Shown: positions 1 to 64,000 of the stretch, in pieces
How positions within the stretch are numbered: the first letter of the stretch is position 1
Layout of the letters: each line of letters opens with the position of its first letter
NCBI GenBank assembly: GCA_902595825.1
Contig: CACJRP010000001.1
Span: forward strand, 62,001 to 126,000
Source: an uncultured Bacteroidota bacterium
GTDB taxonomy: Bacteria; Bacteroidota; Bacteroidia; Flavobacteriales; Flavobacteriaceae
Direction of reading: 5' to 3'
DNA length: 64,000 nucleotides
The notes under the pieces: generated by a model
Database searches by the model: none
What the model saw: only the letters and a program-made list of their open reading frames with translations
Told to the model about the DNA's origin: nothing
Program-made: the position numbers and the translations under genes

Positions 1-831
1 GCATACTTTTACAATTCAATGGGAACAGATGTTACTCTGATTGAATTTCAAGACAGAATAGCTCCATTGGAAGACGAAGATATATCTTCTCAGCTAGAAA
101 AATCATTCAAAAAAATGGGAATTAATATAATGAGCAATTCAGAGGTAATTGGAATAGATAACTTAGGTAAAAATCCAATATTGAATATAAAAAATGGAGA
201 AAAGGAAGTTCAATTAGAATCAGAAATGGTATTATCAGCAATTGGTGTTAAAAGTAATATTGAAAATTTAGGTTTGGAAGAAGTGGGAATAGCTATCGAT
301 AATGATAAAATTTTGGTAAATGACTTTTATGAAACAAATATTCCTGGTTATTATGCAATTGGAGACATAACAAAAGGTCAAGCCCTAGCTCATGTTGCCT
401 CTGCGGAGGGAATTCTCTGCGTTGAGAAAATTTCTGGCATTCAGGTTGAACCTATCAATTACAATAATATTCCTGGGTGTACCTACTGTCATCCTGAAGT
501 TGCTTCAGTTGGATATACAGAAAAACAAGCAACTGAAAAAGGGTTTACCATTAAAGTTGGGAAATTTCCCTTTTCTGCTTCTGGTAAGGCAAAAGCAAGC
601 GGTACGTCTGATGGATTTGTAAAAGTAATATTCGATGCAAAATATGGTGAATGGCTCGGTTGCCACATGATTGGCAGCGGGGTAACAGAGATGATAGCAG
701 AAGCTGTTATAGGAAGAAAATTAGAAACTACAGGGCAAGAAATTCTTAAAACGGTTCACCCGCACCCCACAATGAGCGAAGCGATAATGGAAGCTGTTGC
801 AAATGCCTATGATGAAACAATTCATTTATAA
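1..831 (+). CDS. lpdA: Dihydrolipoyl dehydrogenase (E3), C-terminal part, truncated by the window edge
   Basis: This flavoprotein reoxidises the dihydrolipoyl arms of 2-oxo acid dehydrogenase complexes and passes electrons to NAD+. The reading frame is open to base 1, so the FAD-binding N-terminus and the redox disulfide lie upstream of the window. What remains is the NAD-binding domain (TDVTLIEF, a typical second-strand motif with acidic end), the FAD-contacting YYAIGDI motif, and the dimerisation domain. The C-terminus contains the catalytic HPHPTMSE motif, where the second His pairs with Glu from the partner subunit. The stop overlaps the end of convergent aroQ by 6 bases. An ATG at 19 is internal and not the real start. 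Confidence 0.95.
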   Translation, partial: AYFYNSMGTDVTLIEFQDRIAPLEDEDISSQLEKSFKKMGINIMSNSEVIGIDNLGKNPILNIKNGEKEVQLESEMVLSAIGVKSNIENLGLEEVGIAIDNDKILVNDFYETNIPGYYAIGDITKGQALAHVASAEGILCVEKISGIQVEPINYNNIPGCTYCHPEVASVGYTEKQATEKGFTIKVGKFPFSASGKAKASGTSDGFVKVIFDAKYGEWLGCHMIGSGVTEMIAEAVIGRKLETTGQEILKTVHPHPTMSEAIMEAVANAYDETIHL

Positions 832-1251
832 TTTTTCAAGAACAAAACTATTTACAGCTAAATAATAAGAATCTAGTCCAAAACCAGATATAAGACCTTT
901 TGCGTTAGGCGTTATAAAAGAGTTATGTCTAAAATTTTCTCTAGAGAAGGTATTTGAAATATGTACTTCAATAACTTTTGTTTTTATAGCTTTAACTGCA
1001 TCACCTATTCCGACAGATGTATGTGTGTATGCAGCCGCATTTAAAATAATACCGTCTGATTTAAAACCTACATGGTGCAACCTGTCTATTATTTCACCTT
1101 CAATATTAGATTGAAAATAGTCAAAATTAATTTTAGGAAATTTATCTTTTAAAGTTTTTAAATAATCATCAAACTTAGAAAAACCGTAAATATTTGTTTC
1201 TCGAACGCCTAACAAATTTAAATTTGGTCCATTTATTATACTAATATTCAT
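826..1251 (-). CDS. aroQ: 3-dehydroquinate dehydratase, type II
   Basis: Type II dehydroquinase catalyses dehydration of 3-dehydroquinate to 3-dehydroshikimate, step three of the shikimate pathway. At 141 residues it matches the small dodecameric type II family. The N-terminal INGPNLNLLGVRE motif contains the family's Asn and active-site loop Arg. NAAAYTHTS supplies substrate-binding Asn and Ser/Thr, and EVHISN carries the catalytic-site His. The gene is convergent with lpdA and overlaps its end. A CAAAATTA sequence at 1256-1263 (TAATTTTG on the coding strand) lies 4 bases before the ATG and could be a -7 promoter box, although no good -33 box is seen. Confidence 0.95.
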   Translation of the reverse strand: MNISIINGPNLNLLGVRETNIYGFSKFDDYLKTLKDKFPKINFDYFQSNIEGEIIDRLHHVGFKSDGIILNAAAYTHTSVGIGDAVKAIKTKVIEVHISNTFSRENFRHNSFITPNAKGLISGFGLDSYYLAVNSFVLEKL

Positions 1252-1313
1252 GAAACAAAATTACCTAAAATGATTCATAAATTATATTTTTAATAACTAA
1301 ATACCTTTATTAA

Positions 1314-2234
1314 ATGTTCGCTAAAAAAGTTCTATTCATATTTTTTTTGTTTACATGGCACAAAATACAATCTCAAAATAGCTCATCAACTTTAGTAATT
1401 TTGGGTATTGCTCAGGATGGGGGATCACCACAAATAGGATGTGATAAATCTTGCTGCAAAATTCTGTGGGAAAAAAAGATCTTTGAAAGTGTAACTTCAG
1501 TTGGATTAATTGATAACGTTGAAAATAGATTTTTTCTGATTGATGCTTCTCCTGACATAACCAAGCAATATCAAATGCTAAAGTCCTTATCTTTAAATGG
1601 GAGCTTGGGAGGAATTGTTCTTACTCATGCTCATATTGGACATTACTCTGGTCTTTTATTTTTTGGAAAGGAATCTTTAGGAGCAAGAAAAATTAATGTT
1701 TACAGTATGCCAAAAATGTCTTTTTTTTTAAAAAATAATGGACCTTGGTCGCAATTGATTCAAGATAAAAATATCATAATAAATCAATTGAAAAATAACA
1801 CTATTCAGACTTTAAGTAAATACATCTCCATAAAACCAATAATGGTACCTCATAGAGACGAGTTTTCAGAAACAGTGGGGTATTTAATTAAAGGTGACCT
1901 CAAATCGGCTTTATTTCTGCCAGATATTGATAAATGGGAAAAATGGGATAAAAAAATAGAAGATTTCATAAAGAACGTAGATTATGCATTTATTGATGGA
2001 ACTTTTTATAATGGTAAAGAAATACCACACAGAAATATGAATGAGATTCCACATCCATTTGTGATTGAAACTTTAGAAAGACTTAAAAATCTTAAAAAAA
2101 AGCATAAGAAAAAAGTTTATTTTATTCATTTGAATCACACTAATCCTTTGCTAAAACCAAATAACGAAATAACCAATGAAATAATCAAAAGAGGATACAA
2201 TATAGCAAGAACTGGAATGAAATTTGATTTATGA
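1314..2234 (+). CDS. Exported metallo-beta-lactamase-fold hydrolase, PqqB-like
   Basis: The protein has an N-terminal hydrophobic signal peptide (about residues 5-21, ending QSQ) followed by a metallo-beta-lactamase fold resembling PqqB. The metal motif reads HAHIGHYSG near residue 105, so the usual HxHxDH Asp is Gly, and a late IHLNHTNP His is retained. DIDKWEKW and DGTFY motifs also match PqqB-like proteins of Bacteroidota. No other pqq genes are nearby, so a role in PQQ synthesis is not supported; a periplasmic hydrolase of unknown substrate is more likely. The stop overlaps the xerD start by 4 bases (ATGA), suggesting translational coupling. Confidence 0.75.
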   Translation: MFAKKVLFIFFLFTWHKIQSQNSSSTLVILGIAQDGGSPQIGCDKSCCKILWEKKIFESVTSVGLIDNVENRFFLIDASPDITKQYQMLKSLSLNGSLGGIVLTHAHIGHYSGLLFFGKESLGARKINVYSMPKMSFFLKNNGPWSQLIQDKNIIINQLKNNTIQTLSKYISIKPIMVPHRDEFSETVGYLIKGDLKSALFLPDIDKWEKWDKKIEDFIKNVDYAFIDGTFYNGKEIPHRNMNEIPHPFVIETLERLKNLKKKHKKKVYFIHLNHTNPLLKPNNEITNEIIKRGYNIARTGMKFDL

Positions 2235-3130
2235 GAACTTGGAAAAATTTATTGAAAGACTTCCTAATTTATTTAAAAATCGAGAGAGGTCTTTCTGAAA
2301 ATTCTATTAAAAGTTATTCATATGATATTAAAAACCTTTTAAGCTATATTAACAAGTACAATAGTAACCTGAGCTTAAAACAATGTGATAAACAATTTAT
2401 GCAGGAATTTATATACAAGATTTCGAAAAATATAAATTCAAGGTCACAAGCAAGACTTTTGTCATCTCTAAAAAGTTTTTTTAATTATTTAATTTTTGAA
2501 GGTTATAATAAAACGTCACCAATGGAGTTAATTGAATCTCCAAAAATTGTAACTAAACTACCAGATGTGCTATCAATTGATGAAATCAAGCTATTAATAA
2601 ATAATTCTGAACAAAATAAAGATCATGGGATTAGAAATTCAGCTATATTAGAAACTCTATATGGTAGCGGTTTACGAGTTAGTGAGTTAATAAATTTAAA
2701 ACTTTCTGATATTCACCATGATGATAAGCTTCTTTTGATACAGGGTAAAGGCAATAAGCAAAGGTTGGTGCCATTGGGTTCTAAATGTGAATATAAAATT
2801 AATAAATATGTTAATAATTTTAGAATTTTTAAAAAAATAAAAAAAAACTCAAACGACATAGTTTTTTTAAATAGAAACGGAAATAAACTTACTAGGGCAA
2901 TGATTTTTAATATAGTTAAAGAGGCTCAAAGGATTTCGAATATAAAAAAAACAATTAGTCCGCACACATTCAGGCATTCATTTGCTACTCATTTACTGGA
3001 AAATGGTGCTGATTTGAGATCAATACAAATAATGATGGGACATGAAAATATAACAACAACTGAAGTTTATACTCATTTAGACGCAAAACATTTGTCTAAA
3101 ACTTTAAATAAATATCATCCAAGAAAATAA
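2231..3130 (+). CDS. xerD: Site-specific tyrosine recombinase XerD/XerC type
   Basis: Chromosome dimer resolution recombinase of 299 residues, the usual XerC/D length. The N-terminal SAM-like core-binding domain covers about residues 5-90. The catalytic domain shows the first Arg in YGSGLRVSEL, the HxxR box in SPHTFRHSFATHLL, and the nucleophilic Tyr in ITTTEVYTH, with MMGH preceding it. Bacteroidota commonly carry XerC and XerD at separate loci; the sequence alone does not settle which paralogue this is, and XerD is the common label in this family. It sits alone among housekeeping genes with no integron or phage marks, which argues against a mobile integrase. One base separates its stop from the convergent response regulator gene. 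Confidence 0.88.
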   Translation: MRTWKNLLKDFLIYLKIERGLSENSIKSYSYDIKNLLSYINKYNSNLSLKQCDKQFMQEFIYKISKNINSRSQARLLSSLKSFFNYLIFEGYNKTSPMELIESPKIVTKLPDVLSIDEIKLLINNSEQNKDHGIRNSAILETLYGSGLRVSELINLKLSDIHHDDKLLLIQGKGNKQRLVPLGSKCEYKINKYVNNFRIFKKIKKNSNDIVFLNRNGNKLTRAMIFNIVKEAQRISNIKKTISPHTFRHSFATHLLENGADLRSIQIMMGHENITTTEVYTHLDAKHLSKTLNKYHPRK

Positions 3131-3131
3131 A

Positions 3132-3836
3132 CTAATTATTTACAACCATACGGAAACCTTTCCCATGTATATTAAGGATTTCAACCCTAACATCTTTCTT
3201 TAAATATTTTCTAAGTTTAGCTATGTAAACATCCATTGATCTAGAAGTAAAATAATTATCATCTCTCCATATTTTACTAAGAGCTTGATCTCTTGGTAGA
3301 AGATCGTTTATGTGAATAGCTAATAGTCTAAGAAGTTGATTTTCCTTTGGAGATAATTTAATCGGTTTTTCATCTAAGTGAAATAATAATCTTAGTTTTG
3401 TGTTAAGTCTGAAATTACCAATTTTAAATTGTGTTTCATCTGTGTCAGCAACTTGTTTTATCATTCTTCTTCCAAGAATAGACTTAATTTTAGCCAGTAA
3501 AACTTCAGAATCGAAAGGTTTTGTCAAATAGTCATCTGCTCCCAGTTTAAAACCTTTCAATACATCTTCTTTTAAAGTTTTTGCAGTAAGAAAAATTAGA
3601 GGAACCAAATCATCAGTTTCCCTAATTTCTTTAGCAAGTGTGAATCCGTCTTTGTAAGGCATCATAACGTCAAGAAGACATAAGGAGAATTTTTCTTTTT
3701 TAAATTTTTCAAAGCCCTCTATTCCGTTTTTAGCCAAAGTAACTTGATAACCATTAATTTTAAGATATTCTTTTAGTATGCTGCCAAAATTGGGATCATC
3801 CTCAACTAGTAAAATTTTTTTCTTGTTATTACTCAT
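3132..3836 (-). CDS. OmpR-family response regulator (RprY-like)
   Basis: Two-component response regulator of 234 residues. The receiver domain has the acidic pocket LVEDD near residue 13, phospho-acceptor Asp56 in LLDVMMP, a switch Thr in FLTAK and the conserved Lys in LTKPF. The C-terminal half is an OmpR/PhoB winged helix, with motifs such as LSPKENQLLRLL and SRSMDVYIAKLRKYL. It lies 9 bases downstream of the histidine kinase gene on the same strand, so the two are almost certainly co-transcribed and form a pair. RprY of Bacteroides is a close family match by motif, but the regulon cannot be read from this sequence. Confidence 0.9.
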   Translation of the reverse strand: MSNNKKKILLVEDDPNFGSILKEYLKINGYQVTLAKNGIEGFEKFKKEKFSLCLLDVMMPYKDGFTLAKEIRETDDLVPLIFLTAKTLKEDVLKGFKLGADDYLTKPFDSEVLLAKIKSILGRRMIKQVADTDETQFKIGNFRLNTKLRLLFHLDEKPIKLSPKENQLLRLLAIHINDLLPRDQALSKIWRDDNYFTSRSMDVYIAKLRKYLKKDVRVEILNIHGKGFRMVVNN

Positions 3837-3845
3837 TTTATGTGT

Positions 3846-5426
3846 TTAGATCAGTATAGGGAGTTGGATTTTAAACTTAGTTCCTTTACCTTCAATACTT
3901 TCAACAAATATTTTACCATTATGGAGAGAAATTATTTTCTTTACATATGATAAACCTAATCCGTGACCTTTAATGTCATGGACGTTTCCGTTTTGTTCTC
4001 TAAAAAATTTTTCAAAAATCATTTTCAAAGTATCATCATTCATTCCTATGCCTTTATCTTCTATTTGTATGTATGTATTTTTATCATCATTTATGGTTTC
4101 TATTTTAATGGTAGGATTCTCTTTTGAATATTTTATTGCATTGTCAAAGATATTTGTAAAAACATTAACTAAATGATTTCTATTTCCGAGTATTTTTGTC
4201 TTTTTTGATTTAAAGGAAGTTTTGATTTCAACACTTTTATTTTGAACTAATAAAGCAATGTGTCCAAGAGCATCTTTAATTGTTTTGTGAACATCGATAT
4301 CAGTTTTATTAATCAAAGTATTACTCTTATCAAGTTGAGAAATTGTTAGTATTGTCTCTACTTGGTCGTGCATTCTTCTGTTTTCTTCACGCATTATCCG
4401 GAGATATTGGTACTTTTTCTTGCTGTTATTCATTTCCAACTGACTTTCAATTGCGTCAATTGCTAGATTTATTGTCGCAATTGGTGTTTTAAATTCATGC
4501 GACATATTATTTATAAAATCAGATTTTATTTCTGAGATTTTTTTCTGTTTTAAAATTTGAAACAAAGAAATAGCACAAAGTAGAATTATTAAAATAGTTA
4601 AAATGAAAGATAAACTAGCAACCCCAATAATGGATGACATTAAGTATTTTTCTTTTTTTGGAAATGTTACTACAAGATTATATAAACTACTGCCTTGTTC
4701 ATCAACAAAAATTGGAATAGAATATTTTGGACCAGAGAGAGAGCCTTCATAATTTTTTGAAATTATTTTAGTTGCAAGTCCATTACTGAAAACACCAAAC
4801 TCGAATTCTGTTTGAATATTTCTCGAATTAAATTCTCTTTGAAGCAAAGTAGCAATTTCAAATGAATTAATTCTTTTGTGTATAGGAAAAGAATTTGCCA
4901 TTTTAGAAAAAATTGAAGAGTATGTTGCTTGATCAATCGCACTTATTCTTTCCATTTTTTGGAAAGTTGCACTTGAAATTTTTCTTTGATTCTCACGATC
5001 AAATGCTTGTTTAAAGATTCTAGTTGTTTCAAATCCCTTAATTTCATTAACATTTGAAACTTCAATTTCACCAATTTCTTCATTTGGTATAGATATATTG
5101 AATTTTTCCTCTACCAGTCCAAATGTAAATAATGAAGACAAGTTTGATTCATCATCACTATCATAAAAAAGGAAAAAATTTCTTAATTGAACACTGTCTG
5201 GTTTTCCAATTGAATCTTTTAATCTTTCAAAAGTTTGTATATAGTGTCTTAACTCATTTTCTTGAACATCATTAGCAACCGAATTTAATGATTGCTTTAC
5301 TGCTAAAGAAAACTCTTGATCTCTATTTTGAATGGTAGTGTTTATAAAGTACCATTGAACTAAAACTATTCCAGTGACACATAATATCATAAAACAAACT
5401 AAAAAAAAGAAATAGCTTTTTTTCAT
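3846..5426 (-). CDS. Membrane sensor histidine kinase
   Basis: Sensor kinase of 526 residues with a transmembrane helix at about residues 6-27, a roughly 235-residue periplasmic sensor region without a recognisable domain, and a second helix at about 264-290. The HisKA domain carries phospho-acceptor His310 in MSHEFKTP. The catalytic ATPase domain shows the N box (NIFDNAIKYS), G1 box (DKGIGM), F box (FEKFFR) and G2 box (GHGLGLSYVKK). It is the upstream partner of the OmpR-type regulator. A gap of about 85 bases separates it from coaE, so a separate promoter for the pair is possible. Confidence 0.92.
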   Translation of the reverse strand: MKKSYFFFLVCFMILCVTGIVLVQWYFINTTIQNRDQEFSLAVKQSLNSVANDVQENELRHYIQTFERLKDSIGKPDSVQLRNFFLFYDSDDESNLSSLFTFGLVEEKFNISIPNEEIGEIEVSNVNEIKGFETTRIFKQAFDRENQRKISSATFQKMERISAIDQATYSSIFSKMANSFPIHKRINSFEIATLLQREFNSRNIQTEFEFGVFSNGLATKIISKNYEGSLSGPKYSIPIFVDEQGSSLYNLVVTFPKKEKYLMSSIIGVASLSFILTILIILLCAISLFQILKQKKISEIKSDFINNMSHEFKTPIATINLAIDAIESQLEMNNSKKKYQYLRIMREENRRMHDQVETILTISQLDKSNTLINKTDIDVHKTIKDALGHIALLVQNKSVEIKTSFKSKKTKILGNRNHLVNVFTNIFDNAIKYSKENPTIKIETINDDKNTYIQIEDKGIGMNDDTLKMIFEKFFREQNGNVHDIKGHGLGLSYVKKIISLHNGKIFVESIEGKGTKFKIQLPILI

Positions 5427-5510
5427 TTAAACTCTAAACTGCAAATTTGATAATTATATTGGATTTATTTTGCTAAAACAATGTTAATGAATTATTTATA
5501 ATTGAATCAT

Positions 5511-6098
5511 TTAAATCACCGAAAAAACTTTTATTAATTTTTGAACTTTTTTTAAAGTACTTAATTCATCAATGTTTTCAATAAAGTAATCACTGAGATG
5601 AATTTTTTTCTTATCATCCCACTGATTTTCAATTATTTTATAAACTTTATTTTTAGAAATATTGTCTCTTTTGATTATTCTTTGAATTCTTAAGCTTGTT
5701 GGTGCAGTCACTAGTACAGATAAATCAACATCTAAATGATATTTGTGCTCAAATAAAATAGCTGTTTCTTTAAGTATGTATCTAGAACTTTGAAAATTCA
5801 GCCACTTTTTAAAATTAATTCTAACTTCTTTATGAACTAAATCATTTATTATTTTCAAGTTATTTTGAGATTCAAAAATTTTATTTCTTAAGAATTCAGA
5901 GTTAAGTTTGCTTTTTACAAATGATTCGGGACCAAATACTGAAATTATTTCTTTTTTTATAAAATTATTTTCGTTCATTATTTTTTTTGCCTCAAGATCT
6001 GAGTTAAAACAAGGAATATTGGCTAGATTCTTAAAAATAGAAGCAATATGAGTTTTTCCGCTTCCTATACCTCCAGTAAGAGCAATTACTTTTGACAT
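5511..6098 (-). CDS. coaE: Dephospho-CoA kinase
   Basis: Catalyses the last step of coenzyme A synthesis, ATP-dependent 3'-phosphorylation of dephospho-CoA. The P-loop GGIGSGKT is at residues 9-16 of 195, which is standard family length. Further family motifs include CFNSDLEAK (the substrate Asp region) and the LHKEVR-like segment here read as LVHKEVR. The ATG lies 1 base after the stop of the upstream YbbR-like gene, so the two are probably one transcript. coaBC, which makes an earlier CoA step, is elsewhere in the same window on the same strand. Confidence 0.93.
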   Translation of the reverse strand: MSKVIALTGGIGSGKTHIASIFKNLANIPCFNSDLEAKKIMNENNFIKKEIISVFGPESFVKSKLNSEFLRNKIFESQNNLKIINDLVHKEVRINFKKWLNFQSSRYILKETAILFEHKYHLDVDLSVLVTAPTSLRIQRIIKRDNISKNKVYKIIENQWDDKKKIHLSDYFIENIDELSTLKKVQKLIKVFSVI

Positions 6099-6099
6099 T

Positions 6100-7056
6100 T
6101 TATTCTCTAATTAAAAAAAATACATCTTGAGGGTTCAATCTAACGTTATCTAAGCCTAGAGGTGATTTTAATAGACTAATTTCTGCAATATTTTTTTCTT
6201 TATCAATACTATCATAATTAAATCCAACTTTGAAGTCTGAGAGTTGTATATTTTTTAAATTATTTATAGATGAGGAAAATACTAGTTCAACTTGAGAAGG
6301 AAATAATTTTAAGACCGTATTTTTTGGGGAATTTAACACCGATATCGGAACATTGATTGTTTTTTCTGAAAAAAGATTCACTAAAACTTCAACATTTACT
6401 TCAGTATAATTGTAGTTCAATTCATTGTCTTTCAACTTAATTGGAATCTTTTCAATGAAATTTGATTTTATAGGTGATTTGTCTTTGTAATTTAAATCGA
6501 TATGATTGATATCTGCTAGAACATCCTCAAGTCCAGTAACTATTATACTGTCAGGTGTCAAATTAATCTTTGTTATGGAATAACCAACGTCTAAATTAAA
6601 TTTCGGAATTAATATCGGAACCTTTTTTGAAAATTCAGGCTTATAATTTATTTCAATTTTACTTGGAAAAAAACTCAAAATCTGGGTGTCCCCTAATAGT
6701 TGATCTTGAAGTCTGTTGAATTCGGAAGCGATTTCTAAGTATCCTATGTTGTTTTTATAAACAGCATTTTGGAAACTTATTTTGATAGTATTATCTAAAA
6801 AGTAGTAATAAAGAAATTGAAATCCAGTAGCTTTTAAGTTGAGATTTAGAAATAAATCTGAAGCTGATGAAATTATAATTGACGTAGGAATATCAACTAT
6901 TTCGATTTTCATTTTAATTTCTTCTTGGTATTCTCTTGAAAATTTTGCGAAAAACCAAATCACAAAAGATATAAACACAAATGAAATAAACATTTTTATT
7001 CTTCCCTTATTGCCAAGGGCTTTCTGCAGAGAATTAAAATATGGTTTTTCTTGCAA
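6100..7056 (-). CDS. YbbR-like repeat membrane-anchored protein
   Basis: A 318-residue protein with one N-terminal transmembrane helix (about residues 22-38, ISFVFISFVIWFF) and a periplasmic region with divergent YbbR-like beta domains, for example PSKIEINY and DSIIVTGLEDVL. Related proteins in Firmicutes (CdaR) regulate a diadenylate cyclase; no such cyclase is visible here, so a function is not assigned. The most upstream available start is TTG at 7056, 8 bases after the fabI stop. An internal ATG would begin inside the membrane helix, so TTG is preferred. It precedes coaE in the same orientation. Confidence 0.7.
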   Translation of the reverse strand: MQEKPYFNSLQKALGNKGRIKMFISFVFISFVIWFFAKFSREYQEEIKMKIEIVDIPTSIIISSASDLFLNLNLKATGFQFLYYYFLDNTIKISFQNAVYKNNIGYLEIASEFNRLQDQLLGDTQILSFFPSKIEINYKPEFSKKVPILIPKFNLDVGYSITKINLTPDSIIVTGLEDVLADINHIDLNYKDKSPIKSNFIEKIPIKLKDNELNYNYTEVNVEVLVNLFSEKTINVPISVLNSPKNTVLKLFPSQVELVFSSSINNLKNIQLSDFKVGFNYDSIDKEKNIAEISLLKSPLGLDNVRLNPQDVFFLIRE

Positions 7057-7064
7057 GGCTTAAA

Positions 7065-7871
7065 TTAAAAATCCTCTATTATTTCCTGACCAACTCCTGT
7101 TGTAGAAAAACCTCCATCATGAAATAAGTTTTGCATAGTAACTTTTTTTGTATAATCAGAAAAAAGTGATACAACATATTGAGCACATTCAGTTGCTGAT
7201 GCGTTACCTAGGGGTGATGTTTTTTCTGAAAAATTTAAAAAATTTTCTAACCCTTCAACACCTTGTCCTGCGGTAGTTCTAGTCGGTGACTGAGATATTG
7301 TATTAACCCTTACTTTTTTGTTTTTCCCAAAAAAATATCCAAAACTCCTTGCAATTGACTCAAGATAAGCTTTATTATCTGCCATATCGTTATAATTTGG
7401 GAATGTCCTTTGAGCTGCAATATAGGTGAGTGCTACAATGCTGCCCCACTTATTTAAAGCATCTTTTTCATACAAAACTTGCAATAATTTATGAAATGAA
7501 AGCGCTGAAATATCCCACCCTCTTTTTGTCCATTCATGGTTTTGGTTGGTGTAGTGTCTTTTCTTTCTAACATTTAATGACATTCCAATTGAATGCAACA
7601 CAAAATCAAATTTTCCCTTAAAATGCTTAAGAGCACTGTGAATCAGAGTTTCTAGTTCAGAAATATTTGTTGCGTCAGCAGGAATAACGGGTGAATCTAG
7701 CTCATTGCCTAGTTTATTTATTTCTCCCATCCTTAATGCAACAGGAGCATTTGTCAGTACTATTTCACCGCCTTCGGCTTTTACAAGTTCAGCTACTTTC
7801 CAAGCGATGGATTTCTTATCCAAAGCTCCGAATATAATACCCTTTTTATTTTTTAGTAAACTATGTGGCAT
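7065..7871 (-). CDS. fabI: Enoyl-[acyl-carrier-protein] reductase (NADH)
   Basis: Reduces trans-2-enoyl-ACP in the last step of each fatty acid elongation cycle. It is a 268-residue short-chain dehydrogenase-like protein with the divergent FabI nucleotide site (GALDKKSIAW near residue 15), an LHSIGM segment, and the catalytic Tyr-x6-Lys reading YNDMADNK. The product HDGGFSTTGVG motif at the C-terminus is typical. On the coding strand a TATATTTG sequence (7883-7890) lies 11 bases before the ATG and may be a -7 promoter element, within the tail region of recN. It is followed closely by the YbbR-like gene and coaE. Confidence 0.93.
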   Translation of the reverse strand: MPHSLLKNKKGIIFGALDKKSIAWKVAELVKAEGGEIVLTNAPVALRMGEINKLGNELDSPVIPADATNISELETLIHSALKHFKGKFDFVLHSIGMSLNVRKKRHYTNQNHEWTKRGWDISALSFHKLLQVLYEKDALNKWGSIVALTYIAAQRTFPNYNDMADNKAYLESIARSFGYFFGKNKKVRVNTISQSPTRTTAGQGVEGLENFLNFSEKTSPLGNASATECAQYVVSLFSDYTKKVTMQNLFHDGGFSTTGVGQEIIEDF

Positions 7872-7892
7872 AACTGTTTTTACAAATATAAG

Positions 7893-9542
7893 TTAATTAA
7901 GTAATTCCTTTGCCAAATCGTGAGCACTTACAGCGAAATTGTCTCCGGACAGCATTTCAGCAATTTCAGATACTCTTTCATTATAATTTAAACTTTTAAG
8001 TTCTGTAGAGGTTTTCTCTTTTTTTATTGTCTTAAAAACTTTCAAATGATTAGTTGCCTTTGCAGCAACCTGTGGTAGGTGTGTAATTGATATCACCTGC
8101 ATATTGGTTGCCATATTTTTCATTATTCTTCCTATACTGTTAGCTATTTCACCTGACACACCAGTATCAATTTCATCAAAAATAATTGTTGGAAGATTTT
8201 TATAATTTGATAAAATAGACTTAAGCGCAAGCATAATTCTTGACAACTCGCCTCCAGAGGCTGTTTTGCTTAACGGACCAAGTGGAGCACCTTTATTTGC
8301 TGAAAAATTTAAAATAAGCTTGTCTTTTCCTTTTTTTAAAAAAAAATCTGACTCCTCAAGTTCTATTTTAAAAACAGTATCTACCATCCCCATATCCTTT
8401 AGCAATAATTCCATTTGAGTCTTTAAAATAGGTATGACTTTTTTCCTGTTTTGTCTAATTTGTTTTGATAATCCATTAAGGCTTAATTTTAGTTCCGCAA
8501 ACTTATTTTTTTCTTCGTTTATAATATTATCAATATTTTCAGTTTCTAAAACTTTTTTTTCTAATCTTTCTTTAATTAACATTAGGTCATCCAACTTATT
8601 CACCTCGTGCTTTCTAAATAGTGAATATATTTTTTCCAATTTCTGACTTAAAGTTTCTTTAATTTCTGGATCAAATTCAATAAAATCATTTTCGTCAATG
8701 ATATCTCTAATTATGTCATCTAATTCAATAATCACACTCTCAATTCTATCAAAAATTTTGCTGTATTCTACTGAAATATTTTTAATTTTTTTTAGTGAAA
8801 ATCTAACTTCATTTAATTTTATATTGATTCCATTTTCGTCATTTTGTAGACAATTTAAAACCTCATTGAAGGTTATATTCAATTCCTCTGAATTATTTAC
8901 TTTGTTATATGTTTGCTCCATTGAACTTAGAGTTTCAGAAAAGTTAATACCCTTCATTTCATCTAACAGATAAGAGTTATAGTCCTTTTCCTGAATAATC
9001 TTAGATCTTGAGGCCTCGAGTTCATCTATTTTATTTTCAACTTCTTTAAAAGTTGATAAGTTTAGAGTATATTTCTCAACTAAATCTTGATTTTTTGCCA
9101 ATAAATCTAAAATATCAATTTGGTATTCTTCTTTGAGAATAGAATGGTTTTGAAACTGTGAATGAATATCAACAAGTTCAAATGAAAGTTTCTGTAAAAT
9201 TTCTAAATTTACTGGGGTATCATTGATAAAAGCTCTAGATTTTCCAGAAGGAATAATCTCTCTTCGTATTGTTGTTAAGGAATCGTAGTCAATTTCTAAT
9301 GAATTAAAAATATTTTTTAGGTTAAGATGTTTTATTGAGAACAGTAAATCGACATAGCATTTTTTTGTTTTATCCATCACCAAATTTGGATCTGCTCTTT
9401 TTCCTAATGCTAGAGATAGACCCCCTAGAATTATTGATTTCCCTGCTCCAGTTTCCCCAGTGATTGAAGTGAATCCTTGGGACAAATCAACCTTTAGATA
9501 ATCAATCAAGGCATAGTTAGAAATAGTTAACTCTTTTAACAA
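7893..9542 (-). CDS. recN: DNA repair protein RecN
   Basis: SMC-like ATPase that acts early in double-strand break repair. The Walker A motif GETGAGKS is near residue 30. Long coiled-coil arms occupy about residues 150-370. The signature TASGGELSRIMLALK and Walker B TIIFDEIDTGVSG follow in the C-terminal half. At 549 residues it is full length. The start is TTG at 9542, giving the conserved MLKELTISNYALI N-terminus; no upstream ATG fits. The upstream gene encodes a DUF4835 protein about 60 bases away. Confidence 0.95.
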   Translation of the reverse strand: MLKELTISNYALIDYLKVDLSQGFTSITGETGAGKSIILGGLSLALGKRADPNLVMDKTKKCYVDLLFSIKHLNLKNIFNSLEIDYDSLTTIRREIIPSGKSRAFINDTPVNLEILQKLSFELVDIHSQFQNHSILKEEYQIDILDLLAKNQDLVEKYTLNLSTFKEVENKIDELEASRSKIIQEKDYNSYLLDEMKGINFSETLSSMEQTYNKVNNSEELNITFNEVLNCLQNDENGINIKLNEVRFSLKKIKNISVEYSKIFDRIESVIIELDDIIRDIIDENDFIEFDPEIKETLSQKLEKIYSLFRKHEVNKLDDLMLIKERLEKKVLETENIDNIINEEKNKFAELKLSLNGLSKQIRQNRKKVIPILKTQMELLLKDMGMVDTVFKIELEESDFFLKKGKDKLILNFSANKGAPLGPLSKTASGGELSRIMLALKSILSNYKNLPTIIFDEIDTGVSGEIANSIGRIMKNMATNMQVISITHLPQVAAKATNHLKVFKTIKKEKTSTELKSLNYNERVSEIAEMLSGDNFAVSAHDLAKELLN

Positions 9543-9605
9543 TTGGCTTGTGTTTTTTTAAATATCGTTAAAATTCTATCAAAGTTTACTAATACTTTTT
9601 GGATT

Positions 9606-10487
9606 TTATCTAATTTTTTTCCATTGTGGCCCAAAGTAAGGAGCAATCTTGTTTAATGTTTTTAAAGTCTGTTTTATCTCAATTTCAGGTCCTTGAGAAA
9701 AAATATCAACAATTTCATCAGCTTTTGCATCAAAAAATGTTTGAATTAAAAAAGCATTTGGCCTGCGTTTGTACAACGGTAAAAATTTTTCTAAGGAAAA
9801 TGATACTCCATTTTTTGCCTTTTTTAAATCAGTTGTCATAAAGTCCATACCCCGTCTATGATACTCATATTGAACAGTACGATATTCTCTAAATGTGTTT
9901 GATAATAATGTGTCAACTAACCAAAATCGGTTTCTTGTTCCATCACTTTGATTCCAACCTTTAATATTATTCTGTTGTGCAAGTGAAACAATTTTTTGTG
10001 CTTCTTTAAAAAAAGGAGTACCACTATTAATCTTGAATGTATCTGCTTCCATTCCCATTGCTACATAAACATAAAAACTAAGAATTGAAATTAAATTGGA
10101 TTCAAAATTGACAGGATTATAAAACAACGGCTGATATTCGTCATATTGAAAAGAAATATCTTTATCTAAAAAATTAAAAATTGGAGTTAAATACGTAGAC
10201 TCGTAAACAGGTCTTTCTACTTGAACTTGTAATGTTCCAGTAAAATTCGACCCAACATATGAATTTAAATTTAGAACTAAATTAAACTTGACTCTCTGAT
10301 GTGTCTTTAGGAACTTATCATTCCAAAGATTATTATTAATAAACTCATTTACAGACTTTTCTAAAGTTAAAAAAACTTGTTGATTAGTTTGATCTACAAA
10401 GTCTGAGTTGAGAACAAAATTACAATTAACACTTTGACTAAATAATTTCAAGTTCAATAGTAAAATAAAGAAAAAAAATCGTTTCAT
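9606..10487 (-). CDS. Exported DUF4835-type protein
   Basis: A 293-residue protein with a clear signal peptide (residues 1-18, FFFILLLNLKLFSQ) and no catalytic motif that I recognise. The order coaBC, this gene, recN and its segments such as YVYVAMGMEADTF and FREYRTVQYEYHRRGMD match the uncharacterised DUF4835 family conserved in Bacteroidota. The coding start overlaps the coaBC stop by 4 bases, so it is probably co-translated with coaBC. It is likely periplasmic or surface-associated; the function is unknown. Confidence 0.75.
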   Translation of the reverse strand: MKRFFFFILLLNLKLFSQSVNCNFVLNSDFVDQTNQQVFLTLEKSVNEFINNNLWNDKFLKTHQRVKFNLVLNLNSYVGSNFTGTLQVQVERPVYESTYLTPIFNFLDKDISFQYDEYQPLFYNPVNFESNLISILSFYVYVAMGMEADTFKINSGTPFFKEAQKIVSLAQQNNIKGWNQSDGTRNRFWLVDTLLSNTFREYRTVQYEYHRRGMDFMTTDLKKAKNGVSFSLEKFLPLYKRRPNAFLIQTFFDAKADEIVDIFSQGPEIEIKQTLKTLNKIAPYFGPQWKKIR

Positions 10488-11692
10488 GAATCTTTTATTA
10501 TTTGTTCAAAGATTTTATTAGATAAATCTAATTTTGTGGTTAACTTAAAGGATATGGACTTTTTCCTAGTTATGTATTTTCCAAAGTTATAGTCTGAATT
10601 AAAGACATTTTGTTTATCACTTAAAATATTTAGAAAAATTGCATCTAAATTTTTATCAATTAACTTATTGTAAGCGTTTTTATCCCCATCATTTGTCTCC
10701 AACGCGAAACCAACTATGTATTGGTTTGTTTTAATTTTACCTAAGTTATGTAATATGTCAATATTATTTTTGAGTGAAATTTTATTAAGCCTTTGGCTTT
10801 TTTTAATTTTTAAATGATGAAACTCTTTTGGTATAAAATCAGCTACAGCCGCAGCAGATACAAAAATATCTACACTAAAAAAATACTTTAAAATTTCATT
10901 GTACATTTCTTCAGCTGAAACAACATTTATCAAATTAATAGTGTTGTTTGAAGTTTTTAATGAAGAGGGCCCAGATATTAAAGTTACTTTGGCTCCAAGA
11001 TTTGCGGCTACTTCAGCTAACGAAAAGCCCATTTTCCCAGAGGAAAAATTACCAATAAACCTAACTGGGTCAATTTTTTCATAGGTAGGACCTGCAGAAA
11101 CAAGTATGTTTTTACCCTTCAGTGGGTATTCGTTTTTAATGTTTCTAATTATATTACTAACTATATTTTCTGGTTCCATCATCCTACCTTTACCTTTTAA
11201 ACCACTTGCTAAATCACCAGTTTCGGATTCTAAAATTATATTCCCAAAACTTTTTAATTTAGATAAATTCTCTTGATTGCCAGGATGCTTATACATATCT
11301 AAATCCATAGATGGGGCCACAAAAACTGGACATTTCGATGATAAATAAGATGCTAGTAACAAGTTGTCGCATCTAGCTGAGGCCATTGAAGATATAGTAT
11401 TTGATGTTGCTGGTGCAATAATCATAAAATCTGCCCACAAAGACAGCTCAACATGGTTAATCCATTCGGGGTTGTCCTGCTTATCTTTTATTTCTGTAAA
11501 AGAAGTATTAACTGGATTGTTTGAAAGAGTTGAAAGCGTGGTCGGAGTAACAAAATCTAATGCGCTTGGGGTTAAAATAACCCTAACCTCTGCCCCATTT
11601 TTTATTAACAATCTAACTAAAAGGGGAGATTTATACGCAGCAATACTTCCGGAAATACCTAGGAGTACCTTTTTACCTCCAAGCCTAAGCAT
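10484..11692 (-). CDS. coaBC: Bifunctional phosphopantothenoylcysteine decarboxylase / phosphopantothenate-cysteine ligase
   Basis: Makes 4'-phosphopantetheine from 4'-phosphopantothenate and cysteine. The N-terminal flavoprotein CoaC domain (about residues 1-180) shows ISGSIAAYKS and the catalytic-site His in WINHVELS, plus PSMDLDMY. The CoaB domain begins at about residue 185 with SAGPTYEKIDPVRFIGNFSSG and contains AAVADF and the substrate Lys-rich strand. At 402 residues it is a full-length fusion. The ATG overlaps the stop of the omega-like subunit gene by 1 base, a coupling widely seen in Bacteroidota. Confidence 0.95.
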   Translation of the reverse strand: MLRLGGKKVLLGISGSIAAYKSPLLVRLLIKNGAEVRVILTPSALDFVTPTTLSTLSNNPVNTSFTEIKDKQDNPEWINHVELSLWADFMIIAPATSNTISSMASARCDNLLLASYLSSKCPVFVAPSMDLDMYKHPGNQENLSKLKSFGNIILESETGDLASGLKGKGRMMEPENIVSNIIRNIKNEYPLKGKNILVSAGPTYEKIDPVRFIGNFSSGKMGFSLAEVAANLGAKVTLISGPSSLKTSNNTINLINVVSAEEMYNEILKYFFSVDIFVSAAAVADFIPKEFHHLKIKKSQRLNKISLKNNIDILHNLGKIKTNQYIVGFALETNDGDKNAYNKLIDKNLDAIFLNILSDKQNVFNSDYNFGKYITRKKSISFKLTTKLDLSNKIFEQIIKDS

Positions 11693-12018
11693 TAAACCTC
11701 TTCATCAGTATTTCGGTGATAAATTTTATTTTTAAACCATTCCTCTATGGCCAAAGCATGGGGTTTTGGTAGACTCTCGTAAAATTTTGAGACTTCTATC
11801 TGCTCTTTATTTTCGAAAATTTCTTCCAAACTGTCATTATGGGTAGCAAATTCGTCCAACTTTTCGTGTAATTCCTTTCTAATGTCAATATTTATCTGTG
11901 AAGATCTTTTGGAAATTATCGAAATTGCTTCATAAATATTGTCAACTCCCTTTTCAATTTCACTTCTATTATAGGTTGAAGTAGTTACTGGTGCTTTTGA
12001 TTCTCTGTATTTAGTCAT
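11692..12018 (-). CDS. rpoZ: RNA polymerase omega-like subunit
   Basis: A 108-residue protein whose position directly before coaBC matches the gene annotated as the omega subunit in Flavobacteriia; in other phyla rpoZ also neighbours coaBC. A YEAISIISKRSSQINIDI segment corresponds to the omega core helix that in other bacteria assists beta-prime folding. The N-terminus (RESKAPVTTSTYNR) aligns with this lineage-specific version rather than with the proteobacterial one. The C-terminal half is acidic and helical. The omega identity rests mainly on context and partial motif resemblance. Confidence 0.72.
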   Translation of the reverse strand: MTKYRESKAPVTTSTYNRSEIEKGVDNIYEAISIISKRSSQINIDIRKELHEKLDEFATHNDSLEEIFENKEQIEVSKFYESLPKPHALAIEEWFKNKIYHRNTDEEV

Positions 12019-12027
12019 TTTAAAATT

Positions 12028-12840
12028 TTATGTATTATTTTTATTAATATTTTTTATTTGCTTTAGGATTTGTTCAAGCTTTTCTGATATATCGTCCATA
12101 AATAATGTTTCAGGATAGTATCTCAGTATTGCATTATGAGTTTCTATTGCCCCCTCAAGTCTTTCAAGTTTTTTATTAGGTATACTATTTGTAGCAATCT
12201 CAAACTGTGACAAAAACTTATAATAAAGAGCATTTTCTCTGAATGGGGTACCAGGAAAACTTGAAATAAAATTATCTAAAGAGCTTATTGCAGCTTTGTA
12301 GTCTCGAATTGTATAATATTGTTTTGAAATTTCAAAGTCTTTTTTTTCAAGTTTTACTTGCAATTCTCTGATATAACTATTTGCCTCCGATAAATAATTT
12401 GACTTGGGGTAATTATCAATAAAAATTTGTAGTTTTTCCATTGCTTCTTCAGTATTTTCCTGATCAAGACTATAAATTGGGGACAGCATATAGTAACATT
12501 TTGCTATCATAAAATTCGCTTCATCTAATTTTTCGCTTTTAGGAAAAGATTTTACAAAACTTTCAAACTGGTATGCGGCTAAATAGTAATTGCCAAGTTG
12601 GTAATGTGAATTTGCAAAAAAATAAATTAATCTTTGCGATTGAGGTTTTCCTCTATATGAAGGAATAATTTGCTCGTAAAGACGATTAGCTCTTCTGTAT
12701 TCCCCATTATCATAATAGTTTTGAGCTGCTTTTAACTTAGGAGCAGTTTCCTTGCTATTAAGTAGTTTTTGGTAACTGTTACAAGACCACAATAGTAAAC
12801 TTAGCAAAAGATATTTAAATACTTGATTTGTAAAAAGCAT
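12028..12840 (-). CDS. bamD: Outer-membrane assembly lipoprotein BamD
   Basis: A component of the BAM complex that inserts beta-barrel proteins into the outer membrane. A lipoprotein signal peptide ends with the lipobox LLLWSCN, with Cys near residue 20. The remainder of its 270 residues forms tetratricopeptide repeats, for example YDNGEYRRANRLYEQIIPSY and YYLAAYQFESFVKSFPKS. The start is followed upstream by a good Bacteroidota promoter whose -7 box ends only 3 bases before the ATG. It lies 9 bases upstream of the omega-like gene and may lead a bamD-rpoZ-coaBC-DUF4835 transcript. Confidence 0.88.
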   Translation of the reverse strand: MLFTNQVFKYLLLSLLLWSCNSYQKLLNSKETAPKLKAAQNYYDNGEYRRANRLYEQIIPSYRGKPQSQRLIYFFANSHYQLGNYYLAAYQFESFVKSFPKSEKLDEANFMIAKCYYMLSPIYSLDQENTEEAMEKLQIFIDNYPKSNYLSEANSYIRELQVKLEKKDFEISKQYYTIRDYKAAISSLDNFISSFPGTPFRENALYYKFLSQFEIATNSIPNKKLERLEGAIETHNAILRYYPETLFMDDISEKLEQILKQIKNINKNNT

Positions 12841-12843
12841 TTA

Positions 12844-12874
12844 CAAATTTAATTAAATATGACAATTAAATAAA
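12844..12874 (-). promoter_or_regulatory. Bacteroidota-type promoter for bamD, leaderless geometry
   Basis: On the coding (minus) strand the sequence reads TTTA (12874-12871), a 19-base spacer, then TAAATTTG (12851-12844), matching the -33 TTTG / -7 TAnnTTTG consensus of primary sigma factors in this phylum. Only three bases separate the -7 box from the bamD ATG. A transcript starting at the expected distance would begin at or inside the start codon. This is inferred from sequence only. Confidence 0.5.
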
Positions 12875-12910
12875 AACAAAAAAGTATATCTAATTTTTTT
12901 AAATAAAATT

Positions 12911-13789
12911 TTAATCAAAATTTTTTAATTTTTTTTTAATATCAGCGTACAATTTTCTATTTACTGGGGTTAGAGGAAGCCTTAAAATATTTTCACAATA
13001 CCCTTTTAATGAGAGAAATGCCTTTATTCCTGACGGATTTCCCTCTTTAAATAAAAGGTCAATTACATTTTTGATTTTTTTAAATCTTTTTTTTACCTCT
13101 TGTGTTTTATTTTCTCTTGCTAAGGTGATGATTTTAGAAAATTCTAATGGAAAAGCACCTGCTACAACACTAATAACCCCTGAGCCTCCATTTAAAACTA
13201 AATCATGTGCAGTATAATCATCACCGGAAATTACGTGAAAACTTTTAGAAGTTTTTTTTATTAAATCCATCCCTTTACTTAAATCACCGGTGGCATCCTT
13301 TATTCCGACTATATTATTGCAATTTTCTATCAATTTTAAAATAGTTTTGTTTGCTATTGATACACCCGTCCTTGAAGGAACATCGTATAAAATTACCGGA
13401 ATAGGAGAAGCTTTTGAGACATTATAAAAATGTTCATACAATCCAACTTGTGATGGTTTATTATAAAAAGGGCAAACTGATAAAATTGCACTGAAATTTG
13501 TCAGATCATAACTTGAAATTCGATTTACTAGTTTTTGGGTATTGTTACCCCCAATACCTACAATTAAGGGTAACCTTCTTTTGTTAAATTTAACTACATT
13601 TTCCAAAATTTTATTTTTTTCCTCGAACGTAATACTATGTGATTCTCCTGTAGTCCCAAGTATAACTAGATAATTTACCCCATTATCGATGTAAAAATTA
13701 ATTAATGATTCGAAAGAATTATAGTCTATTTCCCCATTTTTTGTAAATGGTGTAATAATTGCTACTCCTGTACCTTTTAAAAATTCCAA
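12911..13789 (-). CDS. dapA: 4-hydroxy-tetrahydrodipicolinate synthase
   Basis: Condenses pyruvate with aspartate semialdehyde at the start of the diaminopimelate/lysine branch. The 292-residue TIM-barrel protein has GTTGESHS, the catalytic Tyr in ILYDVPSRTG and the Schiff-base Lys in NIVGIKDATGD. The start is TTG at 13789, producing MEFLKGTGVAIITPF, which matches the family N-terminus; no in-frame ATG exists upstream. dapF of the same pathway lies at 23.4 kb. It is followed 1 base after the stop of the upstream DUF6913-like gene. Confidence 0.94.
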   Translation of the reverse strand: MEFLKGTGVAIITPFTKNGEIDYNSFESLINFYIDNGVNYLVILGTTGESHSITFEEKNKILENVVKFNKRRLPLIVGIGGNNTQKLVNRISSYDLTNFSAILSVCPFYNKPSQVGLYEHFYNVSKASPIPVILYDVPSRTGVSIANKTILKLIENCNNIVGIKDATGDLSKGMDLIKKTSKSFHVISGDDYTAHDLVLNGGSGVISVVAGAFPLEFSKIITLARENKTQEVKKRFKKIKNVIDLLFKEGNPSGIKAFLSLKGYCENILRLPLTPVNRKLYADIKKKLKNFD

Positions 13790-13790
13790 A

Positions 13791-14300
13791 CTAAATCGTT
13801 TTTAATATTTTTAGATATTTTTGAAATTCATTTTTGAAAGTATCCGTGTGGAGTGGGAGAAAATCAAAAATTACGTCATTAATTCTAATATCGGTTTTTT
13901 TAAATCCAAAACTTAATTTGTAATCACTTTTAATTGCTATCCATTTTAAATATAAATTATCATTACCAAAGAAATTTATTTGTAAATCAACTTTCCTTTT
14001 GCAAGCTTTATTAAGTTTATCCGTAAAATTTCCAAAAAAACTTATATGATTCTTATCGTAAGTGTTTTTTTCTTTTAATATGTTTTCTTTTAAATTAGAA
14101 AACTTAATAAATGTGAAGTAAATTTTAGAGTCTGTTATTTCGTTTAATAAGTTCCTAAAATAAATTTCGTCAACGGGAAGTGTTTTGTCTAGAACCACTC
14201 TAATACTTTTTATTTTAAAATTAGAAGTAAGTTTATTTTTAGAAATTCTTTTATTAAAATCACTTCTATATTTAATTGAATGAAATAATTTTTTAATCAC
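13791..14300 (-). CDS. Small uncharacterised protein (DUF6913-like)
   Basis: A 169-residue Lys-rich soluble protein with no signal peptide and no catalytic motif I recognise. Its place between ligA and dapA and its general pattern, with a segment of the form IRVVLD and a late LPLHTDTFKNEF motif, match an uncharacterised family (DUF6913-like) found at the same location in other Flavobacteriia. The start is GTG at 14300. The stop lies 1 base before the dapA start codon, so it is co-transcribed with dapA. Confidence 0.6.
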   Translation of the reverse strand: MIKKLFHSIKYRSDFNKRISKNKLTSNFKIKSIRVVLDKTLPVDEIYFRNLLNEITDSKIYFTFIKFSNLKENILKEKNTYDKNHISFFGNFTDKLNKACKRKVDLQINFFGNDNLYLKWIAIKSDYKLSFGFKKTDIRINDVIFDFLPLHTDTFKNEFQKYLKILKTI

Positions 14301-14373
14301 AAATATTTAATTTACTAAAACATAAAACTTAGTAAAGATAGAATATAAATCTTATCAAAATTCATTTAGTATG

Positions 14374-16365
14374 TTATGTATCTAACATTTCTAAGAAATC
14401 TTTTTCACTAATAATTGGTATTTTTAAGTTTTCAGCTTTTTGCTTTTTTGATGGTCCAATAGACTGACCTCCAATTATATAGTTTGTTTTTGAATTTACA
14501 GAAGATGAAAATTCTCCTCCATTTTCAAAAACTAATTGTTTGATTTTTTCTCTAGATAAGAGTTCGAAGGTTCCTGATATTACGAAAGTGATTCCATTTA
14601 AGACATTAGATTTGTTTTTATTTTCATCAATTTTGAAATTAAGACCCGCTTCTGAAAGTTTTTCTATGATAGCCAAATTTTGAGAATTATTAAAATAATT
14701 ACCAATACTATTAATTATTTTATTACCTATTTCTTGAACTGAGGTCAAATCTTCGTAACTTGCGTTAATCAAGTTTTCAATTGACCTAAAATGATTAGCT
14801 AATTTTAATGCAACTGTTTCTCCAACATGCCTAATCCCAATTGAAAAAAGTACCTTTGAAAAAGGTTGTTTTTTTGATTGCTTTATCGATTCTACTAAAT
14901 TAAAAGCCGATTTCTCTGCCATACCCTCCAAATTAACTAAGTCGTCGATTTTAATTTTATATATATCAGCAATGTTATTAATAACGCCACTTTGAAATAG
15001 TAAGATTACCCGCTCGCTTCCAAGGCTTTCAATATTCATAGCTTTACGGGACACAAAGTGCTGAATTTTACCAATTATTTGGGTTTTACAGTTATTTTCG
15101 TCTTTACAATAGTGTTGAGCCTCTCCTTTTATTTTCTCAAGTTTTGAACCACAATCAGGACAATACTCAATGAATTTTATTAGGTCATGAAAGTTTCCTC
15201 TATTGAGTTTATCAAAACCTACAATTTTTGGAATTATTTCACCACCCTTTTCAACAAATACATAGTCACCTATTCTAAGGCCAAGTTTTTCAATTTGATC
15301 TGAATTGTGCAAGGAGGCTCTTTTAACAACTGTTCCCGAAAGATTAATAGGTTCAAAATTTGCTACCGGTGTTATAGCACCAGTTCTTCCAACTTGATAT
15401 TTGACAGATAGAAGTTTTGTTTTTTGTCTCTCAGCTCTATATTTATAAGAAATAGCCCATCTAGGAACCTTTGCTGTAAAATCCAACTCATTTTGAACCC
15501 TAATAGAGTTTACTTTGATTACAATACCGTCTATTTCGTAGGGTAATCCTACCCTTTTTTTTTCCCAAAAATCAATAAAATTGAATATTTCGTCTTTTGA
15601 TTTTACTCTTTTCATACTCTCAGGAATAAAAAAACCCCACAGTCTGGATTTTTCCAATAATTCAGAATGATATAAAGATGATTTTTCACCAATAATTGAA
15701 TAAAAAAAACACTTAAGTCCTCGTAGTGCAACTTCTTTACTATCTTGAAGTTTTAACGACCCGGAAGCAGTATTTCTAGGATTTTTAAATAATGGAAGAC
15801 CTTGCTCTTTTCTTTTATCGTTGAGGGAATTAAAACTATTTATTGGTAAAATTACTTCTCCCCTAATCTCAAATTTTTCAGGATATGTCCCTTTTAAAAT
15901 CAAAGGTATGTTTTTAATAGTTTTGATATTTGATGTTACATCATCCCCCTTGACTCCATCTCCTCTGGTTAGCGCCCTTTTTAATCTACCTTTTTCATAA
16001 TATAAATTTATAGAAGCACCATCATATTTTAATTCACAAGAAAAGTCATTTATATTCTGACCAGATTTTTTTTCAATTCTATGAATCCATTCCTCAATTT
16101 CATCTTTCGAATAAGTATTAGCTAAAGAATACATTGGATAGTTATGATTGAAACTCTCAAATTTTTTAGTTACCTCTCCTCCTACCCTAACTGTAGGTGA
16201 ATTTTCGTCATAAAACTGAGGGTATTTTTTTTCTAATTCCTCCAATTCTTTTAAGAGCATATCAAATTCAAGGTCAGAAATTAAACTCTCGTCTTTGTTG
16301 TAGTAAGCGTTATTATAAGTATGTAGTTTATTTCTTAAACTTTTTATACGTTCTTCTTGGTTCAT
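14374..16365 (-). CDS. ligA: NAD-dependent DNA ligase
   Basis: Seals nicks during replication and repair using NAD+. At 663 residues it carries the whole domain set: the Ia domain, the adenylation domain with the catalytic Lys in CELKYDGAS (near residue 109), the OB fold, a four-Cys zinc finger (CPDCGSKLE with later C and C), tandem helix-hairpin-helix motifs, and a C-terminal BRCT domain (about 585-660, containing GITFVISGTFELLSR). The ATG overlaps the stop of prmC by 4 bases, so ligA follows prmC in the same operon. Confidence 0.97.
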   Translation of the reverse strand: MNQEERIKSLRNKLHTYNNAYYNKDESLISDLEFDMLLKELEELEKKYPQFYDENSPTVRVGGEVTKKFESFNHNYPMYSLANTYSKDEIEEWIHRIEKKSGQNINDFSCELKYDGASINLYYEKGRLKRALTRGDGVKGDDVTSNIKTIKNIPLILKGTYPEKFEIRGEVILPINSFNSLNDKRKEQGLPLFKNPRNTASGSLKLQDSKEVALRGLKCFFYSIIGEKSSLYHSELLEKSRLWGFFIPESMKRVKSKDEIFNFIDFWEKKRVGLPYEIDGIVIKVNSIRVQNELDFTAKVPRWAISYKYRAERQKTKLLSVKYQVGRTGAITPVANFEPINLSGTVVKRASLHNSDQIEKLGLRIGDYVFVEKGGEIIPKIVGFDKLNRGNFHDLIKFIEYCPDCGSKLEKIKGEAQHYCKDENNCKTQIIGKIQHFVSRKAMNIESLGSERVILLFQSGVINNIADIYKIKIDDLVNLEGMAEKSAFNLVESIKQSKKQPFSKVLFSIGIRHVGETVALKLANHFRSIENLINASYEDLTSVQEIGNKIINSIGNYFNNSQNLAIIEKLSEAGLNFKIDENKNKSNVLNGITFVISGTFELLSREKIKQLVFENGGEFSSSVNSKTNYIIGGQSIGPSKKQKAENLKIPIISEKDFLEMLDT

Positions 16366-17201
16366 TTCTGAAACTTAATATATCTGTTTCTTTTGAAAAT
16401 GTCTTTTTTCAATTCATAATTAGAAAACTGATATTTCTTGGAAAGAGATATTAATCGACTTTTAAATTTAGGATTTATTTCAAAATATATACGTCCACCT
16501 GCTTTTAATTTTAGCCTTGAAATATCAAATATCCTCTTATAAAAAATTAAAGGATTATCGTTTGAAACAAAAATTGATTTTTTAGGTTCAAAATTCAATA
16601 CATTTGGTTCCATAAGTTTTTTTTGACTTTCCGCTATATATGGTGGATTTGATATTATGATATCAAATTCACCACAAACATCCCATGAAAAAATATCAGC
16701 ATGAATATAGTTAACATTTACAGAATACCTAGATGAATTAAGCTTAGCTAATTCGATTGCTTTTTTGCTAGTTTCCAAAGCAAAAATGTCCCATTTTTTC
16801 CGTTCTATTTTAACTGTAACCGCAATGCAGCCACTTCCGGAACAAAAATCAATAGCAGTTGTTTTTGACTCCCTATTATCACTTAAAATCCAATCCACTA
16901 GACCTTCAGTCTCAACCCTAGGTATAAGAACACTATTATTTACATAAAATTTATAATTATGAAATTTGGTTTCACCAACAATGTATTGAAAGGGTTTACC
17001 GGTCTTTAATTCATCTTTAAATTTATTTAATTTAGTTAATTCGTTAATGTTTAATAAATAATCTGGTTTTAGATAAAATTTGGTTATATCAAAAGAAAGT
17101 GTATTTTCCAAAACAATTTTAAACAATGAGGAAATCTCCTTCTTTGAATATAGTTCAGTTAAATCAGAACGAAATTTAGAGTTAAATTCACCTATTGTCA
17201 T
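16362..17201 (-). CDS. prmC: Release factor glutamine N5-methyltransferase
   Basis: Methylates the Gln of the GGQ motif in peptide-chain release factors. The 279-residue protein has the SAM-binding motif DFCSGSGCIAV near residue 117, the catalytic NPPY in IISNPPYIAE, and a PRVETEGLVDW segment with the family's PRxETE signature. The N-terminal helical domain is typical of PrmC. The start overlaps the stop of the acetyltransferase gene by 4 bases and its own stop overlaps ligA, so a three-gene coupled unit is likely. Confidence 0.94.
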   Translation of the reverse strand: MTIGEFNSKFRSDLTELYSKKEISSLFKIVLENTLSFDITKFYLKPDYLLNINELTKLNKFKDELKTGKPFQYIVGETKFHNYKFYVNNSVLIPRVETEGLVDWILSDNRESKTTAIDFCSGSGCIAVTVKIERKKWDIFALETSKKAIELAKLNSSRYSVNVNYIHADIFSWDVCGEFDIIISNPPYIAESQKKLMEPNVLNFEPKKSIFVSNDNPLIFYKRIFDISRLKLKAGGRIYFEINPKFKSRLISLSKKYQFSNYELKKDIFKRNRYIKFQK

Positions 17202-17680
17202 TTTAGTTTCTTAATTAACCAAACGTTACATGAAGTATGACCCGTATTTCCCATAGGACCGTCAATGTACGAGAATCCCTTTTTCAGATAAAGTTTTTGT
17301 GCGGCTTTCATATATGGTAAAGTTTCAATGTAGCAATATTTAAATTTATTATTCAATGCAAAACTTAAACACTTTTCAATCATAAGATCACCCAATCCCT
17401 TACCTCTAATTGATGGAAGAAAATACATCTTTTGCAATTCACAAATATTATGGTCGGCTTCATTTAAATGGGATATTCCTGCTCCTCCACAAATTTTTCC
17501 ACTATTCTCAACTACGAAATAAATAGTTCTTTTCTTATCATATGTTTCAAACATAAAATCAAGTTCGGGATCAGAATAGGCTGTTCCTTTTTTAGGAACT
17601 CCAATTTCAATTAAAACTTGACGTATAACCTTGCTAATATTTAAATTATCGCTTTTAAGGATTTGTCGGATTGTTATCAT
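17198..17680 (-). CDS. GNAT-family N-acetyltransferase
   Basis: A 160-residue GNAT-fold acetyltransferase. The acetyl-CoA pyrophosphate loop reads LPSIRGKGLGDLMIEKCL near residue 90, matching the R/Q-x-x-G-x-G/A motif. The beta-5 strand and following helix (CYIETLPYMKAAQKLYLKKGF) are also typical. Its substrate cannot be predicted. It is the first gene of the coupled run GNAT-prmC-ligA and is divergent from ribD, with only 47 bases between the two starts, so that short gap must hold promoters for both directions. Confidence 0.85.
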   Translation of the reverse strand: MITIRQILKSDNLNISKVIRQVLIEIGVPKKGTAYSDPELDFMFETYDKKRTIYFVVENSGKICGGAGISHLNEADHNICELQKMYFLPSIRGKGLGDLMIEKCLSFALNNKFKYCYIETLPYMKAAQKLYLKKGFSYIDGPMGNTGHTSCNVWLIKKLK

Positions 17681-17727
17681 TAATATTTTTTAAAAAATTA
17701 TCTTTATTTTAAAGCTAAAAATAAGGA

Positions 17728-18738
17728 TTGGAAAATCATAAAAATCACGAAAAATATATGCAAAGATGCTTTGATTTAGCTATTAAAAGCAATGGATATA
17801 CATATCCAAATCCTCTTGTTGGGTGCGTTATCGTGAAAGATGGGAAAATAATTTCAGAGGGCTGGCATAAAAGAGCTGGTGAAGATCATGCCGAAGTTGT
17901 TGCAATTAATAAGATTGAAAGAAAAAAAGAATTAAAAAATTCAACTCTTTATGTAAATCTAGAACCATGTAATCACAAAGGGAAAACACCTCCATGCACA
18001 GATTTAATTATTGAGAGTGGAATTCAAAAAGTTGTAATTGGTTGCCTTGACCCAAACATTAAAGTTAACGGAGAAGGTGCAAGAAGACTACTTGAAAATG
18101 GAATCAAGGTTGATGTTGGCATCTGTGAATTAAAAGCTAAAGTTTTAAATAAAAGGTTTTTTTGCTATCATGAAAAAAAAAGACCTTATATCATTTTAAA
18201 GTGGGCAGAGTCAAAGGATGGTTATATAAGTTCTAAAAAAAAATCTACTGATAAAGGTAAGGTAGAATATTTAACAACAATGAAAGATAGAATTCTAGTT
18301 CACAAGTGGAGAAAAGAAGAGGAGTCCATCCTTGTTGGTGTTCAAACTTTGATGGATGATAATCCAAAACTTACGAATAGACATCTGCCTGGTAGAAGTC
18401 CTGTAAAAATCATATTCGATCCTAATGAGCGAGCAGACAAAAATTCTGATGTTTTTAAATCAAATAATTTTATACATATAACAAACAAGAAATTGAATAT
18501 TAAAAGAAATTGTAATAAAAATCTTTTTTTAAAAAAAGCGATAAAATTTATATACAATCTAAAAATTTCATCAATCTTAGTTGAAGGTGGCAGTTTTACT
18601 ATACAAGAATTTATAAATCAAGATATTTTTGATGAAATAAGAATTTTCAAAACTTCTCAAAAATTAAACACTGGAACTAGAGCCCCTTTAGTTCCAGAAA
18701 ATATTAAAGAAAAAAAAATTAAAATTTATAATTCATAA
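17728..18738 (+). CDS. ribD: Bifunctional riboflavin biosynthesis deaminase/reductase
   Basis: Performs the deamination and side-chain reduction steps of riboflavin synthesis. The N-terminal deaminase domain has the zinc motif HAEVVAI and the paired-Cys motif PCNHKGKTPPC. The reductase domain starts at about residue 145 (RPYIILKWAESKDGYI) and includes GVQTLMDDNPKLTNR and LVEGG. The TTG start at 17728 retains the conserved HEKYMQRC segment, which a start at the ATG of 17758 would delete; a TAA two codons upstream of the TTG excludes an earlier start. Its end overlaps the convergent thioesterase gene by 20 bases. Confidence 0.93.
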   Translation: MENHKNHEKYMQRCFDLAIKSNGYTYPNPLVGCVIVKDGKIISEGWHKRAGEDHAEVVAINKIERKKELKNSTLYVNLEPCNHKGKTPPCTDLIIESGIQKVVIGCLDPNIKVNGEGARRLLENGIKVDVGICELKAKVLNKRFFCYHEKKRPYIILKWAESKDGYISSKKKSTDKGKVEYLTTMKDRILVHKWRKEEESILVGVQTLMDDNPKLTNRHLPGRSPVKIIFDPNERADKNSDVFKSNNFIHITNKKLNIKRNCNKNLFLKKAIKFIYNLKISSILVEGGSFTIQEFINQDIFDEIRIFKTSQKLNTGTRAPLVPENIKEKKIKIYNS

Positions 18739-19141
18739 TTTTTTTGAATACGATAGTTAATTTGTCAGGTGCCCTAACAGGCTTATGGTTTTTTGAATTT
18801 AAAAATGCAAGGTGAATATTTCCAAAACAAATTTTTTTATTTTCATAACTATTAATCTGGTAGTTTAATATTAATCTTGACAGAGGTATTTTATCAATTC
18901 CAACTTTGACAACAAAAGTATCATCAAATTTTAATGGAAATAAATATTTTATTTCTGTATAAATAACAGGTAACAAAATACCGTTTTCTTCCATCTTTTT
19001 GTATGATATCCCAAGTTTATCAAGCCATTCTAGCCTAGCAGCTTCAAAATATTTTAAATAATTACTGTGATGAACAAACCCCATTTGGTCAGTCTCACAA
19101 TACCTAACTTTTAATGTTGATGATTCAAATTGAAATTTCAA
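18719..19141 (-). CDS. Acyl-CoA thioesterase, YbgC/FadM type
   Basis: A 140-residue hotdog-fold thioesterase. The N-terminal motif RYCETDQMGFVHHSNYLKYFE contains the catalytic Asp and the following Gly/His pattern of 4-hydroxybenzoyl-CoA thioesterase-like enzymes. It probably hydrolyses short or medium acyl-CoA esters in the cytoplasm; the substrate is not identifiable. The start is TTG at 19141. The 3' end lies within the last 20 bases of convergent ribD. The 155-base region between it and dnaA holds AT-rich tracts and presumably promoters for both directions. Confidence 0.85.
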   Translation of the reverse strand: MKFQFESSTLKVRYCETDQMGFVHHSNYLKYFEAARLEWLDKLGISYKKMEENGILLPVIYTEIKYLFPLKFDDTFVVKVGIDKIPLSRLILNYQINSYENKKICFGNIHLAFLNSKNHKPVRAPDKLTIVFKKIMNYKF

Positions 19142-19296
19142 AATAGTGGAAATTGATAGCTCCTTAATTTCTAAAAAAAAAAAATTAAAATCAATACCAA
19201 AAGATGTTTTTTTTTATTTTTTTTTTAGCATATTTGACTTATCTAAATTGAAAAAACCAAAACGTTATTAAACAAGAAAACTATATAGTAACATAA

Positions 19297-20724
19297 ATGC
19301 ATAAAACTGCTGAATCTTCCTGGAATAATTGTTTATCTTTTATCAAAGACAACATTCAGCAGCAAGCATATAAAACATGGTTTGAACCAATTAAACCATT
19401 GAAACTAAGTGATAATGCTTTAAGTATCCAAGTTCCAAGTAAGTTTTTCTATGAATGGTTGGAAGAACACTACATAAAACTTTTAAAAATTGCTTTGACC
19501 AAGGAGTTGGGTGAAACTGCTCGTCTTGTTTACGTTATTAAAATGGAAAATACTTATGGTAATAAAAAACCGTTTACTGAAAGTATTCCAAGTAACCAAC
19601 AAGAGAATTTTCAATCACAACAGGTCGATGCACCTCTAAATAGTCTTAACGGTCAGCTAAAGAATCCCTTTGTAATCCCAGGAATCAGAAATTTAAATAT
19701 TGAGTCCCAGTTAAATCCTAATTACAATTTCCAAAATTTTTTAGAAGGTGATTCAAATAGATTGGCAAGGTCAGCTGGAATTGCGGTTGCTAACAAACCA
19801 GGGGGAACATCATTTAATCCATTATTGATTTTTGGAAATGTTGGTTTAGGAAAAACCCATTTAGCTCATGCAATAGGTGTGAAAATAAAAGAAAAATTTC
19901 CCGATAAAACTGTTCTGTATATTTCTGCCGAAAAGTTTACTCAACAATATATAGAATCAGTTAAAAAAAATACAAGAAATGACTTTATCCACTTCTACCA
20001 GATTATTGACATCTTAATTATAGATGATGTTCAATTTTTATCTGGTAAATCAGGTACACAAGATGTTTTTTTTCACATTTTTAATCACCTCCACCAAAAC
20101 GGGAAACAAGTCATTATTACGTCTGATAAAGCTCCTGTGGATATGCAAGATATTGAGCAAAGACTTCTTTCGAGATTCAAATGGGGTCTATCCGCCGAGT
20201 TGCAACAACCGAATTATGAAACAAGATTTTCAATACTTAAAAACAAGTTATACAGAGACGGTGTGGTTATTGATGACGATATAGTTGATTATATCGCAAA
20301 AAATATAAAGAGTAATATCAGGGAGTTAGAAGGTGCTATAATTTCTTTAATTGCTCAATCTTCGTTTAACAAACTTGAAGTAACAATTGAATTAGCAAAA
20401 GAGATTGTAGATAAGTTTGTTAAAAATACAAAAAGAGAAGTCAGTATTGACTATATTCAAAAAGTAGTTTCGGAATATTTCCAGATGGATGTAGAAACTC
20501 TTCAATCAAAAACTAGAAAGAGACATATTGTCCAAGCAAGGCAACTTGCGATGTATTTTGCAAAAAAGTTTACCAAGGCTTCATTGGCAAGTATAGGGAG
20601 CCAGATTGGTAAAAGAGATCACGCAACCGTTTTGCACGCCTGTAAAACAGTTGATAATTTGTCTTTTACAGATAAGCAATTCAGAAAGTACGTTGAAGAT
20701 TTAAATAAGAAACTAACTCTTTAA
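19297..20724 (+). CDS. dnaA: Chromosomal replication initiator protein DnaA
   Basis: Initiates replication at oriC by binding DnaA boxes and melting the origin. The 475-residue protein has domain I (residues 1-85, including a KTWFEPIKP segment), a short Gln/Asn-rich linker, the AAA+ domain with Walker A GNVGLGKTHLA and Walker B LIIDDVQFL, and the C-terminal DNA-binding domain with the signature KRDHATVLHACKTV. A CATATTTG sequence at 19230-19237 resembles a -7 box but is imperfect. I see no convincing DnaA-box cluster next to the gene, so the origin is probably elsewhere. Confidence 0.97.
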   Translation: MHKTAESSWNNCLSFIKDNIQQQAYKTWFEPIKPLKLSDNALSIQVPSKFFYEWLEEHYIKLLKIALTKELGETARLVYVIKMENTYGNKKPFTESIPSNQQENFQSQQVDAPLNSLNGQLKNPFVIPGIRNLNIESQLNPNYNFQNFLEGDSNRLARSAGIAVANKPGGTSFNPLLIFGNVGLGKTHLAHAIGVKIKEKFPDKTVLYISAEKFTQQYIESVKKNTRNDFIHFYQIIDILIIDDVQFLSGKSGTQDVFFHIFNHLHQNGKQVIITSDKAPVDMQDIEQRLLSRFKWGLSAELQQPNYETRFSILKNKLYRDGVVIDDDIVDYIAKNIKSNIRELEGAIISLIAQSSFNKLEVTIELAKEIVDKFVKNTKREVSIDYIQKVVSEYFQMDVETLQSKTRKRHIVQARQLAMYFAKKFTKASLASIGSQIGKRDHATVLHACKTVDNLSFTDKQFRKYVEDLNKKLTL

Positions 20725-20725
20725 A

Positions 20726-21169
20726 ATGCACAAACCGGGAAATGTTCTTATGGTTTGTTTAGGAAATATTTGTCGTTCACCAATTGCCCAAGGTGTTTTT
20801 GAGAATATGTCTAAGAATTTTAAAATCAGTGTTGATTCTGCTGGTATTGCCAACTATCACATAGGGGATGCACCTGATCGAAGAAGCATTAATGTCTCAA
20901 AAACAAACGGAATTGATATAAGTACTCAAAAGGCAAGGCAGATTAGAACAAATGATTTTAAGAATTTTGATTACATTTTTGTAATGGACAATCAAAATTT
21001 TAGTGTTGTCAAAAAGCTCGCTTTAAACAATAAGACAAATTCCATTATACAACTTTTAAACGACCCATTCGAAATAGAGGATCCATATTATGGGGATGAT
21101 AAGGGCTTTGAGATAGTCTACGATAAAATCTATCAAGGCTGCAAAAGAGTATTAAACAATTGGAAATAA
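20726..21169 (+). CDS. Low-molecular-weight protein-tyrosine phosphatase
   Basis: A 147-residue phosphatase with the P-loop CLGNICRSP (Cys-x5-Arg) near residue 11 and the general-acid Asp in EIEDPYYG near residue 123. VDSAGIANYHIGDAPD is also characteristic. It starts 1 base after the dnaA stop and its end overlaps the next gene by 10 bases, so dnaA, this gene and the methylase form one tight unit. The physiological substrate, for example a capsule tyrosine kinase or arginine/tyrosine phosphoproteins, is not shown by the sequence. Confidence 0.92.
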   Translation: MHKPGNVLMVCLGNICRSPIAQGVFENMSKNFKISVDSAGIANYHIGDAPDRRSINVSKTNGIDISTQKARQIRTNDFKNFDYIFVMDNQNFSVVKKLALNNKTNSIIQLLNDPFEIEDPYYGDDKGFEIVYDKIYQGCKRVLNNWK

Positions 21170-21876
21170 AAGAATCAACACTTTATATAATTCCAAGTTT
21201 TATTGGAGGTAACGAAGGCATAGAACATGTTACTAATTACAACCTTAAAATTATAAATGAAATAAAATACTTCATTGTTGAAAGCGAAAAAAAATCAAGA
21301 AGTTTTATAAAAAAGATCTTACCAAATAAAAATCAAAATGATTTATTCTTTTTTCAAATAAAAAAAAATAAAAAATATGAAAATATTGGAAAATATTTAA
21401 TTCCCTTAAAAAAAGGGGAAAACATGGGGCTGATGTCAGATTCAGGAAATCCAGTTATTGCTGATCCAGGGGCAGCGGTCGTATATGCAGCACACATTTC
21501 AAAAATTAATGTAAAGCCTTTAGTTGGTCCGTCCTCAATTTTGCTTGGATTAATTTCATCTGGGATGAATGGGCAAAAATTTACATTCAACGGTTATCTT
21601 CCAATTAACGCGAAAGAACGAGCAAAGCAGCTAAAATATTTAGAGAAAAAGTCTATAAGAAATGATGAGACTCAAATTTTTATCGAAACACCGTATAGAA
21701 ACAATCAACTTTTGGCTTTAATTTTAAAAGTACTTTCACCAAATACTCAACTTTCAATAGCCTCATACTTAGATTCAAATGACGAAAAAATACTTAGCTT
21801 ATCAATTATTGAATGGAAGAAAGAAAAAATAAATCTCAACAAAAAGCCAACCGTATTTATAATAGGGACTCCATGA
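21160..21876 (+). CDS. Tetrapyrrole-methylase-fold SAM methyltransferase (RsmI-like)
   Basis: A 238-residue SAM-dependent methyltransferase of the class III (tetrapyrrole methylase) fold. GENMGLMSDSGNPVIADPG corresponds to the RsmI motif that binds SAM in 16S rRNA (cytidine 2'-O) methylases, followed by PLVGPSSILLGLISSGMNG. It is shorter than canonical RsmI (about 280), and this short version is common in Bacteroidota, so the rRNA target is uncertain. The TTG start at 21160 overlaps the end of the phosphatase gene. Its stop is 2 bases from the convergent mltG stop. Confidence 0.82.
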   Translation: MEIKESTLYIIPSFIGGNEGIEHVTNYNLKIINEIKYFIVESEKKSRSFIKKILPNKNQNDLFFFQIKKNKKYENIGKYLIPLKKGENMGLMSDSGNPVIADPGAAVVYAAHISKINVKPLVGPSSILLGLISSGMNGQKFTFNGYLPINAKERAKQLKYLEKKSIRNDETQIFIETPYRNNQLLALILKVLSPNTQLSIASYLDSNDEKILSLSIIEWKKEKINLNKKPTVFIIGTP

Positions 21877-21878
21877 TC

Positions 21879-22901
21879 TTACTTTATATTTTTTAACCAG
21901 CGTAGATAGATTTTTCTATGATAGTTGTGTTCTTTCAAACTTTTTGAGAATGAATGACGTCCTGGCTTGTTTGGATTTGCAACAAAATATAAATAATTAT
22001 GCTTTTTGAAATTTAATACTGCATCAATTGAAGAGATGTCCGGCATACAAATTGGGCCTGGAGGTAAACCAAAATATCTGTATGTATTGTATTCGGAGTC
22101 TAAATTTAAATCTTTAAAAAGTACCCTTTTGATAATCTTCTTATAGTTATTCTCTTTATGTTTTATTGAATAAATTACAGTAGGATCGGCTTGTAGTTTA
22201 ATTTTTTTATTGAGTCGATTCATGTATACTCCTGCAATAATTGGCCTTTCATCTTTAATAAAAGACTCTTTTTTAACTATTGAAGCAAGAATACTTACCT
22301 GTATAGGTGTTAAATTAATTTCTTTTGCCCTGGACAGCCTTTTCGTATTCCAGAATTTCAAGTATTCTGTGAGCATTCTTTTTTGAAAGTTTACTGAACT
22401 TGTATTCCAAAAAAATTCATATGAATTTGGTATGTACATCGAAAGAGCATTAGTGGAATTGAAGCCATTTTCCTTCAAAAATTTTGGATCTAAAAATTGA
22501 TTAATCAAATTCAAACTGTCCACCTCTAATTGTTTTGATACCACTGATGCTAAATTTTCAATTCTTTCCAAGTTGTTGAAAGTAAGTTTAATTGGAACAT
22601 TATTAACTCTTAAATTATTTATAAGTTCATTATTACTCATCGTTTCCTGAATTATATATCTTCCAGGCTTCATTTTCTTATTAAATTTTTTGAATTTGGC
22701 TGCTAATTTAAAGCTTGTTTTAGATCTAAGATGTGGGCCTATATCATCAAAAAAGTCATTAAAGTGGGTGTTTTTTTTTATATAAAATTCTAGTTTTTTA
22801 TTTTCAACTAAAATATTTGGCAAAAAGAAAAGCCACCAAAAAGTTATAATTGAGAGTGATGATAACAAAAATAAAGTGATGAAAAAATTTTTAAAACTCA
22901 T
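21879..22901 (-). CDS. mltG: Endolytic murein transglycosylase MltG
   Basis: Inner-membrane lytic transglycosylase thought to terminate nascent peptidoglycan strands. An N-terminal transmembrane helix covers about residues 5-30. A LysM-like subdomain is followed by the catalytic YceG domain, with ASIVKKES carrying the conserved Glu and KLQADPTVIYSI and YNTYRYFGLPPGPI completing the family signature. Length is 340 residues, as expected. The start overlaps the stop of the acetyltransferase gene by 11 bases. Confidence 0.93.
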   Translation of the reverse strand: MSFKNFFITLFLLSSLSIITFWWLFFLPNILVENKKLEFYIKKNTHFNDFFDDIGPHLRSKTSFKLAAKFKKFNKKMKPGRYIIQETMSNNELINNLRVNNVPIKLTFNNLERIENLASVVSKQLEVDSLNLINQFLDPKFLKENGFNSTNALSMYIPNSYEFFWNTSSVNFQKRMLTEYLKFWNTKRLSRAKEINLTPIQVSILASIVKKESFIKDERPIIAGVYMNRLNKKIKLQADPTVIYSIKHKENNYKKIIKRVLFKDLNLDSEYNTYRYFGLPPGPICMPDISSIDAVLNFKKHNYLYFVANPNKPGRHSFSKSLKEHNYHRKIYLRWLKNIK

Positions 22902-23412
22902 TATTTAAAATTTTTTGTAAAAATACTTCATCTCTATATTGACCATCAATATAATTCCAATCCTTCTTAATTCCAATCTCTACATATCCCAATTTCTTAA
23001 ATAAATCCAAACTAATTTTATTTTCGATTCCGACATTAACATACAACTGATGAATCTGCAAATCTTTTTTTGAAATATCTTCAATTAATTTAATTGATTC
23101 AAAAGCATAACCCTTCCTTCTGTGTACGCCATCAATAGCTATACCAACCCCTGCACGGTGATTAAGGGGGTCAAAGTCAAATAGATCTATTAATCCTACA
23201 GGATTTTTATTTCCCATACTTATAACAAAACGAAACTGTTTTTCAGTAAAAATATCATGATTCGATTCCTTGATATATTTTTCAAGGTAATATCTTGAAA
23301 ATGGTAATATTGTATAAGAAACATTCCACAACTTTCTATTGTTCTCAATTTCAAATAAAAACTCTAAATCATCTAATTCTAAAGCACGAAGATTAATTTT
23401 ATTTATCCCCAT
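22891..23412 (-). CDS. GNAT-family N-acetyltransferase (SpeG/RimJ-like)
   Basis: A 173-residue acetyltransferase of the RimJ/SpeG branch. It shows LRALELDDLEFLFEIENN at the N-terminus, an acetyl-CoA loop in IDGVHRRKGYAFESIKL, and the GYVEIGIKKDWNYIDGQYRDEVFLQK tail common to SpeG-like proteins. The start overlaps the dapF stop by 1 base and its stop overlaps mltG, so dapF, this gene and mltG are coupled. A spermidine or protein N-terminus substrate is possible but not shown. Confidence 0.85.
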   Translation of the reverse strand: MGINKINLRALELDDLEFLFEIENNRKLWNVSYTILPFSRYYLEKYIKESNHDIFTEKQFRFVISMGNKNPVGLIDLFDFDPLNHRAGVGIAIDGVHRRKGYAFESIKLIEDISKKDLQIHQLYVNVGIENKISLDLFKKLGYVEIGIKKDWNYIDGQYRDEVFLQKILNNEF

Positions 23413-24185
23413 TAGTATTCACCTTTAAAAACAAATCTGGTCGTCCCTTTAAGATAAATATTCTTGTACCCTGTCTGGCTAGTTTCAAATGAAATAACTA
23501 ATTCACCTCCCCTAGTTTGAATAATTATTTCATTTTCGGTTGTTAAACCCATTGCATGAACAGCAATTGCAACAGCAGTAGCTCCTGTTCCACATGATAG
23601 AGTTTCGTCTTCAACCCCACGCTCATAAGTTCTAATTTCAAATATTTTATCACTTATTTTATTACAAAAATTTACATTAGTACCATCTGGAAAATACCTT
23701 TTTGAAAAACGAATCGATGAGCCAGTTTTTTTTACAGACACTTTATTTAAATCTTTAGTCATTTCAATATGATGAGGTGAACCAGAATTTAAATATGCCT
23801 TGTTGTCAAATAAAATAATATCATCAATATTTTTCATCTTTAGGGAGACTAAATTTTTATTTGAAATTGTTACGGTATATATCCCCTCAGATGTTTCAAT
23901 TTTAGCAATTTTTTTAATAATCCCTAGACTTAAAGAAAAAGAAAAAAGACAACGAGTTCCATTACCACATAATGTGCTTGGTAGACCGTCTGAATTATAA
24001 TAACACATTTTGATATCCGCAACTGACGATACTTTTAAAAGAATCAATCCATCAGAGCCAACTCCAAAATTTCTGCTACAAATATTTCTTATTTTTTCAG
24101 GACTTAGTTTATAAATATTATTTCTGTCATCTATCAAAACAAAGTCATTTCCTCCTGATTCGTATTTTTGAAATTTTATTTTCAT
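23412..24185 (-). CDS. dapF: Diaminopimelate epimerase
   Basis: Converts LL- to meso-diaminopimelate for lysine and peptidoglycan synthesis. Both catalytic cysteines are present, in STLCGNGTRC (near residue 73) and in LSCGTGATAVA (near residue 198). GGNDFVLID at the N-terminus is also standard. Length is 257 residues, normal for the family. The ATG at 24185 is divergent from the DegP-like gene across about 96 bases. Confidence 0.96.
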   Translation of the reverse strand: MKIKFQKYESGGNDFVLIDDRNNIYKLSPEKIRNICSRNFGVGSDGLILLKVSSVADIKMCYYNSDGLPSTLCGNGTRCLFSFSLSLGIIKKIAKIETSEGIYTVTISNKNLVSLKMKNIDDIILFDNKAYLNSGSPHHIEMTKDLNKVSVKKTGSSIRFSKRYFPDGTNVNFCNKISDKIFEIRTYERGVEDETLSCGTGATAVAIAVHAMGLTTENEIIIQTRGGELVISFETSQTGYKNIYLKGTTRFVFKGEY

Positions 24186-24281
24186 TGAAGTCTGATAATT
24201 TATTGTTAAAATGGAGTTAAATCAAAACTTGTAAACTCAATACGAAGGTATTATTTATAAAATTTGTATAAAAATATTTCA

Positions 24282-25640
24282 ATGAAAGCTTATTTTATAT
24301 TAGGATTCTTAATTATTTCCTTTTTTTCATGTAAAAGTGAAAAAAAGTCAATTGATGTTTTTAGCGAACTAAATCCTAAATCGGTAAAGTACAACTATAC
24401 TGTAGACAGAGTTTCTTCTCAACCTGTAGATTTTGTTGAAGCAGCAAATAAAAGCATCGATGCAGTTGTTCATGTTAAGAACACCTCTGTTATTTCAGAC
24501 GATTTTTCATATTTAGATTACTTTTATGGCAGGAATAGAAGTCCACAAAATAGAATAGGAACTGGCTCTGGAGTAATTGTATCACCTGATGGTTTTATAA
24601 TAACCAATAATCATGTAATCGAGGATGCAACTAAGATAGAAGTGACAACAAACGACAATATAAGATACGAAGCAAAACTTGTTGGAACTGACCCTTATAC
24701 TGACATTGCTGTACTAAAAATTCAAACTAAAAAATCACTTCCTTATCTATATTTTGGTAATTCAGATAATACAAAAATTGGAGAGTGGGTTCTTGCCATC
24801 GGCAATCCATTTAATTTAAATTCTACTGTCACTGCAGGAATCATTAGTGCCAAGTCAAGAGATTTAAATAAATTAGATAGAAGGAATCAATCTTTTATTC
24901 AAACAGATGCAGCAGTAAACCAAGGTAACAGTGGAGGTGCATTGGTCAATTTGAATGGTGAATTAATTGGAATAAACACAGCGATTACTACTATTTCGGG
25001 TGGTTTTGAGGGTTATTCATTTGCAGTACCTAGTAATATAGCAAGAAAAGTTTTTGAAGATATTATCGAATTTGGAACTAATCAAAAAGGAATGCTTGGC
25101 GTTCAGGGATTTGCAATATCTCCCGAATTCGAAGAATTTATAAATGAAAATAATATTCAACAGACCGAGGGATTTTATGTAAGTAAGGTCTTAGAAAATA
25201 TGGGTGCTTTTAATGCTGGAATAAAAGAGGGGGATATTTTAGTTTCAGTGGATGACATTAAAATTAAAAAATTTTCAGATTTAACGGGGTATCTTGAGAG
25301 TAAAAGACCCGGCGACATGGTAAATATTGGATACATTAGAAATGATATTAAAAATTTCTTGAAAGTAAAACTAGAAAAAACTAAGACCGTTCAGTTTTTA
25401 AACATGACTCTTTCTAATTTGACAAAAAAAGAAAAAGTAGATTTAAAAATTAAAAATGGATTAAAGGTTGTTGAATCAGGGGAGTTTTTAAAAGGTCAAA
25501 TTGAAAATAATTCAATTTTAATTGATATAAACGGTGACGCTATAGATGCCGTTGACCAAGTTTTGCAAATAGAACCTGAAAGTGTTAAATGGATAACTTA
25601 TATTAATCCCAATGGAGAAAAAATTCGTTTACGCTTTTAG
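24282..25640 (+). CDS. DegP/HtrA-type serine protease lipoprotein
   Basis: A 452-residue S1C protease. I place the start at ATG 24282, giving a lipoprotein signal peptide with Cys in SFFSCKS near residue 17; a TTG 18 bases upstream would only lengthen the n-region. The trypsin-like domain has the triad His in NNHVIEDA, Asp in YTDIAVLK and Ser in GNSGGALVN. Two PDZ-like regions follow (about 255-345 and 355-450); the first has the LxxxGAFNAGIKEGDIL pattern, the second is divergent. It is likely an envelope quality-control protease, anchored by lipid rather than soluble. Confidence 0.9.
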   Translation: MKAYFILGFLIISFFSCKSEKKSIDVFSELNPKSVKYNYTVDRVSSQPVDFVEAANKSIDAVVHVKNTSVISDDFSYLDYFYGRNRSPQNRIGTGSGVIVSPDGFIITNNHVIEDATKIEVTTNDNIRYEAKLVGTDPYTDIAVLKIQTKKSLPYLYFGNSDNTKIGEWVLAIGNPFNLNSTVTAGIISAKSRDLNKLDRRNQSFIQTDAAVNQGNSGGALVNLNGELIGINTAITTISGGFEGYSFAVPSNIARKVFEDIIEFGTNQKGMLGVQGFAISPEFEEFINENNIQQTEGFYVSKVLENMGAFNAGIKEGDILVSVDDIKIKKFSDLTGYLESKRPGDMVNIGYIRNDIKNFLKVKLEKTKTVQFLNMTLSNLTKKEKVDLKIKNGLKVVESGEFLKGQIENNSILIDINGDAIDAVDQVLQIEPESVKWITYINPNGEKIRLRF

Positions 25641-25652
25641 ATTTACATTTAT

Positions 25653-26324
25653 ATGAGAATCGACATATTATCACTTTTCCCTGAAATAATTAAAAGCTCA
25701 TTAGAACACTCCATTATCAAAAAAGCTCTTAAGAAAGATTTAATTTCTATTAAATATCATAACATTAGAGAATATTCTAAAAATAAACAAAAGAAAGTTG
25801 ATGACTACCAATATGGAGGCGGAAGTGGTATGGTACTCATGATACAGCCCATTTATGATTGTATAAAGATATTAAAAGAAGATCGTGAATATTCAAATAT
25901 TATTTATTTGACCCCTGATGGAGAAAAACTAAATCAAAGTTCAAGTAACAAGTTTTCTTTATCAAAAAATATAATATTAATTTGTGGACACTATAAAGGT
26001 GTGGATCATAGAATAAGGGAACATTTAGTAACTCACGAAATATCTATTGGTGATTATGTATTATCTGGTGGAGAATTAGCCGCAGCCATTTTTTGTGATT
26101 CAATTATTAGGTTAATTCCGGGAGTATTGGGTAATGAGTCCTCAGCATTGACTGACAGTTTTCAAGATAATAGATTATCAGAACCTATTTACACTCGTCC
26201 AGAAAATTATAAAGGATTAAAAGTTCCAAAAATTTTAATATCCGGTAACAATAAAGACATTGAAAGGTGGAGAGACAAAAAATCATTGGAAAGGACTAAG
26301 AAATATCGTCCAGATTTGCTGTAA
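25653..26324 (+). CDS. trmD: tRNA (guanine-37-N1)-methyltransferase
   Basis: Methylates G37 next to the anticodon to prevent frameshifting. The 223-residue SPOUT enzyme shows MRIDILSLFPEI at the N-terminus, YGGGSGMVL, ICGHYKGVDHRI (knot SAM site) and EISIGDYVLSGGELAA. It is followed by rplS, the order found in many bacteria, but here a dedicated promoter precedes rplS. The gene is 12 bases downstream of the DegP-like gene and probably co-transcribed with it. Confidence 0.96.
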   Translation: MRIDILSLFPEIIKSSLEHSIIKKALKKDLISIKYHNIREYSKNKQKKVDDYQYGGGSGMVLMIQPIYDCIKILKEDREYSNIIYLTPDGEKLNQSSSNKFSLSKNIILICGHYKGVDHRIREHLVTHEISIGDYVLSGGELAAAIFCDSIIRLIPGVLGNESSALTDSFQDNRLSEPIYTRPENYKGLKVPKILISGNNKDIERWRDKKSLERTKKYRPDLL

Positions 26325-26362
26325 CGGTATAATTTAATAGATTAATATATGGCTATATAATA

Positions 26363-26393
26363 TTGTTTAGACAGAAAAATAATTGTACTTTTG
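26363..26393 (+). promoter_or_regulatory. Bacteroidota-type promoter for rplS
   Basis: TTG at 26363-26365 (in TATTG), a 20-base spacer, then TACTTTTG at 26386-26393 match the -33/-7 consensus of this phylum; the following C after TTTG is also favoured. The rplS ATG lies 19 bases beyond. A ribosomal protein gene is expected to have a strong promoter, which supports the call. Inferred from sequence only. Confidence 0.6.
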
Positions 26394-26412
26394 CGTTCTG
26401 ATAATTTGAGAC

Positions 26413-26763
26413 ATGAATGTTATTGTTAAAAGCATACAAGAACAGTTAGTTGAAAATAAAAATTTTCCATCATTTAAGGCGGGTGACACAGTGACGGCAT
26501 ACTACGATATCCGCGAAGGGGAAAAGGTAAGAACTCAATTTTTTAAAGGTGTTGTAATTCAATTAAAAGGTGAAGGTTTGAATAAAACCTTTACTATTAG
26601 AAAAATGTCGGGAACTATTGGAGTTGAAAGAATTTTTCCACTGAACATGCCCTCACTACAAAAAATTGAAATCAATAAAAAAGGAAAAGTAAGGAAATCA
26701 AGAATTTTTTATTTTAGAAAATTGAGAGGTAAAAAGGCGAAGATTAAAGAACGTCAATCATAG
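26413..26763 (+). CDS. rplS: 50S ribosomal protein L19
   Basis: Protein at the 30S-50S interface of the ribosome. At 116 residues it has the family motifs FKAGDTVTAYYDIREG, RTQFFKGVVIQLKG, FTIRKMSG and GVERIFPLNMP, and a basic C-terminal tail. It has its own promoter at 26363-26393 and is followed immediately by a hairpin terminator, so it appears monocistronic even though it follows trmD. Confidence 0.97.
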   Translation: MNVIVKSIQEQLVENKNFPSFKAGDTVTAYYDIREGEKVRTQFFKGVVIQLKGEGLNKTFTIRKMSGTIGVERIFPLNMPSLQKIEINKKGKVRKSRIFYFRKLRGKKAKIKERQS

Positions 26764-26765
26764 AC

Positions 26766-26789
26766 AAAGTCGCTTTTGCGACTTTTTTT
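26766..26789 (+). terminator. Intrinsic terminator after rplS
   Basis: An eight-base perfect stem (AAAGTCGC / GCGACTTT) with a TTTT loop runs from 26766 to 26785 and is continued by a seven-T run to 26789. It starts 2 bases after the rplS stop and separates rplS from icd. Confidence 0.85.
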
Positions 26790-26806
26790 AATATTATTTA
26801 GCAAAT

Positions 26807-28051
26807 ATGGTCAAAAAAATCAGAGTAAAAAATCCTATAGTTGAAATGGATGGAGATGAAATGACAAGGATCATTTGGAAGTTTATCAAAGATAAATTGA
26901 TTCTTCCTTACTTAGAGATTGAAATAAAGTATTTTGATCTAGGAATAAAAAACAGAGATTTTACTAATGATTTGGTAACTACAAGGGCTGCAGAGGCAAT
27001 TAAAAAATTTAACGTAGGTATTAAGTGCGCAACTATAACCCCAGATGAACAAAGAGTTCAAGAGTATACATTAAAAAAAATGTGGCGTTCTCCAAATGGA
27101 ACAATTAGAAATATTGTCGGAGGAACTGTATTTAGAGAACCTATAATAATGAAAAATATACCAAAGTATGTTCAAGGTTGGGAAAAACCTATTTGTATTG
27201 GAAGGCATGCATTTGGGGATCAATATAAAGCTACTGATATTGTAACTCATGGTAAGGGGACTTTGAAAATGACTTTTATCCCTGAAAACGGGGACGAACA
27301 TCTATCTTGGGAGGTATACAATTTTCAAGAAGATGGTATTGCTATGGCTATGTACAATATTGAATCCTCAATTTATGGGTTTGCAAGATCATGTATGAAT
27401 CAAGCAATTTCCAAAAAATGGCCGCTATATCTTTCTACAAAAAATACAATATTGAAGGCATATGATGGTAGGTTTAAAGATATCTTTCATGATGTATATG
27501 AAAATGAGTTTAAAGATAAATTTAAAAAAATTGGAATATTTTATGAACACAGACTCATTGACGATATGGTAGCTGCGGCTATGAAATGGAAAGGTGGTTT
27601 TGTTTGGGCATGCAAAAACTACGATGGTGATGTTCAGTCAGATACTGTCGCTCAAGGATTTGGTTCTTTGGGTTTAATGACATCGACACTTGTAACACCA
27701 GACGGAAAAACACTAGAAGCTGAAGCAGCACATGGAACTGTTACAAGGCACTACAGGGAGTACCAAAAAGGGAAACAGACTTCGACTAATCCAATCGCTT
27801 CAATTTTTGCCTGGACTCGTGGGCTTGCTCACAGGGCAAAAATTGACAAAAATTCAAAACTTAAAAAATTTTGTTTGTTGTTAGAAGAAGTTTGCGTAAA
27901 TCTTGTCGAAAAAGGTTTTATGACAAAAGATTTAGCTCTATTACTTCATAAAGAAAATTTAAATCCAAACCATTATTTAAATACGCAAGATTTTTTAAAC
28001 CTTATCAAAGACAATTTGGACAAAAAATTAGATTTTTTAGATAAAAAATAA
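26807..28051 (+). CDS. icd: NADP-dependent isocitrate dehydrogenase, eukaryote-type
   Basis: Oxidatively decarboxylates isocitrate to 2-oxoglutarate in the TCA cycle. The 414-residue protein belongs to the dimeric type II family shared with eukaryotes: [13 protein letters not shown] at the N-terminus, [40 protein letters not shown] (substrate-binding Ser/Asn/Arg), [28 protein letters not shown], and [12 protein letters not shown], whose His/Arg contact NADP phosphate. It lies between the rplS terminator and murQ. Confidence 0.95.
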
Positions 28052-28071
28052 ATCGTAATTAAATTACAAAT

Positions 28072-28887
28072 ATGTCATTCAGAAAAGTTACAGAAGAAGA
28101 TTCCATATACGATGACTTAGAAAATCTTTCTACAATAGAGTTGATAAATTCAATACATGAGGAGGATAAAAAAATTTGTTCTTCAGTACAAAAAGTTCTT
28201 CCATTAATTTCTAAACTTGTAGATAAATTGGTTTCTAAACTTTCAACTGGGGGCAGATTATTTTACATCGGGGCTGGCACAAGTGGTAGACTAGGTGTTT
28301 TAGATGCAACTGAATGTCCACCAACATTTGGAACACCTGAATGGAAAGTAACTGGAATAATTGCTGGAGGGACTAAAGCTCTATATCAAAGTATTGAACA
28401 TGCTGAGGACTCATCCACTCAAGCATGGAAAGAACTTTGTAATAAACAAGTAAACAAAAAAGATTTTGTCATTGGAATCGCTGCGTCTGGAACTACCCCT
28501 TATGTTGTTGAAGGCATAAAGTTATGCAACAAACATGATATTTTAACTGGTTGTATTTGTTGTAATTACAATACCCCTCTAGCAAGGTTTTCAAAATTCC
28601 CAATAGAGGTTGTGGTTGGTCCAGAATTCATTACTGGGAGTACGAGAATGAAAGCAGGCACAGCTCAAAAGATGATTTTGAACATGATTACAACATCAGC
28701 AATGGTGAAACTAGGGCACATTAAAGGAAATAAAATGATAGATATGCAAACAAACAATGATAAACTAAAAAAAAGAGCAGTAAGAATCATTGGAAAAATT
28801 TTGAATATATCTGACGAAAAAGCTTTAGAACTTTTCAAAAGATATGGAAGTATAAGAAATGTCATTGAAAATCAAAAAGCTAAATGA
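28072..28887 (+). CDS. murQ: N-acetylmuramic acid 6-phosphate etherase
   Basis: Cleaves the lactyl ether of MurNAc-6-phosphate to give GlcNAc-6-phosphate in cell-wall recycling. It is a SIS-domain protein of 271 residues with IGAGTSGRLGVLDATECPPTFG and IAGG, GIAASGTTPYVVEG, and GPEFITGSTRMKAGTAQKMILNM. It is about 25 residues shorter than the E. coli enzyme but the motifs are intact. The end overlaps the next small gene by 4 bases. No murK or anhydro-MurNAc kinase is visible in the window. Confidence 0.93.
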   Translation: MSFRKVTEEDSIYDDLENLSTIELINSIHEEDKKICSSVQKVLPLISKLVDKLVSKLSTGGRLFYIGAGTSGRLGVLDATECPPTFGTPEWKVTGIIAGGTKALYQSIEHAEDSSTQAWKELCNKQVNKKDFVIGIAASGTTPYVVEGIKLCNKHDILTGCICCNYNTPLARFSKFPIEVVVGPEFITGSTRMKAGTAQKMILNMITTSAMVKLGHIKGNKMIDMQTNNDKLKKRAVRIIGKILNISDEKALELFKRYGSIRNVIENQKAK

Positions 28888-29111
28888 ATATTAAACTTTT
28901 TAAAAAGTCATTAAGAAAAATTTTATACTTTATAATTCTATGTTTTGTGTCACCAGTAATTATAATGCAAGCTTTTAAAAATAAAGAGAATGTTCTTTTT
29001 TTTCCGGTGCTTTTGTTTGGAATTTTGCTTTCATCAATTGCTGTAGGAATAGGTCTTGTTGGGATAAATCAACTAGTTAAATCATTGATTGGAAAAATAA
29101 ATAAAGATTAA
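28884..29111 (+). CDS. Small two-helix membrane protein (DUF6095-like)
   Basis: A 75-residue protein with two hydrophobic helices (about 13-32 and 42-62) and basic ends. It overlaps the murQ stop by 4 bases, so it is co-translated with it. A short membrane protein (DUF6095-like) immediately follows murQ in many Flavobacteriia, which supports a real gene. No function is known; proximity to a wall-recycling enzyme is only suggestive. Confidence 0.7.
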   Translation: MNIKLFKKSLRKILYFIILCFVSPVIIMQAFKNKENVLFFPVLLFGILLSSIAVGIGLVGINQLVKSLIGKINKD

Positions 29112-29159
29112 TTTATATTTACATTTCAAACTTTTTAAGTTAAATTATTGTTTTTAAAT

Positions 29160-31103
29160 ATGATAAAAATAGTTCTAAAAGATGGATCTAGTAAAAAGTA
29201 TAAAGAAGGAATTTCTGCTTTTAACATTGCAAAAGATATAAGCGAGGGTTTAGCAAGAAATGTCTTATCAGCAAACTTTAATGGACTAACGATTGAATTA
29301 TCATCTAAAATTTTTGAAAGTGGAAAGTTAAATTTTTACACATGGAATGATGTTGAAGGGAAATCAGCATTCTGGCATTCATCGGCTCATATTCTTGCCC
29401 AAACTATTTTGAGTTTATATCCAAAAGTTAAGCTTACTATTGGTCCCTCGATTGAAAGTGGTTTCTATTATGATTTTGATTTAGGGGGCGAAACTATTTC
29501 TGAGAATGATTTTTCAAAAATTGAAAAAAAATTTATGCATTTTGCGGCTCAGAAAAGTGAATTTAAAATGAAGTTTTTGTCAAAATTAGATGCAGAAAAA
29601 TATTATAAAAAAGAGAAAAACCCATACAAATTGGAATTAATTAAAAATCTAAAAGATGGGGAAATCACATTTTGCGATCATTCAGATTTTAGTGATCTTT
29701 GTAAAGGAGGTCATATCCCCCATACAGGACTTGTTAAAGCAGTTAAATTGACAAATGTTGCTGGTGCTTACTGGAAAGGTAACGAAAATAACAAGCAGTT
29801 AACAAGGATATACGGAATTTCATTTCCAAAGCAAAAACTTTTAAAAGAATATAATACTTTAATTAGTGAGGCCAATAAAAGAGACCATAGAAAAATAGGC
29901 AAAGAATTAAATTTATTTACTTTTAGTAATCGAGTTGGTCTAGGTCTGCCACTTTGGCTTCCAAAAGGAACTGATTTAAAAAATAGATTAGAATTATTTT
30001 TAAAAAAAGCGCAAGACAAAGCAGGATACGAATTGGTCGAATCTCCTCATATAGGTAAAAAGGAATTATATGAAACTTCAGGTCACTATGAAAAATATGG
30101 TTTGGACAGTTTTCAACCGATTGAAACTCCTGGAAAAAAAGAAATTTTTCTATTAAAACCTATGAACTGCCCACATCACTGTGAAATTTATAATTCACAG
30201 AGTTTGAGCTATAAAGATCTTCCAAAAAGATACGCGGAGTTTGGTACTGTATATAGGTATGAACAAAGTGGTGAACTTCACGGCTTAACCAGAGTTAGAG
30301 GATTCACACAAGATGATGCACACATTTTTTGTACACCTGACCAATTGGAGGAAGAATTCTTAAAAGTTATAGATTTAGTATCTTATGTTTTTAGAGCAGT
30401 AAGTTTTAATAATTTTAATGTTCAAGTTTCTTTGAGGGATCCAAAAACTCCAGAAAAGTATATTGGTTCAGAAAAAAATTGGAATTTAGCAGAAAAAGCT
30501 ATTTTAAAAGCTGCTGATTTAAAAAAATTAGATTATAAAATTGAATATGGTGAGGCAGCTTTTTATGGGCCAAAATTAGATTTTATGGTAAAAGATGCCT
30601 TAGGAAGAAAGTGGCAGCTAGGCACTATACAAGTAGATTATAATTTACCTGAAAGATTTGACTTAAAGTATAAATCTAAAGATAATATCTTTTTACGCCC
30701 TGTTATGATTCATAGAGCTCCTTTTGGAAGTTTAGAAAGGTTTGTTGCTATTTTACTTGAACATACAAGTGGCAAACTTCCATTATGGTTAATTCCTGAT
30801 CAAGCAATAATATTAACACTTTCTGAAAAGTATGAAAAATACGCTGAAAAAGTTTTAAATAAGATGAAAATTAACGAAATTCGCGCTCTAATTGATAATA
30901 GAAATGAAACTATTGGGAAAAAAATTCGAGACGCTCAGCTAAGAAAATATCCCTACATGTTAATAATCGGTGAAAAAGAAATGAAAGACGACGTCGTATC
31001 TGTAAGAAACTTAGGCCACGGAGATTTAGGGTCTCTAACAACAGAGACTTTTATTGAAAAGTTGTTAGCTGAAATAAAAAATAGTTATTCATTTGAAGTT
31101 TAA
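29160..31103 (+). CDS. thrS: Threonyl-tRNA synthetase
   Basis: Charges tRNA-Thr. The start is set at ATG 29160 (MIKIVLKDGS); a TTG 12 bases upstream would add four residues without family support. The 647-residue protein has the TGS domain (1-60), the editing domain with HSSAHILAQTI and the second metal-binding cluster, and the class II core with zinc-ligand Cys in KPMNCPHHCEIY, motif 2 around TVYRYEQSGELHGLTRVRGF and a C-terminal anticodon domain. It leads the conserved run thrS-infC-rpmI-rplT. Confidence 0.97.
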   Translation: MIKIVLKDGSSKKYKEGISAFNIAKDISEGLARNVLSANFNGLTIELSSKIFESGKLNFYTWNDVEGKSAFWHSSAHILAQTILSLYPKVKLTIGPSIESGFYYDFDLGGETISENDFSKIEKKFMHFAAQKSEFKMKFLSKLDAEKYYKKEKNPYKLELIKNLKDGEITFCDHSDFSDLCKGGHIPHTGLVKAVKLTNVAGAYWKGNENNKQLTRIYGISFPKQKLLKEYNTLISEANKRDHRKIGKELNLFTFSNRVGLGLPLWLPKGTDLKNRLELFLKKAQDKAGYELVESPHIGKKELYETSGHYEKYGLDSFQPIETPGKKEIFLLKPMNCPHHCEIYNSQSLSYKDLPKRYAEFGTVYRYEQSGELHGLTRVRGFTQDDAHIFCTPDQLEEEFLKVIDLVSYVFRAVSFNNFNVQVSLRDPKTPEKYIGSEKNWNLAEKAILKAADLKKLDYKIEYGEAAFYGPKLDFMVKDALGRKWQLGTIQVDYNLPERFDLKYKSKDNIFLRPVMIHRAPFGSLERFVAILLEHTSGKLPLWLIPDQAIILTLSEKYEKYAEKVLNKMKINEIRALIDNRNETIGKKIRDAQLRKYPYMLIIGEKEMKDDVVSVRNLGHGDLGSLTTETFIEKLLAEIKNSYSFEV

Positions 31104-31118
31104 TTTAAATTATTTGTC

Positions 31119-31676
31119 ATAGCAATACGAAGAAGAAGATCCAATAGACCTGGTAGGATAATAAAAGAAAATCCTCATCTAATTAATGAAAAAATACTTG
31201 CTAATGAGGTAAGGTTAGTCGGAGACAATATCCAAACAGGAGTATATACCAAACAAAAAGCCTTACAAATGGCAAATAACTTAGATTTAGATTTAGTTGA
31301 AATTTCTGGAAAAGCAGTTCCACCTGTTTGTAAAATCTTAGAATATAAAAAATTTCTTTACGAACAAAAGAAAAGAGACAAGGTTTTGAAATCTAAGACA
31401 ACAAAAGTCATCATTAAAGAAATTAGGTTTGGACCACAAACTGATGAACATGATTATTTATTCAAAAAAAAACATGCTGAAAAATTTTTGAAAGATGGTG
31501 CAAAATTAAAAGCTTTTGTTTTCTTTAAAGGAAGATCAATTATATTTAAAGATCAAGGACAAATCCTATTATTAAGGTTGGCTCAGGATTTAGAAGAATT
31601 TGGAAAGGTAGAACAGCTTCCAAAATTAGAGGGTAAAAGAATGATTATGTTTATTAACCCAAAGAAAATTAAATAA
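31119..31676 (+). CDS. infC: Translation initiation factor IF-3, probable ATA start
   Basis: IF-3 (185 residues) checks start-codon fidelity on the 30S subunit. The first ATG in frame (31269) would remove the N-domain. Reading upstream in the same frame gives a conserved IF-3 N-terminus ([11 protein letters not shown], then ENPHLIN and VRLVGDN) beginning after an ATA at 31119. The only codons between that ATA and the in-frame thrS stop at 31101-31103 are TTT AAA TTA TTT GTC, none a usual start. AUU starts are known in enterobacterial infC, where IF-3 represses its own mRNA; ATA here fits the same logic. The C-domain includes [14 protein letters not shown]. Confidence 0.9.
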
Positions 31677-31691
31677 TTTAAATTTAAAATT

Positions 31692-31889
31692 ATGCCAAAA
31701 ATGAAAACCAAATCAAGTGCGAAAAAAAGATTTAAATTAACGGGCACTGGTAAAATAAAAAGAAAAAAAGCTTTTAAAAATCATATTTTGACTAAGAAGT
31801 CAAAAAAAAGAAAGTTAAAATTAACCCATTCTACTCTTGTTCATAAAAGTGACCTACAGAACATAGAACTACAGTTAAGATTAAAATAG
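31692..31889 (+). CDS. rpmI: 50S ribosomal protein L35
   Basis: A 65-residue, strongly basic ribosomal protein with the family N-terminus [20 protein letters not shown] and an [12 protein letters not shown]-like core (here [14 protein letters not shown]). It lies 15 bases after infC and 19 bases before rplT, in the conserved infC-rpmI-rplT order. Confidence 0.96.
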
Positions 31890-31908
31890 TATTTTAAAAA
31901 TATAAAAA

Positions 31909-32253
31909 ATGCCAAGATCACAAAATTCAGTTGCATCAAGAAATAAAAGAAAGAAAATCCTAAAAAAAGCTAAAGGATACTATGGTAGAAGAAAAAATGT
32001 TTGGAAAGTGGCAAAAAATGCCGTTGAAAAAGGACTTTTATATTCTTACAGAGATCGAAAAAACAAAAAAAGATCTTTTAGATTGTTATGGATAATTCGC
32101 ATAAATGCTGCTGCGAAATTGAATGGAATCTCTTACAGTAAACTAATTTCAAATTTAAAATCCAAAAAGGTTTATTTAGACAGAAAAGTTTTGTCAGACA
32201 TAGCAATGAATCATCCTGATACATTTAGTAAAATAGTAAATAAAGTAAAGTAA
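31909..32253 (+). CDS. rplT: 50S ribosomal protein L20
   Basis: A 114-residue 23S rRNA-binding assembly protein with N-terminal extension [20 protein letters not shown], then [23 protein letters not shown] and [21 protein letters not shown], both hallmark L20 segments. In enterobacteria L20 represses rpmI-rplT by binding its own leader; the short gaps here leave no room for an obvious copy of that structure. It is the last gene of the run and ends 4 bases before the convergent dnaB stop. Confidence 0.96.
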
Positions 32254-32257
32254 AAAA

Positions 32258-33763
32258 TCAAAAAGGCGTCAAATCGTCTTTACTTTCAAAACCCCCTTCG
32301 GCCGGATCCCTTCTTTTTTTAACTTCATTTATTTTAGAAGGATACTCAAACGGTGAACCCATATCACTTAAATTTTCAAATTTCCCAAGTTGAGGTGTAA
32401 ATTTAAGTCTTATTGAGTCTAAGCCACCATTTCTATGTTTTGCCACTATAAAATCTGCTTGTCCTTCTGATGAGGACCTGTCATCATCATCCCACTCATC
32501 TATGCCATAGTATTCTGGTCTATAAATGAATGAAACTATATCAGCGTCTTGTTCAATTGCACCAGAATCTCTTAAATCTGACAGTATTGGTCTTTTGGTT
32601 CCACCTCTTGTTTCTACTGCTCGAGATAATTGGGAAAGAGCGATAACAGGTACATTAAGTTCTTTAGCTAATGCTTTTAAATTCCTTGAAATTGACGATA
32701 TTTCTTGTTCTCTATTTCCAATTTTACTAGCTGTTCCAGAAGTCATTAACTGTAAATAATCAACAATAATCAATCTAATACCATGTTTAGAAGATAATCT
32801 TCTAGCTTTTGCTCTAAGATCGAAAATTGAAAGAGAGGGACTGTCGTCTATATACAGAGGTGCTTTTTCTAATTCACCAACTTTAACATTTAGTTGTTCC
32901 CATTCATGACTTTCAAGTTTTCCAGTTCTTAACTTTTCGGATGTCAACCCAGTTTCAGCTGAAATTAATCTTGTAATCAATTGAACTGAGGACATTTCTA
33001 GTGAAAAGAAGGCTACTGGAGTTTTTTTTTGAACGGCAATATTTCTAGCCATCGATAAAGTAAGAGCAGTTTTACCCATACCTGGTCTTGCAGCGATAAT
33101 AATTAGATCACTTGGTTGCCACCCTGAAGTAAGTAAATCAAGTTTATCAAATCCTGTTGCGACTCCACTCAATCCGTCCTTATTTGAAATATCTTCAATT
33201 CTTTTTTTTGCTTGAATTACCAAACTCTGAGCTGTTTCTGAAGATTTTTTAATATTGCCTTGAGTAATATCATATAATTTTGATTCTGCCTCATCTAGTA
33301 AATCAAATACATCTACTGAATCTTTAAATGAATTTTCTATAATTTCATTTGATATTCTAATTAAGGATCTTTGAATAAATTTCTGGAGTATAATTCTAGC
33401 ATGGAATTCAATATTTGCAGATGTTGAAACTTTTTTTGACAATTGAACAAGATAAAAGTCTCCTCCAACCCTTTCTAAAACACCCATTTTTCTTAGCATA
33501 GCTGAAACTGTTAAAAGGTCAATAGGCTCGGATGACTGAAAAAGACCGTAGATAGCTTCAAAAATATTTTGATGTGACTCTTTGTAAAAAGCCTCTTTTT
33601 GAAGAATATCAATCACTTCATCAACACCTTTTTTATCAATTAACATCGCACCCAGTACTGCTTCTTCTAGATCTATGGCTTGAGGGGGAATTCTTCCGGA
33701 ATCTAAATTAAATATGCCTTTATTAACACTTTTAGATGATAGTAATTCGTCTCTTTTTTCCAC
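32258..33763 (-). CDS. dnaB: Replicative DNA helicase
   Basis: Unwinds the replication fork. The 501-residue protein has the N-terminal DnaB domain (RIPPQAIDLEEAVLGAML) and the RecA-like C-terminal domain with Walker A AARPGMGKTAL, FSLEMSSVQLITRL, Walker B RLIIVDYLQLM, and SDLRDSGAIEQDADIV with the arginine-finger region. No intein interrupts it. The start is GTG at 33763. The roughly 120-base region upstream is AT-rich and has no clear promoter. Confidence 0.96.
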   Translation of the reverse strand: MEKRDELLSSKSVNKGIFNLDSGRIPPQAIDLEEAVLGAMLIDKKGVDEVIDILQKEAFYKESHQNIFEAIYGLFQSSEPIDLLTVSAMLRKMGVLERVGGDFYLVQLSKKVSTSANIEFHARIILQKFIQRSLIRISNEIIENSFKDSVDVFDLLDEAESKLYDITQGNIKKSSETAQSLVIQAKKRIEDISNKDGLSGVATGFDKLDLLTSGWQPSDLIIIAARPGMGKTALTLSMARNIAVQKKTPVAFFSLEMSSVQLITRLISAETGLTSEKLRTGKLESHEWEQLNVKVGELEKAPLYIDDSPSLSIFDLRAKARRLSSKHGIRLIIVDYLQLMTSGTASKIGNREQEISSISRNLKALAKELNVPVIALSQLSRAVETRGGTKRPILSDLRDSGAIEQDADIVSFIYRPEYYGIDEWDDDDRSSSEGQADFIVAKHRNGGLDSIRLKFTPQLGKFENLSDMGSPFEYPSKINEVKKRRDPAEGGFESKDDLTPF

Positions 33764-33884
33764 ATTTAAATGTAAAAAAAAGAATAGTATATTTCATTTT
33801 AAAAAAAATTAAAGTGTGATAAAAAAGTCAACAGTAAGTGTTTATAATTATATAGAAATTGTTAATACTTGATAATGTTATTAT

Positions 33885-34838
33885 TTAACTCTTAAAAACC
33901 CCCATTTTTTCAAATTTGGTTCTCCTTAAATTGATTAAATCGTTAGTTGGTAGTTTCTCAAGTTCTAAAAATGATTTGGTTATTTCATTCCCAACAATAG
34001 TAAACATTTTTTCTCTATTTTGATGAGCTCCTCCAAGGGGTTCTCTAATTATTTTGTCAATTAATTTCGATTTTTTCATATCTTGGGCTGTAAGTTTTAA
34101 TGACTCGGCTGCTTTCTCCTTGTACTCCCAACTTCTCCATAATATTGATGAACATGATTCAGGTGATATAACTGAATACCATGTATTTTCTAGCATCAAA
34201 ATCCTGTCGCCAATTCCTATGCCTAAAGCACCCCCCGAGGCTCCTTCTCCAATAATTATGTTAATAATCGGGACTTTTATAGAAAGCATACTAAAAATGT
34301 TTCTAGCTATTGCTTCCCCTTGTCCCCTTTCTTCGGCTTCTTGTCCTGGATAAGCCCCAGGCGTGTCTATTAAACAGACAATAGGAATATTAAATTTCTC
34401 TGCAGATTTCATTACTCTTAAAGCTTTTCTGTAGCCTTCAGGATTAGCCATTCCAAAATTTCTATATTTTCTTGTAACAGTATTATAACCCTTTTGAGTT
34501 CCGACAAACATAAAAGTTTGATATTTTACTTTTCCCAAACCAGCAATCATGGCTTTGTCATCTTTAACGTTTCTGTCACCGTGAAGTTCCAAAAATGAAT
34601 TTCCACATATTGCTTTAATATAATCTAATGTATATGGTCGAGAAGGATGTCTGGATAATTGGACCCTTTGCCATGGAGTAAGATTTCCATATATCTTCTC
34701 TTTGGTTTTTTTTAGCTTTAACTCCAATTTGGAGCAAGTATCAGTAACGTCAATATCACTTTCACTGCCAATCACCTCACATTTTGATAATTGTTCTTGA
34801 ATTTCTTTTATAGGTAATTCAAAATCTAGATATTCCAT
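33885..34838 (-). CDS. accA: Acetyl-CoA carboxylase carboxyltransferase subunit alpha
   Basis: Alpha subunit of the carboxyltransferase that forms malonyl-CoA. The 317-residue protein has the family N-terminus [39 protein letters not shown], and the oxyanion-hole region around [35 protein letters not shown]. The beta subunit is not in the window. The DMT transporter gene lies downstream on the coding strand, with about 46 bases to its own upstream neighbour. Confidence 0.96.
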
Positions 34839-34868
34839 TCAAATTAAATAAATATAAAAGTATAATTT

Positions 34869-35750
34869 TTAAGATATTTTTTTATACTTAAATACAATAT
34901 TTCCTAAAACTCCTAATAATATTATTCCAGCTCCAATGTAAAATTGAACATCCATATATTCCTTTTCACCAAAAATAATTAATGAAAAAAAGATGCCATA
35001 AACGGGTTCAAGATTTAGTGAAATCATCATAGTATAAGGTGATATGGATTTTAAGATATAGTTAGAGGCTACGAATGCATATGCAGTGCATAATGAGCCT
35101 AAAATAAAAATATAAATCCAGTTAGAAATTTTAATAGAACTAGGCTTTGGAAGTTTAATATCAGAAAATATAATTAATAATGAAATTATGAAAAAACCAA
35201 AAATTATTTCGTAAAATGAAATTTGAAAAGATGAGTGTTTCTTAATCAAATATCCATTTAGAAGAGAAAATAGAACAGATAAAAGAGTACAAATAAGTGA
35301 AATAAAAATGGCAAAATAGTTCTCTGATTGAATTCCAAAAATAACTGATAATCCAATAATTGCCACTAATCCGAACAATAACTCATGAATCATAAAAGAT
35401 CTTTTATAAAAAAGAGGCTCTAGAAAAGAAGCCATTAAAGATGCTGTGGACAAAACGGATAGAGTTAATGAAATAGAAGAAATTTTTATTGAGTAAAAAA
35501 ATAGATACCAATGAATTGATATCAACACACCTCCAAATAAAAATTTTAAAACACTAAACTTATCAAATTTCAATGCGTCTTTGAAAAAAAAAAACAAAAA
35601 ACCAAAAATTAAAATTGCTGCAATTAATAATCTTAACCAAACAATTAAAAGTGGATTAAGATCAATTAGTGCCCCGAAAATAGAGGTGAAACCCCATAGA
35701 AAAATCAAGAAATGTAAATGAATTAAGCTTTTGTAATTATCTTTTTGCAT
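34869..35750 (-). CDS. EamA/DMT-family membrane transporter
   Basis: A ten-helix membrane protein of about 293 residues with two EamA repeats (roughly residues 5-135 and 150-285). The helix ALIDLNPLLIVWLRLLIAAIL and the late LNLEPVYGIFFSLIIFGE are typical of DMT transporters. The longest frame starts at 35780, but the start at the Met of MQKDNYKSL (35750) is more likely, since the preceding ten residues are poorly conserved-looking and overlap the LptF/LptG-like gene further. It still overlaps that gene by 14 bases. The substrate, likely a metabolite or amino acid, is unknown. Confidence 0.85.
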   Translation of the reverse strand: MQKDNYKSLIHLHFLIFLWGFTSIFGALIDLNPLLIVWLRLLIAAILIFGFLFFFFKDALKFDKFSVLKFLFGGVLISIHWYLFFYSIKISSISLTLSVLSTASLMASFLEPLFYKRSFMIHELLFGLVAIIGLSVIFGIQSENYFAIFISLICTLLSVLFSLLNGYLIKKHSSFQISFYEIIFGFFIISLLIIFSDIKLPKPSSIKISNWIYIFILGSLCTAYAFVASNYILKSISPYTMMISLNLEPVYGIFFSLIIFGEKEYMDVQFYIGAGIILLGVLGNIVFKYKKIS

Positions 35751-36816
35751 ATTTGATAAGAAAGTATCCCAATCCTCCAAAAAATACTATAGGAGACCAT
35801 GCAGCAACAGCAGCTGAAAAGTTTGATTTATTCACCAAAACAACTAAAATTTTGTCTATAAATATAAATGAAAATCCCATCAGAATCCCCATTGCTAGAT
35901 TAATACCCATACCTCCTCTTCGTCTAACAGATGATACTGATACTGATATTAGAGTAAGAACAAATACGGACATTGGCAAACTATACCTTTTGTGTCTAAC
36001 TAATAAATGTTGATTAATTAATTTGGACCCTGATTTAATTTCAGATTTAATAAATTTATTCAACTCAAAAAGGGTTAATGTTTCAGCTTCATATTTTAGA
36101 GGTGAAAGATCCTGAATATTAAAATTAAAAATAGTATCAACTGACTTTTTTTTTATTAAAATTTCTTCGTCTTCATAAATAACTCTCTTTCTGAAATTTA
36201 GCAGACGAAAGACAGAATCAGACTTAATCCATCTTATTGATTGAGCCATAATTTTAAACTTTAACTTTTCGTTATCAAAATACTCAAGAGTAAAATCTAA
36301 AGCTCTTTCTCTGGTGGGGTTGTAACTGCTGACGTAAACAAACTCATTTTTAGAGATTTGTTTAAAAACTCTTGATGTGTTTCTAATCTCGGATTTTTTA
36401 TTTAAATATTTGTAATTAAACTCATTAAATCCTCTGCTCGCGTTAGGAACTACAAACATGCCGATAAAAAAGGATATAATCGAAATTAATAATGCAGATA
36501 TTAAATAAGGTCTAAGAAATCTTGTGTATGAAACGCCTGAACTCAAAACTGAAATAATCTCTGTATTATTAGCTAGTTTTGATGTAAACCAAATTACCGA
36601 TAAAAATAAAAGGATTGGGAAAAGTAAATTTCCAAAATACCACATAAAGTCAAAATAATAATCAATAATCTCTTTAATTGGTATCTCGTTTTCTTTAAAC
36701 TTATCTATCCTCTCAGCTACATCAACCATTATGCCAACTGGGATGAATAAAAAAAGTGCAACTAAAAAGGTTGTTAAATATTTTTTGATTATGTATGTAT
36801 CTAAAATTTTAAGCAT
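35737..36816 (-). CDS. LptF/LptG-family permease
   Basis: A 359-residue inner-membrane protein of the lipopolysaccharide export ABC transporter. Three N-terminal helices (TFLVALFLFIPVGIMV, FMWYFGNLLFPILLFLSV, LISALLISIISFFIGM), a periplasmic beta-jellyroll (about 125-255) and three C-terminal helices match LptF/LptG. Which of the two paralogues it is cannot be told here. It begins 1 base before the tgt stop on the coding strand. LPS transport fits with BamD as part of general outer-membrane assembly. Confidence 0.9.
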   Translation of the reverse strand: MLKILDTYIIKKYLTTFLVALFLFIPVGIMVDVAERIDKFKENEIPIKEIIDYYFDFMWYFGNLLFPILLFLSVIWFTSKLANNTEIISVLSSGVSYTRFLRPYLISALLISIISFFIGMFVVPNASRGFNEFNYKYLNKKSEIRNTSRVFKQISKNEFVYVSSYNPTRERALDFTLEYFDNEKLKFKIMAQSIRWIKSDSVFRLLNFRKRVIYEDEEILIKKKSVDTIFNFNIQDLSPLKYEAETLTLFELNKFIKSEIKSGSKLINQHLLVRHKRYSLPMSVFVLTLISVSVSSVRRRGGMGINLAMGILMGFSFIFIDKILVVLVNKSNFSAAVAAWSPIVFFGGLGYFLIKYAKR

Positions 36817-37947
36817 TTAAATCCTAGTGTTTAATTTTTTTACCATACTGTTTTTCCAAGATGCGAATTCGCCTGCCATTATTTTCTCTCTCGCAATTTT
36901 TAATAAAATATTATAAAAATTCAAATTATGAATGGTAGCTATTTGACCTCCAAGAATTTCATTTGCTGTGAAAAGGTGTCTAAGATAAGCTTTTGAATAT
37001 TGATTTTCGTAACCTTTATTGTCCATAGTTTCAATTTTTGAATAGTCACTCTCCCATTTTTTATTTTTTATATTAATAATTCCGTCAAAAGTAAACAACA
37101 TTCCATTCCTTCCGTTTCTTGTTGGAATTACACAATCAAACATATCAACGCCGTTAGAGATATTTTCTAATAAATTTACAGGCGTTCCCACACCCATTAA
37201 ATATCTAGGTTTGTCGGAAGGTAAAATTGAGCAGACCAAATTTGAAACTTTATACATCTCTTCGTTTGGCTCCCCTACGGATAAGCCCCCAATTGCATAC
37301 CCTTTTGCGAATTTATTCGAAACAAATTCTGCTGATTCTTTTCTTAGGTCGTTATAAACACCTCCTTGAACAATTGGAAATAAGTATTGCTCTTTATCAT
37401 ACAAGAATGGAGATTTTTTGTCCTTTTTTATACATCTTTCTAACCATCTGTGAGTTAATTTCATTGAATTCTTAACATATTGAAATTTACATGGATATGG
37501 AGGGCATTCATCAAAAGCCATTATTATATCTGCACCGATTTCCCTCTGAATTTCGATTACTGACTCAGGAGTCAATAAATGATTACTTCCGTCAATATGG
37601 GACTGGAATAAAACCCCTTTTTCTGATATTTTTCTTCTACTTGATAGTGAATAGACTTGATATCCTCCAGAGTCTGTTAGTATCATTCCGTCCCAATTCA
37701 TAAATTTATGTATTCCCCCTGCGCCTCTAATAACTCTAGTACCAGGTCTTAAATATAGGTGATACGTATTACTCAAAATAATTTTAGAATTTAGTCGTTC
37801 CTTTAAAATTTTTTGGTCAATTCCCTTAACTGAAGCCTGAGTACCAACGGGCATAAAAATCGGTGTGTTTATCTCTCCTGCTGAACAACTTAAAATACCA
37901 GCACGAGCATTCGAACTAATATCTTTTTTAATTAATTTAAATTCCAT
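36817..37947 (-). CDS. tgt: Queuine tRNA-ribosyltransferase lacking the zinc cysteines
   Basis: Exchanges G34 for a queuosine precursor in GUN-anticodon tRNAs. The 376-residue TIM barrel has the Asp of LTDSGGYQVYSL, QREIGADIIMAFDECPPYP, GGLSVGEPNEEM and the nucleophilic Asp in MFDCVIPTRNGRNG. Where other family members have the CxCxxC zinc ligands, this protein reads IETMDNKGYENQYSKAYLRHL: none of the three Cys is present, though the later His remains. The structure must be stabilised another way. The gene is divergent from transketolase across 133 bases that include a GAACAA/TTGTTC palindrome. Confidence 0.93.
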   Translation of the reverse strand: MEFKLIKKDISSNARAGILSCSAGEINTPIFMPVGTQASVKGIDQKILKERLNSKIILSNTYHLYLRPGTRVIRGAGGIHKFMNWDGMILTDSGGYQVYSLSSRRKISEKGVLFQSHIDGSNHLLTPESVIEIQREIGADIIMAFDECPPYPCKFQYVKNSMKLTHRWLERCIKKDKKSPFLYDKEQYLFPIVQGGVYNDLRKESAEFVSNKFAKGYAIGGLSVGEPNEEMYKVSNLVCSILPSDKPRYLMGVGTPVNLLENISNGVDMFDCVIPTRNGRNGMLFTFDGIINIKNKKWESDYSKIETMDNKGYENQYSKAYLRHLFTANEILGGQIATIHNLNFYNILLKIAREKIMAGEFASWKNSMVKKLNTRI

Positions 37948-37986
37948 TCTTTTTGAGAATAAATATTAAAGATTGAAAAAATTAAT

Positions 37987-38001
37987 GAACAATAATTGTT
38001 C
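37987..38001. repeat. Inverted repeat between tgt and transketolase genes
   Basis: GAACAA-TAA-TTGTTC is a perfect 6-base inverted repeat with a 3-base centre in the divergent 133-base intergenic region. Its spacing to the starts (40 bases to tgt, 79 bases to the transketolase ATG) is suitable for an operator. It has no T-run, so it is not a usual terminator. A regulator is not identified. Confidence 0.35.
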
Positions 38002-38080
38002 GTAATCTTTTCAAAATTGATGCTCATTGCCCCAATGAAATTAATCTAAAAAATTAAATTTACAATATAAAGTAAAGGTT

Positions 38081-38926
38081 ATGTCGACAATTGCTAGTCT
38101 TGAAAAGCTAACGTTACAGGTAAGAAGGGACATTTTAAGAATGGTTCACTCCGTTAATTCTGGTCATCCAGGAGGTTCGCTAGGTTGTGCTGAACTTTTT
38201 GTTGTCCTTTATAATAGAATTTTAGATTTAAGCAATGTATTTGATATGGACGGTAAAAACGAAGATTTATTTTTTTTATCAAATGGACACATTTCACCAG
38301 TATTTTATAGTGTTCTTGCGAGGAAAGGATATTTTCCTATTGACGAACTTAATACATTTAGAAAATTAAATTCAAGATTACAAGGTCATCCAACAACTCA
38401 TGAAAAACTACCAGGTGTAAGAATTGCTTCAGGGTCTTTGGGTCAAGGAATATCTGTCGCAATTGGAAGTGCATTGTCTAAAAAACTCAATAATGACCAC
38501 AATCTTATTTATGTTTTAGTTGGAGATGGTGAATTACAGGAAGGTCAAAATTGGGAAGCTATAATGTTTGCTTCAGCAAACAATATCGATAATTTGATAT
38601 TATGTGTTGACTTAAATGGAAAACAAATTGATGGATCTACAAGTGAGGTACTCCCTATGGGAAACTTAAAAATTAAATTTGAGGCCTTTGGTTGGAAAGT
38701 TATAGAGGTAGAAAACGGTAATAATCTTGAATCAATTATTAAAAATTTCAATTATGCAAAGAAAGAAACCAAAAAAAAGTCACCTATTTGCTTACTTATA
38801 AAAACAGAAATGGGAAATGGAGTTGATTTTATGATGAATACTCATGAATGGCACGGAGTCGCTCCCAATGATGAACAGCTGAAAATTGCTTTGTCTCAGA
38901 ATCCTGAAACACTTGGGGATTACTAA
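38081..38926 (+). CDS. tktA: Transketolase, N-terminal half (split enzyme)
   Basis: Thiamine pyrophosphate-binding subunit of a two-gene transketolase in the pentose phosphate pathway. The 281-residue protein shows HSVNSGHPGGSLGCAE, SNGHISPVFYS, GQGISVAIGSALS and the TPP/Mg motif VGDGELQEGQNWEAIMFASANNIDNLILCVDLNGKQIDG. The partner with the pyrimidine-binding and C-terminal domains starts 9 bases downstream. This split form is normal in many bacteria, so it is not a broken gene. Confidence 0.93.
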   Translation: MSTIASLEKLTLQVRRDILRMVHSVNSGHPGGSLGCAELFVVLYNRILDLSNVFDMDGKNEDLFFLSNGHISPVFYSVLARKGYFPIDELNTFRKLNSRLQGHPTTHEKLPGVRIASGSLGQGISVAIGSALSKKLNNDHNLIYVLVGDGELQEGQNWEAIMFASANNIDNLILCVDLNGKQIDGSTSEVLPMGNLKIKFEAFGWKVIEVENGNNLESIIKNFNYAKKETKKKSPICLLIKTEMGNGVDFMMNTHEWHGVAPNDEQLKIALSQNPETLGDY

Positions 38927-38935
38927 TATTAGTCA

Positions 38936-39889
38936 ATGAAGAAGTTTAATTATACCGAATTAAAAGACACGAGGTCTGGTTTCGGCGACGGCCTTACAGA
39001 ATTAGGAAGGAAAAATAAAAACATAGTTGCATTATGTGCAGATTTAACAGGCTCTTTAAAAATGAATCAATTTAAAAAAGAAAATCCAAATAGATTTTTT
39101 CAAGTTGGAATCGCTGAAGCTAATATGATGGGTATTGCCGCCGGGCTTACAATTGGTGGCAAAATCCCTTTTACAGGCACCTTTGCAAATTTTTCTACTG
39201 GCAGAGTATATGATCAAATTAGGCAATCTATTGCGTATTCTGGGAAAAATGTTAAGATTTGCGCTTCACATGCTGGATTAACCCTCGGGGAAGACGGAGC
39301 AACGCATCAGATACTAGAAGATATTGGTTTAATGAAAATGTTACCTGGAATGACTGTAATTAATACTTGCGACTACAACCAAACCAAAATTGCAACTATT
39401 GCGATTGCTGAGCACCAGGGTCCAGTTTATTTAAGATTTGGAAGACCTAAAGTTCCTAATTTTACAAGCCCTGATCATAAATTTAAAATTGGTAAAGGAA
39501 TTATATTAAATGAAGGAAAGGATGTAACTATAGTTGCGACAGGTCATTTAGTTTGGGAGTCTATTTTAGCAGGTGAAAAGTTAAAAAATTTTGGTATTTC
39601 ATCTGAAATTATCAATATACATACTATCAAACCAATTGATGAAGAGATCATTTTAAAATCAATAAATAAAACTCGCTGTATAGTTACAGCAGAAGAACAT
39701 AATTTTTTAGGTGGACTTGGTGAGAGTATCTCTAGAATTTTAACAAAAAATGATCCTGTCCCTCAAGAATTTATTGCTACTAATGACACTTTTGGTGAGT
39801 CAGGGTCCCCCTCTAAATTAATGGATAAATATGGTTTAAATTCAAATGCTATTGTCAATGCCGTAGAAAAAGTTCTTTCAAGAAAATGA
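38936..39889 (+). CDS. tktB: Transketolase, C-terminal half (split enzyme)
   Basis: Second subunit of the split transketolase, 317 residues. The pyrimidine-binding domain has FFQVGIAEANMMGIAAGLTIGGKIPF, including the catalytic-type Glu that activates TPP, followed by CASHAGLTLGEDGATHQILEDIGLM. The transketolase C-terminal domain begins at about residue 185 (GKDVTIVATGHLVWESILAGEKL). It follows the N-terminal half by 9 bases and overlaps the next envelope gene by 4 bases. Confidence 0.93.
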   Translation: MKKFNYTELKDTRSGFGDGLTELGRKNKNIVALCADLTGSLKMNQFKKENPNRFFQVGIAEANMMGIAAGLTIGGKIPFTGTFANFSTGRVYDQIRQSIAYSGKNVKICASHAGLTLGEDGATHQILEDIGLMKMLPGMTVINTCDYNQTKIATIAIAEHQGPVYLRFGRPKVPNFTSPDHKFKIGKGIILNEGKDVTIVATGHLVWESILAGEKLKNFGISSEIINIHTIKPIDEEIILKSINKTRCIVTAEEHNFLGGLGESISRILTKNDPVPQEFIATNDTFGESGSPSKLMDKYGLNSNAIVNAVEKVLSRK

Positions 39890-40512
39890 AAAATAATTAT
39901 TTATTATTTATTTCTATTTTTCTAATCATAATTTCAACTAAAAGTAATTTATACAGTCAGGCAGATTATGGAATAAAGATTGGGTTAAATTTCGATAATA
40001 TTGGAGATATAAAAAGTACAAGTTCATTTAAAAATAGTATTGAAACTGCCACAATTGCAAGTGCACATATAGGAATGTATGTCCAATTAAAAATAGCTGA
40101 CTTTTATATTAGACCAGAACTGCAGATAAGTCAAAATAAATCCGATATTTTAACTTTGGATCAGATTGAAATTAATAAATTAGAAGTTCCGGTCTTAATT
40201 GGATATAACCTATTTGGTCCTGTTTCAGTATTTTCTGGTCCCATTTTTCAAAATATAATTTCAATAAATGGTCAATCATTAAATTTTGGAAATTACACTA
40301 ATAATTTTACAATAGGTCTTCAAATTGGGTCAAGAATTAATTTTGGGAAATTAGGATTAGGATTTCGATTTGAAAGGGGTTTCACTGATAACGAAATAGA
40401 AATTTTAGGAAATAATAATTTAGATATCGAAGCTTACTCTAATATAAGACCAAAATTATGGTCATTAAGCATCACATACAAGTTGAATAAGAATAAGATT
40501 TTAGAAAACTAA
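39886..40512 (+). CDS. Exported outer-membrane beta-barrel protein
   Basis: A 208-residue protein with a signal peptide (residues 1-25, ending NLYSQ). The mature part, for example YGIKIGLNFDNIG, FYIRPELQIS, YNLFGPVSVFSGPIF and FTIGLQIGSRINFGKLGLGFRFERGF, has alternating polar and hydrophobic strands and Gly/aromatic pattern of an outer-membrane beta-barrel (PorT/OmpW-like family, roughly eight strands). Starts 4 bases before the transketolase stop, and its stop overlaps the convergent FKBP gene by 4 bases. Function unknown. Confidence 0.75.
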   Translation: MKNNYLLFISIFLIIISTKSNLYSQADYGIKIGLNFDNIGDIKSTSSFKNSIETATIASAHIGMYVQLKIADFYIRPELQISQNKSDILTLDQIEINKLEVPVLIGYNLFGPVSVFSGPIFQNIISINGQSLNFGNYTNNFTIGLQIGSRINFGKLGLGFRFERGFTDNEIEILGNNNLDIEAYSNIRPKLWSLSITYKLNKNKILEN

Positions 40513-41435
40513 GTATTTTTGTCGAGATAATCTGGAATACCATCATTATTTGAATCATCAGGTAAATTATCTGGGTCATCCCCATCTAATTCATCTTTAG
40601 TTAAGATTCCGTCACCATCGTCATCTTCGTCATACATATTGATTATACTGTCTTCATCTGTGTCATCATTATAAGGATTACCATCATTATTAGGGTCCTC
40701 ATCAATTGACAAAACCCCATCATTATCATGATCAGCTCTATTAATGGTAAAAACAGATACCTCGAAAATTAGTGGAGAATAAGTAGGGATGTTAGTTTGG
40801 GCACTGTTAAAATATCCTAATCCAGACGGCATAAATATGAGTCCTCTCCCAAATTGTTTGAATTCAATTGTTCCATTTTCTCTTTGAATAAAATTACCCG
40901 GAGAAAAATATTGCAAACCATATCTAAAACCTCTAATTACATTTGCAGTATCGAACCAGACTGGATTTTCTTTTTTATCAAATACATTTCCATCTAACAA
41001 TTTCCCTTTGTAGGAAAGATATACAGAATCGGCTATACTTGGTTTATCATCTATTCTAATTCCATCCTTAACAATAACGTGATATAGTTTGTGTTCTATT
41101 AGTTCTCCTTCACTAGAAGCCAAAGTAACAGTACTTGAAACAGCAAAATCAAAAAGAGATTTTAAATTAATATTTTCTGAAAGAATGGTATCAATGATTA
41201 TCTCTTTTTCATGATTAGAAATATCACTGAAATCTTCGTAATTGTAATAATGAGATTTTAAATACTGAATCAATCGTTGATCATCATCCAAAGATTGTTC
41301 AAGGTAATCCCTAGGTGGTTCCGAGTCGTCTTCGTCGTCGTCAGGACTGCATGATAAGTTAAGTAATATGAAAAAAGACAGTAATATTAACTCAAAACTT
41401 TGATTAAAAGAATGTTCAATTTTTAATTTGACCAT
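40509..41435 (-). CDS. FKBP-type prolyl isomerase lipoprotein with acidic calcium-binding-type tail
   Basis: A 308-residue lipoprotein. Lipobox Cys is in LNLSCSPDDDEDD near residue 29, followed by an acidic linker. The FKBP domain (about 125-235) is recognisable by VYLSYKGKLLDGNVFDKK and FGRGLIFMPSGLGYF. The C-terminal 70 residues consist of Asp-rich repeats such as DHDNDGVLSIDED, DDDGDGILTKDELDGDD and NNDGIPDYLD, resembling thrombospondin type 3/EF-hand calcium loops. The protein probably acts at the outer membrane, possibly on the cell surface, in protein folding. Some FKBP domains in this lineage have weak catalytic residues; activity is not assured. Confidence 0.85.
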   Translation of the reverse strand: MVKLKIEHSFNQSFELILLSFFILLNLSCSPDDDEDDSEPPRDYLEQSLDDDQRLIQYLKSHYYNYEDFSDISNHEKEIIIDTILSENINLKSLFDFAVSSTVTLASSEGELIEHKLYHVIVKDGIRIDDKPSIADSVYLSYKGKLLDGNVFDKKENPVWFDTANVIRGFRYGLQYFSPGNFIQRENGTIEFKQFGRGLIFMPSGLGYFNSAQTNIPTYSPLIFEVSVFTINRADHDNDGVLSIDEDPNNDGNPYNDDTDEDSIINMYDEDDDGDGILTKDELDGDDPDNLPDDSNNDGIPDYLDKNT

Positions 41436-41474
41436 TTATGATTAATTTAAACAAATTTAATATTAATTTATAAA

Positions 41475-41825
41475 ATGAGAATCGACTTCTATATTTGGAC
41501 AGTAAGATATTTTAGTTCTAGGAGTAAAGCTACGATTGCCTGTAAGAATGGAGATGTGACTGTAAATGAAAGAAGAATCAAACCGTCACATGAAGTGCTG
41601 GTTAATGATATAATAGAAATTAAAAATAAAGATAAGGTTTACCAGCTTACAGTTTTGGATTTTCCAAAGTCAAGAGTTGGAACTAAGTTGGTAGATATGT
41701 ATAGAATGATAAGAGATGTAAAGTCAAAAAAAATAGCCCATAACAAAATAAATCATTCTAGAAAAAAAGGAGAAGGAAGACCTACAAAAAAAGATAGAAG
41801 AAATCTTGACAAATTTTTAACCTAA
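41475..41825 (+). CDS. S4-domain RNA-binding protein (Hsp15-like)
   Basis: A 116-residue cytoplasmic RNA-binding protein. The S4 domain (residues 1-65) starts MRIDFYIWTVRYFSSRSKA and has VNERRIKPSHEVLVNDIIEI. The basic C-terminus ends KKGEGRPTKKDRR. This is the pattern of HslR/Hsp15, which recycles stalled nascent chains on 50S subunits. It lies 11 bases before the phosphoribosyltransferase gene on the same strand. Confidence 0.9.
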   Translation: MRIDFYIWTVRYFSSRSKATIACKNGDVTVNERRIKPSHEVLVNDIIEIKNKDKVYQLTVLDFPKSRVGTKLVDMYRMIRDVKSKKIAHNKINHSRKKGEGRPTKKDRRNLDKFLT

Positions 41826-41836
41826 AAAGAATCAAT

Positions 41837-42340
41837 ATGTTAAAATCTGAAAATTTAATTTTTGATGAGAAAAAAATAAAATATTGTACAAAAAGAATTG
41901 CATATCAAATTTATGAATCTAACATTAAGAGTAAAGAAATTTTTCTCGTAGGCATTGCTGAAAACGGGTGCATTTTTGCTAATGAAATTGAAAAAAACCT
42001 AAATGATATAACAAAAATAAAAATAACAACTTTAAAATTAGCGATAGATAAAAAGAAACCTAGAAATAAAATTTCCCTTGATTCCGATGTTAAAAAATTA
42101 GAAAATAAGAGTATTGTGATTATTGATGATGTCCTAAATACTGGTTTAGTCTTTGCATATGCACTAAGATTTTTATTAAATATTAATATTAAACAAATAA
42201 AAATAGCAGTTTTGGTAAATAGAGAACACAATAAATTTCCAATTAAAGCCGATTATAAAGGAATCTCTTTGTCTACATCAGTTAATGAAACTGTCAAAGT
42301 CAATTTAATCGGAAAACAAAGGGGTATATATTTAGTCTAG
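41837..42340 (+). CDS. Phosphoribosyltransferase-family protein (PyrR-like)
   Basis: A 167-residue type I phosphoribosyltransferase. The PRPP-binding motif is VIIDDVLNTGLVFAYAL near residue 98. Its N-terminal region (YCTKRIAYQIYESN) and the FLVGIAENGC loop resemble PyrR. The place beside aroK and an S4 protein is common in Flavobacteriia. The canonical PyrR role (uracil PRTase plus pyr mRNA binding) is not established for these proteins. The gene overlaps convergent aroK by 9 bases. Confidence 0.8.
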   Translation: MLKSENLIFDEKKIKYCTKRIAYQIYESNIKSKEIFLVGIAENGCIFANEIEKNLNDITKIKITTLKLAIDKKKPRNKISLDSDVKKLENKSIVIIDDVLNTGLVFAYALRFLLNINIKQIKIAVLVNREHNKFPIKADYKGISLSTSVNETVKVNLIGKQRGIYLV

Positions 42341-42859
42341 AGAAAGTAAAATTTCTCCTATTATTTCTGGAATTGATTTACTATCAACGTTTATTTTTAT
42401 TTTAGCCTTTTCGTAGAACGAAGATCTTTCAAAAAGATGCTTAGAAACAAAATCTCTTAAATCAATTTTATTTTTTAAATGTTCAATTAGGGGTCTTTTT
42501 TCATTTTTCTTGTATAATCTGTTTACAAGATTATCTAAACTTGCCTTGAAGTATATAGACTGGTGAACCGAATCTACTATATCCGACATATTAGTAAAAT
42601 AACATGGTGTTCCGCCTCCCAATGATACAATTTTGGGAATCGAAGAATTAATTAATTTTAGTAGAATTTTTCTTTCAACTTGACGAAAGTATAATTCTCC
42701 TTTCAACTCGAAAATTTTTTGAATTGGATTTTTTTCATATTCCTCAATTTTTTTGTCAAGATCATAAAAAGAAATATTTAATTGTGAAGCTAAAGCTTCT
42801 CCAAGAATTGTCTTACCAGATCCCATATAACCTATTAAAAAAACTGTGTTCAAAATCAA
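42332..42859 (-). CDS. aroK: Shikimate kinase
   Basis: Phosphorylates shikimate at O3 in the aromatic amino acid pathway. The 175-residue protein has the P-loop GYMGSGKT at residues 10-17, DLDKKIEE with the Mg/shikimate Asp, FRQVERKIL, and SLGGGTPC. The start is TTG at 42859, or TTG at 42853 two codons later; no ATG precedes the P-loop at a reasonable distance. The gene is convergent with the phosphoribosyltransferase gene. aroQ of the same pathway sits at 0.8 kb. Confidence 0.92.
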   Translation of the reverse strand: MILNTVFLIGYMGSGKTILGEALASQLNISFYDLDKKIEEYEKNPIQKIFELKGELYFRQVERKILLKLINSSIPKIVSLGGGTPCYFTNMSDIVDSVHQSIYFKASLDNLVNRLYKKNEKRPLIEHLKNKIDLRDFVSKHLFERSSFYEKAKIKINVDSKSIPEIIGEILLSLD

Positions 42860-42914
42860 TTCAAATTGATTATAAATTTAATCATTAAGTCGATGCATTA
42901 TAAATTTTTGCTTG

Positions 42915-42922
42915 TATATTTG
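42915..42922 (+). promoter_or_regulatory. Candidate -7 promoter box upstream of tRNA-Lys
   Basis: TATATTTG followed by C (TAnnTTTGC) lies 16 bases before the first tRNA-Lys, matching the Bacteroidota -7 element. The -33 position at the standard 19-base distance reads GATG, which is a poor match, so only the -7 box is supported. Confidence 0.4.
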
Positions 42923-42938
42923 CGAACTTAAAACTAAA

Positions 42939-43011
42939 GATTTGGTAGCTCAGTTGGTAGAGCATCTCCCTTTTAAGGAGAGGGTCCTGGGTTCGAGCCC
43001 CAGCCAAATCA
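42939..43011 (+). tRNA. tRNA-Lys (anticodon TTT), copy 1
   Basis: A 73-base cloverleaf. Acceptor stem GATTTGG pairs with CCAAATC, discriminator A at 43011; CCA is not encoded. The D arm is GCTCAGTTGGTAGAGC; the anticodon stem TCTCC/GGAGA encloses loop CTTTTAA with anticodon TTT at 42972-42974; the T arm is CTGGGTTCGAGCCCCAG. Copy 2 begins 31 bases downstream and differs only by one acceptor base pair. Confidence 0.97.
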
Positions 43012-43042
43012 CTTTATTATATTACTTTTGTATAAGGTTAGA

Positions 43043-43115
43043 GACTTGGTAGCTCAGTTGGTAGAGCATCTCCCTTTTAAGGAGAGGGTCCTGGGTTCGA
43101 GCCCCAGCCAAGTCA
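43043..43115 (+). tRNA. tRNA-Lys (anticodon TTT), copy 2
   Basis: A 73-base cloverleaf, identical to copy 1 except for the third acceptor pair (T3-A70 becomes C3-G70), giving GACTTGG / CCAAGTC and discriminator A at 43115. A TACTTTTG sequence at 43023-43030 sits 12 bases upstream and could be an internal -7 promoter box. CCA is not encoded. Confidence 0.97.
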
Positions 43116-43123
43116 CTTCTAAT

Positions 43124-43207
43124 ACGCACGTGGCGGAATTGGTAGACGCGTTAGGTTGAGGGCCTAATGAGATTCATCTCGTGGAAGTTCGAGTCTTCTC
43201 GTGCGTA
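43124..43207 (+). tRNA. tRNA-Leu (anticodon GAG)
   Basis: An 84-base class II tRNA. Acceptor stem ACGCACG pairs with CGTGCGT, discriminator A. The anticodon stem TTAGG/CCTAA encloses the loop TTGAGGG with anticodon GAG at 43158-43160. A long variable arm (around TGAGATTCATCTCG) and T arm with GTTCGAGT follow. It begins 8 bases after the second tRNA-Lys, so the three tRNAs are likely co-transcribed. Confidence 0.95.
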
Positions 43208-43208
43208 C

Positions 43209-43239
43209 TTTACTGTTTAATCTTTTTTTTTTATATTTG
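43209..43239 (+). promoter_or_regulatory. Bacteroidota-type promoter for the MerR-crtB-crtZ operon
   Basis: TTTA at 43209-43212, a 19-base spacer, then TATATTTG at 43232-43239 match the -33/-7 consensus. It begins 1 base after tRNA-Leu and lies 23 bases before the ATG of the MerR-type gene. The proposed promoter therefore separates the carotenoid operon from the tRNA genes. Confidence 0.5.
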
Positions 43240-43262
43240 ACTGCTTTTAATGAGTTTTGAAA

Positions 43263-44186
43263 ATGAAGAAGGTAAAAAGTAGTTTTAGCATCAAAGATCT
43301 TGAACACATTTCTGGGATAAAAGCCCACACAATAAGAATATGGGAGAAAAGGTACATGCTTCTTTCACCTGAAAGAACCAATACAAACATTAGAAAATAT
43401 TCACTAGACAGCTTAAGAAAGTTACTTAATGTAACACTACTCTATAAAGAGGGTTTTAAAATATCTAAAATCGCAAATCTAGAACCCAAAGAAATACCTA
43501 ATATTGTAAGAGAAATTGCTCTTGAAAATAGTTCAGAAAATATTTCGATTAATGCATTCAAATTAGCAATGGTCAATTTTGATGTTGCTATGTTTGACAC
43601 TAAGTACAAAATTTTACTTGAAAACAATGGTTTTGAATTTGTTTTCTTTAAAATTTTTGTGCCACTTATGACTGAATTAGGTATTTTATGGCAGACAGGT
43701 GCAATTTGTCCATCACATGAACATTTTATAACTAGTTTAATTAAACAAAAAATCCATGTTCAGACTGAAAAAATCCAGAATAAAAAAGTCACCGGTCAAT
43801 CTTCATCAAAATTTGCTATTTTCTTACCTGATAATGAAATTCATGAACTAAGTATATTATTTCTTAATTATTTGATTTTAAGTAAAGGTTATCATACAAT
43901 CTTCTTAGGACAGTCAATCCCATTAAAAAGCTTAAAAACACTACTTTCACAAAATGATATTTTACATTTTATCACTTACATAACTGTTCAACCCTCTAAG
44001 GGTGATATATTTAAGTTTGTTAATATGTTTTATGAAAATATTATCAGAGGTTCGAAAAATAAGTTATCTGTTTTTGGACCTCAAGTAAAATATCTTACTT
44101 CAAAAAACTTACCTGACAATATATTTATCTTTAACAGTCATAAAACTTTTGTAGAAGAATTTTTAACTCAACCGGTCTTTATCTAG
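43263..44186 (+). CDS. MerR-family regulator with CarH-like cobalamin-binding region
   Basis: A 307-residue transcription regulator set to start at ATG 43263 (a TTG lies two codons upstream). The MerR DNA-binding domain covers residues 8-75 (IKDLEHISGIKAHTIRIWEKRY). A helical domain carries W143-x9-E153-H154 (LWQTGAICPSHEHF), the signature of the AdoCbl cap in CarH/LitR photoreceptors. The following Rossmann-like domain has H194 in NEIHELS, at the place of the lower axial His ligand. The residue after Trp, His132 in CarH, is Gln here. It lies directly upstream of crtB and probably controls carotenoid genes, possibly light-dependently. Confidence 0.85.
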   Translation: MKKVKSSFSIKDLEHISGIKAHTIRIWEKRYMLLSPERTNTNIRKYSLDSLRKLLNVTLLYKEGFKISKIANLEPKEIPNIVREIALENSSENISINAFKLAMVNFDVAMFDTKYKILLENNGFEFVFFKIFVPLMTELGILWQTGAICPSHEHFITSLIKQKIHVQTEKIQNKKVTGQSSSKFAIFLPDNEIHELSILFLNYLILSKGYHTIFLGQSIPLKSLKTLLSQNDILHFITYITVQPSKGDIFKFVNMFYENIIRGSKNKLSVFGPQVKYLTSKNLPDNIFIFNSHKTFVEEFLTQPVFI

Positions 44187-44228
44187 TTTTTTGTATTTTT
44201 AATATCGAAATAAAGCTTATTTTAATAA

Positions 44229-45071
44229 ATGAAAGAACTTTTCGATATTGTATCTGAAAAATGTAGCGAGAAAGTAACTAAGTCTTACAGTACGTCATTT
44301 TCAATCGCTACCAAAATGCTGTCTTCTTCTATTCAACAAGATATTTATAATATATATGGATTTGTTAGACTTTCTGACGAAATTGTAGATTCTCTACATG
44401 ACTATAATAAAGAATTATTGTTTAATCGTTTTGAAAAGGATTTAAAAAATTCACTTAAAGAAAAAATCAGTTTAAATCCAATACTAAACTCATTTCAACA
44501 CACCTTTCATAAATATAATTTTGACATGGAACTGGTTAATTCATTCATGAAAAGTATGAGGTGGGATTTACACAAAAAAAAGTATTTAACAAAGTCAGAC
44601 TACAATGAGTATATTTATGGCTCTGCAGACGTTGTAGGTTTAATGTGCTTAAAAGTTTTTGTTAATGGTGACAAAAATAAATATAAAAACCTAAAATCAT
44701 ATGCAATGTCACTAGGCTCAGCTTTCCAAAAAGTTAATTTTCTTAGAGATGTAAAAAATGATTTTGAAAATCTTAACAGGTCATATTTTCCTAAAATTGA
44801 TTTTTTTAATTTTACTGAAAAAGACAAAGATAACATCATATTAGAGATTGAAAAAGACTTTAAAAATGGTCTAAAGGGTATTTTTTTACTACCAGATAAT
44901 TCTAGATTTGGAGTATACACCGCATACAAGTATTATTTTAGATTGTTAGAAAAACTTAAAAGAACTCCATCAAAATTCATAATTTCTACGAGAATTAGAA
45001 TACCTAATTATGTAAAAATGGGACTGCTTGCGGAATCCTATTTGAAATATCATTTTAACACTTATAAATAA
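44229..45071 (+). CDS. crtB: Phytoene synthase
   Basis: Condenses two geranylgeranyl diphosphates to phytoene, the first carotenoid step. The 280-residue all-helical protein has the first Asp-rich motif in VRLSDEIVD (near residue 50) and the second in FLRDVKNDFENLNRSYFP (near residue 175). YGSADVVGLMCLKVF is a further family segment. It sits between the MerR-type regulator (42 bases upstream) and crtZ (1-base gap). crtI and crtY are not in this window. Confidence 0.94.
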   Translation: MKELFDIVSEKCSEKVTKSYSTSFSIATKMLSSSIQQDIYNIYGFVRLSDEIVDSLHDYNKELLFNRFEKDLKNSLKEKISLNPILNSFQHTFHKYNFDMELVNSFMKSMRWDLHKKKYLTKSDYNEYIYGSADVVGLMCLKVFVNGDKNKYKNLKSYAMSLGSAFQKVNFLRDVKNDFENLNRSYFPKIDFFNFTEKDKDNIILEIEKDFKNGLKGIFLLPDNSRFGVYTAYKYYFRLLEKLKRTPSKFIISTRIRIPNYVKMGLLAESYLKYHFNTYK

Positions 45072-45072
45072 C

Positions 45073-45519
45073 ATGTGGACCATCGTTTGGATTTTGATTT
45101 TAATTTTAACTTTTCTTTTTATGGAATTTGTCGCATGGTTTTCTCATAAATTCATAATGCACGGTTTTTTATGGTCATGGCATAAAGATCATCACAAAAA
45201 AGACCATGACTCGTGGTTTGAAAAAAATGATTTGTTTTTCTTGGTTTACGCCATACCGAGTGTCTTTTTTGTAGTCTTATGGGGAGAATATTCGTTTTGG
45301 GCTGGTCTACCCATAGCAATTGGAATTTTTTGCTATGGCTTAACTTATTTTATTGTTCATGATATTTTTATACATAGAAGATTTAAAATATTCAGAAACA
45401 TAGATAACAGTTATGCAAAAGGAATAAGAAGAGCACATAAAATTCATCACAAAAATATTAATAAGGAAGGTGGAGTTTGTTTTGGAATGTTATATGTTCC
45501 AAAAAAATATTTTCAATAG
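45073..45519 (+). CDS. crtZ: Beta-carotene hydroxylase
   Basis: A 148-residue non-heme di-iron membrane hydroxylase that converts beta-carotene to zeaxanthin. Four transmembrane helices surround the iron-binding His clusters: HKFIMH, HKDHHKKDHDSW, a central HDIFIHRR, and RAHKIHHKN. The gene begins 1 base after crtB, so it is co-transcribed and points to a zeaxanthin-type yellow pigment, which is common in marine flavobacteria. Its stop is 4 bases from that of the convergent SurA-like gene. Confidence 0.94.
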   Translation: MWTIVWILILILTFLFMEFVAWFSHKFIMHGFLWSWHKDHHKKDHDSWFEKNDLFFLVYAIPSVFFVVLWGEYSFWAGLPIAIGIFCYGLTYFIVHDIFIHRRFKIFRNIDNSYAKGIRRAHKIHHKNINKEGGVCFGMLYVPKKYFQ

Positions 45520-45523
45520 ACAG

Positions 45524-46912
45524 CTACTGCTTATTCCAATTATTTGAAAAGTTACAAGCTCTAAATGATTTGTTCACATTTACAAAAGTTTCTTCTATCT
45601 TCAATCCTAGCCACTTTTTGACAGTTTCTAGTTGTTTATCTTTAAGAGCTAAGTCCTTTATTTTAGTGAAATCTTTTGAAAAATTTGCAACATGTTCTTC
45701 TAATCTTTTTGAAACCATAATAATTTTGAACTTCTTTAAACCAGAACGGTCTGTCTCAAGAAGGGGAAGTGAAATTTCACCTTCATCTAAATTTTTAACC
45801 TGACTATAAAGTTTTGGATCCATTTTTGTAAGCTCAAAACGAGTGTCTCCTGTTATTGGATTCACTAATTTTCCACCATTATTTCTAGTTTCTTTGTCAT
45901 AAGAAAAATTAAAGGCTGCGTCTTCAAACTTAATTTCTTTATCCACAATCCTTTTTCTTATTGTGTCTAACAGTTTTTTGGACTCTAAAAGTTTGGATTC
46001 GTCAACATTGGGTGTAATTAATATATGCCTTATATCAACTTGTTGCCCTCTTATATTTTCAACAGTCAAAATATGCCAGCCGAATTCTGTTTTAAAAGGA
46101 CTGGAAATTTCCCCTTCTTCAAGACTGAAGGCAACATCCCTAAATTCTTTGACCATTCTGGGTCTTTTTCTATGTAGAGTATATTTTCCACCATTTGCTC
46201 TAGAGCCAGGATCTTGTGAATATAAAATTGCTTTTGATGCAAAACTCAAACCTTTTTCTTCAACGTCATTCTTAAATGAATTTAGTAAGTCAATTACTCT
46301 ATTTTTTTCTTCATCGCTTACACTAGGTTCAATTACGATTTGTGAAATTTCTAATTCGGTTCCAAAAACAGGTAAATCATAAACAGGAATTGACTCATAA
46401 AACAACTTTACTTCTTCAGGTGTAACTTCAACATCATCCACAACCTTTGCTTGCATTAATTGAGATAATTTTTGAATTTTATTCAACTGATATAGCTCAT
46501 CACGAAACGACAATTCATCTTTCTTATTATAGAATTCTAACACTTTCTCTAAACTACCAAGTTGTTCAGTAAAGTATTCTATACTCTGATCAACATAAGA
46601 ATAAATTTCTGTGTCACTTACTTCTAAGCTGTCTTGAATTGCATGGTGAGCATATAATTTATCCTCCATTAATTTACCTAAAAGTTCGCATTTAGTTACA
46701 TTTTTTGTTGAAATACCTTGAGATTCCATTTCTGAAAATGTCTTATCAATATCTGAGTCTAAAATAACATAGTCCCCAACTACTGAAGCAACTCCGTCAA
46801 GCTTAAATCTTGAAGGTTCTTGACTAAAAATACCTTGAAAACCGAGAAATAAGGTAAATAGTGCCTTAAGGTACTTGAGGGTAAATTTCAACTTTATTTG
46901 CTTGTATAGCAT
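45524..46912 (-). CDS. SurA-like periplasmic peptidyl-prolyl isomerase/chaperone
   Basis: A 462-residue exported chaperone. After a signal peptide (FTLKYLKALFTLFLGFQGIFSQ) come a SurA N-terminal domain (VASVVGDYVILDSDIDKTFSEME) and two PpiC/parvulin domains, about residues 175-280 (ISQIVIEPSVS, SQDPGSRANGGKYTLH, EFGWHILTVENI) and 285-390 (IRHILITPNVDES). It likely escorts unfolded beta-barrels to the BAM complex. The ATG lies inside the end of the upstream lipoprotein gene, a 47-base overlap, longer than usual here but needed for the signal peptide. Confidence 0.88.
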   Translation of the reverse strand: MLYKQIKLKFTLKYLKALFTLFLGFQGIFSQEPSRFKLDGVASVVGDYVILDSDIDKTFSEMESQGISTKNVTKCELLGKLMEDKLYAHHAIQDSLEVSDTEIYSYVDQSIEYFTEQLGSLEKVLEFYNKKDELSFRDELYQLNKIQKLSQLMQAKVVDDVEVTPEEVKLFYESIPVYDLPVFGTELEISQIVIEPSVSDEEKNRVIDLLNSFKNDVEEKGLSFASKAILYSQDPGSRANGGKYTLHRKRPRMVKEFRDVAFSLEEGEISSPFKTEFGWHILTVENIRGQQVDIRHILITPNVDESKLLESKKLLDTIRKRIVDKEIKFEDAAFNFSYDKETRNNGGKLVNPITGDTRFELTKMDPKLYSQVKNLDEGEISLPLLETDRSGLKKFKIIMVSKRLEEHVANFSKDFTKIKDLALKDKQLETVKKWLGLKIEETFVNVNKSFRACNFSNNWNKQ

Positions 46913-47729
46913 CGTCTAAAATTTCTTTGTTAAAGTTTTTAAAAAAATCAAGCTTTTTTTTATTAATTAAAATTCTTTCAATATTACCCTCAACTATTTC
47001 ATAAGGTGCAGGGGTATTATATTTTTTATAATCAAAAACTTTTAACAAATATACTTGTAATGAGTCCTTGAAAACAAAAAAATTTCTTTTTTTTAGATCT
47101 ATTTCAAAGTTAAAAATTTTTGATGCTGGGATTTTTTTTAATAGATTATTTTTATTTAGCCAGGCTGGTTTATCCAAAAGAAATTCATCAAACTGATAAT
47201 TAAGAGAGTCTAAAAAAAATAAATCAGTGTCTGAAAAATTTCTAAACCTTGACATAATTAATTTTAAATTATTATTATTTTCAGGTAAAATAATATAAGC
47301 AACTCTATAGATATCATCTTTCAATCTAAAATTTCCTTTATTTTTTTTATAATATATAACCTTTTTTGAACTATCAATTTTATTTTTAAAATGAGAATTT
47401 GATAAGAAATTTCTGTATGTATTAATCCACAGTTGAGACCTGTAGTTTTCTACCATTTTTGCAAGTCGTTTCTGAATTGAGTCATGAAGATATAAGAGTG
47501 ACTGGCTATATACCAGCTTCTTAATTGCCCAATCATCAATAATTGATCTTGACATAATTATACTATCTTCATAAGATAATTCAGGACTTATTTCGTTTTC
47601 AAAATCAGAGAGATATAGAAAAGTAGAGTTAACTCTAGCTATTTTTATTCTTTTATCAGATTTTTGAAAATTATCACAGCATATAAAAAAAATAAATATA
47701 ATTACTAATCTCATTTTAAAATATTTCAT
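46866..47729 (-). CDS. PpiC-like (parvulin/SurA-type) lipoprotein, divergent
   Basis: A lipoprotein of about 287 residues. I place the start at ATG 47729 (MKYFKMRLV), with a TTG one codon upstream and an ATG at 47714 as alternatives. The signal peptide ends in IFFICCDN with the lipid-modified Cys. The body resembles the N-terminal SurA helical region (ARVNSTFLYLSDFENEI), including IYRVAYIILPENN, but no intact PpiC active site can be seen. It lies upstream of the SurA-like gene and overlaps it by 47 bases. The two likely cooperate in outer-membrane protein folding. Confidence 0.72.
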   Translation of the reverse strand: MKYFKMRLVIIFIFFICCDNFQKSDKRIKIARVNSTFLYLSDFENEISPELSYEDSIIMSRSIIDDWAIKKLVYSQSLLYLHDSIQKRLAKMVENYRSQLWINTYRNFLSNSHFKNKIDSSKKVIYYKKNKGNFRLKDDIYRVAYIILPENNNNLKLIMSRFRNFSDTDLFFLDSLNYQFDEFLLDKPAWLNKNNLLKKIPASKIFNFEIDLKKRNFFVFKDSLQVYLLKVFDYKKYNTPAPYEIVEGNIERILINKKKLDFFKNFNKEILDDAIQANKVEIYPQVP

Positions 47730-47837
47730 CAAACTTAAAAAAATAAATAACAGTTTTTTTAAATTATTATAAATACATGAATTGAATGAGGTTTTTTTAT
47801 TTATAATATTGTCATAAATTGCGGTAAATTAAAGGAG

Positions 47838-48182
47838 ATGAGACTTTTAATTTTATTAATGGCATTATTTAATTTCTTCAACCTTGAGAATAGCAGACTT
47901 TATTCCACAAATAAAGAAAATAAAATATCTATTTCACTTTCAAGTTTTGAACAAAAATCTTCCGCAAGACTAGTTTATAAAGATGGTTTTTTAAGTATCG
48001 AAGGAATAGATGGTAATGCCAATGTTACTATATACAGTATAATTGGAAATAAAGTAGCATTCTTCTCAAACATAGATTTAAGAAAATTTAAAGAATCTAT
48101 TCCTTTACAAAGAGAAACAATGTATATTGCTAGAATTGAGTTTTCTAACACAGTCTTTACTTATAAGTTTTTTACTAGATAA
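47838..48182 (+). CDS. Small exported protein consisting largely of a T9SS-type A sorting-domain-like region
   Basis: A 114-residue protein with a short N-terminal hydrophobic signal (residues 2-16) and a C-terminal region that resembles the type A sorting domain of the type IX secretion system, namely VTIYSIIGNKVAFF, then a strand with IDLRKFKESIPL and TMYIARIEFSNTVFTYKFFTR. Full cargo proteins carry this domain after a large catalytic or adhesive region, but here almost nothing lies between. It could be a remnant of a larger gene or a small surface peptide. The first bases follow AAAGGAG directly, with no spacing. Convergent with guaB, 1 base apart. Confidence 0.6.
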   Translation: MRLLILLMALFNFFNLENSRLYSTNKENKISISLSSFEQKSSARLVYKDGFLSIEGIDGNANVTIYSIIGNKVAFFSNIDLRKFKESIPLQRETMYIARIEFSNTVFTYKFFTR

Positions 48183-48183
48183 A

Positions 48184-49656
48184 TTATCTGGAATAGTTAG
48201 GAGCCTCTTTCGTAATTTCAATGTTGTGAGGATGACTTTCTGTTATTCCGGCTGATGTTATTCTAACAAACTCCCCTTTATTTTTCAATTCCTTTATGGT
48301 TTTTGTTCCACAATAACCCATACCTGCTCTAAGTCCTCCCATTAATTGTTGAATGCTTTCATAAATTTCTCCCTTGTAAGGTACTCTCCCTTCAATTCCT
48401 TCCGGAACAAGCTTTTTTATATCATCCTCAACATCCTGAAAATACCTATCTTTACTTCCTTTTTTCATTGCCTCTACACTACCCATCCCCCTATATGATT
48501 TAAATTTTCTGCCCTCATATATGATAGTTTCGCCGGGTGATTCTTTAGTCCCAGCAAGAAGAGAACCAAGCATAACACAATCAGAACCAGCTGCTATTGC
48601 TTTCGGTATATCACCGGTGTAACGAATTCCTCCGTCGGCTATTAAAGGAACCCCAGAACCTTTAATTGCTTTATAAACTGACTTAATTGCAGATAATTGT
48701 GGATATCCAACACCAGCAATAATCCTTGTTGTGCAAATTGAACCTGGCCCAATTCCTACTTTAACTGCATCTGCACCAAGATCAACTAAAAATTTTGCAG
48801 CTTCACCAGTTGCAATATTTCCAACAACTACATCTAAATTTGAAAAAGAATCCTTGATTTCTTTTAATATTTGGGCAACTCTTTTAGAATGTGCATGAGC
48901 TGTATCTATTACGATAGCGTCTACACCCGCTTTTACTAGAGCTTGAGTTCTTTCAATAACATCGTTAGTAACACCTACAGCGGCAGCTAAACGGAGTCTT
49001 CCATAGATATCTTTATTTGAAATGGGTTTAACAGTTTGTTTTGTTATATCCCTGTAAGTAATTAAACCAACCAATCTATATGAATCATCTACAACGGGCA
49101 GTTTTTCAATTTTGTGTTTCTGTAAAATTTCTTCAGCATCCTTTAGGGAGGTGTTTGGGCTTACTGTTATAAGATTTTTAGCGGTCATTACATCCTTAAT
49201 ACTTCTATTTCCATCTCTTTCAAAACGTAAGTCTCTGTTCGTTACAATTCCACATAATTTTCTTGTTTTACTTATTATTGGTATTCCTCCAATGTTGTTT
49301 TTTTTCATGGATTCCTTTGCGTCTGAAACTTTACCATTTAGTGAAAGGGTTACTGGATCTAATATCATACCTGATTCAGCTCTTTTTACAAATCTCACTT
49401 TACTTGCTTGTTTTTCAATAGACATATTTTTATGTAAAACTCCTATTCCACCCTCTCGTGCGAGCGCTATTGCCATCTGACTTTCAGTAACAGTATCCAT
49501 AGCAGCAGAAATAACAGGGATGTTGAGCGGAATATTTTTAGAGAAATATGTTTTAATATCAACCTCTCTTGGCAAAACCTCTGAGTATTTTGGAACGAGT
49601 AATACATCGTCAAATGTTAAACCCTCCTGAATTTTATTATGCTCTTTGTTGATCAT
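48184..49656 (-). CDS. guaB: Inosine-5'-monophosphate dehydrogenase
   Basis: Oxidises IMP to XMP in guanine nucleotide synthesis. The start is set at ATG 49656 ([22 protein letters not shown]), giving 490 residues; an ATG 30 bases upstream (49686) would add ten residues lacking family support. Two CBS domains (about 95-205) interrupt the TIM barrel. The catalytic Cys is in [10 protein letters not shown], and the flap holds [10 protein letters not shown]. On the coding strand TAGATTTGC (complement of 49683-49691) upstream looks like a -7 box, and a TTGCATGCAA palindrome overlaps it. Confidence 0.96.
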
Positions 49657-49676
49657 CGCAACTAAAATAAAAATAG

Positions 49677-49686
49677 TTGCATGCAA
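49677..49686. promoter_or_regulatory. Palindrome and candidate -7 box upstream of guaB
   Basis: The perfect palindrome TTGCATGCAA lies 20 bases before the guaB ATG and overlaps the candidate -7 box TAGATTTG (complement of 49684-49691). No convincing -33 box is seen at the usual distance. The position suits a repressor site, but no regulator is known; a purine-type control is speculative. Confidence 0.3.
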
Positions 49687-49764
49687 ATCTATTAAAAAAA
49701 CAATGAATTTCAGTCCTTTATGAAAATATTTCTTGAATATTAAAAATCGAAAAATTTAGTAATA

Positions 49765-50358
49765 TTAAGAAAGTAGTATATACACGGCTAAAATGGTTAA
49801 AATTAATCCGTTGATAGGTTTTAAAATACCCACCTTCAAAATATTTGACAGTCTAGATGAAAAATATGCCGTAAGTAAAAAGATGAAAAAAACCTGGACA
49901 ATAAAAATTGAACACAAAAAAGTGTATTGAAGAGACTCTGTAATTTCGGTACTAAACAAGAAATTAGGGAAAAAAAGCCAAAAAAATAGACCTACTTTAG
50001 GATTTGAAATATTCATAATTATTCCTTGTTTAAACAAGTTTTTTGAACTGCTTATTTTTTTTTTACTCTGTTTTTTGAGTAGATATAGGTAAAGTTCTAA
50101 AATACCCAGATACAAAAAATATGTAAACCCAATTATTTTAATGTAAAATAAAATTGTATCAGAGTTTGAAAAAAACTTTGACCATCCGAAAATTAAAGTC
50201 GATGAATGAACCAAAAGTCCAGTTATTAAACCCATCAAAAATTTAAAACAAGACTTAAATCCTTTCTGAAGGCCATACGAAATTATCATTATGATATCGG
50301 GGCCTGGGGTCAATATTATAAAAAAAGATGCTACTATAAAAGTTAATAATTCTTGCAT
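49765..50358 (-). CDS. LysE/RhtB-family amino-acid exporter
   Basis: A 197-residue membrane protein with about six helices. The first helix carries the family signature FFIILTPGPDIIMIISYGLQKGFKS, with GPD/P motif, and IMNISNPKVGLFFWLFFP is the second signature. It probably exports an amino acid or a derivative. The gene is divergent from the DUF3050 gene, with 58 bases between the two starts. Confidence 0.9.
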   Translation of the reverse strand: MQELLTFIVASFFIILTPGPDIIMIISYGLQKGFKSCFKFLMGLITGLLVHSSTLIFGWSKFFSNSDTILFYIKIIGFTYFLYLGILELYLYLLKKQSKKKISSSKNLFKQGIIMNISNPKVGLFFWLFFPNFLFSTEITESLQYTFLCSIFIVQVFFIFLLTAYFSSRLSNILKVGILKPINGLILTILAVYILLS

Positions 50359-50379
50359 TGCTTTTCAATATAATTATAA

Positions 50380-50410
50380 TTTACGGATTTTAGGTTTTGC
50401 ACTATATTTG
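50380..50410 (+). promoter_or_regulatory. Bacteroidota-type promoter for the DUF3050 gene, near-leaderless
   Basis: TTTA at 50380-50383, a 19-base spacer, then TATATTTG at 50403-50410 followed by C match the phylum consensus. The ATG of the next gene is 6 bases beyond the -7 box, so the mRNA would have a leader of only a few bases. Inferred from sequence only. Confidence 0.5.
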
Positions 50411-50416
50411 CATGGT

Positions 50417-51181
50417 ATGAAAAAAGGTTCTGTTTTTTTTGATGAAGATTTGAATTATTTGAGAAAATCTTTGGTTGAACATCCCCTATATAATTCTATG
50501 GAAAATTTGAATGATATAAAAAAATTCATGGAAGTTCATGTTTATGCAGTTTGGGATTTTATGTCTTTAGTAAAAAATTTACAAATGAATCTTACATGCA
50601 TATATACTCCGTGGATTCCATCTGAAAATAGTTTAACAGCAAGACTTATAAATGAGATTGTTTGGGGGGAAGAAACGGATGTGGACAAAAACGGTATCGC
50701 CAAAAGTCATTTTGAGATGTACTTAGATTCAATGAATGAAATTGGTGCAAATACAAATAAAATTAAACTTTTAATAAGTCTTGTCAAACAAGGAAAAGAT
50801 ATTTTTGAAATTATTAAAAGTTTTGATATTTCAGCTGAAATAAAAGATTTTTTAAATTTTACATTTTCTGTAATTAAAGAAAATAAAGTACATGTCACTG
50901 CAGCAGTTTTTACTTTTGGAAGGGAAGATTTGATTCCAAATATGTTTATTGAGATTGTTAAAAAAATCAAATTAGAAAACAAGTCGGTTGAAAGTTTAAT
51001 TTATTACCTTGAAAGACATATTGAGATGGATGGCGATCATCATGGTCCAATGGCTATGAATATGATTAGCACTTTATGTGAAAACAATGATAATAAAATA
51101 ATGGAGGCTTTAGACTTATCCAAAGTAGCCTTGGAGAAAAGAATCAAATTATGGGACCATATTTACAAACAAATAAAGTAA
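50417..51181 (+). CDS. DUF3050 (heme-oxygenase-like fold) protein
   Basis: A 254-residue protein from ATG 50417 (MKKGSVFFDED); a longer frame to 50291 would run through the LysE gene and promoter and is rejected. Segments such as FMEVHVYAVWDFMSLVKNLQ, with a His, TARLINEIVWGEE, and RHIEMDGDHHGPMAM match DUF3050, a family with a heme-oxygenase-like helical fold and conserved His/Glu that may bind metal. No enzyme activity is known to me. The stop lies 31 bases inside the next gene (the M28 peptidase). Confidence 0.82.
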   Translation: MKKGSVFFDEDLNYLRKSLVEHPLYNSMENLNDIKKFMEVHVYAVWDFMSLVKNLQMNLTCIYTPWIPSENSLTARLINEIVWGEETDVDKNGIAKSHFEMYLDSMNEIGANTNKIKLLISLVKQGKDIFEIIKSFDISAEIKDFLNFTFSVIKENKVHVTAAVFTFGREDLIPNMFIEIVKKIKLENKSVESLIYYLERHIEMDGDHHGPMAMNMISTLCENNDNKIMEALDLSKVALEKRIKLWDHIYKQIK

Positions 51182-52227
51182 GGTTTTTAATAAAAAATAT
51201 CTACTATTTATTTTTATACCTATTTGCTTGTAATCTTTTTTCTCAAAGCCTAAGACTTGATTCTTTTACCAATAATATTAATGAAAATGAATTAAAAAAT
51301 TTGGTTTATGTTTATTCTTCTGATTTTTTTAAAGGTAGGGAAACAGGAAAACTCGGTCAGAAAAGAGCTGTAAAATTCATTTCAGAATTTTATGAATCTA
51401 TAAATATTAAAGAAGCAAATGGAACTGAAAACTATTTTCAAAAAATGGAACTAAATATTTCTGGGAATATCATCCAAACAGAAAATGTAGTTGCTGTTAT
51501 TGAGGGTTCAGAAAAATCTAATGAATACATTATTATTTCGTCTCACTTAGATCACGAAGGAGAAAAAAATGGTCAGATATACAATGGAGCTGATGATAAT
51601 GCTTCAGGTACTATAGGCGTGCTTAAAGTTGCAGAATCATTTCAAAATGCAGTTTTATCTGGTTATAGACCTAAACGATCAATAGTCTTTTTACATCTTA
51701 CTGGTGAAGAAAAAGGTCTACTAGGTTCAAAATTTTATACCGATAATCCCTTGTATCCCCTTGAAAATACTATGGTCAATTTAAATATAGATATGATAGG
51801 TAGAATTGACCCTAAACATAAAAACAATCTAGAAAGGTATATATATTTAATTGGAACTAATCTTCTTAGCTCAGAATTACATGAAGTATCAGAATCAACA
51901 AACAAGAATACAACGAAATTATATCTTGATTACAAATACAACGATATAGACCAATCAGAATGTATTTATTACAGAAGTGACCATTTCCATTTTGTTAAAA
52001 ACAATATTCCAGCAATATTTTATTTTAATGGTATACATCAAGATTATCATAAACCAACTGATACAGCTGAAAAAATTGAATACGGACTTTTAAAAGACAG
52101 GATAAAATTAATTTTTTTCACGGCTTGGGAACTTGCCAACAGGAGCAAAAGTATCAAAGTTGATAAAAATGTTGATTATTCAGAACTTATCAATTGTAGA
52201 AGATATCTCAAGTTATACAATCTATGA
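51151..52227 (+). CDS. Exported M28-family zinc aminopeptidase
   Basis: A 358-residue peptidase with a signal peptide (about residues 11-33, ending ACNLFSQ). The dinuclear-zinc site is complete: His and Asp in SSHLDHEG and NGADDNASG, catalytic Glu in LTGEEKGLLGS, Asp in NIDMIGR, and His in DYHKPTD. The ATG starts 31 bases before the DUF3050 stop in another frame; no later start keeps the full signal peptide. The next gene overlaps by 4 bases. Confidence 0.9.
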   Translation: MGPYLQTNKVRFLIKNIYYLFLYLFACNLFSQSLRLDSFTNNINENELKNLVYVYSSDFFKGRETGKLGQKRAVKFISEFYESINIKEANGTENYFQKMELNISGNIIQTENVVAVIEGSEKSNEYIIISSHLDHEGEKNGQIYNGADDNASGTIGVLKVAESFQNAVLSGYRPKRSIVFLHLTGEEKGLLGSKFYTDNPLYPLENTMVNLNIDMIGRIDPKHKNNLERYIYLIGTNLLSSELHEVSESTNKNTTKLYLDYKYNDIDQSECIYYRSDHFHFVKNNIPAIFYFNGIHQDYHKPTDTAEKIEYGLLKDRIKLIFFTAWELANRSKSIKVDKNVDYSELINCRRYLKLYNL

Positions 52228-52892
52228 GGCTAATCGTAACGATTTTTACCTTAGTATTTTTTTTTACTAATAAATCTTTCTCGCAAAATTTACAAAAAAT
52301 AGATACAGTTGAAATTGATACAATTTCAAACCTTAAACGTTTTTCATTTGGTATTAAGATGGGTATACCAAATATATTGGGTTTGACAACTGAAGCAATT
52401 TTACCAATATTTAAAAACAGGGTGTCTCCATATCTTGATTATAGTAGTTTTAAATTAAACCCAGACAAAACAAGTATTGATTTAAACTACACAGATTATG
52501 GAATGAATATTTACATCAATTCTAAAGGGAACGGTTTATATGCATCACTAGGTTCAGGGACTCTTAGTTCCTTGATTTTTTTTGAAAACATAGAGCTAAC
52601 GGATGAAAATGGAAATAAAGGAATAGGAACTGCTCAGCTTAAGGAGAATATTAACACCTTTAATATTAAACTGGGAATAAAATCAAACTCGAAAATATTT
52701 TTTAGACTAGAAGTTGGTTACGGAATTGGAAAAATTCCAAATAACTTGAATTTGACAGGTAGTTTTAGTTATGAAAAGGATGGTATATCTAATATTTCGA
52801 ACGGATCAAGCAACGAAAGTTTTCCAACAATACCAGGCATTGGAAAAAATGGAATTATTATAGGTAATTTTGGATTTGGAATTTCTTTATAA
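52224..52892 (+). CDS. Exported beta-strand-rich protein, probable outer-membrane barrel
   Basis: A 222-residue protein with a signal peptide (residues 1-20, FFFTNKSFSQ). I do not recognise a family. Gly- and aromatic-rich alternating strands such as FSFGIKMGIPNILGLTTEAILPIF, GLYASLGSGTLSSLIFF, FFRLEVGYGIGKIP and the C-terminal IIIGNFGFGISL suggest an outer-membrane barrel. It is co-translated with the M28 peptidase (4-base overlap), which hints at an envelope role. It ends 1 base before the terminator stem. Confidence 0.6.
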   Translation: MRLIVTIFTLVFFFTNKSFSQNLQKIDTVEIDTISNLKRFSFGIKMGIPNILGLTTEAILPIFKNRVSPYLDYSSFKLNPDKTSIDLNYTDYGMNIYINSKGNGLYASLGSGTLSSLIFFENIELTDENGNKGIGTAQLKENINTFNIKLGIKSNSKIFFRLEVGYGIGKIPNNLNLTGSFSYEKDGISNISNGSSNESFPTIPGIGKNGIIIGNFGFGISL

Positions 52893-52921
52893 AAAAACCC
52901 CTCTATAATGAGGGGTTTTTA
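52893..52921. terminator. Bidirectional intrinsic terminator between the barrel gene and susD
   Basis: AAAAA-CCCCTC-TATAAT-GAGGGG-TTTTT forms an eleven-base stem counting A-T pairs, with a six-base loop. It lies directly after the plus-strand stop at 52892 and 17 bases before the end of convergent susD, with T-runs in both directions. It is the clearest terminator of the window and marks the edge of the SusC/SusD block. Confidence 0.9.
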
Positions 52922-52938
52922 AATAGATTAATATTTAA

Positions 52939-54252
52939 TTACTGGATATTTGGATTCGCTTGAATTTCAGAAATTGTTATTGGAAAAAATTCTCCTGGCG
53001 CTGTAGTAGCTATAGAAGTTGGAATCCAGTATTCTGAAGGGCTTGCAAATCTATAATGGTCGGAAAGCCTTCTTCCTTGCAAAAATAAATTTACTCTCCT
53101 CGTGTGTAGGAGCATCGCTTGTGCATCAATTTGCCCAGAATAAGGAGTTAATCCATCCATAGCTCTAATATGGTTAATGTGAGTTGTAAAACCCGCATTG
53201 TCACCACTTGCTAATGAATTTTCAGCCAATATCAAATGCATCTCTCTACCAGTAGCAACAGGATATTCTGGAAATCTTCCAGCATTAGTAAATGCAGCCA
53301 CATGTCTGTACAGAGCTGGATCAGCAATATCATCTATAGGATCTTTTAAACTAAGAGTGGTTGCCGGGTCTCCATCATTGGGAGAATCTGGTCTTTTCAA
53401 ATCCGTTGAAATAACATATGTATCAGAAAGTCTCATCTCAAGTCTATCATTAACTTCTCCTGCAATGTCCAAAGCTCCAATTGTTTCAGGAGCACTCGGA
53501 TCGGTAATCAAGTTGACACTAAAATCAGTTCCTAGATCAGCTAATGCAGCAGCTGCTAAAGTGGCAGCCTCTGCTGAAGAAACAAGTGGAGAAGCTGTAT
53601 TTACAGGATTAACTTTACCCCATATGCCTTTAGCAAATGTAGCTCTCGCTTTAAGTGCTGTTAACTCTCCTGTTAAGCCCGCATTTAATGCTAAAGCTGA
53701 ATTAATATAACCTAAAGCAGTATCATAAAGAGAACTCATGTTTGATTCACCAACAGGAGGAGCAGACTCAGTTTTAGCAGAACCAACTACGAAATCATCG
53801 AACATGTCAGCAATAACAATATAAATTACTGCTCCATACATATAGGCTCTCGCTAAATCAGTTTTATTAGATGCAGAAAAAGCATTTGAAGTACTAAACT
53901 CTAAACCTCTATTGATTACATCGTCCGCCCAGTAACGAGCCTCATTAACATAAAAAAAGGCTCCGTCAACAAATTCGTTTCCTATACCATCTAGGTTTCC
54001 AAAGTTAAGCTGCTGCCATGCATCCCTTGAACCTATCCAAATCATTTCATCTGATGCTACAGAATAAGGCGCCAAAATGTTTCCATATGCCCTTATTACT
54101 ACACCTTCAAGACCGTTAACCATGGGACCGAAAGCTCTAATATCTAAACCTTCTTCAAGGAGATTATTAGGATTGTCAGCATCTAGGCTACAATTGTTGA
54201 ATAGTAGTACGGAAAAAACTATTCCAAAATATTTTATTATATTATTTTTCAT
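52939..54252 (-). CDS. susD: SusD/RagB-family outer-membrane nutrient-binding lipoprotein
   Basis: A surface lipoprotein that caps the SusC porin and binds substrate. The start is set at ATG 54252; the frame extends 21 bases further but that region lacks signal-peptide character. Lipobox Cys is in LLFNNCSLDADNPN near residue 22. Helical repeats match the SusD tetratricopeptide fold, and the C-terminus has HTRRVNLFLQGRRLSDHYRF, close to the RagB/SusD C-terminal domain (HExxREL region in others). Ala-rich stretches are unusual for this AT-rich genome. The substrate is not identifiable from sequence. Confidence 0.92.
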   Translation of the reverse strand: MKNNIIKYFGIVFSVLLFNNCSLDADNPNNLLEEGLDIRAFGPMVNGLEGVVIRAYGNILAPYSVASDEMIWIGSRDAWQQLNFGNLDGIGNEFVDGAFFYVNEARYWADDVINRGLEFSTSNAFSASNKTDLARAYMYGAVIYIVIADMFDDFVVGSAKTESAPPVGESNMSSLYDTALGYINSALALNAGLTGELTALKARATFAKGIWGKVNPVNTASPLVSSAEAATLAAAALADLGTDFSVNLITDPSAPETIGALDIAGEVNDRLEMRLSDTYVISTDLKRPDSPNDGDPATTLSLKDPIDDIADPALYRHVAAFTNAGRFPEYPVATGREMHLILAENSLASGDNAGFTTHINHIRAMDGLTPYSGQIDAQAMLLHTRRVNLFLQGRRLSDHYRFASPSEYWIPTSIATTAPGEFFPITISEIQANPNIQ

Positions 54253-54262
54253 AATTATTAAT

Positions 54263-57200
54263 TTAAAATCCAACTTTAAGTGTTAATAATACCTGTGTAG
54301 GAATTGGCCACCCGAATGCAGCAATTCCTTGACCATAATTCTGATCTAATGTTGAACCACTACCCCTTCCTACAAAGTTTATTTCAGGGTCTACTCCTGT
54401 ATAACCTGTAAATATTGCAATATTCCTTCCAGAAAGGCCAACGGAAGCTGTATCTAAGCTAAATTGATCTAAAATAGAACCAGTGATATTGTAGTTTAAG
54501 CTTAATTCTCTCCATCTGATAAAATCAGCTTTTTCTAGAGTGTTCAAACCCGAAAACGGTGCTAAAGCGAGAGTATTATTTAACCATTCATCTAGAGCGG
54601 CAAGTCTTACATTACCATCTCCTTGAGGGGTAAATCCAGCGTCGACACCACCTGTAGCGTAGTCTCTTGCGACTTTTGCTGATCTAGGTAGATTTCTTCC
54701 AATTGCACCATTTGCCTGTCTAAATGCGTCTGTTAAATTGTTAATTACAAAATTTCCTGCCTTAAATTCAAAAGTTGTATTTAAAGTCCAATTTTTATAA
54801 CTAACTGATCCTCCAAAAGCTCCTGTCCAATCAGGTGTAGATTTCCCTAGATAATGATCTAGATAATCACCATCCCCATCATCGTCAGCTAGAAGAACGG
54901 ATCCTGTGCCGATTGAAGTTGGAAGACTGTAACTACCATTACCGGTTAGAAAAGCTACTAGCTGTTGGGTAGTGTCAGGAAGTCCATCACCATTTGCAAT
55001 GTCAATAGGTAATGAGCCTGAAGAAACACTAGCTAATTTAGCTCCAAAGTTTGCACCAGGTGCAAAACCTTCTTGTAAGAAGTTTCTATATCTTGGATAA
55101 GAACCACCTACCTTAAGAGGTGGAGCCCCTCCTAAACTTTTGACATTTTCTTTCAAATAAGCAGCATTTACGTATGCATTTACTGTTAAGTCACCTTTTC
55201 TTATAACGTTACCACTCAGGTTGATTTCAAGACCACTAGCTTCAAGCTCACCAACATTAGTTAACTGCTGGTTTCTAAATCCACCCGATAAAGGAAACTG
55301 TCTAGCATACAATGCATCAGTTGTAATTCTATCCCAATACGTAAATTCCAAATTAAATTTATTGTTAAATAAACCCGCGTTAAATCCAATTTCAAATTCT
55401 TTTGATACCTCAGGCTTTAGGTCTGGGTCACCCAAATTGTTAGGTGCAATTCCTGCTCCATTAGCTGATGCAAGTGCTAAATACGAAGTAAAGGCATCAA
55501 AAGCTCCTGGTTGAAGACCCGCCATACCGTAAGCGGTTCTTAATTGTAAAGAACTTATTGGACCTAAACCACTCCAATTACCGGAATCAGAGGGTATGTA
55601 TGAGACTGACACTTTAGGATAAAATTGACCATTAAAGTTGCTACCAAAAGCGGAGTGCGCATCAAATCTAGCACCAACAGTTAAAAATAAAAAGTCATTA
55701 TAACCGATTTGTTCTTGAACAAATGCACCAACATTGATAGTTTCTATAAACTGCTCAAAGTTAACTTGCTGTGCAGCAGCACCAACAACCTCAAAACCTG
55801 GTCCTGGAAATTCAGTTCCTTGACTACCTACAATTTTTTCCTGTTGTCCAACATACTGACCACCGACTATCAAATTAGAGGTTAGTGAACCTATTTTGTT
55901 ATCCATTACTATTTTAATTTCAGCTGTTTTAGCCATAAAATCTCTGGTCCCAACAGATAATTGACCAGTTGGTCTACTACCTGAGAAACCATCAATATTC
56001 CATTGGAATGGCCAAAAATCCTCACTCACCTGTCCTGAGTAATCAATTCCAAAAGTACCGTCTAGCTTAAGCCAATCCGTTGCATAATAATTGAGTCCAA
56101 CGCTTCCATTGTAGTGGTTTATTCTTGTGTTGAATCCCAACTGCAAAGTTTCATCAACTGTAGCAAAAGCAATTACTCCCGTTGTGTTATTCTCTGTTAC
56201 TAATTCAGGTTTACTAAATTGAGCTAGTGAACCTGTTCCATAAATATTGTTATTATTCTGAAGTGTTGTTTGATATCTTGAAGTAAATCCTGAAGTCAAT
56301 CTAATATTAAATTTATCACTTGGATTTATATTTAAGTTGATGTTAAATTGACCCATTTCATTGATATCCGAAGCATTAGTTTTTTGACCTTCTAAATATC
56401 CTTGTCTTTCTTTACCACCTATAGGACCATCTGAATATTGATATCTAGCAGAAGCAAAGTATGTCATAAACTCACTACCCCCTGAAACATTTAAATTTAC
56501 AATATTATTAAAACCAGTTTCAAACAAGTCCTCTGTTGCATTGAAACTAACAAGCTCGTAAGGCTGTACAGATCTTCCGAGTACTGTACTCATTCTTGCT
56601 GCAGTTGCGGCACTCGATGTCCATCCTGTATTATCTGCAAATTTTCCTTTTGGAAAATTGATCCAACCTTGCGTCGCTTTGAAATTGAATTTTGGTGCTC
56701 CAATTTGACCTTTTTTGGTAAAAATTTGGATTACACCGTTACTCGCTTCAGTACCAAATAAAGTAGCTGCAGATGCTCCTTTAAGTATTTCGATTCTTTC
56801 TATTGATTCTGGATTAATATCGTCAAGTCTTGATCCAGCACCTCCACCAGTGTCAATGTAACCACCAAAACCACCACCTCTGTCAACTCTAACTCCATCA
56901 ACAATTATTATTGGTTCGTTTAACTGAGACAGTGAAGCATTACCTCGAATCCTAATTTGGGCACCTTCACCGTTAAGACCACCAGAAGGGAAAGCAACCA
57001 AACCTGGTTCTCTACCTTGAAGTATATCAGAAAAAGAGTTGATGGGTAAATTTTCTAATTTTGCTGTAGAAATTGAGCCAATACTATTTCCTATTTTTTT
57101 TCTAGCGACTGGAGCTCCTGTACCAGTAACTACAAGTTCATCAAGTTTAGAAGCTGAGAAAGTCATTGTAAAATCGTAGGTTGCGTCATCGCCTCCAACA

Positions 57201-57475
57201 GTTATTGTTTGAGAGATTCGACCATAACCAATATAAGACAGGTCAATGGTATAATCGCCTGGCTCGACATTGTTTATTATGTAATTACCATCAAAATCGG
57301 TAACTACTCCTTTATTTGTATTTTTTAATATAATTGTTACCCCTAGTAACGGATCACCAGTTTCAGCATCTGTGACAGTTCCAGAAATAGACTGAGAAAA
57401 TGCTGCTAACGAAACAAATAGAGAAAGACAAAATGTTAAAAAATACTTTGAATTTTCTAAGATTAATTTTTTCAT
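54263..57475 (-). CDS. susC: SusC/RagA-family TonB-dependent outer-membrane transporter
   Basis: A 1070-residue TonB-dependent transporter. After the signal peptide (to AAFSQ near residue 28) come a carboxypeptidase-like regulatory domain (SISGTVTDAETGDPLLGVTI, to about 110), a plug domain with the family motif IRGNASLSQLNEPIIIVDGVRVD, and a beta-barrel. An acidic loop DDDGDGDY lies near residue 870. It starts upstream of susD by 10 bases, the standard SusC-SusD order. It imports an oligomer or peptide fragment captured by SusD, energised by TonB. Confidence 0.95.
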   Translation of the reverse strand: MKKLILENSKYFLTFCLSLFVSLAAFSQSISGTVTDAETGDPLLGVTIILKNTNKGVVTDFDGNYIINNVEPGDYTIDLSYIGYGRISQTITVGGDDATYDFTMTFSASKLDELVVTGTGAPVARKKIGNSIGSISTAKLENLPINSFSDILQGREPGLVAFPSGGLNGEGAQIRIRGNASLSQLNEPIIIVDGVRVDRGGGFGGYIDTGGGAGSRLDDINPESIERIEILKGASAATLFGTEASNGVIQIFTKKGQIGAPKFNFKATQGWINFPKGKFADNTGWTSSAATAARMSTVLGRSVQPYELVSFNATEDLFETGFNNIVNLNVSGGSEFMTYFASARYQYSDGPIGGKERQGYLEGQKTNASDINEMGQFNINLNINPSDKFNIRLTSGFTSRYQTTLQNNNNIYGTGSLAQFSKPELVTENNTTGVIAFATVDETLQLGFNTRINHYNGSVGLNYYATDWLKLDGTFGIDYSGQVSEDFWPFQWNIDGFSGSRPTGQLSVGTRDFMAKTAEIKIVMDNKIGSLTSNLIVGGQYVGQQEKIVGSQGTEFPGPGFEVVGAAAQQVNFEQFIETINVGAFVQEQIGYNDFLFLTVGARFDAHSAFGSNFNGQFYPKVSVSYIPSDSGNWSGLGPISSLQLRTAYGMAGLQPGAFDAFTSYLALASANGAGIAPNNLGDPDLKPEVSKEFEIGFNAGLFNNKFNLEFTYWDRITTDALYARQFPLSGGFRNQQLTNVGELEASGLEINLSGNVIRKGDLTVNAYVNAAYLKENVKSLGGAPPLKVGGSYPRYRNFLQEGFAPGANFGAKLASVSSGSLPIDIANGDGLPDTTQQLVAFLTGNGSYSLPTSIGTGSVLLADDDGDGDYLDHYLGKSTPDWTGAFGGSVSYKNWTLNTTFEFKAGNFVINNLTDAFRQANGAIGRNLPRSAKVARDYATGGVDAGFTPQGDGNVRLAALDEWLNNTLALAPFSGLNTLEKADFIRWRELSLNYNITGSILDQFSLDTASVGLSGRNIAIFTGYTGVDPEINFVGRGSGSTLDQNYGQGIAAFGWPIPTQVLLTLKVGF

Positions 57476-57567
57476 AACAGAGAATATTGTTAATTAAATG
57501 TTAATAAGTCGGTAAATATAAGCAAAAACAGTAATATAAAAACAAATATTTTAAAAAAAACAAACTT

Positions 57568-58917
57568 TTATTTTATTGCAAGTTTGTAAGCATCTACATT
57601 AGTCTTAAGGTTTTCAGATATAAAGTTTCCAACCTTTTCTCCCTGCGAAACTCCTTCTTCAATAGCCATTCTGTAGTGTATACCACCATAAAGCCTTGAA
57701 ATAGCTGCCTCTTCAGCAGCTTCGATAAAAGAATTATATTTTCGTGACGGTAGACCGTATGCAACTTCAGTTGTATCGATAAATTTAAAATTATCACCAT
57801 ACAAATTAGTAAGGGCTTTTGCAGCAGCACGAGAAATTACTGAGTGGCCGCTTGTGTACTCAGGGAAAGGTGGCGTTTGTAAAAGAGGTAACCATTCTTC
57901 ATCGTAATGTTGATTGATTAATGTTTCTGGTCTAACCAGTATAGACCTCCACTTTTCATCCCAGCAACTAATAAAAGAGTCAAACAATGAAATTGAAACA
58001 TTTGCATACGCATTTACTACTTCATCAAAAGTACTATTGGCTGTTCTGCCCGCAATAGCTGTAATACCAATCCAGTGTCCGCCAGGTGTTATTTTTTTAG
58101 TAGCAAACATTGCATGACCTCTGTGATGTGTAACATAGGGGTTACAATCCCAAAATTTTGCAATTTGAATCTTTTCAGGATCCATTTTATTGCCAATTTC
58201 ATATACTTCTTGGAGTTGTTTTTGAAAAGGACTACCTTTTGTTAAATCAAACTTCAAAGGCTCCTTTGGAACAAATTGGTTTGCCGAGTCTAAAACTAGG
58301 GTTCTTATTTTATTCCAATGAGGCTCAATTCCATCCATGTAATCTGGAGGTGTAGGTTTCCAAAAAACTTCGTCTTCCAAAATTGTGTATTTGGGAAATG
58401 TTCTAGTTTGATTGTATAGATCATTCTTTGCCCAATACAAAATATGATTGGCAACTTTATCAGCATATTTTTTAGATGCAATTCTGATATATCTTGGGAC
58501 ACCAATTGAATTTAACTTATAATTTAATCTTTTTTCAAACTTTTCCATCAATTCATCCGAAAAAATGAGAGTCTTAGCTACTTTATTAAATGCATATAGA
58601 ATAGTTAAGTTTAAGTTGTAATTTTTGAAATCCTTTTCTGGTTCGGGAATTGGTTTGAGGTCTTTGACCTGTCCTACCAAAGATTTGTATTTCATAGGCA
58701 TATTTTTTGCCATCAATTCGTAAGCTGCAATTGAGGGATAAAGATAAACTCTTGATGCTACAGGTGGAGAAAAAATATCGTATACAATTATATTTGATAA
58801 GTTCTGCATTGCCGAGTGGAAAAGGGATGCGTCATTTAGTTTGTTCGGATCAAATTTTGTGTTTTCACAACCTAAAACGACGATAAAATTAGTCAAAAAT
58901 ATAAATACTTTTTTCAT
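57568..58917 (-). CDS. Vanadium haloperoxidase/PAP2-superfamily lipoprotein
   Basis: A 449-residue lipoprotein set to start at ATG 58917; the longest frame begins at a TTG two codons earlier. Lipobox Cys is in IVVLGCEN near residue 17. The three-part active site of vanadium-dependent haloperoxidases and acid phosphatases is intact: K-x6-RP in KWRSILVRP, TSGH in YTSGHSV (others often PSGH), and SR-x5-H in SRLYGGIH. Peroxidase and phosphatase members share this site, so chemistry is undecided. It lies 92 bases upstream of susC in the same direction, so its product may process the substrate for SusC/D. Confidence 0.88.
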   Translation of the reverse strand: MKKVFIFLTNFIVVLGCENTKFDPNKLNDASLFHSAMQNLSNIIVYDIFSPPVASRVYLYPSIAAYELMAKNMPMKYKSLVGQVKDLKPIPEPEKDFKNYNLNLTILYAFNKVAKTLIFSDELMEKFEKRLNYKLNSIGVPRYIRIASKKYADKVANHILYWAKNDLYNQTRTFPKYTILEDEVFWKPTPPDYMDGIEPHWNKIRTLVLDSANQFVPKEPLKFDLTKGSPFQKQLQEVYEIGNKMDPEKIQIAKFWDCNPYVTHHRGHAMFATKKITPGGHWIGITAIAGRTANSTFDEVVNAYANVSISLFDSFISCWDEKWRSILVRPETLINQHYDEEWLPLLQTPPFPEYTSGHSVISRAAAKALTNLYGDNFKFIDTTEVAYGLPSRKYNSFIEAAEEAAISRLYGGIHYRMAIEEGVSQGEKVGNFISENLKTNVDAYKLAIK

Positions 58918-58928
58918 AAACAAAGCCC

Positions 58929-58949
58929 AAATTTAGTCAAACTAAATTT
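58929..58949. repeat. AT-rich inverted repeat just before the haloperoxidase gene
   Basis: AAATTTAGT-CAA-ACTAAATTT is a perfect 9-base inverted repeat with a 3-base centre. It lies 11 bases before the ATG of the haloperoxidase-like gene on the coding strand and overlaps a possible -7 box TAAATTTG (complement of 58928-58935). It may be an operator or an mRNA hairpin. Confidence 0.4.
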
Positions 58950-58982
58950 TTTGTAGGTATAACAACTAATCTATTTTAATTA

Positions 58983-58996
58983 TAAACTATAGTTTA
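58983..58996. repeat. Palindrome TAAACTATAGTTTA upstream of the haloperoxidase gene
   Basis: A perfect 14-base palindrome about 15 bases downstream of the cytochrome gene stop and 66 bases upstream of the haloperoxidase ATG. With the inverted repeat at 58929-58949 it gives two symmetric sites in an 93-base gap, whereas most same-strand gaps here are short and featureless. Confidence 0.35.
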
Positions 58997-59010
58997 AAAA
59001 CAAAAACAGA

Positions 59011-60363
59011 CTAGCTTCCACCAATAAGTTTAAGTTTTCCTTCTTTGCTATTAAATTCTTCTACTTCACTTCTAGATATGCTAGTTCCCCAAACATATGC
59101 CCTTTTCAGGTTTTTAAATTTTTTAAGTACTTCAATTGATTTACTCGTGATTTTTGTGTTATGGATATTAAGTATTTCAAGATTATCCAGTGATTGGAGA
59201 ATTTTAATGCTTTCGTCATCAATATTATTATCTTGGATTTCAAGTTTGACTAAGTTTTCAAAACTAGATATACCTTTAACTAATTCATTGGATAAATTTG
59301 AAGATTTTGCAGTGAAATAAGTAACGTTTCTTCTAACCTTTTCAAGTTTTTCAATGTCAGAAATACTGACATTTTTCTTTAAGTATTTCACAGAAAGGAA
59401 TTTCTTGTCATCTGAAATATACTTTATTTGAAATAGATTGTTATCAATATTTTGAACTAAAGACTCGTCTAATCTTTCTATTATAAGTTTTTCAAACCAT
59501 TGTTTTTCAGCAAAATTTAGACTGTAAAGCATTTCAAGGGATTCTTTTATGTCGTCTTCAACTTTTAACGAGGCTAAAATTTCATTTGATTTGTCTAGAT
59601 TATTAATCCACCAAATCAAAGTTTTAATTTCATCAAAAGACACAGGCTCTCCATCTGGAGGCATATATTTAAGTTCACTTGTTGGCAAAGTAATTCTTTT
59701 TATCAATAAACTTTTTCTGGGGTCAGATTTATTTATGGGATTTCCGCTACTACCGCCCTTTAAAAGATTACTATAGGAATCCATATTTAGATTTCCTCTA
59801 GATATTTCTTTGTTGTGGCAAGAAACACATTTTTGATTAAAAATAGGTTGTATGAGATCATCATAAACTTTAACAGAGTCAATTTCTAATTCTACATATT
59901 TATTTTTTTTAACAACCAACTCTTTAATGTTTTCAGGAGCATAATCAACAAGATATGTCTCACCATGTGTCAAATTTCCACCATAATGACCAGTTAAAGT
60001 CAAAAGAACAATTATTGCGGTGTTTGACAATGTCTTTAGTGAAGAAGAAAATAAATTTGAAAAAATGGATAACCTCAAAAACCATGACATAAATGAGATG
60101 GCGGTTAATGACAAACCAAAAATTTTATGCATAAATAAATTTTCATTTATATAATGGCCAGTCTCTGCGATTAAAAGACCCAAAATTGTTGTTATGACAG
60201 AGGAAAAGAAGGCAACAAACCAAGTAAAATTAATTATGCTCTGATTAATTTTTATTTTAAAAATTGAGCAATAAATTTCGATTAGAATAGCTAAGATCAA
60301 AAATCCAATTGGTAAGTGAACTAGCAATGGGTGAAATCTACCTAGAAAGAAAATAGCTTCCAA
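59011..60363 (-). CDS. DUF2231 membrane domain / planctomycete-type cytochrome c / leucine-rich repeat fusion
   Basis: A 450-residue membrane protein. The N-terminal part (residues 1-140) has four helices and the DUF2231 pattern HPLLVHLPIGFLILAI. A c-type heme site CVSCH near residue 180 opens a PSCyt1-like domain (RGNLNMDSYSNLLKGGSSGN, LKYMPPDGEPVS with a likely Met axial ligand). The C-terminus (about 300-445) has leucine-rich repeats such as LVKLEIQDNNIDDESI and LEILNIHNTKITSKSI. The start is TTG at 60363. It could transfer electrons from the exported enzymes of this locus to the membrane. Confidence 0.85.
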   Translation of the reverse strand: MEAIFFLGRFHPLLVHLPIGFLILAILIEIYCSIFKIKINQSIINFTWFVAFFSSVITTILGLLIAETGHYINENLFMHKIFGLSLTAISFMSWFLRLSIFSNLFSSSLKTLSNTAIIVLLTLTGHYGGNLTHGETYLVDYAPENIKELVVKKNKYVELEIDSVKVYDDLIQPIFNQKCVSCHNKEISRGNLNMDSYSNLLKGGSSGNPINKSDPRKSLLIKRITLPTSELKYMPPDGEPVSFDEIKTLIWWINNLDKSNEILASLKVEDDIKESLEMLYSLNFAEKQWFEKLIIERLDESLVQNIDNNLFQIKYISDDKKFLSVKYLKKNVSISDIEKLEKVRRNVTYFTAKSSNLSNELVKGISSFENLVKLEIQDNNIDDESIKILQSLDNLEILNIHNTKITSKSIEVLKKFKNLKRAYVWGTSISRSEVEEFNSKEGKLKLIGGS

Positions 60364-60374
60364 AAGAAAAAAGT

Positions 60375-61430
60375 TTAAACTCTATTTAATTTTAAAGGAG
60401 TTGTTCTCCCAGAGTTCCATTGAGGAACATAGATGTTTTCATCATCATCTATACAAACATCATGAGGATTAAGGAAACTACGATCATCATAAACAGGTTT
60501 ATTAATTACTCCATTGTTGTATGATGGCTTACCTCCTCCTGGTAGTGATACTACTTTATTTTTTTTATCTAAAACTGCAATCATTCCGTCATAGTTCCAC
60601 CAATTGTAAGTGTTAATAATCGCAAAATAAAGGTTATCTCCTTTAATAACTGGTCTACACATCCAATAACCAGGAAGGGAGATAGTTTCTATATGTTTTC
60701 CACTCAAGGTAAATCTTTTGAACTCATTTTTTGTTCTAGATGAAATAAGGAGAGTTGGATTTTGATTAAAACGGCTATCAAGTGTTATTCCATGACAACA
60801 ATCAAAATGATTTTCACCATCACCTTTACCTCCAAAATGTCCTAAATAGTTTCCTTTTTGGTCATATTTAATTATAAAATCTTTACCGTAACCGTCTGCA
60901 ACATAAATATCTCCGTTTGGTGCTATTGTAGTCTCAGTTGGTTTAAAATCATCCTGTGAAGAATAATCATTGATTTCCTTTGGATAAAAAATTTCGAGAA
61001 TTAATTTTCCATTTAAGTCAGTTTTACAAACTCTATGCAGATCCGGATCAGTAATGTATAAAAATTCAGTACCACCTTCATTACTTATTGTCAAACCGTG
61101 GGCACCATTAAAACCCACACTCCAACCATCTAAAACCTTTCCATCTTTATTATAGATCAAAACGTTGTTTTTTTTGTGAGTTGTTGTCATGAACAATCTT
61201 CCCTTTTTATCCATCACCATTTCATGACAATGGTGAACTGGATGAGTATTGACATTTTGTTTGCTCCAGCTTTTATCAACTTTATAGATAAATCCGTTAT
61301 GTCCAACTGTATTTTCTAATGATTTGCTTTTACTAGCAATGGAGAATGTTTTATCAGCTGTAGCAATACCTAGTCCAACAAAAGCGGAATTTTTTAAAAA
61401 GTTTCTCCTAGAATTATTATTTTTCTTCAT
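60375..61430 (-). CDS. Tat-exported NHL-type beta-propeller protein
   Basis: A 351-residue protein with a twin-arginine signal (SRRNFLKNSAFVGLGIA) and a six-bladed NHL/SMP-like propeller. Blade-like repeats include GAHGLTISNEGGTEFLYITD, TTIAPNGDIYVADGYG, HFDCCHGITLDSRF and FLNPHDVCIDDDENIYVPQWN. HPVHHCHEM near residue 63 may bind a metal. Related propellers often bind or cleave sugars or peptides. The gene overlaps DUF1501 by 4 bases and is followed 11 bases later by the cytochrome fusion, so they form one operon. Confidence 0.85.
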   Translation of the reverse strand: MKKNNNSRRNFLKNSAFVGLGIATADKTFSIASKSKSLENTVGHNGFIYKVDKSWSKQNVNTHPVHHCHEMVMDKKGRLFMTTTHKKNNVLIYNKDGKVLDGWSVGFNGAHGLTISNEGGTEFLYITDPDLHRVCKTDLNGKLILEIFYPKEINDYSSQDDFKPTETTIAPNGDIYVADGYGKDFIIKYDQKGNYLGHFGGKGDGENHFDCCHGITLDSRFNQNPTLLISSRTKNEFKRFTLSGKHIETISLPGYWMCRPVIKGDNLYFAIINTYNWWNYDGMIAVLDKKNKVVSLPGGGKPSYNNGVINKPVYDDRSFLNPHDVCIDDDENIYVPQWNSGRTTPLKLNRV

Positions 61431-62884
61431 ACAAGTATATCATTTACAATTTTGCCGTGAACATCAGTTAATCTATATCTTCTACCCTGATGCTTGAACG
61501 TTAATCTTTCGTGATCAAGGCCTAAAAGATGTAGGATTGTAGCTTGAAAATCATGAACGTGTACAGGGTTTTCTCTTAAATTATAGCCAAAATCATCTGT
61601 AGCTCCATAGGTAATCCCTTTCTTAACACCAGCCCCAGCCATAAAAATAGTAAAACATCTAGGATGATGATCTCTACCATAGTCAGCATCTAGAATGTTT
61701 CCTTGAGTGTAGTTTGTTCTTCCAAATTCTCCACCCCATATCACTAGCGTATCTTCTAAAAGACCCCTTTGTTTTAGATCCATTATAAGAGCGGCAGATG
61801 GTTGGTCTGTATCCTTACATTGTATTTTTAATTCTTTATTTAAATTTCCATGGTGGTCCCACCCTTGGTGATAAAGTTGAACAAATTTGACATCCTTTTC
61901 GATGAGTTTTCTTGCTAGCAAACAATTAGCAGCGAATGTTCCAGGGTTTTTGCTATCTTCTCCATACATGTCAAAAATATAATCTGGTTCGTTAGAAACG
62001 TCCATAACTTCAGGGACAGAAGTTTGCATTCTGTAAGCCATTTCATATTGTGACATCCTAGATAAAATCTCAGGATCTCCTATGTCTCTATAATTATCGT
62101 CTTCTAGTTTCTTTAAATACTCTAATTGTTCCCTTCTTAAATCACCTGTTACACCGGGTGGATTTTGCAAATAAAGAACAGCGTCCTTTCCAGATCTAAA
62201 TTGAACACCTTGATATTTAGATGGTAAAAAACCATTGCCCCAAGACCGTGCATACAGAGGTTGACCTTGTTTATCTTTTGTAACTAATACAACAAACTCA
62301 GGTAAATTTTTGTTATCGGAACCTAAACCATAACTAATCCATGATCCCATAGAAGGCCTTCCAGGAAGGTTTGAGCCAGTTTGAATGAATGTAACAGCCG
62401 GGTCATGATTGATTTCTTCGGTGTACATTGACTTTACAAAACATAATTCGTCAACAATTTTTGATGTGTAAGGCATTAACTCACTGACCCAAGCTCCACT
62501 TTGACCATACTGTTTAAAATCATAAATAGATGAAACTAAAGGAAAAGATGCCTGACCTGCACTCATACCTGTCAGTCTTTGTCCACCTCTTACGCTGGGG
62601 GGAAGTTCTTTACCATGCATCTTTGTAAGAAGAGGTTTGTGATCGAAAAGATCAATCTGGGAGGGGGCACCACTTTGAAATAAATATATAATTCTTTTTG
62701 CCTTTGCTGGAAAATGAGGTAATTGTGGGGGAAGGATTGTATTATTGAAATTTGAAATACCGTCAAAAGCTCTCGCAGGACTTATTAAGGAACCCAGAGT
62801 GAGAGCACCAAGTCCAAGGGAAGTTTTAGTTAAAAAATCTCTCCTAGAAAACTTTTCGTTATGGTGATGGTGATTACAATTCAT
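61427..62884 (-). CDS. Tat-exported DUF1501 protein
   Basis: A 485-residue protein with a twin-arginine signal (FSRRDFLTKTSLGLGALTLGS) after an unusual His-rich N-terminus (NCNHHHHNEKF). The body is a DUF1501 domain, related to the alkaline phosphatase/sulfatase fold: LFQSGAPSQIDLFDHKP, FVKSMYTEEINHDPA, VIWGGEFGRTNYTQG, GRDHHPRCFTIFMAGAGVKKG and VHDFQATILHLLGLD contain His/Asp positions that may bind metal. Its biochemical activity is not known. It lies 8 bases after the apparent natural end (62893) of the DUF1553 gene. Confidence 0.93.
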   Translation of the reverse strand: MNCNHHHHNEKFSRRDFLTKTSLGLGALTLGSLISPARAFDGISNFNNTILPPQLPHFPAKAKRIIYLFQSGAPSQIDLFDHKPLLTKMHGKELPPSVRGGQRLTGMSAGQASFPLVSSIYDFKQYGQSGAWVSELMPYTSKIVDELCFVKSMYTEEINHDPAVTFIQTGSNLPGRPSMGSWISYGLGSDNKNLPEFVVLVTKDKQGQPLYARSWGNGFLPSKYQGVQFRSGKDAVLYLQNPPGVTGDLRREQLEYLKKLEDDNYRDIGDPEILSRMSQYEMAYRMQTSVPEVMDVSNEPDYIFDMYGEDSKNPGTFAANCLLARKLIEKDVKFVQLYHQGWDHHGNLNKELKIQCKDTDQPSAALIMDLKQRGLLEDTLVIWGGEFGRTNYTQGNILDADYGRDHHPRCFTIFMAGAGVKKGITYGATDDFGYNLRENPVHVHDFQATILHLLGLDHERLTFKHQGRRYRLTDVHGKIVNDILV

Positions 62885-62892
62885 ATTTTGAT

Positions 62893-64000
62893 TTATCTTT
62901 TCATATAAACTTCATCATGATTGAGCATTACATTTGCTACCATGGAAAGTGCTGCGGTTTTATATAAATTTAAGGTTTTATCTCTAGGTTTTTTTCCATT
63001 TTTAAAAATATTGTATGCAAGTTTAGGGTTTTACTTGAATTTTATAAGCTGCTCGTCATATAATTTTCTAAGTAATTCTATTTCCTTATCTCTAGGTTTT
63101 CTTGAGGTGCAAAGACGGAAACCATGCTTTATTGATTCATCAATAGAGGAAGGCTTTTCTTTTTGAATCCTCTCTGCAAGAATTCTTGATGCCTCAACAA
63201 ACTGTGGATCATTCAATAAAACGAGTGCCTGCAAAGGTGTGTTGGTTATTTCTCTTTTTACCGTACAAACCTCTCTTGTTGGAGCATCAAAAGTAGACAT
63301 AGAAGGAGGTGGGTTTGTTCGTCTTATAAATGTGTACATGCTTCTTCGATATAAACTATCACCAGTTGACTCGTTGTAATTTAAAAGTTTAATTGAATAA
63401 TTAGATTTTTCTATCCATAGACCTTTAGGCTGATAGGGTTTGACACTTTTTCCACCTATATGTTTTACAAGTAATCCGCTAGCAGCCAAGGCGTTATCTC
63501 TGATCATTTCGGCTGGAAGCCTATAACTGTTACTTCTAGATAGGAGTATATTATCGGGATCAATTTCAACTTGCTTTTGACTTGGTTTAGAAGATTGCAT
63601 ATAGGTATGTGATGTTACCATCAATCTTAATAAATCACGAATATCCCAATCCTTTTCCATAAAATAGTTAGAAAGATATTCAAGTAATTTAGGGTGAGAG
63701 GGAAGTTGACCTTGAACCCCAAAGTCACCAGGAGTATTTACAATACCCCTGCCAAAAATCATCTGCCAATACCTATTAACTGCAACTCTAGCAGTCAGTG
63801 GATTTTTTTTATCGAATATCCATTTGGATAGACCTAGCCTATTTTTGGGCATTTCAGCAGACATTTTGGGAAGTTTAGATGGAACATCCGCTTCAACTTC
63901 AAAACTAGGTGATTGATAGCTTCCTCTATCATAAAGAAAAGTCTTTCTTTTATCTTTCATCTCCTCCATTACCATAACCGTTTTGACATCAGTGATGTTT
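62893..64000 (-). pseudogene. DUF1553 (PSD1) protein gene with an in-frame stop, 5' end outside the window
   Basis: The frame is open to the window edge and encodes the C-terminal DUF1553 region of a planctomycete-type protein: VMVMEEMKDKRKT, RGSYQSP, TARVAVNRYWQMIFGRGIV, LPSHPKLLEYLSNYF, NSYRLPAEMIRDNA and FDAPTREVCTVKRE. A TAA at 63031-63033 interrupts the frame. Translation beyond it, still in frame, gives 45 more residues with family-like features (NPKLAY, TAALSMVANVMLNHDEVYMKR) and ends at 62893, 8 bases before DUF1501. So one base change probably shortened the gene, or the stop is an assembly error or readthrough. An upstream DUF1549/PSCyt2 part is expected outside the window. Confidence 0.85.

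What the first reader, a model, noticed from the sequence alone, without database searches (positions are those of the whole stretch)
47838..48182. Tiny exported protein made almost only of a T9SS sorting-domain-like region
The signal peptide is followed within about 30 residues by a domain resembling the T9SS type A C-terminus. A standalone sorting domain has no obvious cargo. It could be a relic, a decoy substrate, or a new small surface protein.
Basis: partly seen in the sequence, partly recalled or inferred. Interest (0 to 1): 0.5.

Follow-up and report, generated by a model that had tools for sequence, protein, structure and literature searches.

The report
Secretion tag conserved without its cargo
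[quoted passage not shown] relatives keep this label at the same place in the chromosome, sometimes with one of three kinds of cargo and sometimes bare, and the bare form is common in small genomes that lack the enzyme that normally cuts the label off.

Summary
ORF 47838-48182 (+, 114 aa) is a signal-peptide-like helix, a ~20-residue disordered linker and a seven-stranded T9SS type A C-terminal domain (CTD), without cargo. It is not a relic: 27 of 397 family genomes hold a bare open frame of this family (108-145 residues), all 27 divergent from a PpiC/SurA-type isomerase operon. In the own genus the CTD is under purifying selection (dN/dS 0.09-0.22). The near-invariant lysine of type A CTDs is present in 28 of 28 readable copies. 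The predicted fold best matches CTDs solved inside the SprA-PorV translocon.

New point: genomes with the bare form have SprA and PorV in 30 of 30, but the sortase PorU in 6 of 30. In the own lineage the tag would then stay uncut. I read it as a cargo-free T9SS substrate whose CTD is the working part, probably a PorV/SprA ligand. Export and function are inferred. Tiny CTD proteins are known (Fjoh_0547), hence 'new variant'.

The parts
47838..48182 (+). stand-alone T9SS type A CTD protein gene, 114 aa plus stop
   Evidence: ORF; orthologs; sub-threshold TIGR04183 match, 27 of 29 family members match at E<=0.01
47838..47903 (+). signal-peptide-like hydrophobic N-terminus (about residues 1-22); cleavage site not determined
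   Evidence: helices 2-14 and 16-19 in the model; variable between species; inferred
47904..47966 (+). disordered linker (about residues 23-43), the only room for a 'cargo'
   Evidence: pLDDT about 50; codons 2-42 dN/dS 0.26-1.0 in nine defined pairs
47967..48179 (+). CTD, seven-strand beta-sandwich (residues 44-114)
   Evidence: model and PDB matches; dN/dS 0.09-0.22 on codons 43-114, ten pairs
48165..48167 (+). codon of Lys110, at the place of the near-invariant, PorV-contacting lysine of type A CTDs (RemZ Lys1110)
   Evidence: K in 28 of 28 members with a letter there; role from PMC10994853 section 7
47733..47837 (.). 105-bp divergent intergenic region; one Bacteroidetes-type promoter-like match at 47782-47811 with one mismatch (consensus recalled, chance rate not estimated)
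46866..47732 (-). first gene of the divergent operon: PpiC-type isomerase-like protein (labelled PpiC2; lipoprotein by eye)
   Evidence: ORF; ortholog of L063:6224-7081, whose Rotamase_2 match is below Pfam's cut-off; the window copy has no NCBIfam match up to E 1e-5
45524..46912 (-). second gene of the divergent operon: SurA-type peptidyl-prolyl isomerase
   Evidence: SurA model 76.4 bits, below that model's cut-off; conserved order
48184..49686 (-). guaB, IMP dehydrogenase, convergent neighbour
   Evidence: TIGR01302, 613.9 bits

Best explanation
[quoted passage not shown] It is exported to the periplasm by Sec (inferred), its CTD folds into the usual beta-sandwich (predicted), and the SprA-PorV translocon recognises that CTD as it does an ordinary type A tag (inferred from fold and the retained lysine). 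The CTD, not a hidden mini-cargo in the linker, is the selected part (shown by the pattern of selection). In the window's lineage PorU is missing from its usual place beside porV (shown), so the tag would not be cut off (inferred) and the product would stay an intact, CTD-bearing ligand of PorV/SprA or be released whole. The locus is a 'constant tag, variable cargo' site: orthologous CTDs carry one of three cargo types or none (shown). The most likely job is to occupy or regulate PorV/SprA, or to act as a small surface factor held by PorV, as the uncut CTDs of PorU and PorZ are held by PorV and PorQ (speculative, about 0.3).
For: Fold: VIA Z 10.4 to the RemZ CTD inside SprA-PorV (8gl8), 9.8 to the RemA and NucA CTDs; Foldseek best E 8.9e-4 to the RgpB CTD. 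Family: TIGR04183 at E<=0.01 in 27 of 29 members. Lysine: 28 of 28; also K fifth from the end in 8 of 9 at-locus cargo proteins, and one place nearer the end in the ninth, G325. Conservation: 27 bare copies in 397 genomes; the 35 best rows of that search are all at the one locus, 27 bare and 8 with cargo. Selection on the CTD more than on the linker. Same-genus pair G223 (cargo) and G396 (bare): CTDs 68% identical over 74 residues, neighbouring isomerase 77%. T9SS: SprA 30 of 30, PorV 30 of 30, PorU 6 of 30; porU directly beside porV in 6 of 6 PorU-positive genomes by coordinates; gldJ directly beside porV, without porU, in 11 of 11 PorU-negative regions read. PorU and PorZ keep their CTDs as anchors (PMC10202324 passages); PorA's CTD binds PorV and PorA affects T9SS gene expression (PMC7712824 abstract and passages).
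Against: The window copy and eight close copies are below the TIGR04183 cut-off; the window copy has no Pfam match. Matches begin at profile position 9-17 of 72, so the N-terminal PNP motif (recalled) of the standard model is missing. DUF3244 proteins have a similar fold (Z 8.3-8.8), Tp47 scores 9.2 and many unrelated sandwiches score 8 or more, so fold alone does not prove T9SS use. SprA and PorV may be near-universal in the family (base rate not measured), so their presence is weak evidence. Loss of PorU is neither needed nor enough for the bare form: 6 of 30 bare-gene genomes have PorU, and 39 of 138 genomes without the bare gene also lack PorU. The authors of PMC10994853 suggest that the lysine's main role lies elsewhere in transport than its PorV contact. 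Fjoh_0547, a 112-residue CTD protein, is reported in culture fluid of sprA and porV mutants (cited in PMC7712824), so tiny CTD proteins may not need the translocon. No expression or localisation data.
Confidence: 0.6

Rival explanations
1. A periplasmic partner of the neighbouring SurA/PpiC operon: a CTD-derived beta-sandwich that works with, or reports to, outer-membrane chaperones and never leaves the cell.
For: The 27 bare copies and nine cargo forms are all divergent from that operon; short intergenic regions, 55-172 bp in seven of eight measured, 745 bp in G186; where guaB is elsewhere the isomerase link remains (G161).
Against: The same place also holds cargo+CTD forms, and 60 of 60 further regions upstream of the isomerase marker showed no CTD gene, so the operon does not need it. 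Among the PDB chains listed for these isomerases none is the SprA-bound PPI.
Confidence: 0.15
2. A small free secreted beta-sandwich protein with its own outside function (lectin, adhesin, inhibitor), leaving by T9SS or by another route like Fjoh_0547.
For: Precedent Fjoh_0547, 112 aa, outside in sprA and porV mutants (cited in PMC7712824); without PorU nothing known would fix it to LPS.
Against: The positions conserved in over 70% of members are few and look like fold positions plus the lysine; a binding site was not looked for in any other way.
Confidence: 0.15
3. A leftover of a cargo gene that lost its cargo and persists by drift.
For: Cargo-bearing forms exist at the same locus; one copy (L008, G026) has a frame break near the end.
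Against: dN/dS 0.09-0.22 on the CTD in ten pairs; 27 bare copies; on the neighbour-gene tree the bare state needs only 2 changes, not the scatter expected of repeated decay.
Confidence: 0.05
4. A docking cassette: the bare form is mainly a signal-peptide-plus-tag frame into which cargo modules are captured, and the conserved locus reflects that.
For: Three cargo types at one locus; types a and c are each shared by genomes that are not neighbours on the tree; bare and loaded forms in one genus.
Against: Selection on a bare tag over long times needs a present use, not a future one.
Confidence: 0.05

Closest known systems
T9SS type A sorting domain (TIGR04183 / Por_Secre_tail)
   Same: Fold, C-terminal position, the near-invariant lysine, TIGR04183 match at E<=0.01 in 27 of 29 members
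   Different: Described members are mostly the tails of cargo proteins (recalled); here the domain is nearly the whole mature protein. The N-terminal part of the model is not matched.
Fjoh_0547 of Flavobacterium johnsoniae (112-aa CTD protein)
   Same: Size and CTD as described in PMC7712824 (passage)
   Different: Sequence not seen here, so orthology is untested; it may belong to the second bare-CTD family noted below.
PorA of Porphyromonas gingivalis (PGN_0123, 246 aa)
   Same: Small CTD protein; its CTD binds PorV; present on the surface with its CTD (PMC7712824)
   Different: PorA has an N-terminal FimH-like domain; the window protein has no such domain.
PorU and PorZ (uncut CTDs as anchors)
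   Same: CTD kept and used to bind PorV or PorQ (PMC10202324 passages); PorZ among the fold matches (5m11, Z 8.3)
   Different: Both have large functional domains; the window protein has only the anchor.
DUF3244 proteins of Bacteroides (3sd2, 4g5a, 3d33)
   Same: Small chains with a similar sandwich, fold Z 8.3-8.8
   Different: No DUF3244 match among the families listed for the 29 members at E<=0.1; T9SS CTDs score higher. That they are exported stand-alone proteins is recalled.

Membership tests
T9SS type A CTD (TIGR04183) | score over the curated cut-off (23 bits) | tested here: inconclusive
   Window copy 19.1 bits, below; three distant orthologs 33.0, 33.8, 24.0, above; two bare copies above, nine below (window's included); 27 of 29 match at E<=0.01
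T9SS type A CTD (TIGR04183) | seven-strand beta-sandwich | tested here: met
   model: seven strands at 44-112; Z 10.4 to RemZ CTD
T9SS type A CTD (TIGR04183) | near-invariant lysine close to the C-terminus | tested here: met
   K110, 28 of 28 with a letter there
T9SS type A CTD (TIGR04183) | located at the C-terminus of a Sec-exported protein | tested here: inconclusive
   C-terminal position seen; Sec signal only inferred, no predictor
T9SS substrate | translocon genes in the genome | tested here: met
   SprA and PorV over the cut-off in 30 of 30 genomes, G000 included
T9SS substrate | secreted in an SprA/PorV-dependent way | not testable with these tools
   needs an experiment
T9SS substrate processed by PorU | sortase PorU present | tested here: not met
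   no PorU at E<=1e-20 in G000 and five further own-genus genomes, 24 of 30 genomes in all; slot beside porV empty. Met in the six tag-rich genomes.
DUF3244 (PF11589, accession recalled) | Pfam match | tested here: not met
   not among the 13 families listed for 29 members at E<=0.1; fold similar

The most novel reading that the evidence does not exclude
A constant-tag, variable-cargo locus whose empty allele has become a working part of a sortase-less Type 9 system: an uncut CTD that permanently engages SprA-PorV (as cap, occupancy sensor or loading regulator), kept in marine Flavobacteriaceae that have dropped PorU and most other tagged cargo.
Probability: 0.27. Interest if true: 0.75.

Novelty: new variant of a known kind. 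Interest (0 to 1): 0.52.

Why it matters
Secretion tags are thought of as postal labels that are removed on delivery. Here is a label conserved for its own sake, mostly in genomes that keep the translocon and carrier (SprA, PorV) but have lost the sortase. It gives a natural, minimal system for asking what a CTD does once it is on PorV, whether T9SS works without PorU, and how cargo modules move on and off a tag at a fixed locus. The bare form is present in named species, Pustulibacterium marinum and Neptunitalea chrysea, so the question can be put to the bench.

Tried and rejected
BamP or another BAM subunit as the identity of the gene: followed because a listing gave a paper on Bacteroidota outer-membrane biogenesis (PMC12611786; outline, passages and part 1 of section 5 read) with new periplasmic subunits. 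BamP has two folded domains and a barrel-inserting loop and does not fit.

The isomerases of the divergent operon as the PPI bound to SprA: phmmer of the 651-aa, 286-aa and SurA proteins against the PDB listed no chain of those translocon entries (the first list shows 60 of 67 rows, the second has no hit at all).

The conserved ~1276-aa CTD protein of PorU-less genomes as a hidden PorU: the G000 copy is an M12B reprolysin-type peptidase with P-domain and CTD.

Cyclodextrin glycosyltransferase and hemolytic lectin matches of the single protein in the PDB (E 0.004 and 0.38): not among the 13 sequences found with the family profile.

Limits of the counts. The 60 further regions were taken from genomes not already shown to have the gene, in order of similarity of the marker gene; gene labels used a non-overlapping ORF set, which once hid a real copy (G279, seen again). 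The tree used 47 of the 51 loci listed in its script: in L132, L135 and L083 no marker was picked up (in L132 an overlapping ORF hid it) and L118 was too short. The PorU association (2 of 11 bare-form genomes against 99 of 138 others; 0 of 16 PorU-positive against 8 of 12 PorU-negative genomes up to 2.4 Mb, tested) was tallied by hand from the listings and rounded genome sizes, is not corrected for kinship and may be one event. YN00 estimates mostly failed numerically; only NG86 is used. PorU2 (NF052324) was not searched for. In the class-wide search only 11 first-look candidates were scored in most genomes. Statements about print rest on the searches only.

Full report
What is there. The ORF at 47838-48182 (+) encodes 114 residues. 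The model (29 sequences, mean pLDDT 84.2, pTM 0.61) shows an N-terminal hydrophobic helix, a low-confidence stretch around residues 20-43 and a confident seven-strand sandwich from 44 to 112. Alone, the protein is a sub-threshold match to TIGR04183 (19.1 bits, cut-off 23) and has no Pfam match up to E 10; in the genome search nine bare copies, the window's included, are below the cut-off and two above it. With its relatives the case is clear: 27 of 29 stand-alone members match TIGR04183 at E<=0.01, and three more distant ones scanned singly exceed the cut-off (33.0, 33.8, 24.0 bits). The best structural matches are CTDs of T9SS substrates: Foldseek RgpB CTD E 8.9e-4; VIA Z 10.4, 9.8 and 9.8 for RemZ, RemA and NucA CTDs bound in the SprA-PorV translocon. 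Tp47 (9.2), glucuronidase sandwiches and DUF3244 proteins (up to 8.8) follow closely, so fold alone is not proof.

The lysine. Lauber et al. 2024 (PMC10994853; outline, passages, sections 7 and 12 read) report that the CTD surface touching the translocon is poorly conserved except for one near-invariant, functionally important lysine, RemZ Lys1110, four residues before the end of that chain (range 1040-1114). Window Lys110 of 114 is at that place. It is K in 28 of 28 stand-alone proteins with a letter there; the 29th (L008) has a frame break before it. The authors note that the exact PorV contact differs between structures and suggest that the lysine's main role lies elsewhere in transport.

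It is a conserved gene. The single protein found copies in five of six other genomes of the genus (not in G003, 65% complete) and in three other genera among 99 relatives. With a profile of 14 sequences over 397 family genomes, the 35 best rows are 27 bare open frames of 108-145 residues (E<=2.4e-19) and 8 longer genes. Gene order around all 35, labelled by script, shows the gene divergent from a PpiC-type isomerase gene of an operon that goes on to SurA. A ninth long form (G113, E 8.8e-9) is at the same place. In 395 genomes drawn from the class, nothing but the own genome came below E 1e-9; of the 23 other rows listed, 20 are open frames of 341 residues or more and three are of 119-161. The neighbour guaB is common but not necessary: in G161 it is on another contig. 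Sixty further regions upstream of the isomerase marker held no CTD gene (0 of 60).

Selection. In ten pairs of five own-genus copies, NG86 dN/dS is 0.09-0.22 for codons 43-114 and 0.26-1.0 for codons 2-42 (nine defined pairs). The CTD is the constrained part; the linker is not a hidden peptide under comparable constraint.

One locus, several cargoes or none. The nine long forms fall into three cargo types: a (G034, G299, G410; G299 has an AMPK1_CBM match just over the cut-off), b (G322, G326, G113) and c (G223, G325, G311). Within a type the proteins are 37-88% identical; across types the best match in this nine-sequence comparison is E 0.010 (G034 with G113), so the types are distinct but a remote link between a and b is not excluded. 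G223 (cargo c) and G396 (bare) are of one genus; their CTDs are 68% identical over 74 residues and the adjacent isomerases 77%. On a tree of the neighbouring isomerase (47 rows: 27 bare, 8 cargo, 12 none) the bare state needs 2 changes against 15.3 in shuffles, 'none' 7 against 10.9, and the cargo state 7 against 7.6. The root is a midpoint with weak support, so which state is older is open; the tree is compatible with an old bare form and later cargo capture and gene loss.

A Type 9 system without its sortase. In the 30 genomes with the bare gene that I gave to the tool (the 27 plus G001, G004, G006), SprA is found in 30, PorV in 30 and PorU in 6. The six are the genomes rich in type A tags (38-84 TIGR04183 hits at E<=1e-3); the other 24 have 1-7. 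In the six, porU lies directly beside porV by coordinates. Of 12 regions around porV that I read, the PorU-positive G161 has porU between gldJ and porV; in 11 of 11 PorU-negative genomes, including the single-contig G186, gldJ is directly beside porV (one search names gldJ and porV in G000, gldJ in G186 and porU in G161, the other regions are by eye). Over 149 family genomes PorU is in 101; in bare-gene genomes 2 of 11, in the rest 99 of 138 (Fisher p 7e-4); among genomes up to 2.4 Mb, 0 of 16 with PorU and 8 of 12 without have the bare gene (p 1.6e-4). Neither test is corrected for kinship. PorU loss is neither needed for the bare form (6 of 30 have PorU) nor enough (39 of 138 without the bare gene also lack PorU). 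The other tagged proteins of these genomes include an M12B reprolysin-type peptidase (G000), so type A tags are still in use there and would remain uncut unless another protease acts.

How it most likely works. Shown: cargo-free architecture, conserved lysine, selection on the CTD, conserved locus, PorU absence. Predicted: the CTD fold. Inferred: Sec export, recognition by SprA-PorV, lack of cutting. Speculative: that the uncut CTD stays with PorV/SprA as cap, sensor or small surface factor. Precedents: PorU and PorZ keep their CTDs as anchors to PorV and PorQ (PMC10202324, passages); PorA's CTD binds PorV and PorA affects T9SS gene expression in P. gingivalis (PMC7712824, abstract and passages); type A CTDs are recognised by PorV (PMC12618676, abstract and passages). 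PMC7712824 also cites a 112-residue CTD protein, Fjoh_0547, secreted even in sprA and porV mutants.

Named carriers. A copy identical to that of G161 is in Pustulibacterium marinum CGMCC 1.12333, and a 60% identical one in Neptunitalea chrysea NBRC 110019; the contig lengths equal those of G161 and G407. Both are Flavobacteriaceae.

Novelty. Tiny CTD proteins are known to exist, so this is not a new kind. I saw no paper on a conserved cargo-free CTD family, on tag-constant cargo-variable loci, or on bare CTDs in PorU-less genomes in the listings, which cover only open-licence papers and show only the best rows.

Noticed in passing
L137, L139, L140, L141, L142 (small gene at about 3000-3700), L262:2481-2852 (+), L263:2523-2879 (-): A second stand-alone CTD family (109-126 aa, with the PNP motif; L139 60.5 bits to TIGR04183), divergent from a two-component system (Pfam-tested in L262; by eye elsewhere); in the first five a long CTD cargo gene follows. 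Fjoh_0547 might belong here; not testable.
   Followed up: partly
L260:1955-2401 (-) (G000:C3) and L261:2693-3115 (+) (G005:C6): The window's own genome has another small CTD protein (148 aa, 36.3 bits to TIGR04183) upstream of a 426-aa gene and a gene with collagen-like repeats.
   Followed up: no
L210-L219, L221 (porV regions): porU is missing between gldJ and porV in many small marine Flavobacteriaceae genomes that keep SprA and PorV: a sortase-less Type 9 system that deserves its own study.
   Followed up: partly
L256:1559-5389 (-), L257, L258, L259: A ~1280-aa CTD protein (M12B reprolysin-type in G000), between genes that look like pth and ribF (by eye), is one of the few tagged proteins kept in the four PorU-less genomes read.
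   Followed up: partly
window 43257-45519: Genes that look like a MerR-type regulator, phytoene synthase and carotene hydroxylase (by eye) follow the isomerase operon; neighbours of the same sizes appear in L059-L061.
   Followed up: no
L008 near 1507 (-) (G026): The bare CTD gene of G026 has a frame break shortly before its end; assembly error or real, not resolved.
   Followed up: no
L063:2996-3681 (-) and many of the regions read: Two small genes (151 aa and 77 aa, no NCBIfam match up to E 1e-3), together or singly, sit beside the isomerase operon in many of the family genomes read.
   Followed up: no
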